A stretch of DNA of 64,000 nucleotides. It comes from Actinopolyspora alba. GTDB lineage: Bacteria > Actinomycetota > Actinomycetes > Mycobacteriales > Pseudonocardiaceae. How positions within the stretch are numbered: position 1 is the first letter of the stretch; the number at the start of each line of letters is the position of its first letter. A model generated the notes under the pieces. It had not been told where the DNA came from. It did not search any database and saw only the letters and a program-made list of their open reading frames with translations. Position numbers and translations under genes: made by a program. The stretch is from contig NZ_FOMZ01000009.1 in the NCBI RefSeq assembly GCF_900112765.1, positions 62,001 through 126,000 of the forward strand, given 5' to 3'. Positions 1 through 64,000 of this stretch are shown piece by piece.

Positions 1-2
1 CG

Positions 3-1691
3 AAGCAGCTGCTCAAGCTGACCGATCACCTGCAGGACATGGGGATGACCCACTGGGACGGCCACCACGGGGAATCCGGCCCGAACCGCTCCGAGCTGAT
101 CGGCGAGCTGCAGCGGAACCTCGGCGAAACGCTGGCGGCCGGTACGAGTGAGAGCGGCAGACGGTATCTCGGCGAGGACCTGCACGGTGACGGGGCGGGT
201 GACGAGCTCGAGAACCGTGCCGAGACCTACGGCAAGCGGCTCGTGCGGGCGTCGGAGAACTGGGACACCGGTTTTCTCGGCTTCGGGGACCACGAGGACA
301 CCGGCTACCGCGCGCTGGGGATGCTGCTGCACAGCGGCGAGTACTCCGCTGACTTCCTGAACCCGGTAGGGGACGCGATGATCGAGTCCGACAAGGAGGA
401 CACCTTCGACCGCGTCCAGAGCAACGACCTCAACCACGTCGACGATCGCGGCCGAGGCGGTGACCCGCTCGTGGGGCTGATGACGGCGATGGAGCACAGC
501 CCCGACGCCGCCGGTTCGTTCTTCGACCCCGCGCGGGACACCGGGCACATGAGTTATCTGATCGAGCGGGACTGGCCGGTCGACACCTACGACCACGCCG
601 AAGGCCCGGGCAGCGACTACACACCCAACGAGCGGGAAAAAGGACTGGGGCACGACGTGCTGGGCAAGGCACTGGAGTCGGCGACCCTCGGCGAGCAGCA
701 GGGCACCGCGGAAGGGGCCCGCGTGATGTCGGGGTTGGTGCACGAGTTGGCCAACACCGAGCAGTCGATGGAGAACCCCGGCAAGGGAACGGTGCCGGAC
801 TCGATGCGTGACAGCGTCGGCCGCATGCTCGCGCACAACATGGACGCGGTGCACGACTCCGGGGCCGTGTCCCCCAACAGCAGTGGTTCGCTGGACCTGG
901 ACGGTGACGACCCGAAGTGGGCGAAGGGCACGACCGGGGAGATGAGTCCCCGGTTCAGCCAGGGCGAGGTGTACAAGGTGATGGGGTCGGCTGCCTACGA
1001 TCCCGAGGCTTACGCGCGGATGCGCGACGCCAACATGGTGCACACCGGACAGCGGCTCGACGAGATCGCGGGCGATGACGGTCGGTCGATGGGTGATCGG
1101 CGGGACCACATGGCAACGGTGGCGAAGGAGTCCGCATCCGTGTTCGGCGCGCTGGACGAGGCGCGTACCTACGCGGTGGACGAGGTCTACGACGGCAAGG
1201 ACGCCGACTACAACGCGAAGATCGACGCGGGCGGCACGCTGGCCTCCTGGGCCGTCACCGGAGCCGGCAGTGCCGTGGCTGGGCCCGCGGGTTCGATCGG
1301 TGGCGCGGCGGGTGGTGAGGCCGTCAACCAGATCACCGAGCAGCTCAAGCAGGACAGCTCCAACATCGTGACCAGGGAAACCGCCGAGATCAAAGAAGAC
1401 GGTCCCAGTGATGCGAGCGACTTGCTGAACCAGTCCTTGTGGCAGCACCGGATGTGGCTGGAGAGTGAGTCGCCGCCGCCCGTCAGTCCCGAGTCACCCG
1501 AGCAGAGCGGCAATCCGCAGCGGATCATCGATTCCGACGGAAAGATGTCGGATGGCTACGAAGATTGGGTAAGACAGGAAAGACCTTACGAAATCGATCA
1601 CAAGGGCGTGCAGAACACTTACCAAGCCGGGGCCGGAATCTACGCCGATGCCACGGGTAACCGCCAGGTACGGGTGAGCGAGACAGAATGA
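3..1691 (+). CDS. Large helical protein, type VII secretion-associated type (DUF6571-like), 5' truncated
   Basis: The reading frame is open from base 3 and the first ATG (base 39) has no convincing ribosome site, so the gene very probably begins before the window. The visible 563 codons are acidic and Gly/Asp-rich, with repeated helical segments in the middle, a small hydrophobic Gly/Ala stretch (about residues 400-430) and a polar C-terminus. No catalytic motif is recognisable. The style resembles long actinobacterial DUF6571-type proteins found with WXG100/ESX genes; this is inference from composition and pattern, not from a defining motif. It overlaps the downstream lipoprotein gene by 4 bp (ATGA), so the two are probably translationally coupled. 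The true N-terminus is unknown. Confidence 0.75.
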   Translation, partial: KQLLKLTDHLQDMGMTHWDGHHGESGPNRSELIGELQRNLGETLAAGTSESGRRYLGEDLHGDGAGDELENRAETYGKRLVRASENWDTGFLGFGDHEDTGYRALGMLLHSGEYSADFLNPVGDAMIESDKEDTFDRVQSNDLNHVDDRGRGGDPLVGLMTAMEHSPDAAGSFFDPARDTGHMSYLIERDWPVDTYDHAEGPGSDYTPNEREKGLGHDVLGKALESATLGEQQGTAEGARVMSGLVHELANTEQSMENPGKGTVPDSMRDSVGRMLAHNMDAVHDSGAVSPNSSGSLDLDGDDPKWAKGTTGEMSPRFSQGEVYKVMGSAAYDPEAYARMRDANMVHTGQRLDEIAGDDGRSMGDRRDHMATVAKESASVFGALDEARTYAVDEVYDGKDADYNAKIDAGGTLASWAVTGAGSAVAGPAGSIGGAAGGEAVNQITEQLKQDSSNIVTRETAEIKEDGPSDASDLLNQSLWQHRMWLESESPPPVSPESPEQSGNPQRIIDSDGKMSDGYEDWVRQERPYEIDHKGVQNTYQAGAGIYADATGNRQVRVSETE

Positions 1692-2755
1692 CGATTGGTC
1701 GGATGTGCTGGTTGCGATGGTTGGCCGGTTCGCTCGCCTGCTTGGTGGTGCTTGCTGGTTGTTCGGGGGCGGGTGCGGACGAGAGTGCGCCGCCGACGTG
1801 GGTGAGCACTCCGCCGCAGCACCTGTCCTGTGACGGGTTGGCCGATCCAAGGTTGATGGTGGATGTGATCCAGGCCGCGGACCTGGGTGAACCCGACCCC
1901 GATGACTCCTTCGCCGAGGTGAAAGCCGAGGAGCCTTCCCTGAGCTGCGACGCGGTTGATCACGATGATCTACAGCTCAGTATGTACCAGGCAAAGAAAG
2001 TCTATCTGGCCAGTTGGTTCGATCCGCCGAATCCATTGCTGATTCCCATCGGTGATTTACCGGGTTTCGTTACGCACGACTACGCAAGACTGTATATTCC
2101 GTGTACTCGTGATTCAGAGACGGTCACGTTGAACAGTTGGGTCAGGATCTCGAACTCCGAGCTGGACAACCCTGATGCGCGGTTGGCGATGGCGCGGTTG
2201 TTGGTGGACATGACGAACAAGGCGCGTGCGCGGTTCGGGTGTGCGGAGTCGGCGAACGCGCTGTCGTTGCCGAGTGAACTGCCGGATATCCCTGAATTCG
2301 GGATGGACAATGCGAAACCGGTGAGTGAGAAGTGGGACAGTGACACGGCATGTCCCCCCGCGATGCGGTCGTTTCTGCCTTCCTACGGCAGTGCTCACAA
2401 GAAAGTCTGGGCAATGGGGACGCCGCTGCCCAGTAAGTTGATCAGTGTTTGCGACGTCCGAGTCGGGGAAGGGGATTATCTGACCGTCGATGAAGTGTCC
2501 GGTCGCCCCAAGGTGGCGTTCGTGACTTACAAGGGAATCTTTGCGAAGATGCGGCATGAGCTGCCCGAGTATTCCCGAGCGGAGTACGACGTGATGTGCC
2601 ACGGCGAGCCGGTGTCGTATCGGATTTATTCCCCCAGCGAGGACGATTCCAGCCGGTGGAGTGAACAGCTTTCCGATAAGCAGGGGAACAATGTTCTGCT
2701 GGACCACTTCGCCCGCGCTGCCGCCGAGCGGGCCGGGTGCCCGCTGCCGGAGTGA
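1688..2755 (+). CDS. Secreted lipoprotein of unknown function
   Basis: 355 aa. The N-terminus has basic residues, a hydrophobic segment and a lipobox ending LAGC (Cys near residue 24), so it should be a lipid-anchored exported protein. The mature part has several cysteines (CDG, SCD, CTRD, FGCAES, CDV, MCHG, GCP) that may form disulfides outside the cell. It recalls the DUF3558-like lipoproteins common in Pseudonocardiaceae, but I cannot confirm the family. It follows the large helical protein gene with an ATGA overlap. Codon use is less GC-biased at third positions (many T-ending codons) than in the housekeeping genes here, which fits accessory DNA. Confidence 0.85.
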   Translation: MTIGRMCWLRWLAGSLACLVVLAGCSGAGADESAPPTWVSTPPQHLSCDGLADPRLMVDVIQAADLGEPDPDDSFAEVKAEEPSLSCDAVDHDDLQLSMYQAKKVYLASWFDPPNPLLIPIGDLPGFVTHDYARLYIPCTRDSETVTLNSWVRISNSELDNPDARLAMARLLVDMTNKARARFGCAESANALSLPSELPDIPEFGMDNAKPVSEKWDSDTACPPAMRSFLPSYGSAHKKVWAMGTPLPSKLISVCDVRVGEGDYLTVDEVSGRPKVAFVTYKGIFAKMRHELPEYSRAEYDVMCHGEPVSYRIYSPSEDDSSRWSEQLSDKQGNNVLLDHFARAAAERAGCPLPE

Positions 2756-2800
2756 CGCGATCGCAACCTCGAAACCGTTCGTTTGGCGGCGCGACTCCAC

Positions 2801-2829
2801 TCGCGGGCTCCCGGCTCGGGAGCCCGCGA
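2801..2829. terminator. Strong bidirectional hairpin terminator
   Basis: Perfect 12-bp stem TCGCGGGCTCCC / GGGAGCCCGCGA with a 5-nt loop, between the convergent ends of the lipoprotein gene (2755) and hypF (2849). There is no U-run, as is usual for actinobacterial terminators. Confidence 0.75.
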
Positions 2830-2848
2830 AGTCCTGACCGGTGAGTCG

Positions 2849-5179
2849 CTATCCCCGTTCCGGGGAGTTCCCTCCCCGGCGGTCGCGTTCTCCCGCGATC
2901 GCCACCTGTCCGAGGCAGATGCCGCCGTCGTTGGTGGGAACGTTGGAGTGCAGCAGCACGCGGAAACCGCGTCGCCGCAGCGCGTCCACGGCCCGCCGCA
3001 GCAGCAGCGTGTTCTGGAACACCCCACCCGACAGCGCCACCTCGCCGACACCGGTGGCATCCCGCAGTCGCTCGCACAGCCGCGCGATCAACTCGGCGAC
3101 TCCGTTGTGGAACCTGCCGGCGATGACCTCGCCACGCTGCCCCGCACGCAGTTCGTCGACCACCGCACGGACCAGTTGTCCCGCGGGAACCGAAAGCGGC
3201 GGACTCGCGGCACCGGCAGCCACCGGATCCGGCAGCGTCCCGGAAGCCGGCAGCGCCACGGGGTAGTGGCCACGCTCCTCCCGGTCCGCGAGCTGTTCCA
3301 GCTCGATGGCCGCCTGCCCCTCGTAGCTGACCGCGTCCCGGATTCCCAGGATCGCGGCGACCGCGTCGAACAGCCGACCCGCGCTGGAGGTCCGCGGCGC
3401 GTTCACCCCGCCCTCGCACATCCGGGTGATGACCGAGAGCTGTGGTTCGTTGCGTCGCAGCACCTCCAGCCCGCCCGGCGGTTCGGTTCCGTAGCACGAC
3501 AGCAACTGCGACACCGCCATCCGCCACGGTTGTTTCACGGCTCGGTCCCCGCCCGGCATCGGTACCCGCTCCAGGTGTGCCAGTCGCCGGAAGTCCGCCA
3601 GATCGGCGAGCAGGAACTCCCCGCCCCAGATCGTCCCGTCGGTGCCGAACCCGAGCCCGTCGAAGGCCACCCCAAGCACCGGACCGCTCTCACCGTTGTC
3701 GGCCAGGCAGGAGGCGATGTGCGCGTGGTGGTGCTGCACCCCCACCAGCTCCACGTCCTCCCGCTCCGCGGCGTACTTGGTGGACAGGTACTCCGGGTGC
3801 AGGTCGTGGGCCACCACTTCCGGGGCGATGTCGAACAGCCGCTCGAAGTGCTCGATCCCCTCGGTGAACGACCGCAGCGTCTCGTAGTTCTCCAGGTCAC
3901 CGATGTGGTGCGAGACGAAGGCGTTCGACCCCTTGGCCACGCAGAACGTGTTCTTCAGTTCGGCACCGCAGGCCAGCACCGGGCGCGGGAGTTCCCGCCG
4001 CAGCCGCACCGGCTCCGGGACCAGGCCCCGGGAGCGCCGCACCGGCAGCTCCCGCCCATCGAAGGAACGCACCACCGAGTCGTCGGTGCGCATGTGAATC
4101 CCTCGGTCGTGGCCGAGGAACACGTCCGCGATCTCGGCCAGCCGTTCCCGCGCCTCGGCGTCGCGGTAGGCGATCGGTTCGTCGGAAAGGTTCGCGCTGG
4201 TCAGCACGATCGGCCCCGTGGCCGCCAGCAGCAGGTGGTGCAGTGGGGTGTAGGGCAGCATGACCCCCAGCTGCCGATTGCCGGGAGCCACCGCCTCGGC
4301 CACGGCGGCGTCCGGACGCCTGTCGAGCAGCACGATCGCTCCGCGTCGTGACTCCAACAGCTCCCGCTCGTGCTCGTCGATCTCGCACAGTGTGCGTGCC
4401 CACGCCACATCGGGGGCCATGACGGCGAAGGGCTTCTCCTCGCGGTGCTTGCGCTTGCGCAACGTCGCCGCGGCGTCCGGGTTCGCCGCGTCCACCGCGA
4501 GGTGATAGCCCCCCAGCCCCTTGAGCGCCACGATCTCGCCGTCGCGCAGCGCGGCAACGGTTCGGTCCAGCGGATCGCCGGGCAGCACGGCTCCGGTCGA
4601 GTCGGTCAACCGGAGTTCGGGCCCGCAGGCCGGACAGCACACCGGCTGCGCGTGGAACCGCCGATTGGTCGGGTCGTGGTACTCGGCCGCGCAGTCGGCG
4701 CACATCTCGAACGGGGCCATCGTGGTCAGCGGCCTGTCGTAGGGCACGTCGGTCACGATGGTGAACCTGGGGCCACAGTTCGTGCAGTTCAGGAACGGGT
4801 AGCGGTAGCGGCGGTCGCCCGGGTCACCCAGCTCGGCCAGACAGTCCACACAGGTCGCGCTGTCGGCGGAGACCAGGGTGGCCCGCTGCCCCGAGGAGTC
4901 GCTGAGCGCGATCTCGAACGTCTCGTCGCCACGAGGCTCGATCGCGGTGGCGGTGATCTCGTCTACCACAGCCAGCGGCGGTGCCTGCTCCGACAGCGCC
5001 GTGCGGAATCGCTCCAGGAGCGAAGGCGGTCCCTCGGCGAACACGAACACCCCGTGCACGTCGTTTCCCACGAAACCGGTCAGCCCCAGCTCGCGGGCCA
5101 ATGTGTACACGAAGGGACGAAATCCGACACCCTGCACCACACCCGCTACCCGGATGCGCTCGCGAACTCGATCGTCCAC
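2849..5179 (-). CDS. hypF: Carbamoyltransferase HypF (hydrogenase maturation type)
   Basis: 776 aa from GTG 5179; an upstream in-frame GTG at 5239 would add 20 residues, and neither has a good ribosome site. All HypF domains are present in order: an acylphosphatase domain (VQGVGFRPFVY near residue 15), two C-x2-C/C-x2-C zinc fingers (about 110-185), a YrdC-like adenylation domain (KGLGGYHLAVD, KRKHREEKPFAVM) and a C-terminal Kae1-like domain with HHHAH and SGGVFQN. The family converts carbamoyl phosphate and ATP to carbamoyl-AMP and transfers the carbamoyl group to HypE for the cyanide ligands of [NiFe]-hydrogenase. No hydrogenase or other hyp gene is in this window, so its partner here is unknown. 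Length is normal and no key motif is lost. Confidence 0.93.
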   Translation of the reverse strand: MDDRVRERIRVAGVVQGVGFRPFVYTLARELGLTGFVGNDVHGVFVFAEGPPSLLERFRTALSEQAPPLAVVDEITATAIEPRGDETFEIALSDSSGQRATLVSADSATCVDCLAELGDPGDRRYRYPFLNCTNCGPRFTIVTDVPYDRPLTTMAPFEMCADCAAEYHDPTNRRFHAQPVCCPACGPELRLTDSTGAVLPGDPLDRTVAALRDGEIVALKGLGGYHLAVDAANPDAAATLRKRKHREEKPFAVMAPDVAWARTLCEIDEHERELLESRRGAIVLLDRRPDAAVAEAVAPGNRQLGVMLPYTPLHHLLLAATGPIVLTSANLSDEPIAYRDAEARERLAEIADVFLGHDRGIHMRTDDSVVRSFDGRELPVRRSRGLVPEPVRLRRELPRPVLACGAELKNTFCVAKGSNAFVSHHIGDLENYETLRSFTEGIEHFERLFDIAPEVVAHDLHPEYLSTKYAAEREDVELVGVQHHHAHIASCLADNGESGPVLGVAFDGLGFGTDGTIWGGEFLLADLADFRRLAHLERVPMPGGDRAVKQPWRMAVSQLLSCYGTEPPGGLEVLRRNEPQLSVITRMCEGGVNAPRTSSAGRLFDAVAAILGIRDAVSYEGQAAIELEQLADREERGHYPVALPASGTLPDPVAAGAASPPLSVPAGQLVRAVVDELRAGQRGEVIAGRFHNGVAELIARLCERLRDATGVGEVALSGGVFQNTLLLRRAVDALRRRGFRVLLHSNVPTNDGGICLGQVAIAGERDRRGGNSPERG

Positions 5180-5360
5180 TCGTTCAGTCTGCGCGTCCGG
5201 CGGGTGCGCGGCTACTCGAACTGCCCCGCGTGTCCGCACCCGTTCGGGCGCCGGTTCCGCCGCCTACGTGCCGTGCCGCGGGCCGGGGCCGGTGCCGAAC
5301 CGGACGGGCCGGTGCGGAACCAACGGTGGAAACCGGGTCCGCGACGCCCGTCCTCGTCGG

Positions 5361-5373
5361 ATGTGTGACACAT
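5361..5373. promoter_or_regulatory. 13-bp palindrome, candidate operator
   Basis: ATGTGTGACACAT is a perfect 6+1+6 palindrome lying 28 bp upstream of the TAGGGT hexamer of the phosphoesterase gene, in the region shared with divergent hypF. It could be a regulator site for either gene. No regulator is identified. Confidence 0.35.
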
Positions 5374-5400
5374 CTCCTCCCCAGTGGGGTGACCGGCCGG

Positions 5401-5406
5401 TAGGGT
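5401..5406 (+). promoter_or_regulatory. -10 hexamer of a leaderless promoter
   Basis: TAGGGT ends 7 nt before the ATG at 5414, so the transcript should start at or next to the start codon. No clear -35 is seen. Confidence 0.5.
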
Positions 5407-5413
5407 CTGGCGC

Positions 5414-6283
5414 ATGGTGGCGCCGTCGTTACTCGCGACCAGCGATCTGCACGTATCGCACCGCGACAATCGCCCGGTACTGGACGAGATTCGGCCTCAC
5501 ACCGACGAGGACTGGCTGATCGTGGCGGGCGATGTCGCCGAGACGACCGAAACGATCGGCTGGGCGCTGGGCAAGCTGCGGGAACGGTTCTCCCGCGTGA
5601 TCTGGGTCCCGGGCAACCACGAGCTGTGGACTCCGCCCGGTGACGATGTGCGTGCCAGGGGAGTGGAGCGCTACGACCACTTGGTGCGGATGTGCCGGGA
5701 GCTCGACGTCACCACGCCGGAGGACCCCTACCCGGTGTGGCGCGACGAGCAGCGCTCGGTGGTGGTCGCGCCGCTGTTCGTGCTCTACGACTACAGCTTC
5801 CGGGCGCCCGAGTTCGACGCCGAGCAGGCCCTGGCACACGCCTACGACACTCACGTGGTCTGCACCGACGAGGTGATGCTGCACCCCGATCCGTACGAGT
5901 CGCGCACCGAGTGGTGCCACGAGCGGGTGAGGCAGACCCTGCCGAGGCTGGAGGCCATCCCGGAGCACCTGCCCACGGTGTTGATCTCCCACTGGCCGCT
6001 GCACCGCGATCCCACCAGGCGGTTGTACTACCCCCAGTTCGGCATCTGGTGCGGCACCGAGCTCACCGCCGACTGGCACCTGCGGTTCCGCGCCGTGGCC
6101 GAGGTGCACGGCCACCTGCACATTCCGGTGACCGACCGCATCGACGGTGTCCCCTTCGAAGAGGTCTCACTGGGTTACCCCCGGGAGTGGCGCAGGCGCG
6201 GTGGCCCGGGCGATCCGTTGCACAGCATCCTGCCCGCCGCGCCCGAGCGGACCTTCGAGGAACTGGTGAGGGCCCACCGGTGA
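5414..6283 (+). CDS. Calcineurin-like metallophosphoesterase
   Basis: 289 aa. The five metal-binding motifs of the superfamily are visible: D-x-H in TSDLHVSH (about residue 10), GD in VAGDVAE, GNHE in VPGNHELW, the His of ISHWPL, and GHLH near residue 238. It should be a cytoplasmic dinuclear-metal phosphoesterase; the substrate is unknown. Its stop overlaps the start of the phosphopantetheinyl transferase gene (GTGA), so the two are almost certainly co-translated. A link to carrier-protein metabolism, such as hydrolysis of a CoA- or phosphopantetheine-type phosphoester, is a reasonable guess but only from context. Transcription is probably leaderless. Confidence 0.92.
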   Translation: MVAPSLLATSDLHVSHRDNRPVLDEIRPHTDEDWLIVAGDVAETTETIGWALGKLRERFSRVIWVPGNHELWTPPGDDVRARGVERYDHLVRMCRELDVTTPEDPYPVWRDEQRSVVVAPLFVLYDYSFRAPEFDAEQALAHAYDTHVVCTDEVMLHPDPYESRTEWCHERVRQTLPRLEAIPEHLPTVLISHWPLHRDPTRRLYYPQFGIWCGTELTADWHLRFRAVAEVHGHLHIPVTDRIDGVPFEEVSLGYPREWRRRGGPGDPLHSILPAAPERTFEELVRAHR

Positions 6284-6927
6284 TCGAACGAATCCTGCCG
6301 GAAGCGGCCGCTTCCTCCGAGGTCTTCGGCGACGACCCCCACGCGCGACTGTTGCCGGCGGAGGAGCAGTACGTCGCCAGGGCGGTGGAGAAGCGCAGAC
6401 GCGAGTTCACCCTCGCCCGGAGCTGCGCTCGGCGCGCGCTCGGCGAACTCGGTCACCCCGACTTCGCGGTGCACAGTGGCGAGCGGCGCGAACCGTTGTG
6501 GCCGCGGGGCGTGGTCGGCAGCATCACGCACTGCGAGGGCTACTGTGCCGCCGCCGTGGCACCGGCCACCGAGGTGTGCTCGTTGGGCATCGACGCGGAG
6601 ACCGACGAGGTGCTGCCCGATGGCGTGCTCGGGCAGGTCACCGTGGAGCGGGAACGCGAGTTGCTGGCCGGGTTGCCCGCCGGGGCCAACTGGGACCGGT
6701 TGCTGTTCAGCGCGAAGGAGAGCGTCTACAAGGCGTGGTTCCCGTTGACCGGCCGCTGGCTCGGCTTCGAGGACGCCTTCGTGCGGATCGATCCCTCGGG
6801 GGAGTTCAGCGCCGAGCTGATCGAAGCACCCGCACCGAGCTCGGCGGGTGAGCTCACCGGCTTCTCCGGCCGGTTCCGCTTCGAATCCGGCCTGGTGATC
6901 ACCGCCGTCACCGTCTTCCCCGGCTGA
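6280..6927 (+). CDS. 4'-phosphopantetheinyl transferase (EntD/Sfp superfamily)
   Basis: 215 aa from GTG 6280, which overlaps the upstream stop. Transfers the phosphopantetheine arm of CoA to a serine of acyl- or peptidyl-carrier proteins. Family signatures are clear: an N-terminal RxxFTLARSCAR segment, a basic substrate loop, the metal motif LGIDAETD (about residues 104-111) and the FSAKESVYKAW motif (about 146-156). The enzyme probably serves polyketide, non-ribosomal peptide or fatty acid-type carriers encoded elsewhere, since none is in this window. The length is typical of the group annotated with EntD. Confidence 0.93.
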   Translation: MIERILPEAAASSEVFGDDPHARLLPAEEQYVARAVEKRRREFTLARSCARRALGELGHPDFAVHSGERREPLWPRGVVGSITHCEGYCAAAVAPATEVCSLGIDAETDEVLPDGVLGQVTVERERELLAGLPAGANWDRLLFSAKESVYKAWFPLTGRWLGFEDAFVRIDPSGEFSAELIEAPAPSSAGELTGFSGRFRFESGLVITAVTVFPG

Positions 6928-6935
6928 TCCGTCGG

Positions 6936-6958
6936 CGTCGATTTCTCGCGAAATCGCC
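6936..6958 (-). repeat. GNRA-hairpin repeat, copy 1
   Basis: Read on the minus strand it carries the shared 18-nt core GGCGATTTCGCGAGAAAT. The arms CGATTTC and GAAATCG pair perfectly over 7 bp and close a GCGA tetraloop. Three further copies occur at 22788-22810, 59140-59163 and 59192-59214. It lies just downstream of the phosphopantetheinyl transferase gene. Confidence 0.8.
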
Positions 6959-7010
6959 GCGCCATCGACGCGGGCCGAACACCCACCACCTCGGAATCGG
7001 CACCGTCGCT

Positions 7011-7105
7011 GGTTCTCCCGCGCGGCTCTCGCGAGGAAGGCCCGACGTGGCGTAGGTGCCTACTCGATGTCGGGCCTCCCGCAGCGAGAGCCGCGCGAGA
7101 GGTTC
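7011..7105. repeat. Large imperfect inverted repeat upstream of the rraA-like gene
   Basis: Left arm about 7019-7048 and right arm about 7067-7097 are nearly complementary over 30 bp (shared blocks CGCGCGGCTCTCGC and GGCCCGAC), with an inner GTAGG/CCTAC pair at the tip. Any RNA read through here in either direction would form a long hairpin about 56 nt before the RraA-like start. The right arm is also copy A of the second intergenic repeat family. Confidence 0.75.
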
Positions 7106-7115
7106 CGCCAGGTGA
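7068..7115 (+). repeat. Intergenic repeat family 2, copy A
   Basis: Aligns with 49251-49298 through TGTCGG-CCTCCCG-AGCGAGAGC, a G/C-rich spacer, GAGG-TCCGCC. Related copies lie at 35785-35829 and 7677-7720 on the opposite strand. It is noncoding and hairpin-prone. Confidence 0.7.
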
Positions 7116-7161
7116 CCATCCGGGCGAGTCCCCTGCAAATTTCCCAACGAAAGGAGTGGAA

Positions 7162-7638
7162 ATGACTTCTACCGCTGACCTGGCCGACCGCGACGGCGAC
7201 GAGGTGCGCAGCTGCGACCTGCAGTTTCGGAGCTTCGGCAACCACGAGGTGTTCTCCGGGCCGATTCGCACGGTGCGGTGCTTCCAGGACAACGCGCTGC
7301 TCAAGAAGATTCTCTCGGGGCCCGGTGCGGGCGGGGTGCTGGTGATCGACGGAGCGGGTTCGGTGCACACCGCGCTGGTCGGTGACCTGATCGCCGAACT
7401 GGGGCGCTCCAACGGATGGAACGGGCTCGTCGTCAACGGCGCGATCCGGGACTCCGCCGTGATCGACGGGATGGAGTTCGGGGTCAAGGCGCTGGGGACC
7501 AACCCGCGCAAGAGCTCCAAGTCCGGCACCGGTGAGTCCGACGTCGTCGTCGAGTTCGGCGGGATCGACTTCGTACCCGGCGAGTACCTGCTCAGCGACC
7601 ACGACGGGGTGGTGGTCAGCCGGACCCCGCTGGATTGA
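7162..7638 (+). CDS. RraA-family protein (aldolase/RNase E regulator fold)
   Basis: 158 aa from ATG 7162, chosen because AAGGAG ends 5 nt upstream; an in-frame GTG at 7156 is the alternative. Residues around GDLIAELG (about 73-80) and the following [12 protein letters not shown] match the family's G-D...R-D metal-binding pattern, and the ending [13 protein letters not shown] is typical. Family members are either RraA, which inhibits RNase E, or class II 4-hydroxy-4-methyl-2-oxoglutarate/oxaloacetate aldolases. In actinomycetes the role is not settled, and sequence alone does not choose. A long inverted repeat sits in its upstream region. Confidence 0.88.
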
Positions 7639-7676
7639 CCGGGTTCGTGCGGTTCGGTCCTCGACGCTGCCCGGTC

Positions 7677-7720
7677 GACGGACCCCTCGCGGGCCTCTCG
7701 TTCCGGGCGCCCCGACATCG
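7677..7720 (-). repeat. Intergenic repeat family 2, copy D (degenerate)
   Basis: On the minus strand it matches the other copies through TGTCGGGGC, CCCGGAACGAGAGG and a G-rich right half. It lies between the rraA-like gene and the VOC gene. It is the most diverged of the four copies. Confidence 0.5.
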
Positions 7721-7880
7721 GAGCGGTCGCTCCGGCTGCCCGAACCGACTGGTGATCTCGGGGAAAACTCGTACCGTGATTCGAGGGGCCGTCTCAAGGC
7801 CGTTCGGGAGCCGAGGCTCGACCGAAACCGGTTCCGTGACCCGGGGCCCTCGACATCGCCGGCGGGACGCGAGGTGCCCG

Positions 7881-8282
7881 ATGATCACGAATCCCAAGTT
7901 CGTGGTGCTCTACGTGACCGACCAGCAGACCGTGCTCGACTTCTGCACCCAGAAGCTGGGGTTCGAGGTCAGGACCGACGTGCCCTACGGGGATGGCCAC
8001 CGTTGGATAGAGGTGAGCGTGCCGGGTGCCGAGACCTACCTGGTGCTCGCCGAGGGGGATCCGCGGGTGCGTGATCTCGTGTTGCAGCGGTTGGGCGAAC
8101 TCAGCCACGTCTGGTTCGACTGCGACGACCTCGACGCCACCTTCGACGAGTTGAAGGCCAGGGGAGTGCGGTTCCCGACCGAACCGCGCACGGCGCCGTG
8201 GGATCCCGAAGGCAGAACCCGCTGGGCGCAGTTCGCCGATCCGGAGGGAACGCTCTACGGGCTCACCGAACGCGGGGCGTGA
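7881..8282 (+). CDS. VOC/glyoxalase superfamily protein
   Basis: 133 aa from ATG 7881, preceded by GAGGTG. The opening pattern PKFVVLYVTDQQTVLDFCTQKLGF and the ending WAQFADPEGTLYGL are the two beta-alpha-beta-beta-beta modules of a vicinal oxygen chelate fold. Family members include glyoxalase I, bleomycin-type resistance proteins and dioxygenases; nothing here identifies a substrate. The metal-ligand positions of glyoxalase I are not all obvious, so a lyase function should not be assumed. It converges on the pgl gene. Confidence 0.88.
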   Translation: MITNPKFVVLYVTDQQTVLDFCTQKLGFEVRTDVPYGDGHRWIEVSVPGAETYLVLAEGDPRVRDLVLQRLGELSHVWFDCDDLDATFDELKARGVRFPTEPRTAPWDPEGRTRWAQFADPEGTLYGLTERGA

Positions 8283-8325
8283 TTCGACGCCGACAGTGCT
8301 CGGCCGCTGCCCCCGGCGGGCGCCC

Positions 8326-8350
8326 GCCGCCCCGGCGGTGCCGGGGCGGC
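8326..8350. terminator. Bidirectional hairpin terminator
   Basis: Perfect 11-bp stem GCCGCCCCGGC / GCCGGGGCGGC with a GGT loop, between the convergent VOC gene and the end of the pentose-phosphate operon (8408). Confidence 0.75.
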
Positions 8351-8407
8351 GACGCGTGCTCGAAAGCCACGACGGAGCCCGCGGGGACGAGTTCTCGTCA
8401 CGCGCTC

Positions 8408-9175
8408 TCAGTCGCCCAGAGCGGAGTCCTTGGCCGCTTCGCGGTCCAACAACCACAGCGTCCGGTCCCGCCCCCGGGCACCCGCCGCCGGGATGTCGAC
8501 CGGATCAGCCCCGCTCAGTGCCCGTGACACCGCCTCGGCCTTGCCCGCTCCCGTGGTCATCAGCCACACCTCGGAGGCGGACGCGATCGCGGGCAGGGTC
8601 AGTGAGATCCGCGTCGGCGGTGGTTTCGGGCAGTCCCGAACAGCCACCGCGGTGCGCTCGCGTTCGCGCACGTAGGGCGTGTCGGGAAACAGCGAGGCGG
8701 TGTGCCCCTCCTCGCCTACACCCAGCAGCAGCACGTCGAACCGGGGGACCCCATTGTCCGAATCCGTGCCCGCCAGGGTGCGCAGCACCTCGGCGTAGTG
8801 GTCCGCCGCCGACTCGGCATCAGCGCCGAACCGGCCGTCGGACGGGGCCATCGGGTGTACGCGCCGCGGGTCGAGCGGCACGTGATCCAGCAGTGCCGCA
8901 CGCGCCTGGGTCTCGTTGCGCTCGCCGTCGCCGTCGGTCAGGAACCGCTCGTCACCCCAGAACAGGTTCACCGCGGACCAGTCCACGGCCGAGCGGGCGG
9001 TCGAGTCCCGCACCCGTTCCAGCACGCCGATCCCGGTGCGCCCGCCGGTCAGCACCACCGAGGCGACACCGCGGGCCGCCTGGGCGTCCACGATGCTGGT
9101 GAGCAGCCTGGCGGCCGTCGCCTCAGCGAGCACCTCCGCGTCCGGGTGGACGATCATCTCGTTGTCACTCATCAT
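8408..9175 (-). CDS. pgl: 6-phosphogluconolactonase
   Basis: 255 aa. Hydrolyses 6-phosphogluconolactone, the second step of the oxidative pentose phosphate pathway, in the cytoplasm. The SugP/DevB-type motifs are clear: VVLTGGRTG (about residues 40-48), NLFWGDERF (about 69-77) and LLLGVGEEGHTASLFP (about 149-164). The start ATG overlaps the opcA stop (ATGATGA), and a second ATG lies one codon later. Last gene of the tkt-tal-pgi-zwf-opcA-pgl operon, followed by a strong hairpin terminator. Confidence 0.95.
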   Translation of the reverse strand: MMSDNEMIVHPDAEVLAEATAARLLTSIVDAQAARGVASVVLTGGRTGIGVLERVRDSTARSAVDWSAVNLFWGDERFLTDGDGERNETQARAALLDHVPLDPRRVHPMAPSDGRFGADAESAADHYAEVLRTLAGTDSDNGVPRFDVLLLGVGEEGHTASLFPDTPYVRERERTAVAVRDCPKPPPTRISLTLPAIASASEVWLMTTGAGKAEAVSRALSGADPVDIPAAGARGRDRTLWLLDREAAKDSALGD

Positions 9176-10136
9176 TGTTGCCCCGCCGAGACCGGTTCCG
9201 CCTGTTCCTCGTTCTCGGAGCCCTCGCCCCGCACCACGTTCGAGAGCCCCCGTAACGTGCTCTCGTAGATCTCGTCCGGGCCGAGTCTGCGCAGCTCCTC
9301 GGCCAGGCAGTCGCGTACCGCCCTGCGGTGCAGCGTCACCCTGCGGTCCTGCTGGCCGGGTTGGGTGAGGTAGCCGATCTTGCCGTCGGGCCGGACCACC
9401 TCCACGTTCCCGCTCGGACGTTCCAACACCGCGGAGACGATGCCCGGACCCCGGTGGACCTCCCGGCGCACCGGGATACCGAGACTGGCCGCCAGCCAGC
9501 CCGCCAGCAGATCCGTCGAGGGCGAGTCGGACTCGCCGCTGACGACCGCTCCCTCGATCGGCTCGAACGGTGGCAGGTCCAGCGAGGCAGCCAGCAGGGC
9601 ACGCCACGAGGTGAGCCGGGTCCACGCCAGATCGGTGTCGCCGTCCACGTAGGAGCGCACCCTGGTGCGCAGCGCCTCGATCGGGTCCGGTTCGGCGGCG
9701 GCGTCGGTGATCCGCCGATGCGCCAGTTCCCCGATCGGGTCCTTGGCCGGGAACTCGGGGGCGTCGTTGGGCCACCACACCACTACCGGGGCGTCCGGCA
9801 GCAGCAGCGGCACGACGGAGCCCGCGCCCTCCTCGGCGAGCGGGCCGTACAACCGCAGCACCACCACTTCCGAGGCCCCGGCGTCGCCGCCGATGCGGAT
9901 CTGGGCGTCCAGCCGGGCCGCGGCCTGCCTGGCACCCTTGGCGACCACGATCACCCGCGCCGGGTGCTCCCGGCTGGCCTCGTTGGCCTCCTGGATCGCC
10001 TCCTCGGTCTCTGTTCCGTCCCCGGTGACGATTACCAGCGTCAGCACCCTGCCGAGCGCGACGGCACCACCGGACTCGCGCAGCTCGACCATTTTCTTGT
10101 TGACCTGCGAAGTGGTGGTGGAGGGCAGATCGACGA

Positions 10137-10140
<4 letters not shown>
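9172..10140 (-). CDS. opcA: Glucose-6-phosphate dehydrogenase assembly protein OpcA
   Basis: 322 aa from a GTG that overlaps the zwf stop (GTGA). OpcA is an actinobacterial and cyanobacterial partner needed for full activity or assembly of glucose-6-phosphate dehydrogenase. The N-terminus IVDLPSTTTSQVNKKMVELR and the central PVVVWWPNDAPEFPA block are characteristic. Its position directly between zwf and pgl with overlaps on both sides supports the role. The last about 15 residues (ENEEQAEPVSAGQQ) are a variable tail. Confidence 0.94.
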
Positions 10141-11666
<1,526 letters not shown>

Positions 11667-11693
11667 GTGTTTTCCTTTCCTGCCGCTCGCGCC

Positions 11694-13319
11694 TCAGCCC
11701 GCCGTACGCAGATCCTGCACCGCTTTGACCAGCTCCACCAGTCCGGTGGTGCGGTCCGTGAGGTGCAGCCGGAGCACCGGCCGGTTCCGCTGTGCGAGAA
11801 CCTGGCCGTCCCCGAGGGCCTGGGCACGTTGCAGCCCCGAGAGGGTGTACGGGCGTCCCGGAACCTCCATGTCCTCACCGACCGCGCCGGTCACCTGCAA
11901 AAACACCCCGTTCTGGTGACCGCCCTTGTGGTACTGGCCGGTGGAGTGCAGGAAGCGGGGACCCCAGCCGAAAGTCGTCTGCAGCCCGCTGCGGCGAGCC
12001 AGTTCGGGACGCAGCACGCTGATCGAGGCGTCGTCGAGCCGATCGAGGTAGGCCTGTACCGCGAGGTAGCCGTTCGCGGGGGCCGCGTTGATCAGCGCCC
12101 GCAGCGCCTCGGCGACACTGCCGACGCCGGGGGAGAGCCACTCACCGGTCGCGTGGATCTCGATGGACCCGTCCACGGCGGCCGGGGTGGCCACGGGGCC
12201 TCCCGACGGCCCGTCCAGCAGGCCGCGTGCCGCCTGCTTGGCGGCCTCGACGTCGGGCTGGTCGAACGGGTTGATGCCGAGCAGCCTGCCCGCCAGTGCC
12301 GTGGCGAACTCCCACAGCAGCATCAGGCCACCCAGCGAGCCGTGCGTGCCCACCGCCGCGGCACCGGCCGCGGGGCCGATGGCCACCGGTGTGGCGTCGT
12401 CGCCCGCCGTGGTGAAACCGGGCGCTTCCACGTTCTCCACCGGCACGGGGAGCAGCCCGATCCCGGACTTGCCGGTGGACTCGGCGATCAGCTGTTCGAC
12501 CCAGTCGGCGAAGCCCACTATCCCGGATCCGCTGTCGGCGAGTACCACCTTCTCCGCTCCCGACCGGTGGGCGGCCGACAGTGCGGCGGCCAGGCGGATC
12601 GCGGGGTTCGACTCGTCGTCGGCACTCACCGAGGGGAAGACCGATTCGGCGTCGTCCAGCAAACCGGCGACGTCGGCACCCGCCAACCCGGCGGGCACCA
12701 GGCCGAAGGCGCTCAGCGCCGAGTAGCGTCCGCCGACGTTCGGGTCCGCGGTGAACACCTTGCGGTAGCCGGACTCCTCCCCGGTGGTCTGCAGCGGGGA
12801 TTCCGGGTCGGTGACCACGATCATGCGCCGCGCGGGGTCGATGCCCTCATCGGAGAACGCCCGCTCGAAGATGCGCCGGTGGCTGTCGGTCTCCACCGTG
12901 GTGCCGGACTTGGAGGAGACCACCACCACGGTGCGCTCCAGTTCGCCCTCCAGGGCGTCGCGCACCTGGGCCGGATCGGTGGTGTCCAGCACGACCAGCG
13001 CGGTGCCGGCCGTGGCCGTGATCACCTCCGGAGCCAGCGAGGAGCCGCCCATGCCCGCCAGCACGACCCGGGTCAGCCCTTCCTCGTAGAGCTCGGCGCG
13101 CAGTGCGTCGATCTCGGCGACCAGGCCGCGCGAGGTTTCGTGCAGAGTGGTCCACGACAGCCGGATCGATGCCTCCGACTCGGCCTCCGGGCCCCACAGC
13201 GTCGGATTCTGCGCGGCGAGTTCGCTCGCGGCACGGTCGTTGACCAGCCGCTGGACCAGGGGCTCGGCCTCCCGTGCCAGCGAAGGATCGGCGATCTCGG
13301 CTGAGGTTTCAGTCGTCAT
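11694..13319 (-). CDS. pgi: Glucose-6-phosphate isomerase
   Basis: 541 aa, ATG with AAGGA 6 nt upstream. Interconverts glucose 6-phosphate and fructose 6-phosphate. Both SIS-type halves are present: GMGGSSLAPEV (about 88-98), SSKSGTTVET (about 134-143), the GTHGSLGG region and the C-terminal HKGGHQNGVFLQ motif. This is the diverged Pgi type found inside actinobacterial pentose-phosphate operons rather than the E. coli type. Its place between tal and zwf links regeneration of glucose 6-phosphate with the oxidative branch; M. tuberculosis lacks pgi at the equivalent place. Confidence 0.93.
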   Translation of the reverse strand: MTTETSAEIADPSLAREAEPLVQRLVNDRAASELAAQNPTLWGPEAESEASIRLSWTTLHETSRGLVAEIDALRAELYEEGLTRVVLAGMGGSSLAPEVITATAGTALVVLDTTDPAQVRDALEGELERTVVVVSSKSGTTVETDSHRRIFERAFSDEGIDPARRMIVVTDPESPLQTTGEESGYRKVFTADPNVGGRYSALSAFGLVPAGLAGADVAGLLDDAESVFPSVSADDESNPAIRLAAALSAAHRSGAEKVVLADSGSGIVGFADWVEQLIAESTGKSGIGLLPVPVENVEAPGFTTAGDDATPVAIGPAAGAAAVGTHGSLGGLMLLWEFATALAGRLLGINPFDQPDVEAAKQAARGLLDGPSGGPVATPAAVDGSIEIHATGEWLSPGVGSVAEALRALINAAPANGYLAVQAYLDRLDDASISVLRPELARRSGLQTTFGWGPRFLHSTGQYHKGGHQNGVFLQVTGAVGEDMEVPGRPYTLSGLQRAQALGDGQVLAQRNRPVLRLHLTDRTTGLVELVKAVQDLRTAG

Positions 13320-13536
13320 ATGGTTCCTTCGCGTTCGATCGTCAACACACGACGAGACGGATGGTGCACACGTTTACAGGCGGCCGCCGGTTCGTGAGGC
13401 CCTTTCACGAGCGAGGGTGTGGTTCGGGAGGGGATTCCCGGCACCACCGCCGTGTTCCGGCCGGTCGTCCGTGCCGAACACCCACTCGTCAGGATTCCTC
13501 GATCCGACCGGGCGGCCGCCTGCGTTCGCGTGGTTT

Positions 13537-13570
13537 TCACCCGTGCGGGGAGTGGTCCTCACACGGGTGA
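13537..13570 (-). terminator. Hairpin downstream of tal
   Basis: 9-bp perfect arms TCACCCGTG / CACGGGTGA enclose a 16-nt loop just after the tal stop, in the 258-bp gap before pgi. It may reduce read-through or process the transcript, so pgi could also have its own promoter in this gap. Confidence 0.5.
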
Positions 13571-13577
13571 GGCACCG

Positions 13578-14684
13578 TTACCGAGCCTGCTCGAGCTGCT
13601 GCGAAACCGTCCGCAGCAACTCGTCCCAGGACTTCTCGAACTTCTCCACGCCTTCGCGCTCCAGCACGGTGTAGACGTCGTCGAGGTCGATGCCGATCTC
13701 GGACAGCGAGTCGAACACCTGCTGCGAGGCCCCGGCGGTGCCGCTGACCGTGTCGCCCAGGATGTTGCCGTGGTCGGCGACCGCTTCCAGGGTGGACTCG
13801 GGCATGGTGTTGACCGTGTTCGGCGCCACCAGCTCGTCGACGTAGCGGGTGTCGGAGTAGGCGGGTTCCTTGACACCGGTCGAGGCCCACAGCGGCCGCT
13901 GCCGGTGTGCTCCGGCCTGTTCGAGGGCCTGCCAGCGCTGGCCGGTGAAGACCTCCTCGTAGGCCGCGTAGGCCAGCCGGGCGTTGGCGATGGCCGCCTT
14001 GCCGTACAGGTGTTCCGGTCCGTCCAGCTGCTTCAGTCGCTTGTCGATCTCCGAGTCCACGCGGGAGACGAAGAACGAGGCGACCGAGAAGATCCGGCTG
14101 ATGTCGTGCCCGTTCTCCCTGGCCCGCTCCAGACCGGTGATGAAGGCGTCCATGACCTCGCGGTAGCGCTGCACCGAGAAGATCAGCGTGACGTTGACGC
14201 TGATGCCCTCAGCCAGCGTGCGCGTGATCGCGGGCAGTCCCTCCACCGTGGCCGGGATCTTGACGAACAGGTTGGGGCGGTCCACCGCCTTGGCCAGTTC
14301 CAGGGCCTCCTTGACCGTGCTCTCGGTGTCGTGGGCCAGCCTCGGGTCGACCTCCAGCGAGATGCGACCGTCCTCACCACCGGTGGCGGTGTGCACCTCG
14401 CGGAAGACGTCCGCCGCGTCGCGGATGTCCTTGGTCATCAACTCGCGGACGGCCTCTTCCACCCCGGCACCCCGGCCGGCGAGTTCACGTACCTGGTCGT
14501 TGTAGTCCGCCGCGTTGGACAGCGCGCTCGCGAAGATCGTGGGGTTGCTGGTGACCCCGACCAGGTTCTTGTTCGCGATCAGCTCGGCCAGATTGCCCGA
14601 GTTGATCCGCTGCCTGGACAGGTCGTCCAGCCAGATGGCCACGCCGGCGTCGCTGAGTGCCTGCAGATTGCTGTTGCCGCTCAC
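13578..14684 (-). CDS. tal: Transaldolase
   Basis: 368 aa from GTG 14684 with GGAGG 6 nt upstream. Transfers a dihydroxyacetone unit between sugar phosphates in the non-oxidative pentose phosphate pathway. The N-terminal [14 protein letters not shown], the NPTIFA motif (about residues 47-52), the Schiff-base lysine in the LFVKIPAT segment (about 139-146) and the [10 protein letters not shown] motif are all present. It is the longer actinobacterial form. It lies 52 bp downstream of tkt. Confidence 0.96.
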
Positions 14685-14736
14685 TAGTTACCTCCGTCGT
14701 TCGCAGCGGTTGCGGTTCGGCCGGGTGCGACCGGTC

Positions 14737-16833
14737 TCAGTTCGACCGCGCGCTGCTCAGGCTCCGTCGGGCTGCGGCGACCACGGCTTCGGTGGTGATG
14801 CCGAACTTCTCGAACAACGTCTTGTAGTCGGCCGAAGCACCGAAGTGCTCCAGCGAGACGATCTCGCCGCTGTCACCCGTGAAGCGGTACCAGGGTTGCG
14901 CGATGCCGGCTTCGACAGCGACCCGCGCGCGCACCGCGGCCGGCAGCACCCGCTCCCGGTAGCTCTCCTCCTGCGCGTCGAACCACTCGACGCACGGCAT
15001 CGAGACCACGCGAGTGGGGACGCCCTCGTTCTCCAGGATCCCGCGGGCCTCCACAGCCAGCTGCACCTCGGAGCCGGTGGCGATGAGTACCAGCTCCGGT
15101 GTACCCGAGGAGGCATCGGCCAACACGTAGCCACCCCGTGCGACACCCTCGCTGTCGGTGCCCTCCAGCGTCGGCACGCCCTGGCGGGTCAGCGCCAGCC
15201 CGGCCGGTCCCTCGGGCCGTTCCAGCACGCTCTTCCAAGCGGCGGCGGTCTCGTTGGCGTCGGCCGGGCGCACCATCGACAGGCCGGGGATACCGCGCAG
15301 GCTCGCCAGCTGCTCCACCGGCTGGTGGGTCGGTCCGTCCTCGCCCAGTCCGATCGAGTCGTGGGTCCAGACGTAGATGGTGGGAACCCGCATCAGCGCC
15401 GCGAGCCGCACCGCGGGCCGCATGTAGTCGGAGAAGATCAGGAAGGTGCCGCCGTACGGCCGGGTGCCGCCGTGCAGCGCGATCCCGTTGAGCAGCGAGC
15501 CCATGGCGTGCTCCCGGACGCCGAAGTGCAGCGTGCGGCCGTGGGGCTGCGCCTGGAACATCTCCGTGGAGATGCTCTCGGGGCCGAACGAGTCGGCGCC
15601 CTTCATCGTGGTGTTGTTGCTCTCGGCCAGGTCGGCCGAACCGCCCCACAGCTCGGGGAGCACGTCCTTGAGCGAGGCCAGCACCTCGGCGGACGCCTTG
15701 CGGGTGGCGATGCCCTTGGCGTCCGGTTCCCAGCTGGGCAGCGCGTCCGCCCAGTCGGCGGGCAGCTCACGGGAGCTCAGCCGGTCGAGCAGCGCCTTGC
15801 GCTGCGGGTTCTCCGCCGCCCACGAGTCGAAGGCGATCTGCCACTTCTGGTGCGCGGCCCTGCCCTGCTCGGCGACCGTGCGGGTGTGGGCGATCACCTC
15901 GTCGGCCACCTCGAAGGACTTGTCCGGGTCGAAGCCCAGCGCCTTCTTGACCTCGGCGACCTCCTCGCCGCCCAGCGCGGCGCCGTGGGACTTGCCGCTG
16001 TTCATCTTGTTCGGGGCCGGGTAGCCGATCACCGTGCGCAGCACGATCAGGCTCGGGCGGTCGGTCTCGGCGCGCGCGGCTTCCACCGCGTCCAGGAAGC
16101 CTCGCACGTCCTCGCCGCCGTCGACGGTGACCACGTGCCAGCCGTAGGCCTCGTAACGCTTGGCCGTGTCCTCCGACAGGGCGATGTGCGTGTCGTCCTC
16201 GATGGAGATCTCGTTGGAGTCGTAGATCACCGTGAGGTTGCCCAGCCGCTGGGTCCCGGCCAGGGAGGACGCCTCGGAAGTGACACCTTCCTCGATGTCA
16301 CCGTCGGAGGCCAGCGCGTAGATCTGGTGGTCGAAAACGCTCTCGCCCGGCTCGGCGTCCGGGTCGAACAGGCCGCGCTCGCGCCGGGCGGCCATCGCCA
16401 TGCCGACCGCGTTGGCCAGTCCCTGGCCCAGCGGGCCGGTGGTGGTCTCGACACCGGTGGTGTGGCCGTACTCCGGGTGTCCGGGTGTGGCCGAGTCCCA
16501 GGTGCGCAGCGCCTTGATGTCTTCCAGCTCCATCCCGTATCCGCACAGGTAGAGCTGCAGGTACAGCGTCAGGCTCGAGTGCCCGGCGGAGAGCACGAAG
16601 CGGTCCCGGCCGATCCAGCTCGCATCGTTGGGATCGTGGCGCAGTACCCGCTGGAACAGCGCGTACACGGCCGGGGCCAGGCTCATCGCGGTACCGGGGT
16701 GGCCGTTGCCGCACTTCTCGACCGCGTCGGCGGCCAGCACGCGGATCGTGTCCACGGCGCGTTGGTCCAGCTCGGTCCAGTCCTCGGGAACTCGTTTGGT
16801 GGTCAAACGGGCAAGGTCGTCTGTGACGGACAC
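14737..16833 (-). CDS. tkt: Transketolase
   Basis: 698 aa from GTG 16833, with a GGAG about 9 nt upstream; this start gives the usual VSVTDDLARLT N-terminus. Thiamine diphosphate enzyme moving two-carbon units in the pentose phosphate pathway. The GNGHPGTAMSLAP motif (about residues 40-52), the ThDP-binding GDGDIEEG-type motif, here SDGDIEEGVTSE (about 172-183), and the C-terminal TGSEVQLA motif are present. First gene of the leftward operon, so the 299-bp region upstream should hold its main promoter. Confidence 0.96.
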   Translation of the reverse strand: MSVTDDLARLTTKRVPEDWTELDQRAVDTIRVLAADAVEKCGNGHPGTAMSLAPAVYALFQRVLRHDPNDASWIGRDRFVLSAGHSSLTLYLQLYLCGYGMELEDIKALRTWDSATPGHPEYGHTTGVETTTGPLGQGLANAVGMAMAARRERGLFDPDAEPGESVFDHQIYALASDGDIEEGVTSEASSLAGTQRLGNLTVIYDSNEISIEDDTHIALSEDTAKRYEAYGWHVVTVDGGEDVRGFLDAVEAARAETDRPSLIVLRTVIGYPAPNKMNSGKSHGAALGGEEVAEVKKALGFDPDKSFEVADEVIAHTRTVAEQGRAAHQKWQIAFDSWAAENPQRKALLDRLSSRELPADWADALPSWEPDAKGIATRKASAEVLASLKDVLPELWGGSADLAESNNTTMKGADSFGPESISTEMFQAQPHGRTLHFGVREHAMGSLLNGIALHGGTRPYGGTFLIFSDYMRPAVRLAALMRVPTIYVWTHDSIGLGEDGPTHQPVEQLASLRGIPGLSMVRPADANETAAAWKSVLERPEGPAGLALTRQGVPTLEGTDSEGVARGGYVLADASSGTPELVLIATGSEVQLAVEARGILENEGVPTRVVSMPCVEWFDAQEESYRERVLPAAVRARVAVEAGIAQPWYRFTGDSGEIVSLEHFGASADYKTLFEKFGITTEAVVAAARRSLSSARSN

Positions 16834-17132
16834 TCCTCGCGGCTCCAGTTTCCCTCGCGCGGTGAATCCGGTCGAACTTGACCGATTCGTTCCGCTGTTA
16901 TCCCTCGTCCAACGTGCAGCGTAATCCTGTTGCGTGCTCGGTGTCGCGACCCGTCCGCCTCGTGGATGCGTTCGATGCCTCACCCCCGTCCGTGTGAACA
17001 CGCGAAACGTGCTATCCGTGTTCGGATTATCACTCGGAGTGATTAATTGATGGGGTGTCTTCGTCAGGTAAACCGGTGGAGCACGGATTCGTTCACCGCG
17101 AACAGGACGCGGGTGCCGCGGTTCGGGCGAAC
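16834..17132. promoter_or_regulatory. tkt upstream region with two inverted repeats
   Basis: This 299-bp gap lies between the DedA gene and tkt, both leftward. Two dyads stand out: GAACACG (16996-17002) pairing with CGTGTTC (17017-17023), and ATCACTC-G-GAGTGAT (17029-17043), a 15-bp near-perfect palindrome in an AT-richer patch. The first may terminate the DedA transcript; the second is a candidate operator for the pentose-phosphate operon. A confident -35/-10 pair is not seen. Confidence 0.4.
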
Positions 17133-17804
17133 TCACTCCGCTTCGGCTGAGCACTCCGCTTCGGGGCAGTACTCCGGTTCTTCCCGCTGCTGCCTGCGCG
17201 CGCGGGCCCGTCGAACGAGCACGAGCCCCGCGATCCCGACGGCCAGCACGCCGAACACCACCCAGCTGGCGTTGCCGAGTATCGCCCCCACACGTTCCAG
17301 CGAGGCTCTGGCCAGCGCACCCGTGGACACGTAGACCAGCGACCACAGCGCCGCCGCGGACAACGAGGCCAGCAGAAAGCGGTTGTAGCGCAGTTGCGAG
17401 ACCCCCGCCGCCGCGGGTGTGAAGGTCCTGACTATCGGCACCAACCTGGTCAGAAAGATCGCCAGCCCCCCGTGCCGGTCCAGCGTGGCGGTGGCCTGGT
17501 CCCAGCGTCGCACTCCCATGCGTCGCACGATCGAGGTGGAGCGCATCGCCGGGCCGTAGCGTCTGCCCAGCAGGTAACCCACGTGGTCACCGCCGGAGCC
17601 GCACACGGTGACCACCAGCAGCATCACACCGAGCAGTGCCCGGTTGTCCACGGAGGCACCGGCGATCAGCACGCCGGTTTCGCCGGGGATGAACATCCCC
17701 ATCCCCAGGCCGGACTCCGCGAACGCCATGGCCCCCGCGACGGTGAGGAGCAGCTCGTCGGGAAGTGACGAAAGCGTGTCCAACACGTCGGAGACCAGCG
17801 GCAT
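17133..17804 (-). CDS. DedA-family membrane protein
   Basis: 223 aa, integral membrane. Typical DedA marks are GMFIPGETG (about residues 36-44), GGDHVGYLLGRRYG (about 71-84) and the LTRLVPIVRTFTPAAAGV helix hairpin. DedA/VTT-domain proteins include undecaprenyl-phosphate and phospholipid flippase-type transporters; the cargo here is not known. The C-terminus is a cytoplasmic basic stretch followed by an unusual acidic, Cys-containing tail (EEPEYCPEAECSAEAE). 72 bp separate it from the permease gene upstream, so co-transcription is possible. Confidence 0.92.
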   Translation of the reverse strand: MPLVSDVLDTLSSLPDELLLTVAGAMAFAESGLGMGMFIPGETGVLIAGASVDNRALLGVMLLVVTVCGSGGDHVGYLLGRRYGPAMRSTSIVRRMGVRRWDQATATLDRHGGLAIFLTRLVPIVRTFTPAAAGVSQLRYNRFLLASLSAAALWSLVYVSTGALARASLERVGAILGNASWVVFGVLAVGIAGLVLVRRARARRQQREEPEYCPEAECSAEAE

Positions 17805-17876
17805 ACGTGTGCTCCAGAACTACGTAGTGATCGCGCGGGAGTTTCCCGCACGATCCTACACAGCCGCTCTTTCGAT

Positions 17877-19577
17877 TCAGTTTTTCAGTAGGGGTTCGCT
17901 GTCCCGGTTTTCGTGGCCGTTTCCGTGACGGAACCCCGCGCGGGGTAGCGGGGTCGACTGCGCCGGCAGCAGATGCGTCCCCGTCCGGTCCGTGGTGACG
18001 CACAACGAGCAGACGACGTCCTCGTGCGTCGGGCAGGCCAGCACGTCGGGCCGTTCGAAGTCCTGCTCGCACACGTGGCAGCGGTACGCGGTCGCCACGG
18101 GGGTGCCCGTACTGTCGAACCTGGGTTCGGGGATCCCGTCGTCGGTGCGCCGCAGGTAGAACCTCCCCCTGGTGGCGATGGCGATCACCGGGGGCAGCAC
18201 CAGTGCGAGCAGCACCGCCGCGATCGGCGAGTAGGGCTGCAAGGCGGAGCCCAACGCCCCGAAGTACATCGCGATCGAGATCGCGCTCGCTGTCGAGAAC
18301 GAGATCACTCCGACCGGGTTGATCGGGTGCAGCATCCCCCTGCGGTACTCCGGCACCCGCGGCGAGAGACGCAGCAGGTACTTGTTCAGCACGATGTCCG
18401 AGGCGACCGTGACCACCCACGCGATCGCGGTGTTGGCGTAGAAGCTCAGCACCGAGTTCAGGAACGCGAACATGTTCGCCTCCATCAGCACCAGTGCCAC
18501 GGCGAGGTTGCCGAACACGAACACGTTGCGTCCCGGATAGCGACGCGTGAGCCTGGTCGCCGAGTTCGTCCAGGTCAGCGAGCCGGAGTAGGCGTTGGTG
18601 ACGTTGATCTTGATCTGGCTGACCACGACCAGCACCACGGCCAGCGCCACCGCCAGCCATCCGGGCAGGAACAGCCCGTAGACGCCGAGGAACTGCTCCA
18701 CGGGTTCGGTCGCCGCGGAACCGGCCAACCCCAGCACGAAGAACGCCAGAAAAGCCCCGGTCGCCTGTTTGAGCGCGCCGAGCACCACCCAGCCCGGCCC
18801 GGCCGCGACCACCGAGATCCACCAACGCCGCGAGTTCTCCCGGGTCTTGGGTGGCATGAAGCGCAGGTAGTCGACCTGCTCGCCGATCTGGGCCATCAGC
18901 GACAGCGCCACCCCGGCACCGAGCAGCACCGCGGCGACGCTCACGCCGCCCGAGCCGTCCCGTCCCGCGAAGGCCAGCCATTCCCCCAGGGAACCGGGAT
19001 CACTGAGCACCAGGTAGACCATCGGAGCGACCATCAGCAGCAACCACACCGGCGTCGTCCAGACCTGCAGTTTGCTCAGGGCCGACATGCCGTAAACCAC
19101 CAGTGGGATCACGATCAGCGTGGTGATCAGGTAGCCGAGCCACAGCGGGATCCCGAGTCCCACCCGCAGCCCCTGCGCCATGATCGCACCCTCGGTGGCG
19201 AAGAAGATGAAGGTGAAGCTCCCGAAGATGACGCTGGTCAGCACCGAGCCGTAGTAGCCGAACCCGGATCCGCGAGTGACCAGGTCGAGGTCGATGTTGT
19301 AGCGCGCGCAGTAGTACGCGATGGGCAGCCCGGTGGTGAATATGATCAGCGCGGCCACCGCTATGCCCAGCAGCGCGTTGCTGGTGCCGTGCGTGAGCCC
19401 GATGCCGGCTCCGATGGAGAAGTCGGCGAGGTAGGCGATGCCGCCGAGCGCCGTGGTCGCGACCACGGGAGGACTCCATCGCCGATAACCGCGCGGGGCG
19501 AACCGCAGGGTGTAGTCCTCGAGCGTTTCGTCGGCCGCTCGGGTGGTCGTGCTCGCGTCGCTGGTCTGCCGCGGCAA
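17877..19577 (-). CDS. NCS1-family cytosine/purine-type permease with C-terminal zinc ribbon
   Basis: 566 aa from TTG 19577 with GGAG 7 nt upstream. About twelve hydrophobic helices cover residues 35-470, with NCS1-type features such as the sodium-site region GGIAYLADFSIGAGIG and the SQIKINVTNAYSGSLTWTN segment in the second half. It should import a nucleobase or related heterocycle by cation symport; the substrate is not readable. Unusually, the cytoplasmic C-terminus (about 495-535) holds CHVC, a CPTH unit and CSLC, a zinc-binding module not needed for transport. It shares an upstream region with the divergent haemoglobin gene. Confidence 0.88.
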   Translation of the reverse strand: MPRQTSDASTTTRAADETLEDYTLRFAPRGYRRWSPPVVATTALGGIAYLADFSIGAGIGLTHGTSNALLGIAVAALIIFTTGLPIAYYCARYNIDLDLVTRGSGFGYYGSVLTSVIFGSFTFIFFATEGAIMAQGLRVGLGIPLWLGYLITTLIVIPLVVYGMSALSKLQVWTTPVWLLLMVAPMVYLVLSDPGSLGEWLAFAGRDGSGGVSVAAVLLGAGVALSLMAQIGEQVDYLRFMPPKTRENSRRWWISVVAAGPGWVVLGALKQATGAFLAFFVLGLAGSAATEPVEQFLGVYGLFLPGWLAVALAVVLVVVSQIKINVTNAYSGSLTWTNSATRLTRRYPGRNVFVFGNLAVALVLMEANMFAFLNSVLSFYANTAIAWVVTVASDIVLNKYLLRLSPRVPEYRRGMLHPINPVGVISFSTASAISIAMYFGALGSALQPYSPIAAVLLALVLPPVIAIATRGRFYLRRTDDGIPEPRFDSTGTPVATAYRCHVCEQDFERPDVLACPTHEDVVCSLCVTTDRTGTHLLPAQSTPLPRAGFRHGNGHENRDSEPLLKN

Positions 19578-19866
19578 TACGCACTCCTCTCACCGTTTCG
19601 TCTTCCCGGCGGGCTGAGCCGGGTGCGGCGGGATTCTGGTGCGTTTCTGTTGCGTGGTGACTCCGAACGTGTTTCCGGAGTGTTTTCCCGTCGCGTTCCC
19701 CCGCGCGAACGCACGGTGTGCGTACTCGGGAGCTCCGGAACGGTCGGCCGGTGTTCGTCGGCAGGGCCGTGAAGTTACTTCCGGTGTTTACGCGGCAATT
19801 ACGTCCCGGAAAAGCGAGCAGGATTCACTCGGGGGTGACGTCGAATTCCCAGTTCCGGAGGCAGTG

Positions 19867-20229
19867 ATGACCACTATTCACGAGCAGCTCGGCGGCGAGC
19901 CCCTCATGCGCGAAGTCGTCTTCCGGTTCTACGAGAAGGCACTGGCCGATTCCCGGCTGGCCGGGTACTTCCACCGGGTGGATCTGAGCCTGCTGCGGGA
20001 GCACCAGGTCCGGTTGTTCACCGCCGCGCTCGGTGGTTCCGGAGCGGTCGTCGAGTCGGACACCACCTCGGAGGAGGGGATCCACCACGACGAGTACGAC
20101 CTGGTGATCGGGCATCTCGCGGATGCGCTGCGGGAGAGTTCCGTGCCGGAGCCGCTGCTCACCGGAACCCTGTTCGCCCTCGCGCCGTTGGCCAGGGATG
20201 TGATCACCGTTCCCGCGGTGACCACGTGA
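19867..20229 (+). CDS. glbN: Truncated haemoglobin, group I (trHbN-like)
   Basis: 120 aa from ATG 19867 with GGAGG 5 nt upstream. It aligns closely with mycobacterial GlbN: the B10 tyrosine in FRFYEKAL (about residue 23), the E11 glutamine in LREHQVRLFTAALGG (about 47) and the proximal F8 histidine in IHHDEYDLVIGHLADAL are all kept. Group I proteins with this Tyr/Gln distal pocket convert nitric oxide to nitrate using bound oxygen. The long polar pre-A extension of M. tuberculosis GlbN is absent. It is divergent from the permease and converges with the quinone oxidoreductase. Confidence 0.92.
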   Translation: MTTIHEQLGGEPLMREVVFRFYEKALADSRLAGYFHRVDLSLLREHQVRLFTAALGGSGAVVESDTTSEEGIHHDEYDLVIGHLADALRESSVPEPLLTGTLFALAPLARDVITVPAVTT

Positions 20230-20281
20230 GAGCTCCGTCCGGTTCCGCCGAGCGGAGCGTTGCCCATGGGTGAGACGGCGT

Positions 20282-20313
20282 CCGCCGGGACGGGTCCGCC
20301 CCCGTCCCGGCGG
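20282..20313. terminator. Strong bidirectional hairpin terminator
   Basis: Perfect 13-bp stem CCGCCGGGACGGG / CCCGTCCCGGCGG with a 6-nt loop, between the convergent haemoglobin and quinone oxidoreductase genes. Confidence 0.8.
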
Positions 20314-20321
20314 GAACGCGA

Positions 20322-21290
20322 TCATGGTTCCAACAGGACCTTTCCGGTGGTCCGGCGCCCTTCCAGCGCCTCGTGGGCGTCCGCCGCATCGGCCAGCGGA
20401 TAACTGCCCCCGATGCGGATCCGCAGTTCGCCGCGTGCGATCAGGTCGAACAGCTCACCGACCCGCCAGTCCAGCTCCGCGCGGTCCAGCATGTGGTGCG
20501 CCAACGTCGGCCTGGTGAGAAAAACCGAACCCGCCGAGTTGAGCCGCTGCGGATCCACCGGCGGCACCGGGCCGCTGGCGGCGCCGAACAGCGCCAGCGT
20601 GCCGCGCGGACGCAGCGAGGCCAGGCTCGCGTCGAAGGTGTCCCTTCCCACCCCGTCGTAGGCGACGTGCACCCCGACTCCGCCGGTCAGTTCCCGCACC
20701 CGCGAGGTCACGTCCTGCTCGGTGTAGCGAATGATGTCCTCGGCCCCCGCCTCGCGTGCCAGCCGTTCCTTCTCCGGAGTGGAGACCGTGCCGATCACGT
20801 GGCCGCCGCGCAGCGTGATCAGTTGCGTCAGCAGCAGCCCCATCCCGCCTGCCGCCGCGTGTACCAGCGCGATCGTGCCCGGCTTCACCACGTGTGTGGA
20901 GGCGGTGAGGTAGTGCGCGGTCAGGCCCTGCAACATCGCGGCCGCGGCGGTGCGCTCCCCGAGCGTGGTGGGCAGTGCCACCGCTTTGTTCGCGGGTACC
21001 ACAGCGCGCTCGGCGTAGCTGCCCGGAACCATGGCCCACGCCACCCGGTCGCCGATCTCGAATCCGTTCACACCGGACCCCACGGACAGCACGGTCCCGG
21101 CGCCCTCGGAGCCCGGCGTGAACGGCAACGACACCTGGTAGATCCCACCGCGCTGATAGGTGTCGATGAAGTTCACCCCGCTGGCGGTGATCCCGACCAG
21201 CAGCTCTTCCGGGCCGGGGTCGGGGTCCGCCACGTCGACGGTGTGCAGCACTTCTGGGCCGCCGTGCTCGGTGACCTGGACAGCGCGCAT
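20322..21290 (-). CDS. qor: Quinone oxidoreductase (zeta-crystallin type, MDR superfamily)
   Basis: 322 aa from ATG 21290, chosen for AGGAGG 8 nt upstream; the frame extends further but without a start site of that quality. NADPH-dependent one-electron quinone reductase. The family N-terminus MRAVQVTEHGGPEVL, ASGVNFIDTYQRGGIY, the nucleotide-binding AAAGGMGLLLTQL (about residues 148-160) and the PRGTLALFGAASGPVPP segment are clear; zinc ligands of alcohol dehydrogenases are absent, as expected. It occupies the same relative place as M. tuberculosis Rv1454c. Confidence 0.94.
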   Translation of the reverse strand: MRAVQVTEHGGPEVLHTVDVADPDPGPEELLVGITASGVNFIDTYQRGGIYQVSLPFTPGSEGAGTVLSVGSGVNGFEIGDRVAWAMVPGSYAERAVVPANKAVALPTTLGERTAAAAMLQGLTAHYLTASTHVVKPGTIALVHAAAGGMGLLLTQLITLRGGHVIGTVSTPEKERLAREAGAEDIIRYTEQDVTSRVRELTGGVGVHVAYDGVGRDTFDASLASLRPRGTLALFGAASGPVPPVDPQRLNSAGSVFLTRPTLAHHMLDRAELDWRVGELFDLIARGELRIRIGGSYPLADAADAHEALEGRRTTGKVLLEP

Positions 21291-21453
21291 GTGCCGGCCT
21301 CCTGATCCGTGGTTTCGCCTGGCAGTTCCGTGGCGTTCGATCATGCCACGAGAACTCCGTTCGGCACCGCTCAAGTTGATTTCGGCGGCATGTCCCGACC
21401 ATTCGCCGGGTGGTGTGGCTCACGCGTCGCTCCGTCATCGGCCGGGCTACCGT

Positions 21454-21459
21454 TACGAT
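21454..21459 (+). promoter_or_regulatory. -10 hexamer of a leaderless promoter
   Basis: TACGAT ends 7 nt before the GTG at 21467, so transcription should begin at the start codon of the small conserved protein gene. Confidence 0.45.
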
Positions 21460-21466
21460 CAGCCTC

Positions 21467-21787
21467 GTGACTACGCAGCAGACTGGTGAGACCGCGCCGA
21501 CGCGGCCCCCGAAACGTGCCGTGGCCACCGCCGCCGAGTTCGTCTCCCGACACGGCGGTTCGGCACGTGCCGTGGTGGAGAACCTCGGCAAGGGCGGGGC
21601 ACGGATAGTGCTCATCGGCCAGGACGGCGCGCTCGGCGACGTGCTGGTTCCCGACCCGACATCGGGTGAGTCGGTCGTCGAGGCCGTGGAAGGTCTGGAA
21701 AGCGGTGACTGGGACTCCGACACCGCGGCGGCGTTGACGATCGGACCCGCCCACCGCAGGAAGATGGCGGGGGCGCGCGCGAGGTGA
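21467..21787 (+). CDS. Small conserved protein coupled to an ATP-grasp gene
   Basis: 106 aa from GTG 21467, directly after a well placed -10 hexamer. Visible features are a short basic N-terminus and a core reading AEFVSRHGGSARAVVENLGKGGARIVLIGQDGALGDV. The stop overlaps the ATP-grasp start (GTGA), so the two products are made together. I do not recognise a family with known biochemistry. It may be a partner or substrate of the ATP-grasp enzyme. Confidence 0.82.
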   Translation: MTTQQTGETAPTRPPKRAVATAAEFVSRHGGSARAVVENLGKGGARIVLIGQDGALGDVLVPDPTSGESVVEAVEGLESGDWDSDTAAALTIGPAHRRKMAGARAR

Positions 21788-22713
21788 CCACCGATCCGCA
21801 CCGCGCCGGTGGCCGTCCTCGCGTGCTGCTGGCGACCTACTCCGACATGCCCGAGTCCCACGAGGACGAGCGGTCGTTGTCCGCCGCGCTCGACGAACTG
21901 GGAATCGACAGCCGCTGGGCGGTGTGGGACTCCCCGGCCGAATCCTTCGAGACCGCGGACCTGGTGGTGCTGCGCAGCACCTGGGACTACACCTCGCGGA
22001 TGAAGGAGTTCGTGGACTGGTGCGAGTCCGTACCGACGTTGGCGAACCCGGCGCGGGTGGTGCGCTGGAACAGCGACAAGCGGTACCTGGCGGAGCTCGC
22101 CGAGGCCGGGGTGCCGGTCACTCCCACCCGGGTCGTGGAGCCCGGTGATCGTGCGCGGGGCGACAACAACCCCGAGCTGCCGGATCGGGAGTTCGTCGTC
22201 AAACCCACGGTGGGCGCCGGTTCGTGGGGCGCGGCGCGGTTCCTGCCCGAGCAGCGCGAACGGGCTCTGCTGCATCTGCGTTCGTTGCACGATGAGGGCA
22301 TCCCGGCGCTGGTGCAGCCCTATCAGCCCGTGGTCGATCGAGAGGGTGAGACCGCGCTGGTCTTCTTCGGCGGGGTGTACTCGCACGGCTTCGTGAAGGG
22401 ACCGCTGCTGGACCCGGCCGATGACGCGACCGGTTCGGCGGGCCTCGGCAAGGGGCCGTTCGCCACCGATCCCGCTCCCGAGCTGCGGCGGGTCGCCGAG
22501 GACGTGCTCGACGCCACCGGAGAGCTGTTGGGCGTGGCGCGGTACGAGTTCCTCTACGCGCGCGTGGACCTGGTGCGTGGCGAGGACGGCGAGCCCATGC
22601 TGCTGGAGCTGGAGCTGATCGAGCCGCGGCTCAATTTCCTGCTCGCCGACCGGGCGGCTCCGCTGCGCTTCGCCTCGGCCGTGCGCGCCGAGCTCGCGCG
22701 CCGTGCTGCCTGA
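21784..22713 (+). CDS. ATP-grasp domain protein (Rv1455-like)
   Basis: 309 aa from GTG 21784. The N-terminal half is a Rossmann-like pre-ATP-grasp part (LLATYSDMPESHEDERSLSAAL; VVLRSTWDYT) and the C-terminal half carries the grasp: FVVKPTVGAGSWG (about residues 138-150), LVQPYQPVVDREGE, and the metal-binding LLELELIEPRLNFLL (about 276-290). Such enzymes ligate a carboxylate to an amine or thiol using ATP; substrates are unknown. Position next to qor and ctaA matches Rv1455 in mycobacteria. A GNRA-hairpin repeat follows the gene. Confidence 0.9.
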   Translation: MTTDPHRAGGRPRVLLATYSDMPESHEDERSLSAALDELGIDSRWAVWDSPAESFETADLVVLRSTWDYTSRMKEFVDWCESVPTLANPARVVRWNSDKRYLAELAEAGVPVTPTRVVEPGDRARGDNNPELPDREFVVKPTVGAGSWGAARFLPEQRERALLHLRSLHDEGIPALVQPYQPVVDREGETALVFFGGVYSHGFVKGPLLDPADDATGSAGLGKGPFATDPAPELRRVAEDVLDATGELLGVARYEFLYARVDLVRGEDGEPMLLELELIEPRLNFLLADRAAPLRFASAVRAELARRAA

Positions 22714-22787
22714 CCCGCACCGGGCCGCCTGACCCGCGCACTCCGTCCGGATCGTCACGGGATCGGGGGCCTCTCACCCCGGTCCCG

Positions 22788-22810
22788 CGTAAATTTCTCG
22801 CGAAATCGCC
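22788..22810 (-). repeat. GNRA-hairpin repeat, copy 2
   Basis: On the minus strand the core GGCGATTTCGCGAGAAAT is identical to the other copies; the last arm position is mismatched (TTT instead of TCG/TTG). It lies between the ATP-grasp gene and the GbsR-like regulator. Confidence 0.8.
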
Positions 22811-22917
22811 GTGCCGGGAGGTGTCTTGCCTCGTGTGTCGGTTCCACCTAAGGTTTCAGTGTCGAGCGAAACCGATCACGGTGCTTCCGTGGTCCGGATC
22901 CGGAGGCGAGCAGACCA

Positions 22918-23406
22918 GTGGTCGAGTACACCCAGCGCACGGACCGCCCCGCCATGTCGGAGTGGATCGAGCAGATGGCGGCCTACTTCGAGTCCACCGA
23001 AGGGATGCCGCTGATCGCCGGGCGAGTCCTCGCCTTCCTGCTGATCTGTGATCCGCCGGAACGCACCGCCGCGGAACTCTCGCACGCGCTCAGTGCCAGT
23101 ACCGGCTCGATCAGCACCAACGTTCGGTTCCTGGTGCGGCTGGGGATCGTCTCCAAAACCACCCGGCAGGGCCGAGAGGCCGCGCTCTACCGGGTGGAGG
23201 AGCATCGCTGGCCGGAGCTGGTCAGCGCCCGGATGCACCGTATGGTCGAGCTGGAGGGCCTGATCGACTCCGGGCTGCGCATGTTCAGCGGACAGGGGGA
23301 ACGCGCCCGCAGACTGCGGGCGGTACACGAGTTCTACCAGTGGCTGTCCGAGGAGATCCCGGAGCTGTGGCGCCGCTGGGAACGGGACTCCCGCAGGCGG
23401 AGCTGA
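22918..23406 (+). CDS. GbsR/MarR-type transcriptional regulator
   Basis: 162 aa from GTG 22918, with GGAGG 11 nt upstream; ATG 22954 is an alternative start. The winged-helix part is clear: RVLAFLLICDPPERTAAELSHALSASTGSISTNVRFLVRLGIV, then a wing rich in Arg (TTRQGREAALYRV). C-terminal helices (about 95-155) would dimerise. GbsR-like proteins control compatible-solute or envelope genes in other bacteria, but the target here is unknown. It converges with ctaA. Confidence 0.88.
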   Translation: MVEYTQRTDRPAMSEWIEQMAAYFESTEGMPLIAGRVLAFLLICDPPERTAAELSHALSASTGSISTNVRFLVRLGIVSKTTRQGREAALYRVEEHRWPELVSARMHRMVELEGLIDSGLRMFSGQGERARRLRAVHEFYQWLSEEIPELWRRWERDSRRRS

Positions 23407-23465
23407 TCCGACAGGCTTCCGGACCTCACCACCGCGACGCGTCAACCCCGCGACAGCAGGGTCGT

Positions 23466-24437
23466 TCAACCACCCACCGGTTCGCTCGCGACGTGGACCG
23501 AGCGCGGCTGCCGCCGGTTGGGGGCCGGACCCCGGTAGCGGGACTCCGCCCAGAGCAGGGAGACCGTCGCGATCACGACCGTGGCCCCGAGGACGTGGGC
23601 CACCACCAGTCCCTCGGGGACGCCGGTGACGTACTGCACCGAGCCGATCACTCCCTGCGCGAGCACCACGAGGCAGGCGGTGGCGTAGGCACGCAGCAGG
23701 CCACGAGTCGGCGAGGTGCCGCGCAGCCAGAACCCGAACACCGCCAGCAGGCAGAGATAGGCCATCACCAGCAGCCCGTGCAGCTGGGTCAGCAGCGGAA
23801 TGGACATCGGCAGCCGCGGCGTGCTCGGGTCACCGGCGTGCGGACCCGCCGCCGTGACCAGCGTGCCCGCGAACAACATCGCGGCCGCGACCGCTGTCAG
23901 CGCCACCAGAACGCCGCGCATCCTGCCGATGACGACCGGATACGGTTTCTCGTCACCCTCGCCCGCTGCCTTGACCAGCAGCCCGGAGATCCAGATCAGT
24001 ACCGCCGATGCCATGAAGTGCAGCGATACGCTCCACCAGCGCAGATCCAGCAGCACCGTCATACCGCCGATCACGGCCTGCACCGGAACGCCGATCAGCA
24101 CCAACCCGGCCAGCAGTCGTAGTCTCGGTCGGACCGGGCGCACTCGCCACGCCAGCAGCAGACAGATCAGTGCCGTGGCCGCGACGACCCAGGTCAGCAG
24201 TCGGTTGCCGAACTCGACGGCTTGGTGCAGCGGCGCGATATCGGCGTGCGATACCGGCACCATGCTGCCGGGGAAACACTGCGGCCACGTCGGACAGCCC
24301 AGTCCCGAGCCGGTGACACGCACGACCGCGCCGGTTACCGCGATCATCATCTGGGTGACCAGTACCGCGACGGCCGAGGCGCGAACCAACCGGGCGGAGG
24401 GACGGGTTATTCGTTCTGGCAACGACAGGGTCGGCAC
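23466..24437 (-). CDS. ctaA: Haem A synthase (COX15/CtaA)
   Basis: 323 aa from GTG 24437, giving the usual short cytoplasmic N-terminus. Eight-helix membrane enzyme converting haem O to haem A for cytochrome aa3 oxidase. It shows the family's VTGSGLGCPTWPQCFPG loop with its cysteine pair, four helix histidines in contexts such as PLHQAVEFGNRLLTW, SLHFMASA, LHGLLVMAY and AHVLGA, and the internal repeat of two four-helix bundles. The haem O synthase gene ctaB, usually close by, is not in this window. It matches Rv1456c in position. Confidence 0.95.
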   Translation of the reverse strand: MPTLSLPERITRPSARLVRASAVAVLVTQMMIAVTGAVVRVTGSGLGCPTWPQCFPGSMVPVSHADIAPLHQAVEFGNRLLTWVVAATALICLLLAWRVRPVRPRLRLLAGLVLIGVPVQAVIGGMTVLLDLRWWSVSLHFMASAVLIWISGLLVKAAGEGDEKPYPVVIGRMRGVLVALTAVAAAMLFAGTLVTAAGPHAGDPSTPRLPMSIPLLTQLHGLLVMAYLCLLAVFGFWLRGTSPTRGLLRAYATACLVVLAQGVIGSVQYVTGVPEGLVVAHVLGATVVIATVSLLWAESRYRGPAPNRRQPRSVHVASEPVGG

Positions 24438-24503
24438 GGAACGATGGTAGGCACACCAGGGCGTCGCCCGACGCGGGGGACCGCGCGTCGGTGTCGCACG
24501 CCA

Positions 24504-24538
24504 CGGTGGTGACTCCCGCCGGACGGGGGCCACCACCG
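24504..24538 (-). terminator. Hairpin terminator before ctaA
   Basis: Arms CGGTGGTG / CACCACCG (8 bp) with a further CTCCCG/CGGGGG pairing inside, just downstream of the SalK-like gene stop (24562) on the same strand. Confidence 0.55.
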
Positions 24539-24561
24539 CGAGAGTGCGGAGCCCCGCGGAG

Positions 24562-25413
24562 TCAGTGCTCGAAGAGCCGCTTCGGCACCGCGCCTGCCTC
24601 GTGGAGCCGTTTGCTCAGTGCGCCGCCGTGTTCGAGCAGCTTGGAGAACTCCGAGGTGTCGAGCGCGCGCCACGGTTCCAGCGAGGCCACGTCGGTGGTG
24701 TCCTCGATCTCGTCGAGCAGTCGCTCACCGGCCGTTGTCACCGCTCCGGAGGAGTCCAGCAGGCCCCGGTCGGCCAGTTCCAGTTGTGCGTCGGTCCACT
24801 GTTCCTCGGACCAGGCCCGGGTCTGTTTCAACGTCGCGGCGTTCATCCCTCGTCCGGCGGCGCTCTGCAGCACGGGTGCCTGCAGCGGGCCGAGTCCCGC
24901 CTGTTGCAGTACGGCGATGTGCGCGTCGCCCCGGAACTCCCGTAACAGTGTCAGGGCGTGCCACAGGCGCAGGTGCGGTTCGTCCGGGTACTCGATCTCC
25001 GCGTGTCCGGCGAACAGTGGTTTGCCGGCGGGCGAGCACCTCTCGGCGGCCTTGGCGGCGAGCCGTCCGGCTTCGTCGACCGCCTCCGAACGGACCGCTT
25101 CCTGTCCCAGCATTCGTTCCAGGGCTCCGGAGACCGCGCGGAACCGTGCGGCGACGATGTCCTCCGGATCGGCGATCGACCAGGCGGCGGGAATGTGCTG
25201 CCGCACCAGTTCGGGGTTGAAGTTGTAGAAGGTGGCGGCCACCAGGTTCGCCCCGACGGCGCCCATCGGGGCGGCGCGGCTCGCGAAGTAGGCCCTGCTC
25301 CAGGAGTCGATCCCGAGCTCGGACATTTCCCGTTCCAGCTCGGGAGCGAAGTAGATCATGGCGTGCGGTAGGTCGAGCGCCTTTTTGGCCCGGCGTGCGT
25401 GTTGGGTTTCCAT
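24562..25413 (-). CDS. SCO6745/SalK-type conserved protein
   Basis: 283 aa from ATG 25413. The N-terminal region (MIYFAPELEREMSELG; YFASRAAPMGAVGANLVAATFYNFNP) and the C-terminal helical/winged region (LELADRGLLDSSGAVTTAGERLLDEIEDTTD) fit the SCO6745/SalK-like family common in actinobacteria. The family is usually described as helix-turn-helix containing, with no established function. It begins 37 bp after the ABC permease gene and is probably in the same leftward transcript. Confidence 0.8.
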   Translation of the reverse strand: METQHARRAKKALDLPHAMIYFAPELEREMSELGIDSWSRAYFASRAAPMGAVGANLVAATFYNFNPELVRQHIPAAWSIADPEDIVAARFRAVSGALERMLGQEAVRSEAVDEAGRLAAKAAERCSPAGKPLFAGHAEIEYPDEPHLRLWHALTLLREFRGDAHIAVLQQAGLGPLQAPVLQSAAGRGMNAATLKQTRAWSEEQWTDAQLELADRGLLDSSGAVTTAGERLLDEIEDTTDVASLEPWRALDTSEFSKLLEHGGALSKRLHEAGAVPKRLFEH

Positions 25414-25450
25414 GGCCCGCACTCTAGTGATCTCCGGACCGGAGCTGGGA

Positions 25451-26296
25451 TCAACTGAGGCGGGTGGTGCGCACCGCCAGGGCTCCGGCGACGGCTCCCC
25501 AGCACAGCAGGACCAGCAGTGATCCGGCGGTGGGCGCCGTCCCGTCGGCGAGGCAGGCGCCGAGCGCTTCGGCCAGGGCGCCGGAGGGCAGGTACTCGGC
25601 GAGCGAGCTCATGAAGCCGGGCAGGTGCCGGGCGGGGATCGCGAGTCCGCCCGCCAGCAGCAGCGCGAACCAGACAGTGTTGGCCACGGCGAGCACCGTC
25701 TCGGCCCGCAGCGCGCCACCCACGAGCACTCCGCCCGCACCGAAGACGAGTGTTCCCAGGATCAGCACCGGGACCGCCGTCGCCACGCCGGCCCCGGAGG
25801 GGTGCCAACCGAGCACGAGGGCGGTACCGCCGAGGACCACGGTTTGCAGTGCCACGACCAGCAGGGCGGCGAGCACGCGGCCCGCGATCAGCACCCAGCG
25901 GGGGAGGGCGGTGGCGCTGAGGCGTTTGATCACGCCGTAGCGGCGGTCGAATCCCAGTGCGATGGCCTGCCCGGTGAATCCGGTGGACATCACGGCCAGC
26001 GCGAGTATCCGCGGGGTGACCGAGTCGACGCGTGGCTGTTCCACCAGACCGATGTCGAGGGTACTCATCCCGATCAGCAGCACGAGCGGGATCAGCAGGG
26101 TCAGCAGTGCCTGTTCCGGGTGCCGCAGCGTCAGCAGCGATTCCGCCCGCGTCTGGGTGAGCAGCATCCGCAACGGATTGGCCCGTCCCGGGGAGGGGCG
26201 GAAGGTTCCCGGCGCGAAGGTGGGTGTCCGGGTGGTCCGTTCCGGTGTGTTCGCGAGTCCCTCGTACGCGCTGTCGGAGCTTTCCTGTCGTGTCAA
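25451..26296 (-). CDS. ABC-2 type transporter permease (Rv1457c-like)
   Basis: 281 aa if started at TTG 26296, which overlaps the ATPase stop; ATG 26167 would give 238 aa starting MLLTQTRAE. Six hydrophobic helices are visible, with the typical ABC-2 order: first helix after ESLLTLRHPEQALLTLLIP, then GFDRRYGVIKRLSATALPRW, and the re-entrant region near LPGFMSSLAEYLPSGALAEAL. It forms an exporter with the adjacent ATPase. The cargo is unknown; conserved placement between ctaA and mptB suggests an envelope or haem-related role. Confidence 0.9.
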   Translation of the reverse strand: MTRQESSDSAYEGLANTPERTTRTPTFAPGTFRPSPGRANPLRMLLTQTRAESLLTLRHPEQALLTLLIPLVLLIGMSTLDIGLVEQPRVDSVTPRILALAVMSTGFTGQAIALGFDRRYGVIKRLSATALPRWVLIAGRVLAALLVVALQTVVLGGTALVLGWHPSGAGVATAVPVLILGTLVFGAGGVLVGGALRAETVLAVANTVWFALLLAGGLAIPARHLPGFMSSLAEYLPSGALAEALGACLADGTAPTAGSLLVLLCWGAVAGALAVRTTRLS

Positions 26297-27231
26297 GCGC
26301 GCAACTCCCGTCCGGTCAGTTCGAGGAAGACGTCCTCCAGGCTGCGTCTGCCGATCCGCAGTTCGTCGGCCATCGCGCCGTGCCGGGCACACCACGCCGT
26401 CACGGTGGAGACGGTCTGCGGGTCGATGTGACCCCGTACCAGGTACTGTCCCGGCCGCACTTCCAGGGCGGAGCACCCCTCCGGCAGCGCGGTCAGCAGC
26501 GGTTCGAGGTCCAGTCCGGGGCGGGACCGGAAGTGCAGTTCGCGGTGTTCCTCGTCGCCGGAGGTGAGTTCTTCGGGGGTGCCCCGTGCGAGCACGCGGC
26601 CGTGATCGATGATCATTACCCGGTCGGAGAGGGTCTCGGCCTCGTCCATCAGGTGGGTGGTCAGCAGCACACCGACCCCGTCGGCGCGGAGCGCCGACAT
26701 CAGTTCCCAGACCAGGTTGCGCGCGTGGGCGTCCATTCCCGCGGTCGGTTCGTCGAGGAAGACCAGTTCCGGTCTGCCGACCAGCGCGCACGCCAGTGAC
26801 AGTCGTTGTTGCTGTCCGCCGGACAACCGCTTGTAGGGGGTCGTGCGCACTCCGTCGAGTCCGAGAATGTCCAACAGCCAGGACGGATCGAGCGGTTCGG
26901 CGCAGCAGGCGGCCACCAGGCGCAACATCTCCTCGGTGCGCACACCGGGGTAGGCACCGCCGCCCTGGGGCATCACCCCGATGCGGGGGCGGAGTCGGGC
27001 ACTCTGGTCGACCGGATCGAGTCCGAGCACTCTGACCTGCCCGGCGTCGGGACGCAGGAAGCCTTCGCAGATCTCCACGGTGGTGGTCTTGCCGGCGCCG
27101 TTCGGGCCGAGCAGGGCCAGCATCTCACCGCGCGCCAGGTGCAGGTCGATCTCGGACACGGCGGTGTTGCCGCCGAATCGTTTGGTCAGCCCCCGTGCCC
27201 GCACAGCGGCGGAGTCGACGTCTGGGTTCAC
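26293..27231 (-). CDS. ABC transporter ATPase (Rv1458c-like)
   Basis: 312 aa. A complete ATPase domain: Walker A GPNGAGKTT (about residues 39-47), LSGGQQQR signature (about 137-144), Walker B LVFLDEPTAG (about 158-167) and a switch His in TTHLMDEAE. The C-terminal 90 residues are the extension usual in DrrA/CcmA-type exporters. It is followed by its permease with a 4-bp overlap. Confidence 0.94.
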   Translation of the reverse strand: MNPDVDSAAVRARGLTKRFGGNTAVSEIDLHLARGEMLALLGPNGAGKTTTVEICEGFLRPDAGQVRVLGLDPVDQSARLRPRIGVMPQGGGAYPGVRTEEMLRLVAACCAEPLDPSWLLDILGLDGVRTTPYKRLSGGQQQRLSLACALVGRPELVFLDEPTAGMDAHARNLVWELMSALRADGVGVLLTTHLMDEAETLSDRVMIIDHGRVLARGTPEELTSGDEEHRELHFRSRPGLDLEPLLTALPEGCSALEVRPGQYLVRGHIDPQTVSTVTAWCARHGAMADELRIGRRSLEDVFLELTGRELRA

Positions 27232-27272
27232 GCTCCATCAGCGTAGTAGGGGCTGTCCGCTCCGGTTCCGTA

Positions 27273-27300
27273 GGTGCTCGTTTGGCGGGAGAACCGGCAG
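27273..27300 (-). repeat. Partial copy of repeat family 2 tail
   Basis: On the minus strand it ends CCGCCAAACGAGCACC, differing at one base from CCGCCAAGCGAGCACC in copy B near 35785-35800. Only this tail is recognisable. Confidence 0.5.
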
Positions 27301-27325
27301 CGGTGTGAGTGGAGAGAGCGGCCGT

Positions 27326-27346
27326 TTCGGCGCCCGCGGCGCCGAA
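27326..27346 (-). terminator. Hairpin terminator downstream of mptB
   Basis: Perfect 9-bp stem TTCGGCGCC / GGCGCCGAA with a 3-nt loop, 28 bp beyond the mptB stop. Confidence 0.7.
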
Positions 27347-27373
27347 GGGCTTCCTCCCCGGTGTGATCGGGTT

Positions 27374-29005
27374 CTAGTGGGATTCCACCGTGGCCCGGTT
27401 GCGGCGGGTGGGCAGCAGCCGCGGCACCCTGCCGCGGGTGAGCGGCAGGATCACGGCGAACGCGATCAGGGCGGCGATGACGGCGAACGGGATCATGTAG
27501 TAGCGCAGTACGTACCCGGCGCCCGTCGGGGGTACCAGCAGCGCGACCGAGGCGCTGATGGCGATGGTGACCACCCGGAACCGCGAGTCGTTCGTGGACA
27601 CCGCCAGCGGGGCGAGCGCCCACAGCAGGTACCAGGGGTGCAGCACCGGGCCGAGCAGCGCCACGGCTCCCAGGGTTATCCCCAACCCGGTCAGGGGTTC
27701 GATCCGGCCGCGGAAGGAGGTCCACAGCAGTCGTAGGCACACCAGTGCGCTGATCCCGTAGCCGATCACCTTGGTGATGCTCAGCATCGCGTCGGTGTGG
27801 TTGCCGAGCCGCAGCAGCATGCTCACGCCGCCGCCGCCGAACATGCCGACCGCGGTCATCGGTGCCAGCCATGTCTTGATGCGGTTCGGCACGTCGAAAG
27901 TTTCGAGCCAGCCCAGGCCCCAGCCGCTGGTCACCGTGATGACTGTCATGGTCGCGAGGAACACGGCGACCATCGCCGCGGCCACGAGCAGCAGGTCGGT
28001 GAGTCGGCCGCCGCGTCGGCGCGCCAGATACATCCCGAGGAAACCGAGGGCGATGAAGGCAGGGGGTTTCACGGCTCCCGCCACGACTATCACCACCGAC
28101 CCGACGACGAGTCCCACCGGGCGCGGCAGCCGCAGTCCCAGCTCGATGCCCGCCAGCATCAGGCCCATCAGCAGTGCCTCGTTGTGCATACCGCTGACCA
28201 CGTGGAACAGCACGATCGGGTTGGCCGCGCACAGCCACAGCGCGCACACGGGTGGCACGCCGCAACGCCTGGCGAGGTGGGGAATGGCCCAGACGGCCAG
28301 CGCCAGCGACAGCAGCATCACCACTCGCCACAGCAGCACGCCGAACACGATGTTCTCCCCGACGATCGCCGCGATGCCCCTGCCGAACATCAGGAACAAC
28401 GGCCCGTAGGGGGCGGGGGTGTCCCGCCAGATGTTGGGGACGTTGCCGGTCAGTGGGTTGTCCACGCCCAGCGCCTCGGAGGGGCCGAACTCGTAGGGGT
28501 CGGCGCCGCTGGCCGCCACCGCGCTCTGCGCGAGGTAGGCGTACATGTCGCGGCTGAACAGCGGTGGGGCTATCGCCAGCGGAAAGCCCCACATGACTAT
28601 GGTGCGGCCGAGCTGGGTGTGCGAGACGAGGCGGCTCCGCCCCGGCAGCGCGAGCCTGCCCAGCCACAGCCAGCCGATCACGACCATCAGCATGCCCAGC
28701 CAGGCGCAGGCCATCGCCACGGTGGGCATGCGGGCGGGCAGGCTCAGCACGCGGATTCCGGAGATCGGGTTGTCCACCGGTGCCGCTCCCGCTCCGAGCG
28801 CGGCGAACGCGAGCAGCAGGGCACCTGTGGTGCCGAAGCGGCGTACGAGTGCCAACTGGCGGCGTTCGCTCCGGTCGAGTGGCCCCGGGACGTCGTTCGT
28901 CGTCGGTGTGATCGTGGTCGTTCCGGCGTCCTCCCGTGTTCGGTCCCGCCGGCCGGAGTCGCTCCTGTCCGAGTCGCCTGTGTCGGTCGCTTCGCCTGCC
29001 GCCAT
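27374..29005 (-). CDS. mptB: Alpha-(1->6)-mannopyranosyltransferase MptB
   Basis: 543 aa, GT-C-type integral membrane glycosyltransferase with about 13 helices after a 40-residue polar N-terminus. Uses polyprenyl-phosphomannose to build the alpha-1,6-mannan core of lipomannan-type lipoglycans. The acidic motif in the first large external loop (LFSRDMYAYLAQS), the DPYEFGP segment and the C-terminal VLHPWYLLWALAPLA match this family. Orientation and place opposite sufR match Rv1459c. Confidence 0.92.
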   Translation of the reverse strand: MAAGEATDTGDSDRSDSGRRDRTREDAGTTTITPTTNDVPGPLDRSERRQLALVRRFGTTGALLLAFAALGAGAAPVDNPISGIRVLSLPARMPTVAMACAWLGMLMVVIGWLWLGRLALPGRSRLVSHTQLGRTIVMWGFPLAIAPPLFSRDMYAYLAQSAVAASGADPYEFGPSEALGVDNPLTGNVPNIWRDTPAPYGPLFLMFGRGIAAIVGENIVFGVLLWRVVMLLSLALAVWAIPHLARRCGVPPVCALWLCAANPIVLFHVVSGMHNEALLMGLMLAGIELGLRLPRPVGLVVGSVVIVVAGAVKPPAFIALGFLGMYLARRRGGRLTDLLLVAAAMVAVFLATMTVITVTSGWGLGWLETFDVPNRIKTWLAPMTAVGMFGGGGVSMLLRLGNHTDAMLSITKVIGYGISALVCLRLLWTSFRGRIEPLTGLGITLGAVALLGPVLHPWYLLWALAPLAVSTNDSRFRVVTIAISASVALLVPPTGAGYVLRYYMIPFAVIAALIAFAVILPLTRGRVPRLLPTRRNRATVESH

Positions 29006-29073
29006 GTTGACCGAGCCTAGCCACTCGACCGACGGGTGCGTGGCAAGGGCGAGTGGTGCGTTCGGGCAACCGG

Positions 29074-29086
29074 GTTGTGAGACAAC
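29074..29086. promoter_or_regulatory. Inverted repeat between mptB and sufR
   Basis: GTTGT-GAG-ACAAC is a perfect dyad about 70 bp upstream of both starts. Together with the AACATCAGTGTT dyad at 29132-29143 it is a candidate SufR operator. Confidence 0.4.
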
Positions 29087-29130
29087 TCATGTGCTCGGAC
29101 CTGCCCGCTGCCTTGCCGCTCCAAATTAGG

Positions 29131-29143
29131 TAACATCAGTGTT
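29131..29143 (+). promoter_or_regulatory. -10 region of sufR overlapping a dyad
   Basis: TAACAT ends 7 nt before the GTG at 29144, consistent with a leaderless transcript. It overlaps AACA-TCAG-TGTT, so a bound repressor would block the promoter; autoregulation by SufR is the natural reading. Confidence 0.5.
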
Positions 29144-29989
29144 GTGAAAAACGTCGGAACCTCCCCAGCGGGCGCGGCGGTCGAGTGGGCCGCCGGCGAG
29201 CCGGACTCTGCGCGGCAGGGTGCGGCTCCGAGCGCCGGTGACGGGCGGACCCGGCAGCTGGTCGCCCGGACAGTGCTCGAGCAGGGCCCCGTCACGGCGG
29301 CCGGGATCGCCGAGCGGCTCGGCCTGAGTCCGGCGGCGGTGCGCAGGCATCTCGACGCGCTGGTCGCCGATGGTGAGGCGTGGATCAGGGAGTCCTCGTC
29401 TCGCGGCCGTCGGGGGAGGGGACGTCCGGCTAAGCTGTTCCTGTTGACCGAGAGCGGCCGGGCACGGTTCGGCCACGCCTACGACGATCTCGCCGTCTCG
29501 GCCTTGCGGTTTCTGGCCGAACAGTCCGGCGAGCAGGCGATTCGCTCGTTCGCCGAACGGCGGATGGCCGCTCTGGTCGAGCACCACCGTGACGCGTTGG
29601 CAGCGAGTGGGACCGTCGCCGAACGGGCCCAGGTATTGGCTGACGCGCTCACGCGGGAGGGCTATGCCGCTTCCGCGCGAACCGTCGGGTCAGGGGAGCA
29701 GCTTTGCCAGCACCACTGCCCGGTGGCGCATGTCGCTGCGGATTTTCCGCAGTTGTGTGAGGCCGAGACGGAGGCGTTCGCCGAAGTTCTCGGCACCCAC
29801 GTGCAGCGGCTGGCCACGATCGCCAACGGCGACGCGGCCTGCACCACGCACGTTCCGCACGCACGATCGGACGACCGTACGGCGAGCCGTCCGGAAACCG
29901 ATCACAACGCTGTCGCTTCGGGGTCCGCGCCGCGGAGTCCGGACCGACAGGACACTGCCCCGAGTCCTCATGGAGGGGAGCCCGTATGA
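29144..29989 (+). CDS. sufR: Fe-S cluster-sensing repressor SufR
   Basis: 281 aa from GTG 29144. Winged helix in the N-terminal third ([30 protein letters not shown]), then a basic wing with [12 protein letters not shown]. The C-terminal cysteines [18 protein letters not shown] (about residues 187-204) plus the later AACTTH are where SufR proteins bind an Fe-S cluster. It should repress the suf operon when clusters are plentiful. It overlaps sufB (ATGA), as in mycobacteria. The last 45 residues are a polar, non-conserved tail. Confidence 0.94.
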
Positions 29990-31446
29990 CTGCCGCTGCG
30001 GAGCAGCGCACACCCACCACGGTGCCCAGTTCCGAACCAATGTCGCAGGAAGAGACCATTGCCACGCTCGGCAACTACGAGTACGGCTGGTCCGACCCGG
30101 ACGTCGCGGGCGCGAACGCGCAACGCGGCCTCAACGAGGACGTCGTCCGGGAGATCTCGGAGCGGAAGGGCGAGCCCGACTGGATGCTGCAGGCTCGGCT
30201 GAAGGCGCTCGGCCTGTTCGAGCGCAAGCCCACGCCTGCCTGGGGCGCCGATCTCTCGGATATCGATTTCGACAACATCAAGTACTTCGTGCGTTCCACC
30301 GAGGAGCAGGCCCAGACCTGGGACGATCTGCCCGAGGACATCAAGAACACCTACGACAGGCTGGGTATCCCCGAGGCGGAGAAGCAGCGGCTGGTCGCCG
30401 GTGTCGCCGCGCAGTACGAGTCCGAGGTGGTCTACCACAAGATCCGCGAGGACCTCGAGGAAAAGGGTGTCAAGTTCCTCGACACCGATACCGCGCTGCG
30501 GGAGCACCCCGAGATCTTCGAGGAGTACTTCGGCTCGGTCATCCCGGCCGGTGACAACAAGTTCTCCGCGCTCAACACGGCGGTGTGGTCCGGCGGCTCG
30601 TTCATCTACGTGCCCAAGGGCGTGCACGTCGACATTCCGCTGCAGGCCTACTTCCGGATCAACACCGAGAACATGGGCCAGTTCGAGCGCACCCTGATCG
30701 TGGTCGACGAGGGTGCCTACGTGCACTACGTCGAGGGCTGCACCGCGCCGATCTACTCCACCGACTCGCTGCACTCGGCCGTGGTGGAGATCGTCGTCAA
30801 GCGCAACGCCCGTTGCCGCTACACGACCATCCAGAACTGGTCCAACAACGTCTACAACCTGGTCACCAAGCGTGCCAAGGCCGAAGAGGGCGCCACCATG
30901 GAGTGGGTCGACGGCAACCTGGGCTCCAAGGTGACCATGAAGTACCCGTCGGTGTTCCTGATGGGCGAGCACGCCAAGGGCGAGGTGCTCTCGGTGGCCT
31001 TCGCCGGTGAGAACCAGCACCAGGACGCGGGCGCGAAGATGGAGCACATGGCGCCGCACACCTCCTCCTCGATCGTCTCCAAGTCGATCGCGCGCGGCGG
31101 TGGGCGCACCTCCTACCGCGGGCTGGTCAAGGTGGCCAAGCGCGCCAACCACTCCGCGTCCAACGTCAAGTGCGACGCCCTGCTGGTGGACAACATCAGT
31201 CAGTCGGACACATACCCGTACGTGGACGTCCGGGTCGACGACGTGACGATGGGCCACGAGGCCACCGTGTCCAAGGTCAGTGACGATCAGCTGTTCTACC
31301 TGATGCAGCGGGGGCTGACCGAGGACGAGGCGATGGCCATGGTGGTGCGCGGGTTCGTCGAACCGATCGCCCGCGAACTCCCCATGGAGTACGCCCTGGA
31401 ACTGAACCGTCTGATCGAGCTGCAAATGGAAGGGGCCGTCGGCTGA
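29986..31446 (+). CDS. sufB: Fe-S cluster assembly scaffold subunit SufB
   Basis: 486 aa. Scaffold subunit of the SufBCD complex, where clusters are built. Family features include [39 protein letters not shown], the YVEGCTAP cysteine motif and [23 protein letters not shown]. The gene has no intein, unlike M. tuberculosis sufB. Overlaps both sufR and sufD, so the operon is tightly coupled. Confidence 0.97.
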
Positions 31447-32639
31447 TGACGGAGTCGACTCTCGAAACGTCCGGCCGGAACGGCCTCGACGAGCGCGATC
31501 CGCAGAACTCCGCGGTGCCGCCGCGGAGTTCCCGCGGGCACCGCTTCACCTCCTACGACGTGCGTGCCTTCGAGGTGCCCGGTGGACGTGAGGAGGACTG
31601 GCGCTTCACGCCCATGAAGCGGTTGCGCGGACTGCACGACGGCTCGGCCGAGGCCACCGGTTCGCTCGATGTGGAGGTCAGCGGGGACTCCGCCGTGAAG
31701 GTGGAGACCGTGGACCGCTCCGACGAGCGGCTGGGCACGGCCGGAGCTCCCGCCGATCGGATCGCCGCCCAGGCGTGGAGCTCGTTCACCGAGGCCACCG
31801 TGGTCACGATCCCGAAGGACACGCAGGCCGCCGGCCCGGTCACCGTCACCGTGCACGGCCCGGGCCAGGATCGGATCGCCTACGGACACCTGCAGATCCG
31901 GGCCGAACCGCTGTCCGAGGCCGTGGTCGTGCTGGACTACCGCGGTTCCGGGATCATCGGCGACAACATCGAGATGATCGCCGAGGACTCGGCACAGCTG
32001 TCGGTGGTGACCATCCACGACTTCGCCGACGACGCCACCCAGGTCTCCTCCGAGCACGCCTACCTCGGCAAGGACGCGGTGTTCCGCCACTTCGCCGCCT
32101 CGCTGGGCGGCGACCTCGTGCGGGTCAACACCAAGGTGACCTTCGGTGACCGCGGCGGCGACGCCGACGTGCTGGGGGTGTACTTCGCCGACAGCGGTCA
32201 GCACCTGGAGCACCGGCTGTTGATGGACCACGCGCAGCCGAACTGCCGCAGCAACGTCACCTACAAGGGGGCGCTGCAGGGCGATTCGGCCCGCTCGGTC
32301 TGGATCGGTGACGTGCTCATCCAGGCGGCGGCCGAAGGGACCGAGACGTTCGAGCTGAACCGCAACCTGGTGCTCACCGAGGGAGCGCGTGCCGACTCGG
32401 TGCCCAACCTGGAGATCGAGACCGGTGAGATCGCCGGGGCGGGTCATGCCAGCGCGATCGGGCGTTTCGACGACGACCAGCTGTTCTACCTGCAGGCCAG
32501 GGGGATTCCGTACGACCAGGCACGCAGGCTGGTGGTACGCGGCTTCTTCGGCGAGCTCCTGCAGAAGATCACGGTCGACGAGGTCCGCGAGCGGCTGGAA
32601 GCCGCGATCGACAAGGAACTGGCGGCGGTCGGAGCATGA
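31446..32639 (+). CDS. sufD: Fe-S cluster assembly protein SufD
   Basis: 397 aa. SufB paralogue forming the SufB-SufD heterodimer on which clusters are assembled. It has the parallel beta-helix core and the typical end: HASAIGRFDDDQLFYLQARG, then ARRLVVRGFFGELL. Its ATG shares one base with the sufB stop. A 105-bp gap separates it from sufC, wider than elsewhere in the operon. Confidence 0.95.
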   Translation: MTESTLETSGRNGLDERDPQNSAVPPRSSRGHRFTSYDVRAFEVPGGREEDWRFTPMKRLRGLHDGSAEATGSLDVEVSGDSAVKVETVDRSDERLGTAGAPADRIAAQAWSSFTEATVVTIPKDTQAAGPVTVTVHGPGQDRIAYGHLQIRAEPLSEAVVVLDYRGSGIIGDNIEMIAEDSAQLSVVTIHDFADDATQVSSEHAYLGKDAVFRHFAASLGGDLVRVNTKVTFGDRGGDADVLGVYFADSGQHLEHRLLMDHAQPNCRSNVTYKGALQGDSARSVWIGDVLIQAAAEGTETFELNRNLVLTEGARADSVPNLEIETGEIAGAGHASAIGRFDDDQLFYLQARGIPYDQARRLVVRGFFGELLQKITVDEVRERLEAAIDKELAAVGA

Positions 32640-32744
32640 GCCGGCCACGGCCGGAACGCTCGGCGTTTCGGCCGCCCGCCCACCGCCGCTGACGCGGCAG
32701 CAAGACACAGCTTTTCGCGCAACCACCTGGAGAAGACGAACACG

Positions 32745-34855
<2,111 letters not shown>

Positions 34856-34865
34856 GGATGTGGTG

Positions 34866-35327
34866 ATGCAGCTCGAACAGATGTACCAGGAGATAATCCT
34901 GGATCACTACCGGAATCCGCACCGGCACGGCCTGCGGGAACCGTTCGACGCCGAGTCGTTCCAGGTCAACCCGACCTGTGGTGACGAGGTGACGTTGCGG
35001 GTGCGGTTGGTCGGCAGTGGTACGGAGGCGACGGTGGCCGACGTCTCCTACGCCGGACAGGGCTGCTCGATCAGTCAGGCTGCCACCTCGGTGCTGACCG
35101 ACCTGGTGGTGGGCCGTCCGTTGCAAGAGGCACTGGACAAGCAAGCGGTCTTCACCGAGTTGATGGAAGGCCGCGGCCAGGTCGAACCCGACGAGGACGT
35201 CCTGGAGGACGGAGTCGCCTTCGCAGGGGTCGCCAAGTACCCGATGCGGGTCAAGTGTGCACTGCTGGGTTGGATGGCATTCCGGGACGCTGTATCGCGT
35301 GTTGTCGATGAGGTGGGAGCGTCATGA
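34866..35327 (+). CDS. sufU: SufU sulfurtransferase
   Basis: 153 aa from ATG 34866, chosen over two preceding in-frame GTGs because GAGGA lies 7 nt upstream. Zinc-dependent acceptor of persulfide sulfur from SufS. The ligands are visible: NPTCGDE (about residue 40), the GQGCSISQAATS loop (about 66) and VKCALLGW near 126. The insertion relative to IscU that marks SufU proteins is present. Overlaps sufT. Confidence 0.95.
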   Translation: MQLEQMYQEIILDHYRNPHRHGLREPFDAESFQVNPTCGDEVTLRVRLVGSGTEATVADVSYAGQGCSISQAATSVLTDLVVGRPLQEALDKQAVFTELMEGRGQVEPDEDVLEDGVAFAGVAKYPMRVKCALLGWMAFRDAVSRVVDEVGAS

Positions 35328-35764
35328 CCAGTACCGAGAAACAGACGCAGGAGCAGCGGGGCACCGCCGCCCCCGAGGACGGTACCGAGGTGGTGCGCGG
35401 AGTCGAAGGCATGCCGGAGCCCCCGGCCGCCACGGCCGAACTGGCTGCCGTCGAGGACGTCGAAGAGGCCATGCGGGACGTCGTCGACCCCGAGTTGGGG
35501 ATCAACGTGGTCGACCTCGGCCTGGTCTACGGTGTCCAGGTCGAGCAGGACAACTCGGCTTCGATCGACATGACGTTGACCTCGCCGGCGTGCCCGCTCA
35601 CCGACGTGATCGAGGAGCAGGCACGTTCGGTGCTGACCGGCGGTCCCAACGGTGGTCTCGTCAACGATTTCCGGATCAACTGGGTGTGGATCCCGCCGTG
35701 GGGTCCGGAGAAGATCACCGAGGAGGGGCGTGAGCAGCTCAGGGCACTGGGCTTCACCCTCTGA
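35324..35764 (+). CDS. sufT: SufT (MIP18/PaaD-like Fe-S maturation factor)
   Basis: 146 aa. The domain follows about 45 polar residues: VEEAMRDVVDPELGINVVDLGLVYGV (about 46-71), the conserved Cys in TSPACPLTDVIEEQ (about 91) and the family ending WVWIPPWGPEKITEEGREQLRALGF. It helps load Fe-S clusters onto target enzymes. Last gene of the suf operon; a hairpin terminator lies 68 bp beyond. Confidence 0.95.
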   Translation: MTSTEKQTQEQRGTAAPEDGTEVVRGVEGMPEPPAATAELAAVEDVEEAMRDVVDPELGINVVDLGLVYGVQVEQDNSASIDMTLTSPACPLTDVIEEQARSVLTGGPNGGLVNDFRINWVWIPPWGPEKITEEGREQLRALGFTL

Positions 35765-35784
35765 TCGAGGTTTTCCGGTCGGGG

Positions 35785-35829
35785 TGCTCGCTTGGCGGAA
35801 CCTCCCGCCGGCTCTCGCTCCGGGACCCG
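35785..35829 (-). repeat. Intergenic repeat family 2, copy B
   Basis: On the minus strand it reads CCCGGAGCGAGAGC, a short G/C spacer, GGGAGG-TTCCGCCAAGCGAGCACC. It lies between the convergent suf operon and MFS gene and overlaps the approach to the terminator hairpin. Confidence 0.7.
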
Positions 35830-35831
35830 AG

Positions 35832-35854
35832 CGCTCCGGGACGACTCCGGAGCG
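35832..35854. terminator. Hairpin terminator of the suf operon
   Basis: Perfect 8-bp stem CGCTCCGG / CCGGAGCG with a 7-nt loop, between the suf operon and the convergent MFS gene. Confidence 0.7.
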
Positions 35855-36022
35855 GTGGTCCTGCGGACGTACATCGGGGACGTCGGTTCACGGGTCGGAT
35901 CCCGTCGAACCGGCGTCCTTCGTTCGTGTGGTCGGCCTTCGTTCTCGTGGTCGGCCGGGGGCTGCAGCGGGAGTCGGGCGGGACTCCGTCACGACCCGCC
36001 GCGGGGCTCGGAGGAAGCGGTC

Positions 36023-37489
36023 CTACCGGCCGGACGAGCCGGTGCCTTCCGCCTCGTGGGCCGTCAGTGGCTTGGCCAGGTTCTCCAGGCTGGAGCGTTC
36101 GGCGCGTACGCCGAGCGTCAGCTCGGCGATCCCGCCCAGCAACATCACGGCGGCACCGATCAGGAATGCCAGGGTCACGTTCCCCACCCGCTCGGTTTCG
36201 ATGAGCTGGCCGAACAGCAGCGGCCCCGTGATTCCGCCGACCGCGGTGCCGACCGCGTAGAAGAACGCGATCGCCAGTGCACGGGTCTCCATCGGAAACA
36301 CCTCGCTGACGGTGAGATAGGCGGCGCTGGCACCGGCGGAGGCGAGGAAGAAGATCCCCACCAGCAGCGCCAGGAACGTCCAGCGGTTCAACATCCCGTA
36401 GAGCAGCAGCATCGCCAGCGGCACCGTCAGCAGTGCCGAGCCGATGTAGGATCCCGCGATCATGGGAATCCGGCCCACCGTGTCGAACAGCCGGGACAGC
36501 AGCACCGGGCCGGTGAAGTTGCTCAGCGCGTAGATGACGATGAACACCGGCACGATCGTCGAGGAGACGCCGAAGAACGTGCTCAGCAGGGTTCCGAGGT
36601 TGAAGGTGAGACCGTTGTACAGGAACGCCTGGCCGATGAACAACGCGAGGCCCAGCACCGCACGGCGGGGGTAGCGCCGGTAGGCGGTCTCGGCGATCGT
36701 GCGGAACGGGATGGATCGCCGCTGCCTAATGGTGATCGATTCGCCGGGTTCTTCCAACCGGCTGCCGCTCCGTTCGGCCACGTCCCGCTCGATGCGGTCC
36801 ACGATCCGTTCCGCCTGTTCCTGGTAGCCGTGGATGAACAGCCAGCGCGGGCTCTCCGGGACGTTTCTGCGTACCAGCAGAATGCCCAGGCCCAGCACCG
36901 CCCCCACACCGAAAGCCACTCGCCAGCCGACGGCGGCGTCGAACACGGCCCGGTTGAGGAAGAAGACCGCTGTTGCCGCACCGCCTGCCGCGCCGAGCCA
37001 GTAAGACCCGTTGATGATCAGGTCGATTCGGCCGCGTACTCGTGCCGGGATGAGTTCGTCGATGGCGGAGTTGATCGCGGCGTACTCGCCGCCTATTCCA
37101 GCTCCGGTGACGAACCGGGCCAGGTAGAAGTACCAGGGGGCGAAGGCGAACGCGGTGGCCACCGTGGCGATCAGATACACCAGGAGAGTCAGCAGAAACA
37201 ACTTCTTGCGGCCGAACCGGTCGGTGAGCTGGCCGAAGAACAGCGCCCCCAGACAGGCCCCGAGGACGTAGATCGCGGCGGCGATGCCGATCTGTCCGGA
37301 ACTGATGGGGATACCGCTGTCGGACTCGGTCAGCCGGGACGCCACGGATCCGACCATGGTGACCTCGAGACCGTCGAGGATCCACACGGTTCCCAGCCCG
37401 ATCACCACCCGCCAGTGGAATCGGGACCAGGGCAGCCGGTCCAGCCGTGCCGGGATGTGAGTTCGGATCGTCCCCAGTTCGATCGCCAT
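36023..37489 (-). CDS. MFS transporter, sugar/metabolite:proton symporter type
   Basis: 488 aa with twelve hydrophobic helices. The first signature loop GQLTDRFGRKKLFLL (about residues 86-100), the ITGAGIGGEY-like VTGAGIGGEYAA in helix 4, and PESPRWL after helix 6 mark the metabolite:H+ / sugar porter group. Helix 6-7 is joined by a charged loop of about 60 residues. Substrate cannot be read. It is a single leftward gene between the suf terminator and the divergent small-protein gene. Confidence 0.92.
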   Translation of the reverse strand: MAIELGTIRTHIPARLDRLPWSRFHWRVVIGLGTVWILDGLEVTMVGSVASRLTESDSGIPISSGQIGIAAAIYVLGACLGALFFGQLTDRFGRKKLFLLTLLVYLIATVATAFAFAPWYFYLARFVTGAGIGGEYAAINSAIDELIPARVRGRIDLIINGSYWLGAAGGAATAVFFLNRAVFDAAVGWRVAFGVGAVLGLGILLVRRNVPESPRWLFIHGYQEQAERIVDRIERDVAERSGSRLEEPGESITIRQRRSIPFRTIAETAYRRYPRRAVLGLALFIGQAFLYNGLTFNLGTLLSTFFGVSSTIVPVFIVIYALSNFTGPVLLSRLFDTVGRIPMIAGSYIGSALLTVPLAMLLLYGMLNRWTFLALLVGIFFLASAGASAAYLTVSEVFPMETRALAIAFFYAVGTAVGGITGPLLFGQLIETERVGNVTLAFLIGAAVMLLGGIAELTLGVRAERSSLENLAKPLTAHEAEGTGSSGR

Positions 37490-37534
37490 CGCCCACGGGG
37501 ATTACCCGCGCAGGTCGCCGGGTATGCCTCCCAC

Positions 37535-37804
37535 ATGATCGGATGTCGAGTGCTGGGGCATCGCTATCGTTTCCGCGCGGTCGACGCGGAGTTGAGGTGG
37601 TACTGCGAGCGCGGCTGCGGAGCCGGCGCGAGCAAGCGGTACCCCACAGCCGAGCTGGCCGCGCGTTATGCCACCGCGTTGGACCGGGAGGATCGCGCCG
37701 CTCTCGGTGAACGCGCTCCGTTGCTCGGGCTGTTGCCGCTGCGGTTGTGGCGGTCACTCGGCCGGAAGCGGCAGGGGAGTCGTTCTCCGACCGCGCGGAG
37801 CTGA
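37535..37804 (+). CDS. Small basic protein with Cys/His zinc-like pattern
   Basis: 89 aa from ATG 37535. The N-terminal half reads MIGCRVLGHRYRFRA...LRWYCERGCGA, giving C4, H9, C24 and C28, which could bind a metal; the C-terminal half is helical and Arg-rich (LDREDRAALGERAPLLGLLPLRLWRSLGRKR). It is placed between two leftward genes. It resembles short hypothetical proteins seen widely in actinomycetes; no function known. No clear ribosome site. Confidence 0.72.
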   Translation: MIGCRVLGHRYRFRAVDAELRWYCERGCGAGASKRYPTAELAARYATALDREDRAALGERAPLLGLLPLRLWRSLGRKRQGSRSPTARS

Positions 37805-39601
37805 TCAGTGGCCGTCCCGGTGACGGGCCCCGGGGGCACCCGGACGTGGTGGAGGTGGGTCCGGATCGCGGGTGGGAAATCCCGGCTCGCCCTGCTCGGG
37901 GATGTCCTCGCGGGAACCGCGCAACACGTCGACCCGGTCCGAACCGATCCGCGACATCACCCAGCTGGAGCCGGTCAGCGACTTCGCGTGCTTCTTCAGC
38001 GGGACCAGCAGCCGCGAGGCGTCCTGGTAGGAGGTGGTTCCGGTCTGCGTGCACACCAGCGTGGAAAGCGAGAGGGTGACGTCGATGCCTCCGGCGCGTC
38101 TGGGCGGGTCCAGCACCATCCGCGCCAGGTTCACCAGATCGTCCAGATCGGCTACCAGCAGGAAGTCGTCCCCTCCCACGTGCCCCACCCGCACCGAGCC
38201 CAATGAGGTCGCCGCGTCGGTGAGCGTTCTGCCGACCGAGCGGATCAGCTCGTCACCGGCGGAGAACCCGGCGGTGTCGTTGACCGTCTTGAACCCGTCG
38301 ATGTCCAGCCAGCTCAGTGCGAACACCTCGCCCGCGGCGATGCGGCCGTCCACGTCGCGTTGGATCGCGTCGCTGCCCGGAAGTCTGGTCAGCGGATTCA
38401 GCGCCGCCGCCTGCTCCGCCTTGAACTCCGCCATGCCGCGGATCAGATGCACCGCGCGCACGGTTCCCAGGCACCTGCCCGCCTCGTCCACCACGATCGC
38501 GTCGTCGTGCACCCGGGTGTGGTCGGCCCCACTGACCAGGGTCAGTGCTTCCATCGCCGTGGTGGCCGTGTTCACCAGCCTGGGTTCGTCGGCCAGGCGT
38601 GCCGCCGGGCGTTGCGCGTGCAGCGCGTGACCGTAGGGGCCGGTTACCGCCAGCAGGAACCGGTTGCGGTCTATCGAGTACTCGGGGCGGTTGTGCTCGT
38701 CCACCAGCACCACCCCGCTGATCTCGGGATGGTCCGCCAGCACGCCGCGTACCGAGTCCGCCGTGGCGTCCCGGGAGAGCATCGTCGCGGGGGACAGGAA
38801 TTCGGTCACCCGGGGGCCCGCGGGGGTCGGTTTCGAGCCGCCGTACGACTCGTCGCTCTCGGCCACTGCCTCGGGGATCTGCAGTGAGGTCGGTGGACGC
38901 CGTGCCGCCGAGGCCAGCAGGTTGCCCTGGACCACTCGCACACCCGCCGCGCGCAGCGCTGCCAGCTGCTCCTCCCGCTCCGCTCCCTCGGCGATCAGAA
39001 TGGCGCCGGTGGCGTTGCACAGTCCCTGCAGCGATTCCAGCAGCGCGGCCTGCCCCGCGTTGTCGGGAAGCCCCTCGATGACCCCCTTGTCGAGTTTGAT
39101 CGCGTCCGGTGCCAGCTCGGCCAGCAGCGTCAGCGGTATGTCGCCGTCGCCGACGCCGTCCACCGCTATCCGGTAGCCGTGCGAACGCAGGTTCGCCACC
39201 TCCGAACGCAGTTTCCGCCCGTCGAGTCGGGAGAACGGCGGCGCGAGCTCAAGCGTGATCTCCGTGGCGCGTCGCCCCACCTCGGCCAGTTTGTCGTGCA
39301 GCGCGCGCAGTCGGTGCGACTCGTGCGTCACGGTTCCGCCGAAGAGGTTCAGGTGCAGCGGCAGCAGCGACTGCTGCTCGTGCGCACGGTCCACGGCGGA
39401 GACCGCCAGATCCACGTCCAGCTCTCCGACCCGTTTCTGCCGGGCGGCCTCTCGGAAGAAGTCCGTGATGTGTCCGTCGGCGGGGCGGGCGAGCGCCTCC
39501 ACGGCGACCACCGCGCCCGTACGGATGTTGATCAGCGGCTGGAAGGCGAACCGCACATCGTTGGCCGGTCCTAGCACGTGATCGATGTTGCCGGGATTCA
39601 T
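37805..39601 (-). CDS. EAL-CBS-GGDEF cyclic-di-GMP protein
   Basis: 598 aa, no membrane segment. The N-terminal EAL domain (about 15-240) keeps FQPLINIRTGAVVAVEALARP, but later motifs are weak: DDFG is DGVG, and the usual QGY is QGN; AEG-E is present. A CBS-pair-like region (about 265-405) follows, then a GGDEF domain with WLDIDGFKTVND and GGDDF at about 476-480. So phosphodiesterase activity is doubtful and cyclase activity is possible. The CBS part could sense a nucleotide. The last about 40 residues are Pro/Asp/Arg-rich. A 25-codon ORF overlaps its start. Confidence 0.9.
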   Translation of the reverse strand: MNPGNIDHVLGPANDVRFAFQPLINIRTGAVVAVEALARPADGHITDFFREAARQKRVGELDVDLAVSAVDRAHEQQSLLPLHLNLFGGTVTHESHRLRALHDKLAEVGRRATEITLELAPPFSRLDGRKLRSEVANLRSHGYRIAVDGVGDGDIPLTLLAELAPDAIKLDKGVIEGLPDNAGQAALLESLQGLCNATGAILIAEGAEREEQLAALRAAGVRVVQGNLLASAARRPPTSLQIPEAVAESDESYGGSKPTPAGPRVTEFLSPATMLSRDATADSVRGVLADHPEISGVVLVDEHNRPEYSIDRNRFLLAVTGPYGHALHAQRPAARLADEPRLVNTATTAMEALTLVSGADHTRVHDDAIVVDEAGRCLGTVRAVHLIRGMAEFKAEQAAALNPLTRLPGSDAIQRDVDGRIAAGEVFALSWLDIDGFKTVNDTAGFSAGDELIRSVGRTLTDAATSLGSVRVGHVGGDDFLLVADLDDLVNLARMVLDPPRRAGGIDVTLSLSTLVCTQTGTTSYQDASRLLVPLKKHAKSLTGSSWVMSRIGSDRVDVLRGSREDIPEQGEPGFPTRDPDPPPPRPGAPGARHRDGH

Positions 39602-39675
39602 GTCGTCTCGGCGAGCCCGTTCACCAGCTGTTCAATGACATGTAAGCGCTCCTGTCCGTCGTCCTTCGACAACAT
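39598..39675 (-). CDS. Possible 25-aa peptide overlapping the c-di-GMP gene start
   Basis: ATG 39675 opens MLSKDDGQERLHVIEQLVNG and stops in an ATGA overlap with the EAL-CBS-GGDEF start. It contains a TTA codon, rare in such GC-rich genomes. GC at third positions is about 76 percent. No ribosome site is evident, so it may be chance. Confidence 0.25.
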   Translation of the reverse strand: MLSKDDGQERLHVIEQLVNGLAETT

Positions 39676-39949
39676 AGCGCGTTCGCTCGTGTCGTGGCAG
39701 CAAGCGCGAGCTGAGAATGTGGTAACCGGCACAACACGATGACCAGGGGTGGGCACGCGGCGTAGCGAACTGCTCCGTTCGGCTGGCGGAACGTGTCCGC
39801 CAGGTGCGGCGTCGTGCTTGGTCGAAGGTGAGGGGCTCCCGTGGTGAGACCGCTCGCGAGGCGAAACCAGCCACGCGGCCGATTCCGCGCGGGCGCCGGC
39901 TTCGTGCGAGCGACTGGGCGTGCCGAACACCGCTCCGGGGTTGGGCCCG
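39676..39949. other. Intergenic region upstream of the c-di-GMP gene
   Basis: Besides the hairpin at 39783-39803 (listed separately), I see no gene. It should contain the promoter of the EAL-CBS-GGDEF gene on the minus strand, but no -35/-10 pair stands out. Confidence 0.4.
39783..39803 (-). terminator. Hairpin terminator downstream of crtY
   Basis: Perfect 8-bp stem CTGGCGGA / TCCGCCAG with a 5-nt loop, 147 bp beyond the crtY stop. Its TGGCGGAAC arm is shared with repeat family 2. Confidence 0.5.
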
Positions 39950-41140
39950 TCAGGAAGCCGGACCGGCCAGCCCGCCCACGACCAGTCGTCGTCGCAGCCA
40001 CCAGGGGGATCGTTTGAACAGCTCGGTCATGGCCTCGCGGCACTCCCGGGGTGAGGCCAGTGGCGTCAGGAACGCCCGCTGTTTCCGGGGCGGCATGTCG
40101 AAGAACACGTCGAAGAAGCCCGGAACCATTCGCGGCGGCATCGCCAACAGTCCCTCGGCCGCGCACAACCGCAGCCGCCGTGTGGTCAGTGCCGGAAGTG
40201 GCCACAACACCGCGCGGGCGGCACGAGCCGCTGTGACCGGATCCCGCTCCAGACCGTCGCTCAGGGCCGCGGCCACGAGCGGCGCCAGCTGTAGCACACC
40301 GGCGACGCTGAAACCCGTGGTCGGGTGTATCAGGCCCGCGGCGGCGCCGAACGGCACCGTCGCGAACGGGACGGTGCGCCGCCGCTCGGGCACCGGATCG
40401 TCCAGTCGGAACCGCACTCGTTCCTCGGGCGTCCGGCCGGGTGCGGTCACCCCCGCCGCCCGCAGCCGGGCCCACAGCCGTCGACGCAGCGTCGCCAACG
40501 GAAGCCCCGGACGACGTGCCAGGGCGGTCTCCTCCAGCAGCGTTCGGTCACCCGGCAGCGGGACGGCGTAGAGGAAGCTCGGCCACGGATCGTCGTTCGA
40601 GGGTGGCTGTCGCCAGTCCATGAACACGCCCCGGTCCACACCGACCAGTCGCTCGGCGTGCTCGTTGGGAAGCACCGCGCCCACGGCGGTCTGTTCGCTG
40701 GCCAACCGGTCCACACGTCCACCCGACAGGACCCGGTTGCTGCCCGACGCGTCCACCAGTACCGCCGCGCGCAGTTCGCGCCCGTCCCGCAGCCGCACCG
40801 TGCGTCCCGCTGTGTCGTGCTCCACCTCGCCGACCGTGCCGGTGACCTCGCGGATCCCGTCGCGGTGCAGCAGCCGCCGCAGCGCCGGGTTGTCCAGCAC
40901 GCAGTACTCGCCGTGCAGCAGATGCGGTCGCGTTCCCACCGCGGTCGTCCTGCTCGTGGTGCGGGCCAGCGCGGTTTCCGCTACCGCGGTGGGCAGCTCG
41001 TCCCGCCAGCAGGCATAGGTGTTCGGCCACGGTCGTCGCGGCGCGGGGTCGACGAGCGTGACCCGCAGTCCGGTGTCGGCGCAAGCCGCGGCCAGCGCTC
41101 TGCCCGCCGGGCCACCTCCAACCACCAGCACGTCCACCAT
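39950..41140 (-). CDS. crtY: Lycopene cyclase (CrtY/CrtL type)
   Basis: 396 aa. FAD-dependent cyclase closing the ends of lycopene. The dinucleotide-binding VLVVGGGPAGRALAAAC (about residues 4-20), a DxG-like VLVDASGSNRV (about 131-141), the FMDWRQPP motif with its acidic residue and the PTTGFSVAGV segment are family features. No other carotenoid gene lies in this window, so it works with enzymes encoded elsewhere. Divergent from dgt with 64 bp between starts. Confidence 0.9.
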   Translation of the reverse strand: MVDVLVVGGGPAGRALAAACADTGLRVTLVDPAPRRPWPNTYACWRDELPTAVAETALARTTSRTTAVGTRPHLLHGEYCVLDNPALRRLLHRDGIREVTGTVGEVEHDTAGRTVRLRDGRELRAAVLVDASGSNRVLSGGRVDRLASEQTAVGAVLPNEHAERLVGVDRGVFMDWRQPPSNDDPWPSFLYAVPLPGDRTLLEETALARRPGLPLATLRRRLWARLRAAGVTAPGRTPEERVRFRLDDPVPERRRTVPFATVPFGAAAGLIHPTTGFSVAGVLQLAPLVAAALSDGLERDPVTAARAARAVLWPLPALTTRRLRLCAAEGLLAMPPRMVPGFFDVFFDMPPRKQRAFLTPLASPRECREAMTELFKRSPWWLRRRLVVGGLAGPAS

Positions 41141-41192
41141 GCGTCCATCAGATCACGGCGATTCGCGACGGGGCAGCCGGTGGTGGGCGCGC

Positions 41193-41198
41193 TAGCGT
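41193..41198 (+). promoter_or_regulatory. -10 hexamer of a leaderless promoter
   Basis: TAGCGT ends 6 nt before the dgt ATG at 41205. Confidence 0.5.
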
Positions 41199-41204
41199 TG
41201 CGGT

Positions 41205-42800
41205 ATGGAGCCCCAGCCGCCGTCCGGGCGAACCGCGCGGAGCGGCCACCTCGTTCGCACCGCGGCGGAGCCCGCTCACGTCGCCCAGCCGTACGATCTC
41301 GCGGCGAGCCCGTTCCGGGCCGACCGGGACCGCATATCCGGCTCGGCGTTCTTCGCCCGCCTCGGCGGCGTGACCCAGGTCGTCAGTCCGAGCGGATCCG
41401 GACTGTTGCTGCACAACAGGTTGACGCACAGTCTCAAGGTCGCCCAGGTGGCCAGGGCCGTCGGGGAGAGCCTGTTGGGTGATCCGGAGAGTCGGGCCGC
41501 CGTGACGCGGCTCGGCGGATGTGATCTCGACGTGGTGGAAAGCGCGGGCCTGGCGCACGATCTGGGGCATCCGCCGTTCGGCCATCTCGGCGAGCGGGTG
41601 CTGGATCGGATCGCGCGGGAGCGCTTCGGGCTCGTCGACGGTTTCGAGGGCAACGCGCAGACCTTCCGGATCGTCAGCAGCATCGACGTGCGCGGTGGCG
41701 GCGGGGACGGTCTCGACCTGACAGCCGCGGTGCGGGCGGCGCTGCTGAAGTACCCCTGGACCCGGCTCGCGGCACCCGATCCGCGTTCGCTGCCGTTACC
41801 GCCTCGGGGCGCGTCCGAACCGGAGGACGCGCCCGGCACCGGTGCCGCCAAGTTCTCCGCCTACATCACCGAGCTCGACGACATGCTGGACTGCCGGGCC
41901 CCGTTCGCAGCGGCGCTGGCGGGCTGGCAGCAGACCGTCGAGGCATCGGTCATGGACACCGCCGACGACATCGCCTACGCCATCCACGACCTGGAGGACT
42001 TTCACCGGGTGGGGATCCTGCAGCACGCGACGGTCTCCACCGAACTGACCGAATGGCTCGGCAGGGCGGCGGAACTGGCGAGGTTCGACGACGCCGAGTT
42101 GCGAAGCCGATCCGAATCTCCGGGGTACTCGCTGGAGAGCCTGCGCAGGCGCCTGCATGTCAAGGACTCCTGGATCGCCGCCGACGACGCCTTCGTCGGG
42201 GCGGTCAAGAAGGTGCAGTCCGACCTGGTCACCAAACTGCTGGAACAGCCGTTCGACCGTTCCAAGCAGGCCGAGCGTGCCGTCGCGGCCTTCTCCGGAA
42301 CCTGGACGCGTCGACTGGTGCGTGGCGTGCGGGTGGAGCCCGATCCGACCACGCGTTCCGGCCACGTCGTGCTGGACCGCGAGCAGTGGCACGAGGTGCA
42401 GATACTCAAGTTCGTGCATCGCCGGTTCGTGCTGCAGCGCCCCGATCTCGCGCTGCACCAGCGCGGTCAGGACCGGTTGTTGAGCAAACTGGTGCAGGCG
42501 CTGGACGAGTGGCTGATCGACCGTAGCGAGTCCGCGAGGCTGCCGCACCGGTTGCGCGATCTGTTCGAGCACGCCGCCGTCGAGCTCGACGCGGTCCGGC
42601 GTGACGATCCCACCTCGCTGCTCCCGCACTCCGAGCGGTCCTCGTCCGAGTCCCCCGACCGGGAGCAGCTCGAACGGATGGCTCGGGGGCGGGCCGTCAT
42701 CGACTTCGTCGCCTCGCTCACCGACGAGCAGGCAGCCGCCCTGCTGGAATCGCTGTCCGGCCGCACCACGCAGCTGTGGTCCGACACCTTCGTGCTCTGA
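41205..42800 (+). CDS. dgt: Deoxyguanosinetriphosphate triphosphohydrolase-like protein
   Basis: 531 aa. HD-domain dNTPase splitting dNTP to nucleoside and triphosphate. The His of NRLTHSLKVAQVAR (about residue 71), the HD pair in AGLAHDLGHPPFGHLGE (about 114-130), and the DTADDIAYAIHDLED segment (about 251) provide the metal ligands. Longer than the minimal family because of a C-terminal helical region and a Ser-rich insert. Probably controls dNTP pools. The transcript is likely leaderless. Confidence 0.92.
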   Translation: MEPQPPSGRTARSGHLVRTAAEPAHVAQPYDLAASPFRADRDRISGSAFFARLGGVTQVVSPSGSGLLLHNRLTHSLKVAQVARAVGESLLGDPESRAAVTRLGGCDLDVVESAGLAHDLGHPPFGHLGERVLDRIARERFGLVDGFEGNAQTFRIVSSIDVRGGGGDGLDLTAAVRAALLKYPWTRLAAPDPRSLPLPPRGASEPEDAPGTGAAKFSAYITELDDMLDCRAPFAAALAGWQQTVEASVMDTADDIAYAIHDLEDFHRVGILQHATVSTELTEWLGRAAELARFDDAELRSRSESPGYSLESLRRRLHVKDSWIAADDAFVGAVKKVQSDLVTKLLEQPFDRSKQAERAVAAFSGTWTRRLVRGVRVEPDPTTRSGHVVLDREQWHEVQILKFVHRRFVLQRPDLALHQRGQDRLLSKLVQALDEWLIDRSESARLPHRLRDLFEHAAVELDAVRRDDPTSLLPHSERSSSESPDREQLERMARGRAVIDFVASLTDEQAAALLESLSGRTTQLWSDTFVL

Positions 42801-42848
42801 GTGGCCCGTTCTCGGACTCCTCGGTTCCGGGAAGGCACGAGTGGACAG

Positions 42849-42854
42849 TATGAT
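42849..42854 (+). promoter_or_regulatory. -10 hexamer, near-leaderless promoter of the acVLRF1 gene
   Basis: TATGAT ends 9 nt before GTG 42864, so the 5' leader would be nil or a few bases. Confidence 0.5.
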
Positions 42855-42863
42855 CCCCGAACC

Positions 42864-43541
42864 GTGAGCAGCAGGGTGCGGCAACTACCCGGCGGCGGTA
42901 GAGCGGTGGAGGTGGAACCGGATCGGCTGGCCGGTTGGTTCGAGCGGTTCGGGCGGCGCCACGAGGGGGTGGCCCGGACCTCGGAAGCGGCCGACGTCGT
43001 ACGAGTGAGCGCCGTCGACGGTGCGGAGGCCGTGGTGCGGGTTCCGTTCGGCGGACTGGCAGAGCCGGGTGGTGCGGCCGAGGGGCTCGCGATATCCGGA
43101 CTGCTCGAACACGTCTCGCGTTCACGACGGCTCGGCCTGATCCTGGTGCGGCACGGTGCCCACAGCATCGGTGTGGTGCTGGACGGCGAGGTCGTGTCCT
43201 CGACCACCGATCGCCACTACGTGCAGGGGCGGACCAAGGCCGGTGGCTGGTCGCAGAAGCGCTACGCGCGCAGGCGGGCCGGGCAGTCGCGCAAGGCGGT
43301 GAGTTCGGCCGCCGACGCCGCGGCGGAACTGCTGCTTCCGGTGCGGCGGGAATTGGACGGCGTCGTGCTCGGTGGCGACCGCGCGGCGCTGGACGAGCTG
43401 GCAGCTGATTCCCGCCTGGCCGAAATGCTGGCCGCGGCCGAGCCGCGCGTGCTGGACACTCCCGAGCCGAGGCTGGCGGTGTTGCGCGAGGCCGCCGAAC
43501 GTGCGGTCTCGGTCGAGGTGGAGGTCCGGGAACCGCGGTAG
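42864..43541 (+). CDS. acVLRF1-type peptidyl-tRNA hydrolase (Vms1-like release factor)
   Basis: 225 aa from GTG 42864, supported by the adjacent -10 hexamer. The central domain is an eRF1/Vms1-like fold: GLILVRHGAHSIGVVLDGEVVSS (about 92-115), then the catalytic loop GGWSQKRYARRRAGQ (about 132-146), whose Gln takes the role of the GGQ glutamine in release factors. Such proteins free peptides from tRNA on stalled large ribosomal subunits. Neighbours dgt and an ABC-F gene give a nucleic acid/translation context. Confidence 0.85.
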   Translation: MSSRVRQLPGGGRAVEVEPDRLAGWFERFGRRHEGVARTSEAADVVRVSAVDGAEAVVRVPFGGLAEPGGAAEGLAISGLLEHVSRSRRLGLILVRHGAHSIGVVLDGEVVSSTTDRHYVQGRTKAGGWSQKRYARRRAGQSRKAVSSAADAAAELLLPVRRELDGVVLGGDRAALDELAADSRLAEMLAAAEPRVLDTPEPRLAVLREAAERAVSVEVEVREPR

Positions 43542-43941
43542 TGGGTCTCCGCCGCCGGGCGGGCTCGGCAACGCGGGTGAACAACCAGAGCAGCTGTCGA
43601 AACCCCGTCGCCCGGCCGGTATGATTGCGGTGGTTTGTGATCGCTTTCCGTCGCGGCGCGTGTGGTGGACGGACATCGGTCGTCGTGCCCGGTGTGCCGA
43701 GGTCGATGGGGAGTTCCCGCCGCGTGACCGGATGGTTGCGGTCCCGTGGGCCGTGGCTTGCCCGTGGTGCGCCCCACACACGTGGGCGCCGCCGCGTGCC
43801 GTTCGCGCCGTGAAGTTTTCCGCTGTCGTGGGGAGTCGTCCCGCGCGGAAGCGACCGAGGCGGTTCACGGTCGCGTGGCCGCCGGAAGACGGTGCGCACT
43901 GACAAGCACGTTCGTCGATATGTCTCGATCCGGAGTTTGCG
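43542..43941 (+). other. 400-bp leader region of the ABC-F gene
   Basis: A TATGAT hexamer at 43620-43625 may be a promoter, giving a leader of about 310 nt. A strong hairpin at 43769-43789 (GCGCCCCAC / GTGGGCGC, one bulged base, 4-nt loop) lies inside. A 93-codon frame (43621-43902) reads through, but its third-position GC is low for this genome. The layout is what one expects for an attenuated ABC-F gene, unproven. Confidence 0.4.
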
Positions 43942-45570
43942 TTGATCTCTGCCAGTGGCCTCGAACTCAGGGCCGGTTCCCGTATCCTCCTCGCGGATAC
44001 CTCACTGCGTGTTCAGCCCGGTGATCGAGTCGGTCTGGTCGGTCGGAACGGCGCCGGCAAAACCACCACGTTGCGCGTGCTGGCCGGTGAGGGCGAGCCC
44101 TACGGCGGCGAGATCACCAGCCACGGCGAGATCGGTTACCTGCCGCAGGATCCCCGGGAGGGGGATCTGTCGGTCACGGCCAAGGATCGGGTGCTCTCGG
44201 CTCGCGGGCTGGACCGGATCCTGCGCGACATGGAGAAGACGCAGTCCGAGATGGCCGAGTTCGTCGACGACTCCGCGCGGGACAAGGCCATCCGCAAGTA
44301 CGGCAAGCTGGAGGAGCGGTTCGCCGCCCGTGGGGGTTACGCCGCGGAGGGCGAGGCCGGGCGCATCTGCAGCAATCTCGGCTTGCCCGACGGTGTGCTG
44401 CAACAGCCGCTGAGCACGTTGTCCGGTGGGCAGCGCAGGCGTGTCGAGCTGGCCAGAATCCTGTTCGCCGCTTCGGAAACCGGTCCCGGCGGTGCCTCCA
44501 ACACCACGCTGCTGCTCGACGAACCCACCAACCACCTCGACGCGGACTCGATCAACTGGCTGCGGGACTTCCTCAAGGTCCACGACGGTGGCCTGGTGGT
44601 CATCAGCCACGACGTTGAGCTCATCGACGCCGTGGTCAACAAGGTCTGGTACCTGGACGCGGCGCGCGGCGTCGCCGATGTCTACAACATGAGCTGGCAG
44701 CGTTACCAGGAGGCCCGCGCCGACGACGAGAAGCGCAGGCGCCGGGAGCGGGCCAACGCCGAGAAGAAGGCGGCCACCCTCAAGGCGCAGGCGGACAAAC
44801 TGGGGGCCAAGGCGACCAAGGCCGTGGCCGCGAAGAACATGGCGCGGCGTGCCGACCAGATGATCGCCGAGCTGGACGAGGACCAGCCCACCGAGCGGAC
44901 CGCCAAGATCAGGTTCCCTTCGCCCGCGCCCTGCGGCAGTACACCGATGACGGCGCGGGGACTGTCAAAGTCGTACGGCTCGCTGGAGATCTTCAGCGGG
45001 GTCGACCTCGCGGTGGACCGCGGGTCCAAGGTGGTGGTGCTCGGGTTCAACGGTGCGGGCAAGACCACGTTGCTGCGGCTGCTGGCAGGCATGGAGACGC
45101 CGGACGCGGGCGAGGTCCAACCCGGCTACGGCCTGCGGATCGGCTACTACGCGCAGGAGCACGAGACGCTGGACACGAACGCGACCGTCTGGGAGAACAT
45201 CCGCGCGGTCGCGCCCGACACCTCCGAACAGGAGCTGCGCACCTTGCTCGGCGCGTTCCTGTTCGCGGGTGAACAGTTGCAGCAGCCGGCCGGAACCCTC
45301 TCCGGCGGGGAGAAGACGCGGCTCGCGCTCGCCGGGCTGGTCTCCAGCGCCGCCAACGTGCTGCTGCTGGACGAGCCGACCAACAACCTCGATCCGGCCA
45401 GCCGGGAGCAGGTGCTCGACGCGCTGCGCAGCTTCACCGGTTCGGTGGTGCTGGTCACACACGATCCGGGAGCCGTGCAGGCGCTGGAGCCGGAGCGGGT
45501 GATCCTGCTTCCCGACGGCAGTGAGGACCACTGGTCCGAGGAGTACATGGACTTCGTGCAACTCGCCTGA
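43942..45570 (+). CDS. ABC-F family ribosome-associated ATPase (Rv1473-like)
   Basis: 542 aa from TTG 43942, with CGGAG 6 nt upstream. Two ATPase domains without membrane helices: GRNGAGKTTTLRVL (about residues 34-47), LSGGQRRR (about 157-164), LLLDEPTNHLD, and in the second half GFNGAGKTTLLRLL, LSGGEKTR, LLLDEPTNNLD. They are joined by a Lys/Arg/Ala-rich linker (about 250-310) that in ABC-F proteins reaches the ribosomal P-site tRNA. Likely roles are translation rescue or ribosome-protective antibiotic resistance; which one cannot be read. Confidence 0.93.
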   Translation: MISASGLELRAGSRILLADTSLRVQPGDRVGLVGRNGAGKTTTLRVLAGEGEPYGGEITSHGEIGYLPQDPREGDLSVTAKDRVLSARGLDRILRDMEKTQSEMAEFVDDSARDKAIRKYGKLEERFAARGGYAAEGEAGRICSNLGLPDGVLQQPLSTLSGGQRRRVELARILFAASETGPGGASNTTLLLDEPTNHLDADSINWLRDFLKVHDGGLVVISHDVELIDAVVNKVWYLDAARGVADVYNMSWQRYQEARADDEKRRRRERANAEKKAATLKAQADKLGAKATKAVAAKNMARRADQMIAELDEDQPTERTAKIRFPSPAPCGSTPMTARGLSKSYGSLEIFSGVDLAVDRGSKVVVLGFNGAGKTTLLRLLAGMETPDAGEVQPGYGLRIGYYAQEHETLDTNATVWENIRAVAPDTSEQELRTLLGAFLFAGEQLQQPAGTLSGGEKTRLALAGLVSSAANVLLLDEPTNNLDPASREQVLDALRSFTGSVVLVTHDPGAVQALEPERVILLPDGSEDHWSEEYMDFVQLA

Positions 45571-46000
45571 AGGCGGCTCTCCGCGCGGGTCGCCGGGGCG
45601 GAGCGCAGGGGCTCTCCCGTTCCGCTCCGGGCGCACGCACGAGGTCGGTCACGGTTCGGGGCATCCGCCGCGACTCGGGCTCGGCCGACGGGGTTCGCTC
45701 ACGCGCCGTCCCGTTCGATCATTCGGACTGTACCGATTCGGTTCGGTGAATGCCGGACGTGGCGCGGTTCATTCTCGTGTCCGCGCTCTCACTGAACGGA
45801 AGCGCGTGTGTCGGAAACGAAATGTTGATCTTGTTTTGTGTCCCGCAATACCTGATTTCCATGATCAATAGGAATATATCCGCCCGTTGGGCGGGATCTG
45901 TTGGCAAGGTCGTCTGGCGTTTCCGGCTTTCCTGTTCGATCATTGGCCTGACAGGGGTCGCGAGCGGCCCGACCTGTTCTACGGGGAAGGCGGGGACACA
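45571..46000 (+). other. Leader and AT-richer region before the small HTH gene
   Basis: 430 bp without a credible gene. A hairpin at 45600-45628 (GGAGCG / CGCTCC plus inner GGG/CCC) probably ends the ABC-F transcript. Bases 45820-45880 are distinctly AT-richer than the surroundings and are followed by a CCGCCC-GTT-GGGCGG hairpin (45880-45894). The 11-mer GTTCGATCATT occurs twice, at 45713 and 45934. A promoter for the HTH gene is probably here; a small RNA is possible. Confidence 0.4.
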
Positions 46001-46210
46001 GTGGTTGATCTGAAGAAGGGTGCGCGAATCACCGGAAGCGCACGAGACAAACTGGCCAGTGACCTCAAGAAGAAGTACGAGAAGGGGGCGAGCATTCGTT
46101 CCCTGGCGGAGGCGACCGGTCGTTCATACGGTTTCGTGCACCGCGTACTGGTCGAGTCCGGAGTGCAATTGCGGGGGCGCGGTGGTGCGACCCGCTCCAA
46201 GAAGAAATAG
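46001..46210 (+). CDS. Small helix-turn-helix protein (Rv1473A-like)
   Basis: 69 aa from GTG 46001. Almost the whole protein is one HTH unit: GASIRSLAEATGRSYGFVHRVLVESGV (about residues 30-56), flanked by Lys-rich ends (DLKKKYEK; ATRSKKK). Very basic for its size, so it should bind nucleic acid. Placed between the ABC-F gene and the crotonase, like Rv1473A in M. tuberculosis. Targets unknown. Confidence 0.88.
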   Translation: MVDLKKGARITGSARDKLASDLKKKYEKGASIRSLAEATGRSYGFVHRVLVESGVQLRGRGGATRSKKK

Positions 46211-46364
46211 GTATCCACGGCTGCGGCGTGCCCGGCACGCTGTCGGCACCGGGCACGCCGTGTCCGAACGGTCCGTACCACGCGGCCTCCGATCGCGGCA
46301 CCATGATCGGTCTTCTAGGGTGGTTGTCATCCCGACCGCTGGTGTGTAGCGACGGAGGACCCGT

Positions 46365-47174
46365 TTGACGGAATCGGCAATTGATCCCGGTGTACTGGAT
46401 CGTGGGCACGTTCGACTGATGTTGCGCGGTTCCCGCGCGACGATCGTTCTCGATCGACCGGATCAACTCAACGCGCAGACGCCGGACACCTGGAAGGCGT
46501 TACGCGAAATCGGACAGAACCTCGCACCCGAGGTGCGCGTCGTCGTTGTCCGGGGGGAGGGGAGGGCGTTCTCCGCCGGGTTGGATCGGCGACTGTTCGA
46601 ATCCGAACAGGTCGACGGTGCACCCGGGCTGTTGTCGCTGGCCTCCAGCCCGGTTGAGCAGGGTGACGCCGAGATAGCCGCGTTCCAACAGGGATTCAGT
46701 TGGTTGCGTGATCCCGAGCGGGTGACGATCGCGGCGGTTCGGGGGCACGCCATCGGCGCGGGTTTCCAACTGGCACTGGCCTGTGACATGCGTGTGCTGG
46801 CCACCGACGCCAAGCTGCGCATGGCCGAGACCAGTCTCGGTCTGGTTCCCGACCTCGGGGGCACGTTGCCGCTGGTTCGGGCCGTCGGTTACTCCAGAGC
46901 CGTCGAGATGTGCCTGACCGGGCGGGAAGTGGACGCCGATGAGGCCTCCCGGATCGGGTTGGCCAACTCGGTGGTCGAACCCGAGCATCTGGAGGACGCG
47001 ACCGATCAGCTCGTCGAGGCGATCATCCGGTCGCCCACCGGGGCGGTACGCGAGACCCTCGCGCTGTTGTCCCAGGCGGAGGAGGCCGAGGATCCCGAGC
47101 AGCAGTTCGCCGCGGAACGAGCGGCCCAGCTGCGCAGGCTGCGGGAGCTGATGGGTGGTTCCGGCGGCGAGTAG
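46365..47174 (+). CDS. Enoyl-CoA hydratase/isomerase family protein (EchA12-like)
   Basis: 269 aa from TTG 46365 with GGAGG 6 nt upstream. Crotonase fold: RPDQLNAQTPDTW, the oxyanion-hole region RGEGRAFSAGLD (about residues 64-75) and RGHAIGAGFQLALACD (about 126-141), then AETSLGLVPDLGG (about 151-163). The first catalytic Glu of hydratases is replaced by Gln (FQL), while the second (AETS) is kept; this is the isomerase-like arrangement, so a plain hydratase call would be unsafe. A TAGGGT hexamer lies at 46315-46320. Confidence 0.9.
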   Translation: MTESAIDPGVLDRGHVRLMLRGSRATIVLDRPDQLNAQTPDTWKALREIGQNLAPEVRVVVVRGEGRAFSAGLDRRLFESEQVDGAPGLLSLASSPVEQGDAEIAAFQQGFSWLRDPERVTIAAVRGHAIGAGFQLALACDMRVLATDAKLRMAETSLGLVPDLGGTLPLVRAVGYSRAVEMCLTGREVDADEASRIGLANSVVEPEHLEDATDQLVEAIIRSPTGAVRETLALLSQAEEAEDPEQQFAAERAAQLRRLRELMGGSGGE

Positions 47175-47390
47175 AGCTCCGGCGGAATCAGCTGTTCGGA
47201 CGGTGCGGGCCGTGGAAAGGGAGTCGGGCACGGGCCGCACCGGGCCGCGCCTCGGGTTGAGCGCGCCCACAGCGGCGACCGGCTCCACCGGGGCGGCACC
47301 GGGTCGCGACGGTCCTGCCCGTTTCGGTCTAGACCAGTCGCGACACCGGTGGGGAGTCGATTCATGACCACTCCCGGCGTGCTCGCCGGT

Positions 47391-48134
47391 TCAGCGCAGC
47401 CGCGGTACGCGCTTGCCGTAGTGCTCCAGCCGCTCGGCGTTGGCCTCGTCACCGCCGGGAACGTTGGAACTGCGCCACCACGGCAGCGAGATGCCGGCCT
47501 CACTGGCACGTTCGTACGTCTCGACCATGAGCAGATTCCACAGGAACACGTTGGCCAGTGACGACCCCGGTGCCGTCGCCGGTCGCTGCTCCGGGTGTGT
47601 GATGTCGCCCGCGGGCACCATGGTGTCCAGCACGACCGTGGCCTGATCCGCCAGTGTGCCCGCCTCCGTGCGTCGCGGGGCTCCCGCTGCCGCGGCGGGT
47701 GAGGTCACCGCGATGACCTGTGATCCCTCACGGCGTGCCGTGGCCGCCAGTTCCACCGGATAGGGGTTGATCCCCGAGTTGGAAAACACCACGAGCACAT
47801 CGGTGCCGCCGCGCAACCCCGATTCCCGGAGCACGTCTTCGGCGAGTCCCTCGCGCCGTTCGGTGGTCGTGCTGGTCGCTGCGCCGTGCAGCGGGAGCAG
47901 ATCGGGGTGGTACAGCGGGCGAACCGCGGCCAGTCCTCCTGCTCGGTAGAAGCTTTCCAGTACACCGGCAAGGGAGTGCCCCGCACCCGCGGTGAACACG
48001 AGACCGTCTGCCTCGACGCAGTCGATCAGCGTTTTCGCCGCCTCACCCAGTGCGGCCCTGTTGTGCTCGGCCGCTCGATCCAGGTCCTGCAGGCTCCGTT
48101 CGGCGTGCTTGCGTGCGTGCGAACCGTCCGTCAT
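47391..48134 (-). CDS. SIS-domain phosphosugar-binding protein (UPF0309 type)
   Basis: 247 aa from ATG 48134 with AGAGGA just upstream. The SIS fold is shown by VFTAGAGHSLAGVLESFYRAGGL (about 45-67) and TDVLVVFSNSGINPYPVELA (about 108-127). Proteins of this group bind phosphosugars such as amino-sugar phosphates, and relatives include the MurNAc 6-phosphate etherase. No catalytic assignment can be made by eye. It is transcribed away from the Imm1-like gene. The neighbourhood to the right is rich in cell-wall peptide genes. Confidence 0.88.
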   Translation of the reverse strand: MTDGSHARKHAERSLQDLDRAAEHNRAALGEAAKTLIDCVEADGLVFTAGAGHSLAGVLESFYRAGGLAAVRPLYHPDLLPLHGAATSTTTERREGLAEDVLRESGLRGGTDVLVVFSNSGINPYPVELAATARREGSQVIAVTSPAAAAGAPRRTEAGTLADQATVVLDTMVPAGDITHPEQRPATAPGSSLANVFLWNLLMVETYERASEAGISLPWWRSSNVPGGDEANAERLEHYGKRVPRLR

Positions 48135-48509
48135 GCCGTCCTCTCGGCTGGATTCTGGTGTCGTGAGCCGATAATCGCAGCGGAATCCCCGAGGCTGTGC
48201 CATGTGTGACAGATCACTCCTAGCTGGGTGCCTCGGGATGTGTGCCGCGAACCCGGCGCCGGTCGTCGGAAACCGGGAGCCGAGCCGTGCGCGGCGTTGT
48301 CCACCGTTCGGTGATTTCCGCCGGTGCCGTATCGGATCACTGCGTGTACCCACGGTAATCTCTCGAGCGGCCCCGGAGCCGACCGACATCGCTTTCGATC
48401 ACCGGCCCGTTCGGTCGTACCCCGAGGCTGGCAGCATGATCGCAACAGCTTGGTGGGTTCTAACGGGTGCCACCAGGGAAACGGGTACACGGATTGGAAC
48501 ACGGAAGGC
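48135..48509. other. Divergent promoter region
   Basis: 375 bp between the SIS gene and the Imm1-like gene. Contains ATGTGTGACAGAT at 48202-48214, differing at one base from the palindrome at 5361. No gene or RNA structure stands out. Confidence 0.35.
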
Positions 48510-49226
48510 ATGTCGAATCCGCCGTCACACGACGAGCCGACCGCGCCGGGGAACCTCGCGGAGATCTTCGCCCGCTTGACGGACGTGCCGTTGGACCACG
48601 TGGACAAGCTGCTCGACACCACCGAGTCCGTCTACGCGGACCTCAACAGGGTGATGGAACATCCGTACTGGGCGGATCTGGTGTTCCACCAAGGGGCCGC
48701 GCTGCGGGCGTTGCGAGAGGCCCGGGCCGAGCTCGACGCCTTCCGCGCCGAAGCCGTCGGAGCGCGCAACACCGAACTCGGGATCACGGTCGCCACCGGT
48801 GTGATCGGTGACGAACGGGAGTACGCCGAACGCGACGAGCGCAAGCGTGAACTGGTGGAAAAGTTGCTTCGGCCACCGCGACAGGGCCGAGCCTGCCAGC
48901 TCTACGTCTGGGACCGTCCGTACGAGAACGAGGAGGAGCCCGGCCCCTACAGCGGGATTCGGGTCGTGACCTCGGCCGACGACGAGATGGGAGTGCTCAA
49001 CTACACCGAGGAGGACGAGGAGGGGCAGCTCTCCTCCTGGCAGACCCGTAGCAGTGATCCCGATCCACAGGCCCCCGTGCTGCGTTTCGACCTCGGTAGC
49101 CCGCTGGCCTTTCCCGCCGACTCGGTGCTGGGGTTCGCCGAGCTCCGCGCGGCGCTGGACGAGTTCGTCAGCACCGGTGCCCGTCCCGAGTCGGTCCACT
49201 GGCAACAGGCTCGCTGGGGACGGTAG
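48510..49226 (+). CDS. Imm1-like immunity protein, orphan
   Basis: 238 aa from ATG 48510, with GGAAGG directly upstream. The first 120 residues are helical and charged. The second half resembles the Imm1 family: GIRVVTSADDEMGVLNYTEED, then VLGFAELRAALDEFVSTGARPESVHWQ near the end, matching the family's closing helix and RP..V.W pattern. Imm1 proteins neutralise nuclease-type toxins of polymorphic or contact-dependent systems. No toxin gene is next to it, so function is inferred only. Confidence 0.7.
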   Translation: MSNPPSHDEPTAPGNLAEIFARLTDVPLDHVDKLLDTTESVYADLNRVMEHPYWADLVFHQGAALRALREARAELDAFRAEAVGARNTELGITVATGVIGDEREYAERDERKRELVEKLLRPPRQGRACQLYVWDRPYENEEEPGPYSGIRVVTSADDEMGVLNYTEEDEEGQLSSWQTRSSDPDPQAPVLRFDLGSPLAFPADSVLGFAELRAALDEFVSTGARPESVHWQQARWGR

Positions 49227-49250
49227 TTGGCTCCGGTCGTCACTACCCGT

Positions 49251-49298
49251 TGTCGGACCTCCCGGAGCGAGAGCACTCGGGAGGCTCCGCCGGGCGAG
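49251..49298 (+). repeat. Intergenic repeat family 2, copy C
   Basis: TGTCGGACCTCCCGGAGCGA, then GAGC, a short spacer and CGGGAGG-CTCCGCC. CCTCCCG pairs with CGGGAGG around a 13-nt loop, and outer GTTGTCG/CGACAAC arms (49249-49311) extend it. It lies between convergent genes and may also act as a terminator. Confidence 0.75.
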
Positions 49299-49328
49299 TA
49301 GCTCGACAACCCGGCCGGAAGACTCCGA

Positions 49329-50156
49329 TCAGCCGTAGAGCTCCTGCACGGCTCGGGAGGCCACGGTCGTGATCACCTTGAACGTTTTCATCGCCGTGGT
49401 CATGTCGGCTGCCTCGAAGTCCACCGCACGAGCGCCGGTTCGTTCCACAGTGGGAATCAGTTCGACGGCATCGGCGAGGTGCGTACCGGTGAACTCGAGT
49501 TCGATCCGGTGGGCCGAGGTTTTCGGGGTGCCGCGTCCCGCCTGCCGCATGGACAGCTCGGCGGCGGAGCTGATGTCGGCGGCGGTGCGTTCCGGCGGCG
49601 AGCAGACCGCCGCGTACCTGCTCACGCACTCCTTGACCGCGACCGTGTGGCTGCCCGGGGTGTATTCCCGCGCGTCCGAGCAGGTCAGATCATCGCCGGT
49701 GACCAGCAGTACCGGCACCCCGTACTCGGCGGCCAGCGCCGCGTTGAGCCTGCCCTCGCTCGCGTGCGCGCCGTTCAGCCACACCCCGAGCAGTCCGTTC
49801 TCCATGTAGGTGTGTGAGAGGACGCCGTCGGCACCCGCGCCGGTGTGGTAGCCGAGGAACACCACTCCGTCCACGCCCGAGTCGATTCCTTCCATCATCG
49901 ACAGTGGTTTGTGGCGTCCGGTCAGCATGCGCGCACGCGTGTCGAGTCGCTCCAGCAGCAGGTGCCGTTGGATCGAGTGCGCCTCGTTGACCAGCGTCGC
50001 GTTCGCGCCACCGGCCGCGAGCCCGGCCACGCAGGCGTTGACGTCGCCGGTGAACAGCTCTCGGAACCGTTGCCAGGCTTCGGTGCCCGCCACCACGTCG
50101 TCCGTGCCGGTGACACCGGTGGCGCCTTCCATGTCCGCAGAGATCAGGATCCGCAC
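49329..50156 (-). CDS. M55-family D-aminopeptidase (DppA-like)
   Basis: 275 aa from GTG 50156, with GGTGGA 6 nt upstream. Zinc peptidase that removes N-terminal D-amino acids from short peptides. The metal ligands are in SADMEGATGV (D8, E10), VFLGYHTGAGADGVLSHT and the LNGAHASEGRLNAALA motif. In Bacillus subtilis dppA sits with the dipeptide ABC transporter; here it is divergent from such a transporter across 141 bp, which suggests shared control. Likely processes D-Ala-containing cell-wall peptides. Confidence 0.92.
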   Translation of the reverse strand: MRILISADMEGATGVTGTDDVVAGTEAWQRFRELFTGDVNACVAGLAAGGANATLVNEAHSIQRHLLLERLDTRARMLTGRHKPLSMMEGIDSGVDGVVFLGYHTGAGADGVLSHTYMENGLLGVWLNGAHASEGRLNAALAAEYGVPVLLVTGDDLTCSDAREYTPGSHTVAVKECVSRYAAVCSPPERTAADISSAAELSMRQAGRGTPKTSAHRIELEFTGTHLADAVELIPTVERTGARAVDFEAADMTTAMKTFKVITTVASRAVQELYG

Positions 50157-50297
50157 GGTCGTCCACCCTAGACGCCCGGCGCCGTCCCGGGCACTCCCGA
50201 ACCGCGCGTGGCGTTTCGGCGTGCTCGCCACGCCGAACCGGTGAATCATTGACCGGGAACCGTTTCGAGTGGTTCGTTCGTCACGAAGAGCGAAAGG

Positions 50298-52148
50298 GTG
50301 ATCACAGTGGGTGTGAGATCTTCAGGGGCTCGGAGAGCGGCCCCACGCGCCCTGCTGCTGATCCTCACGCTGCTCCTCGCGGCGCTGGTGCCCGCCTTCG
50401 GGAAGCACGAGCCCGCTACCGCCGCTGATTCCCCGAACGGGGGAGGGGTCACCCTTCGGGTCGGTATCCAGCAGGAATTCGACTCGCTCAACCCGTTCCT
50501 CGGGTTCAGCCTCGCCTCGACCGACGTGTTCCGGTTGATCTACCCCACTCTGACCACCTACAGCGCCGAGGACTTCTCGGTCGTACCGGAACTCGCCACC
50601 GACTGGAAGTCCTCCGAGGACAAGCTCACCTGGACGTTCCACATCAGGCGGGGAGTGCACTGGTCCGACGGAAGGCCGGTGACCGCCCACGACGTGGCCT
50701 ACACCTTCAAGCGGATGATGAACGACCCCGCCGCGGCCACGGCCAACGGCAACTACGTGGACAACTTCAGCTCGGTGACCGCTCCCGACGATCGCACCGT
50801 GGTGATCCGCACCGAGAGTCCACAGGCCACCATGCGCTCCATCGCCGCCCCGATAGTCCCCCGCCACGTCTGGTCGAGGATCGACAACGTGGCCGAGTTC
50901 GCCAACCAGCGGATGCCCGTCGTGGGAAGCGGTCCGTTCGTGGCCACCGAGTACCGTCCCCAGCAGTATCTGACGCTGCGCGCCAACGAGGACTTCTGGC
51001 GTGGCGCTCCCACGGTCGACCGGCTGCGGTTCGTCAACTTCGAGAACAGCGACGCCGCCGTGCAGGCGCTGCGCAAGGGCGAGATCGACGTGGTCCGCGA
51101 TCTCACGCCCACCCAGTTCGACGCGCTGCGCGGCACCGACGACATCCGCCGGGTACGCGGCAAGGGGCGGCGGTTCTTCGAGATCGTGCTCAACCCGGGT
51201 GCCGCCAACAGCGCGGGCGATCCCATCGGGACCGGGCATCCCGCGTTGCGCGACGCCCGTGTGCGCAGGGCCATCGATCGGGCCATCGACCGTGAACGCC
51301 TCGTCGAGCGGGTGCTCGGCGGTTACGGAACCGTCGGCGCGGGGTACCTGCCCCCGATATTCGAGGACTACTACTGGACCCCTCCGCCGGAGGCGAGACG
51401 CCCGTTCTCGATCGAAGCGGCCAACCGGGCGCTGAACGAGGCGGGCTATCCCCGCGGTCCCGACGGGGTTCGCCGCGGCCCCTCCGGGAGGGCCCTGGAC
51501 TTCGAGTTCGTGCTGCACGGTGACTCGCCCACCGACGCGCTGGTCGGGAAGTTCGTCAAGGAGTGGCTGTCCCGGTTGGGAATCCGGGTGAGGCCACAAC
51601 CGGTTTCGGACAACCAGGTCAACCAGCGCACCACCGCCGGTGACTTCGACATGGTGGTCAGCGGGTGGTCGGTCAATCCGGACCCGGACTACGTGCTGCG
51701 ACTGCAGACCTGCGGTGCCAGGCCCAAGCCTGGTGGCGGCGGTCTGCCCGACAGTTTCCTCTGCGACCGGCGCTATGACGAGCTCTACGCCCAACAGCTC
51801 GCCGAGTTCGACCACTCCCGACGGGTCGACCTGATCCGAAAGGCGCAGCGCCGGTTCCACCGGATGGCCACCGGGTTGATCCTGTTCTACCCCAACACGC
51901 TGGAGGCGTACCGCTCCGACCGTTTCGCGGGATTCGAGCGGCAGCCGTCCGAAGGCGGGGTCATCACCGCGCAGCAGGGCTACTGGGGCTACTACGGAGC
52001 CCGTCCCACCGAACAGGCGCGAACGGCCTCGGGTGGTGCCGGATATCGCTCGGCGGCCTTCGTCGTCGTCGGAGTGCTACTGCTCGGCGCGATCGTGGTC
52101 GTGTCCGTGGCGGCGCGTCGTCGACGTACAGCGGAACACCGGGAATAG
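50298..52148 (+). CDS. Family 5 peptide-binding protein with C-terminal membrane anchor
   Basis: 616 aa from GTG 50298; a GTG at 50307 is equally possible. N-terminal signal peptide (ALLLILTLLLAALVPAFG) but no lipobox cysteine. The SBP_bac_5 domain (about 50-575) has LNPFLGFS, WTFHIRRGVHWSDGRPVTAHDVAYT and the late WGYYG. A single hydrophobic helix close to the C-terminus (about 582-604) followed by Arg-rich residues should anchor it to the membrane, instead of the usual lipid. It feeds the permeases encoded downstream. First gene of the importer operon. Confidence 0.9.
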   Translation: MITVGVRSSGARRAAPRALLLILTLLLAALVPAFGKHEPATAADSPNGGGVTLRVGIQQEFDSLNPFLGFSLASTDVFRLIYPTLTTYSAEDFSVVPELATDWKSSEDKLTWTFHIRRGVHWSDGRPVTAHDVAYTFKRMMNDPAAATANGNYVDNFSSVTAPDDRTVVIRTESPQATMRSIAAPIVPRHVWSRIDNVAEFANQRMPVVGSGPFVATEYRPQQYLTLRANEDFWRGAPTVDRLRFVNFENSDAAVQALRKGEIDVVRDLTPTQFDALRGTDDIRRVRGKGRRFFEIVLNPGAANSAGDPIGTGHPALRDARVRRAIDRAIDRERLVERVLGGYGTVGAGYLPPIFEDYYWTPPPEARRPFSIEAANRALNEAGYPRGPDGVRRGPSGRALDFEFVLHGDSPTDALVGKFVKEWLSRLGIRVRPQPVSDNQVNQRTTAGDFDMVVSGWSVNPDPDYVLRLQTCGARPKPGGGGLPDSFLCDRRYDELYAQQLAEFDHSRRVDLIRKAQRRFHRMATGLILFYPNTLEAYRSDRFAGFERQPSEGGVITAQQGYWGYYGARPTEQARTASGGAGYRSAAFVVVGVLLLGAIVVVSVAARRRRTAEHRE

Positions 52149-52151
52149 GCC

Positions 52152-53186
52152 ATGACGGACACTCGTGACGAACTCGAGACCCGCGGCCCCGCGAGTGGGC
52201 CGCCACCACTGCTGCGGTTCGTGGCCGCGAAGGTCGGCGGGGGTGTGGTGAGCCTGTTCCTGGTGGCAGTGCTCGGTTTCTTCCTGTTCCGGGTACTGCC
52301 GGGCGATCCGGCTCGCACCATGACCAGGTCCACACCGGTCAGCGCCGAACAGCTGGCGGCGCTGCGCCACCGCTTCGGCCTGGACCAGCCGTTGTACCTG
52401 CAGTTCCGCGACTTTCTGCTGAACCTGCTGCACGGCGACCTGGGGACGTCCTACATCTACAACCGCCCCGTCGCGGAACTGATCGTCGAGCGGATCGGTC
52501 CCACCGTGCTGTTGGTGGGCACCGCCACCGTGCTGGCGGTGCTGGTCGGGCTCTGGATGGGAACCCGTGCCGCCTGGCGGCAGGGCGGTGCGGTGGACCG
52601 GTGGTTCACCTCGGTGGGGTTGACGTTGTGGTCGGTACCCACCTTCTGGCTCGGACTGCTGCTGCTGATGGCCTTCGGGGTCGGCGTCGGTCCGCTTCCC
52701 GGGTTGTTCCCCGTGGCCGGCATGTCCTCTCCCGACGTTCCGCCGGGCGTGGTCGCCCGGGTGCTGGACGTGGCCCACCACCTGGTGCTGCCGTGCCTGA
52801 CGCTCGTGGCGGTGATCTACGCGCAGTTCATGATGGTCATGCGCACCTCGCTGCTAGAGGAGATGGGTGCCGAGTACCTGACCACCGCCCGTGCCAAGGG
52901 ACTGCGCGAGGATCTGGTGCGGCGCAGGCACGCCGTGCCGAACGCCCTGCTTCCCACCGTGACGCTGATCTTTCTGCACCTCGGGCTGGTGGTGGCCGGG
53001 GCGATCACGGTGGAGACCGTCTTCTCCTGGCCCGGACTCGGGTTGCTGACCTACGAGGCGCTGCGGGTGCCCGATCTGCCGTTGTTGCAGGGAACGTTCA
53101 TTGTGCTGGCAGGGAGCGTGATCGTGATGAACGTGCTGGCCGAGCTGATCTACCGACTCCTCGACCCGAGGGTGCGTGACTCGTGA
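52152..53186 (+). CDS. Oligopeptide/dipeptide ABC permease (DppB type)
   Basis: 344 aa. Six helices in the DppB/OppB order, with a first helix then the long periplasmic loop including RHRFGLDQPLYLQF, and the cytoplasmic EAA loop EYLTTARAKGLREDLVRRRHAVPNALLP (about 235-263). Pairs with the following DppC-type subunit, whose start overlaps its stop by 4 bp. Confidence 0.94.
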   Translation: MTDTRDELETRGPASGPPPLLRFVAAKVGGGVVSLFLVAVLGFFLFRVLPGDPARTMTRSTPVSAEQLAALRHRFGLDQPLYLQFRDFLLNLLHGDLGTSYIYNRPVAELIVERIGPTVLLVGTATVLAVLVGLWMGTRAAWRQGGAVDRWFTSVGLTLWSVPTFWLGLLLLMAFGVGVGPLPGLFPVAGMSSPDVPPGVVARVLDVAHHLVLPCLTLVAVIYAQFMMVMRTSLLEEMGAEYLTTARAKGLREDLVRRRHAVPNALLPTVTLIFLHLGLVVAGAITVETVFSWPGLGLLTYEALRVPDLPLLQGTFIVLAGSVIVMNVLAELIYRLLDPRVRDS

Positions 53187-54085
53187 GCGCCCCGCCGAAC
53201 CCCACCGGAGTGACGGGGCGTCGGGTGGCCGCCCTGGCCGAGGGATGGCGTGTCTACCGCGCCGACCGGGGCGGGCTGTTCGGCCTGGCCGTGCTGCTGT
53301 TGGTCGTGGGGCTGGCCCTGCTGGCGCCGGTGCTCACCCGGTCCGAGGGGCTCGACGTCACCAGGGTGCGGGGGGAGCCGCTGCGACCGCCGAGCGCGAC
53401 GAACTGGTTGGGAACCGACGAGTCGGGGCGTTCGGTGCTGCTGCTGACCTGGTGGGGAGCCCGGATGTCGCTGCTGGTCGGGTTGTCCGCGGCGGCGCTG
53501 TCGATGGTGATCGGAACAGTGGTTGGGTTGCTGGCCGCCCACTTCGGTGGCTGGGTCGCCACACTGCTGCTGCGGGTGACCGATTTTTTCCTGGTACTGC
53601 CCGCGCTGGTGCTGGCCATAGCCCTGTCCACCGTGCTGTCGAGGGGAGTGTTCACCATCGTGCTCGCCATCGGGGTGACCTCCTGGCCGCAGACCGCCCG
53701 ACTGGTGCGGGCACAGACGCTCACGGTGGAAACGCGTCCCTACATCGAGCGAGCCAGAGCACTCGGCGGGGGACATCGGCATCTGCTCGGAAAGCACGTG
53801 CTGCCCGCTGTGCTGCCGCTGGTGTTCGCCACCACCACGCTCACCGTGGCCAGCGCGATCATCGCCGAGTCGACGCTCTCCTTCCTGGGGCTGGGGGATC
53901 CGTCCATGATCTCGTGGGGATCGATGCTCAAGTCCGCCATGGACACCGGAGCCGTGACGGCGGGTGCCTGGTGGTACCTGCTACCACCCGGTCTGGGCAT
54001 CGCGATCGTGGTGCTGAGCTTCACGTTGTGCGGCCGTGCGCTGGAAACCGTGCTGAATCCGAGACTGCGGGGAACACGCCGATGA
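53183..54085 (+). CDS. Oligopeptide/dipeptide ABC permease (DppC type)
   Basis: 300 aa from GTG 53183. The N-terminal segment of DppC proteins, GTDESGRSVLLLTWWGARMSL, and the EAA loop YIERARALGGGHRHLLGKHVLP (about 190-211) are clear; five to six helices. Overlaps both neighbours by 4 bp, so the importer subunits are coupled. Confidence 0.94.
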   Translation: MSAPPNPTGVTGRRVAALAEGWRVYRADRGGLFGLAVLLLVVGLALLAPVLTRSEGLDVTRVRGEPLRPPSATNWLGTDESGRSVLLLTWWGARMSLLVGLSAAALSMVIGTVVGLLAAHFGGWVATLLLRVTDFFLVLPALVLAIALSTVLSRGVFTIVLAIGVTSWPQTARLVRAQTLTVETRPYIERARALGGGHRHLLGKHVLPAVLPLVFATTTLTVASAIIAESTLSFLGLGDPSMISWGSMLKSAMDTGAVTAGAWWYLLPPGLGIAIVVLSFTLCGRALETVLNPRLRGTRR

Positions 54086-55701
54086 ATCCGATACTGCGTA
54101 TGGACGGGGTTTCGGTCACCTATCGCGGTTCCGTACGGCCGCGACAGGCCGTGATCGACGCGAACCTGACGTTGGAACCCGGCGCCACGCTGGGACTGGC
54201 GGGCGAGTCCGGTTGCGGCAAGACGAGCCTCGCGCTGGCGGTGCTGCGGCTGTTGCCGCGTTCGGCCGACGTCGACGGCACGATTCTGCTCGACGGTCAG
54301 GACATCGAGCGACTCACCTGGGGCGGGTTGCGCGCCGCGCGGTGGGCGAGTGCCTCGGTGGTTTTCCAGGGGGCCATGCACGCGCTCAATCCGGTTCGCA
54401 CCATCGCCGACCAGATAGCCGAACCGATCCGGTTGCACTCCTCCGAGCGTCTCTCGGCGGCGGTGTCGCGCGCCAGGGTGGTCGAGCTGTTGGAGCGGGT
54501 CGAGATTCCCGCTCGGCGTCGCGACGCCTATCCGCACGAGCTGTCCGGTGGGCAGCGACAGCGTGTGATGATCGCGATGGCCCTTGCCTGCGAGCCGCGC
54601 CTGATCATCGCGGACGAGCCCACGACCGCGCTGGACGTGGTGGTCCAGTCGCAGGTGCTGTCCCTGTTGCGGCGCCTGGTCGCCGAGCGCGGCATCGCGT
54701 TGTTGATGATCAGTCACGACCTCTCGGTACTGGCGGCGAGCTGTCGGCGGCTGGCGGTGATGTATCGGGGACGGCTGGTGGAGGAAGGTCCCGCTCACAG
54801 GCTCGCGAGCGCTCCGGAGCACGAGCACACCGGAGAGCTGGCGGCGGCGTTTCCCACGATCGGTGATACCGCCTCCCGCTATCAGGGGGCCGGTGAGCCC
54901 GTCGGGGCGGCCGGTTCCACCCGGCGACCGCTGCTGTCGGCCGAAGGGGTGAGCGTGGAGTTCACGGACCGCCATCGCAACCGGGTACCGGCGGTGCGCG
55001 AGGTCGATCTGGACGTCACCGGTGACGAGATACTCGCACTGGTCGGTCAGTCCGGTTCCGGGAAAACCACGCTGGCCCGCACCCTGCTCGGACTGCGGCG
55101 CCCCGATACCGGGGTGGTCCACTACGACGGGCGCCCGATTCCCACTTCCGGGCGGCGACTGCGGGACTTTCGGGGCAACGTGCAGCTGGTGCTGCAGGAT
55201 CCCACGGGCGCGTTGAACCCCCGTCACACCGTTTACGAGGCGGTGGCGGAGGGATTGCGGGTGCACGGCGGAGCGGCCGACGAGGCGGCCCGTGTGCACG
55301 AGGCGCTGGAAGCGGCCGAGCTGCGGCCCGCCGAGGAGTTCGCCGGGCGGTTCCCGCACGAGCTGTCCGGTGGGCAACGGCAGCGTGTCGTCATCGCGGG
55401 TGCGTTGGTGCTGTGTCCGCGGGTGCTGGTCGCCGACGAGCCGGTCGCCTCGTTGGACGCCACGGTGCGCGGTGAGATCCTGGCGCTGCTGCTGCGGCTG
55501 CGGCGCGAGCGAGGTGTGTCCAGCCTGGTCATCACGCACGATCTCGGGCTGGCGTGGAACATAGCCGATCGGGTGGCGGTGATGCGGGCAGGTGCGATAG
55601 TGGAGACGGGACCGGTTGAGCGGGTTCTGATCGATCCCGAGCACGAGTACACCACGGAGCTGCTCGCGGCGGTTCCCTCGTTCGAGCGAAGTGTTTCTTG
55701 A
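54082..55701 (+). CDS. Fused oligopeptide ABC ATPase (DppD-DppF type)
   Basis: 539 aa from ATG 54082, overlapping the DppC stop. Two complete ATPase domains in one chain: [17 protein letters not shown] and ADEPTTALD in the first (about 40-190), [17 protein letters not shown] and ADEPVASLD in the second (about 320-460). Most importers of this kind use two separate ATPases, so this is a fusion. Completes the importer begun at 50298. Confidence 0.95.
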
Positions 55702-55794
55702 ACGCTCGTTTCCGGCATTCCCCCGGTCGCGGTGTACCTGTCTTCGAAGTGCTCGACCGAAGGACGAGCGGGTCAGCGTGTTCGTCGTGCGCTC

Positions 55795-56439
55795 TCAGCC
55801 CAACGAGTCCACTATCGCGGGACGTTCCGGACGGTCCATCCGGACCAGTCGATCCGCCAGCAGGTCGGGGCGGATCTCCCGCTGGTAGTCGTCGAAGGCG
55901 GGCAGCTGCCACTCGTTTTCCGCGGCGACCCGTCGCAGCAGTACCTTCTCGGACATCCACAGGTGTACCGCGAAATCCGTTTCGAGTCCGCCGCCGAGCA
56001 GGAACGGGCCGTCGACGACCACCACACCGCCCTCGGTGAGGCGCACGCGCTCCATGCGCGGGGAACGGTCCAGTTCCGCATCCCACAGGGCGGGGAGGAC
56101 GAGACCGCTGCCTCCCGGCCGCAGCGGCGTGAGGACCTCCCTGGTCAGGGCGCCGAAGTCGAACCAGTCGAACCGGAAGGAGTCCGGGTCCCCGCGCCCC
56201 CGCTCCAGCCGAAGCGAGGCCGGACGGACGTAGTCCCACAGGCGTACCCGCAGGACGTGCCTTCCCCGCAGCCGCAGCTGTTCGGCGAGCGAATCGGCCA
56301 GCTCATTCGTGCCGGTGAGGGGATGTCCGTCGAGCGCCACCCTGCACCAGGGTTGTCGGGTGCCCTCGTGCAGCACCTCGCTCAGCTCGACGGCCAACAG
56401 CTCCCGACTGGTGGAACGTACCCGCATTCCTCGTACCAC
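55795..56439 (-). CDS. Uridine kinase-like protein with degenerate P-loop
   Basis: 214 aa from GTG 56439, or 210 from ATG 56427. The layout is that of P-loop nucleoside kinases: a glycine loop, RLWDYVRPASLRLERGRGDPDSFRFDWFDFGAL, then VVVVDGPFLLGGG and a basic region ending RLVRMDRPERP. The Walker A motif is VALDGHPLTGTN, so the invariant Lys-Thr/Ser is missing. It may be inactive or use another phosphate-binding mode. It is 15-25 bp from no neighbour's overlap and converges on the ABC ATPase gene. Confidence 0.78.
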   Translation of the reverse strand: MVRGMRVRSTSRELLAVELSEVLHEGTRQPWCRVALDGHPLTGTNELADSLAEQLRLRGRHVLRVRLWDYVRPASLRLERGRGDPDSFRFDWFDFGALTREVLTPLRPGGSGLVLPALWDAELDRSPRMERVRLTEGGVVVVDGPFLLGGGLETDFAVHLWMSEKVLLRRVAAENEWQLPAFDDYQREIRPDLLADRLVRMDRPERPAIVDSLG

Positions 56440-56476
56440 CGCCCCTCGCGAGGTCGGCCCGCCGCCGGGCCACGAT

Positions 56477-57412
56477 TCAGCCGGTTCCGGTCCCGTCGAG
56501 CGTGAGGGTGCCCGCCTCGGCGTCGAGCTCGGCGCTCACCCCGAGCGGCACCGTGAGCTGGCCGTCGCAGTGACCGAATCCCAGTTCCCACAACACCGGT
56601 ACACCGAGATCACCCAGGATGTCGAGCAGCGTCGCACGTACGCCCTCGACCGGTCCGCAGTCCTGCCAGGAGCCCAACACCACCCCGGTGGTCGTCTCGA
56701 ACCACCCCGCCCGTTTCAGCTGGGTGAGGTACCGGTCGAGTTGGTAGGGCTGCTCGGTCACGTCCTCCAGCAGTGCCAGCCCGGGATTCGGTGGTTCGGG
56801 CAGCTCTCCGGAGCCGAGCAGTCCGGCCAGCACGCTCAGGTTGCCGCCGTGGGTCACCCCTGCCGCGCGCCCACTCCGCAGCGCAGCCGAGTGCGGGCCG
56901 CTCAGACGCGTCCCCGCCGGCTCGAACAGGGCGCGACGCAGGTGCTCGCGGGCGGTGGCGTCCTCGGTGAAGGCCCTCGTGGCGATCATCGGCCCGAACA
57001 GCCCGGCCATTCCCAGCCGCGGGCCGATCGTTTCGTGCAGCGCCGTCGCGTCGCTGGAGCCCACCAGAAGCTTGCCCGGGGCCCGTTCCATGGCTGGCCA
57101 GTCGAGCCGCGGCAGGATCCGCACACTGCCGTAGCCACCGCGTGCGCACAACACCGCGCTGATCTCGGGGTCGCACCACGCTCGTTCCAGGTCCGCTGCC
57201 CGATCGGCGTCCGAACCGGCCAGGTAGGCCAGCCGGGGATGCCGGTCCCTCACGTGATCGCCGACTCTGACCCGCAGCCCCCACGATTCGAGCAGCTCGA
57301 CACCGGTTCGCAGTTGCTCCTCCGGCACGGGGCCCGCGGGGGCGACCACCGCGACCGTGTCCCCGACGCGGGGAGGGGGAGGAATGATGCGTGCTGCTGT
57401 GATCGTCGGCAT
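56477..57412 (-). CDS. LD-carboxypeptidase (peptidase S66)
   Basis: 311 aa from ATG 57412. Removes the terminal D-Ala from L,D-linked muropeptide tetrapeptides in the cytoplasm. The serine nucleophile is in LVGSSDATALH (about residue 115), with the acid in LALLEDVTEQPY (about 216) and the His in GFGHCDGQ (about 283); CARGGYGSVRILPRLD is another family mark. It lies beyond the peptide importer and M55 peptidase, so the genes may share a muropeptide salvage role. Confidence 0.92.
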   Translation of the reverse strand: MPTITAARIIPPPPRVGDTVAVVAPAGPVPEEQLRTGVELLESWGLRVRVGDHVRDRHPRLAYLAGSDADRAADLERAWCDPEISAVLCARGGYGSVRILPRLDWPAMERAPGKLLVGSSDATALHETIGPRLGMAGLFGPMIATRAFTEDATAREHLRRALFEPAGTRLSGPHSAALRSGRAAGVTHGGNLSVLAGLLGSGELPEPPNPGLALLEDVTEQPYQLDRYLTQLKRAGWFETTTGVVLGSWQDCGPVEGVRATLLDILGDLGVPVLWELGFGHCDGQLTVPLGVSAELDAEAGTLTLDGTGTG

Positions 57413-57715
57413 GACCTCATGGTGCACCGCTCGGGGCGTGGCGAGGTGTGCACGGCCACGTCACTTTCGGTCCCGGTTTTGCTACGTTTGGTGACAGATA
57501 CCTCTCGGGGTGTGTCCGAGCGCCGTTCGGTTCGTGGCCGTGCGGAACGGTGACTGTTGTTCGCGGGCGGCGAACATCGTCCCGGTGGGGTGGTCGCGGG
57601 CCGATCCGCCCGGCGGGTGAGATCGATATCGACGCTGCCAGGGACGATCCCCTTTCGTGCGAGAGGGGAAGGGGCTGCATGATCAGCAGCGCTGTGACTT
57701 AGTGTCGAGGGTGTC
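57413..57715. other. Divergent upstream region, LdcA-like and DUF3090 genes
   Basis: 303 bp containing promoters for both sides. GAGG lies 5 nt before the DUF3090 ATG. I see no RNA gene, repeat or credible small gene. Confidence 0.4.
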
Positions 57716-58282
57716 ATGGCTCGTGTCATCCACGTATTCCGTCAGCCCGACCGTTTCATCGTGGGAACGGTCGGTGAGCCCGGCGATCGCACCTTCTATC
57801 TGCAGGCCACCGAGGACTTGCGGACGGTGAGCGTTCAACTGGAAAAACAGCAGGTCTCGGTGCTGACAGAACGCATCGACGCCCTGCTGGAAGAGGTGCA
57901 GCGCCGGTTCGACACCGAACTGCCCTCCGAACCACCGGACGAACTGGTCGACTCCGGCCCGCTGGAGGTGCCGGTAGAGGAGGAGTTCCGGGTCGGCACC
58001 ATGGGGCTCGGTTGGGATGCCGAGACCGAGGCGGTCGTCGTGGAACTGCTCGCGGTCACCGAGGAGGAGGTCGACGAGTCCGTCGTGCTCGACGACACCG
58101 ACGAAGGACCGGACGCGGTTCGGGTGTTCCTCAGCGCGGCGCACGCGCGCGCCTTCGCGGAGCGCGCGCAGCGAGTGATCGAGGCGGGCCGGAAACCGTG
58201 CCCGCTCTGCTCGGAGCCGCTCGATCCGGAGGGCCACATCTGCCCACGGCAGAACGGTTACCGCCGTTCGGAAGAGGAGTAG
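57716..58282 (+). CDS. DUF3090 family protein with C-terminal Cys cluster
   Basis: 188 aa. Begins ARVIHVFRQPDRFIVGTVGEPGDRTFYLQA, the hallmark of DUF3090, then an acidic middle and a tail CPLCSEPLDPEGHICPRQNGY (about residues 161-181), a small CxxC...H-x-C metal site. The function is unknown. It is followed 6 bp later by the kinase-like gene and then mshC, an order found in mycobacteria (Rv2134c, Rv2133c, Rv2130c region). Confidence 0.9.
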   Translation: MARVIHVFRQPDRFIVGTVGEPGDRTFYLQATEDLRTVSVQLEKQQVSVLTERIDALLEEVQRRFDTELPSEPPDELVDSGPLEVPVEEEFRVGTMGLGWDAETEAVVVELLAVTEEEVDESVVLDDTDEGPDAVRVFLSAAHARAFAERAQRVIEAGRKPCPLCSEPLDPEGHICPRQNGYRRSEEE

Positions 58283-58288
58283 CGGGTC

Positions 58289-59080
58289 GTGCTCGCCGAC
58301 GACGTCGCTGTCGAGCTGCTGCGCGAGGGGAGCCTGGAGGTCCGGGGCCGTCTCGTCGAGGCCTCCAACGCCACCCTGCTGTGCACGGTGGAGAACGACG
58401 GGTTGCGAGCCGATTGCGTCTACAAGCCGGTGCGTGGTGAACGGCCGCTGTGGGACTTTCCGGACGGCACACTGGCCGGTCGTGAGGTCGCCGCCTATCT
58501 GCTTTCCGAAGTGCTCGGATGGCATCTGGTGCCGCCGACGCTGTTACGGGACGGCCCCCACGGGCCGGGCATGGTGCAACTGTGGGTGGACACCGAGCAG
58601 GAGTCCGAGCTGGTCGACATCCGCACTCCCGAGGAAGTGCCCTCGAACTGGCTGACCGTGCTGCACGCGCGGGACGACCAGGGGGAGCCGGTCGTGCTCG
58701 CCCACTCCGACCACGACGAGCTGCGTAAGCTGACCCTGTTCGACGTGGTGCTCAACAACGCGGACCGGAAGGGCGGTCACGTGTTGTGCACCTCGCGGGG
58801 GCGGGTGCTCGGTATCGATCACGGTGTGAGTCTCAACGCCGATGACAAGCTGCGCACCGTGTTGTGGGGTTGGCTCGGGCAAGCCCTCCACGGGACGGAG
58901 GTCCGCTCCCTGGAACGGTTGCGCGCTGAGCTGGACGGCGAGTTCGCCGCCGGATTGGTCGAGCACATAACCCCGAAGGAAGTTCAGGCCCTGCGGGACC
59001 GGATCGACCGGTTGCTGCGGGACGGGGTGTTCCCGGCGCCCTCCGGCGAGTGGCCCGCCATACCCTGGCCCCCCTTCTGA
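58289..59080 (+). CDS. SCO1664-type protein with PI3/PI4-kinase-like motifs
   Basis: 263 aa from GTG 58289. The chain reads like a small kinase: a Lys in CVYKPVRGERPL (about residue 49), Glu in GREVAAYLLSE, a catalytic-loop-like NNADRKGGHVL (about 154-164) and metal-binding GIDHGVSLN (about 173-181). Substrate unknown. Its conserved pairing with DUF3090 beside mycothiol synthesis genes suggests a linked role; this is inference from order only. Confidence 0.88.
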   Translation: MLADDVAVELLREGSLEVRGRLVEASNATLLCTVENDGLRADCVYKPVRGERPLWDFPDGTLAGREVAAYLLSEVLGWHLVPPTLLRDGPHGPGMVQLWVDTEQESELVDIRTPEEVPSNWLTVLHARDDQGEPVVLAHSDHDELRKLTLFDVVLNNADRKGGHVLCTSRGRVLGIDHGVSLNADDKLRTVLWGWLGQALHGTEVRSLERLRAELDGEFAAGLVEHITPKEVQALRDRIDRLLRDGVFPAPSGEWPAIPWPPF

Positions 59081-59139
59081 GGACAGCGACAGCGGTTGCG
59101 TGCCTGGTCGGGTAGCCGGCACGTGAGTGGGCGCCTCGC

Positions 59140-59163
59140 GGCGATTTCGCGAGAAATTGACGC
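59140..59163 (+). repeat. GNRA-hairpin repeat, copy 3
   Basis: Core GGCGATTTCGCGAGAAAT followed by TGACG. Arms CGATTTC and GAAATTG close the GCGA tetraloop with one G-U pair. It is tandem with copy 4, 52 bp apart, between the kinase-like gene and mshC. Confidence 0.85.
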
Positions 59164-59191
59164 CGACCCTGCCGCACCGCCGTACTGGCGC

Positions 59192-59214
59192 GGCGATTTC
59201 GCGAGAAATTGACG
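59192..59214 (+). repeat. GNRA-hairpin repeat, copy 4
   Basis: Identical core to copy 3 with the same flanking GGCGATTT and TTGACG. It lies 59 bp before the mshC -10 hexamer. Confidence 0.85.
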
Positions 59215-59272
59215 TCGGAGGCCCCTGGGCGGGAAAGCTCCGGCCCGTCACGGGTCACTCAACCGTGGCGGC

Positions 59273-59278
59273 TAGGGT
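59273..59278 (+). promoter_or_regulatory. -10 hexamer of leaderless mshC promoter
   Basis: TAGGGT ends 7 nt before the mshC ATG at 59286. Confidence 0.5.
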
Positions 59279-59285
59279 CGGACAC

Positions 59286-60521
59286 ATGCAACCCTGGTCA
59301 TCGGTTTCCGTGCCCAGCCTGCCCGGTACTGCGCATCCGTTGCGACTGTTCGATACTGCCACCGGCGAAGTGAGACCGGTCGGTACCGGTTCTGGGGTGC
59401 GGATGTACGTCTGCGGCATCACTCCCTACGATGCGACCCATCTCGGTCACGCCGCCACATACATCGCCTACGACCTGGTGCACCGCATCTGGTTGGACAA
59501 CGGCAGTGATGTGCACTACGTGCAGAACGTCACGGACATCGACGATCCGCTGCTGGAGCGTGCCACGCACGACAACGAGGACTGGATCGTGCTCGGGATG
59601 CGCGAGACCGCGCTGTTCCGCGAGGACATGGCCGCCCTGCGCGTACTGCCACCGCGGGACTTCGTCGGAGCGGTGGAGTCGATCCCGGAGATCGAGCAAG
59701 CCGTGACCAAACTGCTTTCCTCCGGTGCGGCCTACCGGGTCGACGACGAGTTCCCGGACGTCTACTTCCGGCACGACGCCACCGGCAGGCTCGGGTACGA
59801 GTCCCGTTACAGCGGAGCCGAGATGACAGAGGTGTTCCCGGACCGGGGTGGCGATCCGGACCGCCCGGGCAAGGAGCACCCGCTCGACGCTCTGCTGTGG
59901 CGCATGGCTCGCCCGGACGAACCCTCCTGGGACTCCGAGCTCGGTGCGGGTCGTCCCGGCTGGCACCTGGAGTGCTCGGTGATCGCGCTGAACAGGCTCG
60001 GGATCGGGTTCGACCTGCAGGGCGGCGGCTCGGACCTGGCCTTTCCGCACCACGAGTTCAGCGCCGCGCACGCGGAAGCGCTGACCGGACAACACCCCTT
60101 CGCGGGCCACTACTCGCACGCCGGGATGGTGGGACTGGACGGGCAGAAGATGTCCAAGTCCAAGGGCAACCTCGTGTTCGTCTCCCGGCTGCGTGGCGAT
60201 CGAGTGGATCCGATGGCCATCAGGTTGGCGTTGTTGAGCGGTCACTACCGTGCCGATCGTTCGTGGAACGCCGATCTGCTCACCACCGGCGCTGCCAGGC
60301 TTTCCCGCTGGAAGCAGGCGGTGGGGCTGTCGGAGGGGCCCGCCGCCGACTCGACTCTCGACCGGTTGCGGGAACGGCTCAGCGACGACCTCGACACCGA
60401 AGGGGCGCTGCGAGCCGTGGACGCCTGGGTCGACGAGGCGCTGTACGAGGGGGGCGAGGACACGACCGCGCCCTCGACGATTCGCCGTGCGGTGGACGCC
60501 CTGCTGGGCGTGGCCCTGTAA
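59286..60521 (+). CDS. mshC: Mycothiol ligase MshC
   Basis: 411 aa from ATG 59286, fixed by the -10 hexamer 7 nt upstream and the usual [14 protein letters not shown] start. Joins cysteine to glucosaminyl-inositol using ATP, the third step of mycothiol synthesis. Class I tRNA synthetase-like: [25 protein letters not shown] with zinc Cys and HIGH-type HLGHA (about residues 40-64), WHLECSVIA, and [10 protein letters not shown] (about 287-296). Marks the organism as a mycothiol producer. Confidence 0.97.
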
Positions 60522-60558
60522 CCCCGCCGTCCTCGGAACCGGGGAACGGAAGTACGTT

Positions 60559-60583
60559 CGGCGCCCCCGCCGCGGGGGCGCCG
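60559..60583 (+). terminator. mshC hairpin terminator
   Basis: Perfect 10-bp stem CGGCGCCCCC / GGGGGCGCCG, 5-nt loop, with outer GGAAG/CTTCC arms, 38 bp after the mshC stop. Confidence 0.8.
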
Positions 60584-60956
60584 CTTCCGGCTCCGGTTCG
60601 GAAATCCCGTCGGGCGCGGTGGCCGGCGCGGATATCCACGACTGGCGGATTTTCGTCGCCGGGCGGCATTCTCCGTTTCCGGCGGCAATAGGAACCCGCT
60701 CCGTGGCCCCTTCCTGCGATTCTCACGGCATTCCGCGGTTGTCGACTTCGGCGTGTGCGACACGTTTCCGAGAGTTTCCTCGGTCTCGCCCCGGTTGCCC
60801 TGTACCGCGACGGTACCGCGTGTCGTGGTGCGGGTGTGCGATGTTTTCGCCGCTCACGCCGGTACTTCTCCCGACAGGTCGGGTCGGGCCGGGCGAAGAG
60901 ATGGTGGTAGCGACATTCGACTCGGGTTTTTGTTCCGGTGAGCTGGGAAAATGCTC

Positions 60957-60984
60957 TTGACCGTCGAATTTTCGGTAATATGCG
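60957..60984 (+). promoter_or_regulatory. Candidate promoter of the conservon operon
   Basis: TTGACC and TATGCG hexamers with 16-bp spacing in an AT-richer patch, giving a leader of about 125 nt to the cvnA start. The palindrome at 61055-61067 lies in that leader. Confidence 0.5.
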
Positions 60985-61115
60985 ACAACCACCGGCCACC
61001 CCGACCGGCCAATAGGAACACAACGTAGACTTCCGCCAACCGATCTGATTGGATCTCGTGACACGAGTCCGCACGAAGCCCGGATCGGTAATAGGTGCTT
61101 TGGTTGCGAGGTGGG

Positions 61116-62396
61116 ATGGTGAGTCGGGTATGGGAGATGCTCGAACGCTCGCGCAGATCGTTACGGGACGGTGCGGCGAGACAGCGGTTGGAGGGATCGA
61201 CCAGACAACTGCTGCAGCGTTCACGGGACACCGTGGCGCAGATTATCGGCCCTTCGCCTTCGCGTGAGCCGAGTTCGCAGGATGTGTTGGCGGGGGTCTG
61301 CTCCAGTGTCGCCCTGCGTGATCTGAACCTTGTGGACTCGCTGCTCGAACAACTGGAACAGATGGAGTCCGAAGAGGACGACCCGGAGTCGTTGGACCGT
61401 CTCTACCGGCTCGACCACCTGGCCACCCGGCTGCGGCGCAACGGTGAGAATCTCCGTGTGCTGGCCGGGCGGGACGCCGGTGGTGCTAAGCCGGAGACGG
61501 CTTCACTGGTCGACGTGATCCGTGCGGGTATGTCCTCCATCGAGCACTACAACAGGGTGGAACTCGGCAGGGTGACCGAGCTCGGCGTGGTCGGGTTCGC
61601 CGCGGACGACGTCAGCAGGTTGCTGGCGGAATTGCTGGACAACGCCACGGCGCATTCCCCGCCGAATTCGTCCGTGACCATCAGCGCGCATCTGACCGAA
61701 CAGGGCAGCATGATGGTGCGTGTCGAGGACGCCGGTATCGGCCTCCCCGCCGCGAGGCTCTCCGCGCTCAACGAGCGGCTCGCGAGTGCCCCGGTGCTCG
61801 ACCGCAACGCGGTGCGCCACATGGGGCTGGCCGTGGTGCGCAGAATCTCGGGCAAACACGGTATTCGGGTCTGGTTGGCGCGTCGTGCGCCAAACGGGAC
61901 GACCGCTTCGGTGCTGCTGCCGCACTCCCTGGTGCACGAGAACGCGACGCCCGATACCGGCGTGTCACGGCAGGTTCCGGTGTCCGAGGAACCGGCGATC
62001 CCGAACATGCGTTCCGCACGGGCGAACGCGGAGCCGCGGGCGAACGCGGTCGCCGAAACCCCGTCCGAAACCACGGAGGCCGGTGTGGAGACTCCGGCGG
62101 TGGCGGCCGAACCCGTCTGGCCCTCCGAGGAGCAGGCCGCGGCGCAGCAGGACCAGTCACAGCCCGCCACCACGGCCAACGGGTTGCCACGCAGGGTTTC
62201 GCAGAGTCTGAAGGGCTCCTCCGGCGGAAGCAGCGGCTCCGCCGTGCCCGCCCCGGAACCCCACTCCGACGACACGGAACGCGACATCCGCGAGAGCCAT
62301 CAGCAACTGCTCGCGGACCTGGGAGATTTCGCCGAAGGCGAGCTGGAAGCCAGGCAGCACAACGAAAACGACGATGCCGAGAGGCCACAGCAGTGA
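61116..62396 (+). CDS. cvnA: Soluble CvnA-type sensor histidine kinase (conservon)
   Basis: 426 aa from ATG 61116 (GAGG upstream); GTG 61095 and ATG further in are alternatives. Unlike most CvnA proteins it has no membrane helix or extracellular sensor. It starts directly with a helical region, then the DHp-like DPESLDRLYRLDHLATRLRRNGENLRVLAG (about 86-115) and an ATPase domain with LLAELLDNATAHSPP (N box, about 169-183) and VEDAGIGL. A 150-residue polar, disordered tail follows. First gene of a cvnA-B-C-D cluster. Confidence 0.88.
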   Translation: MVSRVWEMLERSRRSLRDGAARQRLEGSTRQLLQRSRDTVAQIIGPSPSREPSSQDVLAGVCSSVALRDLNLVDSLLEQLEQMESEEDDPESLDRLYRLDHLATRLRRNGENLRVLAGRDAGGAKPETASLVDVIRAGMSSIEHYNRVELGRVTELGVVGFAADDVSRLLAELLDNATAHSPPNSSVTISAHLTEQGSMMVRVEDAGIGLPAARLSALNERLASAPVLDRNAVRHMGLAVVRRISGKHGIRVWLARRAPNGTTASVLLPHSLVHENATPDTGVSRQVPVSEEPAIPNMRSARANAEPRANAVAETPSETTEAGVETPAVAAEPVWPSEEQAAAQQDQSQPATTANGLPRRVSQSLKGSSGGSSGSAVPAPEPHSDDTERDIRESHQQLLADLGDFAEGELEARQHNENDDAERPQQ

Positions 62397-62836
62397 CGGC
62401 TGCAGAAAACAATGCCCAGTCCGCGAATTTCGACTGGCTGGTCGACGATTTCGTGCACCGGGTGCACGGCGCCACCCACGCGTTGATCCTGTCGGCGGAT
62501 GGCTTGCCACTGGCCGCTTCCTCATCGGTCACCTCCGATGAGGCCGAGCAGCTCGCGGCGATCTCCAGCGGCATGCTCAGCCTGGCGCACCACGGTTCCT
62601 CGTTGTTCGAGAAGGGTGATTGCGAACAGATCATTCTCCGGCTGCGGCACGGATACTTTCTGTTCATGGGGATCGGTTCCGGCGCCGGACTCGCCGTACT
62701 GACCTCGGCCGAGGCGCAGATGCGCGTAGTCGCCTACGAGATGACCCAGTTCGTGGAAAACACCGGGCACGCGTTGACACCGGAGGTCCGTGCCGACTTA
62801 AGGCGCGTCGTAACCGCGCGAAGGCCGCGTGACTGA
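62393..62836 (+). CDS. cvnB: Roadblock/LC7 protein CvnB
   Basis: 147 aa from GTG 62393, overlapping the cvnA stop. The roadblock fold opens FDWLVDDFVHRVHGATHALILSADGLPLAASS and includes GIGSGAGLAVLTSAEAQM; these proteins act as scaffold or GTPase-activating partners for the CvnD GTPase. Confidence 0.93.
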   Translation: MTAAENNAQSANFDWLVDDFVHRVHGATHALILSADGLPLAASSSVTSDEAEQLAAISSGMLSLAHHGSSLFEKGDCEQIILRLRHGYFLFMGIGSGAGLAVLTSAEAQMRVVAYEMTQFVENTGHALTPEVRADLRRVVTARRPRD

Positions 62837-62854
62837 TCGGTTAAAGGAAGACCC

Positions 62855-63226
62855 ATGGTCACACACTCACAGAACCAGCGGGAAAGCCGCAGTAGCCGGG
62901 TGCGGCCCTACGCGCTCACGCACGGACGGACCCGAACCCGGCACCAGCTTCTCGTGGAAACGATGATTTCGGCGTCGGACTACGACACCGAGCTCGCCGA
63001 GAAGTTGCTTCCGGAATCCCGGTCGGTTTACGAGCACGCCCGACGGCCGATATCGCTGGCCGAACTCTCCGCCTCGCTGAACATCCCGCTCGGGGTGATA
63101 CGAGTGCTGGTCAGCGACTTGGCGACGGAAGGGGCGATCGTCATTCATCCCACCGGACAGGCTTACAGTTACGATCACAATATCCTCGAGAGGATTCTCG
63201 ATGGCCTCAACAAGCTCTCCGCGTGA
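62855..63226 (+). CDS. cvnC: CvnC, DUF742 protein
   Basis: 123 aa. The DUF742 signature VRPYALTHGRTRTRHQLLVETM is near residue 17, followed by a winged-helix-like LAELSASLNIPLGVIRVLVSDLATEGAI. Part of the multi-protein conservon complex. Its 3' end overlaps cvnD by 26 bp, so the GTPase start lies inside it. Confidence 0.93.
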   Translation: MVTHSQNQRESRSSRVRPYALTHGRTRTRHQLLVETMISASDYDTELAEKLLPESRSVYEHARRPISLAELSASLNIPLGVIRVLVSDLATEGAIVIHPTGQAYSYDHNILERILDGLNKLSA

Positions 63227-63797
63227 CCACTCCGAGCTGATGCTCTCGGCGAAGATCGTGGTCGCGGGTGGATTCGGAGTCGGCAAGACCACATTCGTAT
63301 CGTCGGTCTCCGAGGTCGCTCCCCTGAACACCGAGGCGTGGATGACCGAGGCCAGCGAAGGCGTGGACGATCTCGATCCCGCCGGGGAGAAGACGACCAC
63401 CACCGTGGCGATGGATTTCGGGCGTATTCAGCTGCACCCGGATCTGATGCTCTACCTGTTCGGGACCCCCGGACAGTCCCGTTTCTGGTTCCTCTGGGAC
63501 GACCTGGCCAGAGGCGCGCTGGGCGCGGTCGTGCTGGTCGACACCAGACGGATAGCGGAGTCGTTCGCCGCGATCAACTACTTCGAGCACGACTCGGACA
63601 TCCCGTTCGTAGTGGCCGTCAACCTCTTCGAGGGAACGTTGACCCACGAGCTGGAGGAGATCCGCGAAGCACTCGCGATCGCTCCGGACGTCCCATTGAT
63701 CACCTGCGACGCACGTGATTCATTGTCCACTGTAGATGCTTTACGGACGCTGGTTACCCACACGATGCGGTTGAACGTGACGCACGGCGCCGCGTGA
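63201..63797 (+). CDS. cvnD: CvnD, Rab/Ras-like GTPase
   Basis: 198 aa. P-loop GGFGVGKTTFVSSVSE (about residues 24-39), switch regions TTTTVAMDFG, LFGTPGQSRFWFLWDD (G3), and a non-standard G4 in the VAVNLFEG position, as is usual in this actinobacterial family. It should switch the conservon complex by GTP binding. Confidence 0.95.
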   Translation: MASTSSPRDHSELMLSAKIVVAGGFGVGKTTFVSSVSEVAPLNTEAWMTEASEGVDDLDPAGEKTTTTVAMDFGRIQLHPDLMLYLFGTPGQSRFWFLWDDLARGALGAVVLVDTRRIAESFAAINYFEHDSDIPFVVAVNLFEGTLTHELEEIREALAIAPDVPLITCDARDSLSTVDALRTLVTHTMRLNVTHGAA

Positions 63798-63866
63798 TTC
63801 GTCGCCGTGTCCCGTGTGGACCGGTGTCGTCGTGGAGGGGTCTCGTCGGGTGAAAGGAAGGGTGCG

Positions 63867-64000
63867 ATGCGCAAGATCCTCATAGTCGGAGCCGGCCAGG
63901 CCGGGTTACAGACCGGTCTGTGCCTGCTGGAACACGGCTATGACGTCACGATCATGTCCGCGCGAACGCCGGAGGAGATCCGTGGTGGTCGTGTCATGTC
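63867..64000 (+). CDS. FAD-dependent monooxygenase, styrene/indole monooxygenase type, 3' truncated
   Basis: Starts ATG 63867 after AGGAAGG. The first 45 residues, MRKILIVGAGQAGLQTGLCL then LEHGYDVTIMSARTPEEIRGGRV, are the FAD-binding Rossmann start, with the GxGxAGLQ and IRGGRV pattern seen in StyA-like enzymes. The rest lies outside the window. It follows the cvnA-D genes by 69 bp. Confidence 0.85.
   Translation, partial: MRKILIVGAGQAGLQTGLCLLEHGYDVTIMSARTPEEIRGGRVM

What the first reader, a model, noticed from the sequence alone, without database searches (positions are those of the whole stretch)
59140..59214. Four-copy noncoding repeat that folds into a GNRA-tetraloop hairpin
The 18-mer GGCGATTTCGCGAGAAAT occurs four times, always between genes: 6936-6958 and 22788-22810 on the minus strand, 59140-59163 and 59192-59214 on the plus strand, the last two in tandem. 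The arms CGATTTC / GAAAT(C,T)G pair over 7 bp around a GCGA loop. Variation at the base of the stem (CG, UG) keeps pairing in three copies. Only one strand gives a GNRA loop, so orientation is meaningful. This looks like a genome-wide RNA or DNA element, perhaps a transcript processing site, terminator module or protein site.
Basis: partly seen in the sequence, partly recalled or inferred. Interest (0 to 1): 0.7.

Follow-up and report, generated by a model that had tools for sequence, protein, structure and literature searches.

The report
Intergenic palindrome repeat of Actinopolyspora
A short mirror-like DNA sequence is repeated a few hundred times between genes in some salt-loving soil bacteria; mainly its two five-letter arms are protected from change, which looks more like a docking site for a protein than like the RNA hairpin first proposed.

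Summary
The four copies are real and not chance. They belong to a REP-like repeat of the genus inferred to be Actinopolyspora: CGATTTCNCGNGAAAT hits 242 forward/246 reverse places in this genome, control 0. Of nine congeners, three have 156-208 hits per strand, two 25-28, one 1 and three 0; 1 of 51 other-genus genomes has one place. In 0.79 Mb of two genomes, 0 of 118 cores overlap predicted genes. G009 clusters are enriched between convergent genes (35 of 71; 11.9 expected) and avoid divergent ones (4; 17.4 expected).

The GNRA-hairpin reading is not supported. Between two genomes the ATTTC/GAAAT arms changed at 10 of 430 positions, the "loop" at 27 of 172, flanks at 10-13%. There is no outer-stem covariation and no significant strand-specific wobble (18 v 12). 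Arm spacing is fixed (145 of 146). This fits a double-stranded palindrome read by a dimer, in the parS/Noc-site frame. A sister clade has GTTTCGCGCGAAAC instead. No Noc paralogue was found; the ligand is unknown. Pointing with transcription (28 v 11) keeps an RNA role open.

The parts
6936..6958 (-). copy 1: GGCGATTTCGCGAGAAATCGACG; core palindrome ATTTCGCGAGAAAT at 6941-6954; just after the stop of a PPTase gene ending at 6927
22788..22810 (-). copy 2: GGCGATTTCGCGAGAAATTTACG; flanking genes uncertain (no Pfam match)
59140..59163 (+). copy 3, first of a direct doublet; 52 bp to copy 4
59192..59214 (+). copy 4, second of the doublet, upstream of the ligase gene at 59286; present in G009, G005 and (varied) G004, absent from G003, G008 and the four more distant congeners in the alignment

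Best explanation
It is a REP-like interspersed palindromic repeat of part of one genus. Shown: the unit that resists change is ATTTC-N4-GAAAT with rigid spacing, set in asymmetric, partly shared flanks (GCGGCG...YGACGC), at gene 3' ends, often in doublets 52-54 or 73-75 bp apart; its centre and flanks drift. Inferred: the palindrome works as double-stranded DNA bound by a two-fold symmetric (dimeric) protein that reads the two ATTTC half-sites and tolerates a variable, pyrimidine-purine centre; 3'-intergenic places are kept because sites there disturb neither promoters nor coding; copies spread by duplication or conversion of intergenic modules, with no dedicated transposase seen. The protein is not identified; a ParB-type protein is the most specific candidate that I can name.
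For: 43 G009 cores in alignments to G000: arms 10 of 430 positions changed, centre 27 of 172, outer arms 72 of 516, flanks 10-13%. Exact arms with gap 4: 145, with any other gap of 0-12: 1. Centre pyrimidine-purine in 274 of 276 copies, a class that is the same on both strands. No outer-arm covariation and no significant strand bias of wobbles, 18 v 12, so pairing as such is not what is kept. 0 of 118 cores in genes; convergent enrichment, divergent avoidance. Frame shared with parS and NBS (consensus sites in PMC7383237). Sister clade with GTTTCGCGCGAAAC, often in doublets 42-43 bp apart. Copy number does not follow Y1 transposases.
Against: The centre is asymmetric in most copies (GCGA 205 of 276) and the element points with tandem genes (28 v 11), which a symmetric DNA site does not need. 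Gene conversion between copies could also keep arms alike. Copies are few in G003 and G008 and absent from three congeners, so any function is dispensable in the genus. No binding protein was identified.
Confidence: 0.45

Rival explanations
1. RNA hairpin in 3' untranslated regions: the transcribed copy folds and stops transcription or blocks 3'-exonucleases, as proposed for REPs.
For: 3' placement; orientation with tandem genes 28 v 11 in G009, 32 v 8 in a two-genome count; the hairpin folds in silico; 4 of 20 double arm changes restore pairing; REPs in PMC3733652 sit mainly between unidirectional and convergent genes.
Against: Centre free to leave GNRA; no significant strand bias of wobbles; no outer-stem covariation; ordinary folding energy; no T-run; stem sequence kept rather than pairing.
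Confidence: 0.27
2. Selfish or decaying repeat with no host function: similarity of arms reflects recent copying or conversion.
For: Shared flanks and neighbours (beside family B in 30 of 71 G009 clusters), variable copy number among congeners, mosaic intergenic regions, centre types switching between orthologues.
Against: Arms change several-fold less than the bases next to them at the same orthologous sites; conversion would have to spare only the arms. No transposase tied to copies.
Confidence: 0.2
3. Special case of the best explanation: the sites are bound by the cell's single ParB, as dispersed parS-like sites.
For: CG-centred copies differ from parS at positions 1 and 6 only. Caulobacter ParB variant RTKG bound several sites varied at just these positions (PMC7383237 section 11); Actinopolyspora ParB has R at 184. 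Residue 179 is M only in the four high-copy genomes, T in the other six (position from the alignment). Depletion toward ter in G009.
Against: R173 and G201 are kept; parS-specific variants had an invariable R173 and 17 amino acids were tolerated at 179; the 179 change is one clade event. Canonical parS sites are unchanged: 5 in nine genomes, 3 in G007, all beside parB. A at position 6, as in parS, occurs in 3 of 552 half-sites. Family B, unrelated to parS, is also missing from the ter block.
Confidence: 0.12

Closest known systems
REP elements, CGTC-tagged group (Di Nocera et al. 2013, PMC3733652; abstract, passages and section 15 seen)
   Same: Short palindrome, tens to hundreds of copies, intergenic, between convergent and unidirectional genes, downstream of coding regions, 4-base loop (family 1), no dedicated transposase, CGTC at one end in 107 of 168 copies here.
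   Different: Stem of 7 bp without the AT start described; dimers here are mostly direct (37 of 51), while head-to-head was described as predominant and head-to-tail as negligible. The paper lists CGTC repeats in five phyla, Actinobacteria not among them.
REPs mobilised by RAYT (GTAG group)
   Same: Extragenic palindromes in high copy with a 3' bias.
   Different: No GTAG in the consensus; Y1 transposases do not follow copy number.
Noc-binding sites (NBS) of Firmicutes (PMC7383237; passages and section 11 seen)
   Same: ATTTC-NCGN-GAAAT frame, many sites over the chromosome, few near ter in G009.
   Different: No second ParB/Noc protein in 10 of 10 genomes; position 6 mostly G or T, not C; sites lie in repeats at gene 3' ends.
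parS
   Same: TTTC-NCGN-GAAA core, palindrome, same spacing.
   Different: A at position 1 and almost never A at position 6; canonical parS are five (three in G007) beside parB.

Membership tests
REP (general) | 20-40 bp palindrome in high copy | tested here: met
   242/246 hits in G000; imperfect palindrome of about 26 bp
REP (general) | extragenic, mainly convergent or unidirectional contexts | tested here: met
   0 of 118 in genes; 1 of 48 in another block; 35 convergent, 32 tandem, 4 divergent clusters; gene finder of my own
CGTC-tagged REP | CGTC (or TGTC, CCTC) unpaired at one end | tested here: inconclusive
   CGTC at one end in 43 of 66 and 64 of 102 copies, at the other end in 8 and 8; its last C can pair with the G-arm, and it is not clearly more conserved than flanks
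CGTC-tagged REP | stem of 8-9 bp starting with AT, head-to-head dimers | tested here: not met
   7-bp stem; 37 of 51 doublets direct; description
RAYT-mobilised REP | copies flanking a Y1 transposase gene | tested here: not met
   G008 has about 26 copies and no Y1 match, G006 seven Y1 matches and one copy; of 20 Y1 loci scanned 4 hold a copy; in three of these it lies in a gene 3' position, the fourth (L109) was not examined
Noc/NBS system | a Noc protein (ParB paralogue) | tested here: not met
   one ParB_N and one HTH_ParB match per genome in 10 of 10
Noc/NBS system | sites avoid the terminus | tested here: inconclusive
   G009 yes, G003 not significant (p 0.12); repeat family B shows the same gap in the ter block
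parS | bound by ParB | not testable with these tools
   needs binding or ChIP data
GNRA-tetraloop RNA element | GNRA loop kept, stem kept by compensatory change | tested here: not met
   69 of 276 non-GNRA; centre changes as fast as flanks; no outer covariation; 18 v 12 wobbles
Intrinsic terminator | hairpin followed by a T-run | tested here: not met
   none found in the three window regions; terminators without a T-run are not excluded
Rfam families | match at gathering score | tested here: not met
   0 matches in the window

The most novel reading that the evidence does not exclude
Actinopolyspora carries a genome-wide network of ParB/Noc-type palindromes, thinned out toward ter, spread as intergenic repeats, with sister clades using different site variants (ATTTCNCGNGAAAT in one, GTTTCGCGCGAAAC in the other). 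It is read by ParB itself or by an unrecognised dimeric factor, and would be a Noc-like chromosome-wide system in an actinomycete without Noc.
Probability: 0.13. Interest if true: 0.85.

Novelty: new variant of a known kind. Interest (0 to 1): 0.5.

Why it matters
Whether REP-like palindromes act as RNA hairpins, protein sites or selfish DNA is an old argument. Here the comparison of orthologous copies separates the parts: the two 5-bp arms are constrained, the loop is not. That makes a specific DNA-binding ligand testable with one pulldown. If the ligand were ParB-like, it would show how dispersed centromere-type sites can arise from repeats.

Tried and rejected
Noc paralogue: not found, one ParB per genome. 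IS200/IS605 end or RAYT product: no link with copy number; three copies near Y1 genes lie at gene 3' ends. Uptake-signal-like half-sites: few outside the palindrome (GGCGATTTC 38 near cores v 1 elsewhere in the G009 block, 44 v 2 in G000). Replication-polarised motif: 83 of 121 strict copies run with replication in G009 (this assumes that the 21 copies that one search did not list lie past the last listed one). Gene direction explains it: convergent sites show 22 v 19, and tandem genes on the lagging strand still have the element with the gene, 5 v 1. Long outer hairpin: a few long palindromes, no general covariation. Wobble: one stem pair looked strand-biased (104 v 14), but that may be one inherited variant; the count over the arms gave 18 v 12. 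Same places in the sister clade? Of four G006 clusters, one mapped with both flanks to G009, G000 and G003, and no copy is there. Insertion boundaries could not be fixed because intergenic regions are mosaics of several repeats. Helical phasing of doublets: 15 of 22 and 18 of 29 near whole turns, but shared descent can give that. Literature: Actinopolyspora with repeat and palindromic listed 4 papers, none on this by listing; REP with actinobacteria and RAYT listed 0; RepRanger 2025 (PMC12306157) does not name Actinopolyspora in its main text (passages). I do not claim that the repeat is unpublished.

Full report
OBSERVATION. Rfam has nothing in the window.

SCALE. CGATTTCNCGNGAAAT gives 242 forward and 246 reverse hits in the window's genome (a near-palindromic copy can hit both strands); the reversed control gives 0. 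Of 61 genomes searched, 8 have hits: 7 of 10 in the genus and 1 of 51 elsewhere, there a single place. Forward counts in the genus: G000 242, G009 208, G005 202, G004 162, G003 28, G008 26, G006 1, and 0 in G001, G002 and G007. The looser TTTCNYRNGAAA gives G000 437, G009 336, G005 326, G004 279, G003 65, G008 57, G001 53, G006 46, G002 39, G007 11, with controls of 0 to 2; these include parS and the sister-clade motif.

PLACE. I fetched 400-kb blocks of G009 (beside dnaA, left replichore, ter side), of G003 and of G006, and one 392-kb G000 contig. Genes came from a codon-usage finder of my own, not from an annotation. In the G009 dnaA-side block and the G000 contig, 0 of 118 cores (up to 1 mismatch in the arms) overlap a predicted gene; a few of the 118 are chance matches by their flanks. 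With up to 6 mismatches to the 26-base consensus, 1 of 48 copies in G009's left block does. For G009, 71 intergenic clusters (one in a gene left out) fall 35 convergent, 32 tandem and 4 divergent, against 11.9, 41.7 and 17.4 expected by intergenic length (p 2e-10 for convergent, 4e-5 for divergent). In tandem contexts the oriented element (up to 4 mismatches) runs with the genes in 28 and against in 11 (p 0.009); a count over G009 and G000 together, which share many sites, gave 32 v 8, with 18 symmetric ones left out. Convergent sites show no replication bias (22 v 19).

ANATOMY. The consensus is GCGGCG-ATTTC-GCGA-GAAAT-YGACGC over 276 distinct copies from several genomes. They were chosen for being within 6 mismatches of that consensus, so conservation in that set is partly my selection. 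Doublets lie mostly 52-54 or 73-75 bp apart and are direct in 37 of 51.

WHAT IS CONSERVED. At 43 G009 cores lying inside alignments to G000 (at least one a chance match), ATTTC changed at 2 of 215 positions, GAAAT at 8 of 215, the four central bases at 27 of 172, the six-base outer arms at 42 and 30 of 258, and more distant flanks at 10-13%. No gap fell within the 14 bases. Cores were chosen in G009 only. Exact arms occur with a gap of 4 in 145 cases and with any other gap of 0-12 in 1, over four blocks. The central pair is pyrimidine-purine in 274 of 276.

HAIRPIN TESTS. Outer arms pair (Watson-Crick) no better within a copy than between copies in any of six distance classes in either genome (153 to 901 of 1000 permutations reach the observed value). 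Over five genome sets (342 sites; orthologues not merged between sets), single arm transitions that keep a wobble on the element strand number 18 and on the other strand 12; double changes were paired in 4 of 20. Folding energies are ordinary. No terminators with T-runs were found at the window sites. So the loop is not what is kept and pairing is not specifically protected, although a hairpin can form and the 3' position and orientation leave an RNA role open.

DNA-SITE READING. The core has the parS/NBS frame: the consensus parS TGTTTCACGTGAAACA and NBS TATTTCCCGGGAAATA differ at positions 1 and 6 (passages of PMC7383237). CG-centred copies differ from parS just there. Three congeners (G001, G002, G006) have GTTTCGCGCGAAAC 33, 23 and 25 times, the other seven genomes 0. 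In the G006 block its five exact sites are intergenic by my finder, two pairs of them 43 bp apart, and a third site has a one-mismatch partner at 43 bp. Against this: one ParB per genome; canonical parS sites number 5 in nine genomes and 3 in G007, beside parB; ParB keeps R173 and G201. Residue 179 is M in exactly the four high-copy genomes (position from the alignment to 6t1f), but 17 amino acids were tolerated there for parS binding, so this is a lead and no more.

CHROMOSOME DISTRIBUTION. G009 has 2 copies in 0.8-1.2 Mb against 52 and 48 in its other two blocks. A 20-kb piece of that block is shared in parts at 95-98% with G000 and G005, so the gap is not simply new DNA (one piece tested). 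By fifths from ori to ter the clusters number 32, 34, 15, 11 and 2 in G009 (100 of 121 strict copies listed), 5, 8, 5, 2 and 0 for the sister motif in G006, and 7, 13, 3, 7 and 2 in G003 (p 3e-8, 0.004 and 0.12 for the last two fifths). Repeat family B is equally missing from the G009 ter block (0 v 26 and 25), so the gap is not specific to this palindrome.

ORIGIN. Copies share flanks and neighbours: in G009, 30 of 71 clusters lie within 150 bp of family B, with B's tail toward the copy in 29. Y1 transposases do not follow copy number. In three-way alignments some G003 orthologues show core-like remnants and others none, so loss and gain both look likely.

COMPARISON. Among known kinds it is closest to REPs, and within these to the CGTC-tagged group, which also lacks a transposase and sits downstream of genes (PMC3733652: abstract, passages, section 15). 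It misses that group's described stem and dimer form, so I file it as REP-like and not as a CGTC-REP.

Noticed in passing
G000, G009, G003 and G006 blocks (L131-L190, L201-L240): A second repeat, family B (about 100-bp long hairpin plus tail, with ACATCGGGTAGCGACCTACACAACGTC), 22-26 loci per 400-kb block in G000, G009 and G003, also found in G006, none in G009's ter block; its tail faces this palindrome when they are neighbours.
   Followed up: partly
same blocks, e.g. g0 offsets 254900-255060: A third repeat, family C (about 95-bp hairpin, GTGCGTGAGTCGG...CCGACTCACG), 4-12 hits per block (not merged over strands), 1 in G009's ter block; a fragment may lie upstream of copy 3 in the window.
   Followed up: partly
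G001, G002, G006 genomes: GTTTCGCGCGAAAC palindromes, 33, 23 and 25 per genome, often in doublets 42-43 bp apart; 0 in the other seven genomes.
   Followed up: partly
parB loci L191-L200: The position of Caulobacter ParB T179 is M in G000, G004, G005 and G009 and T in the other six.
   Followed up: partly
G009:C1 about 2857800-2862200 (L234-L235): CRISPR-like array: GTGCTCTCCACGGGCGTGGAGGTGGACCG repeated every 61 bp (17 hairpin hits).
   Followed up: no
G009:C1 800001-1200000 (L241-L260): The ter-side block has lower GC (0.658 v 0.679) and normal coding density but almost none of families A and B.
   Followed up: partly
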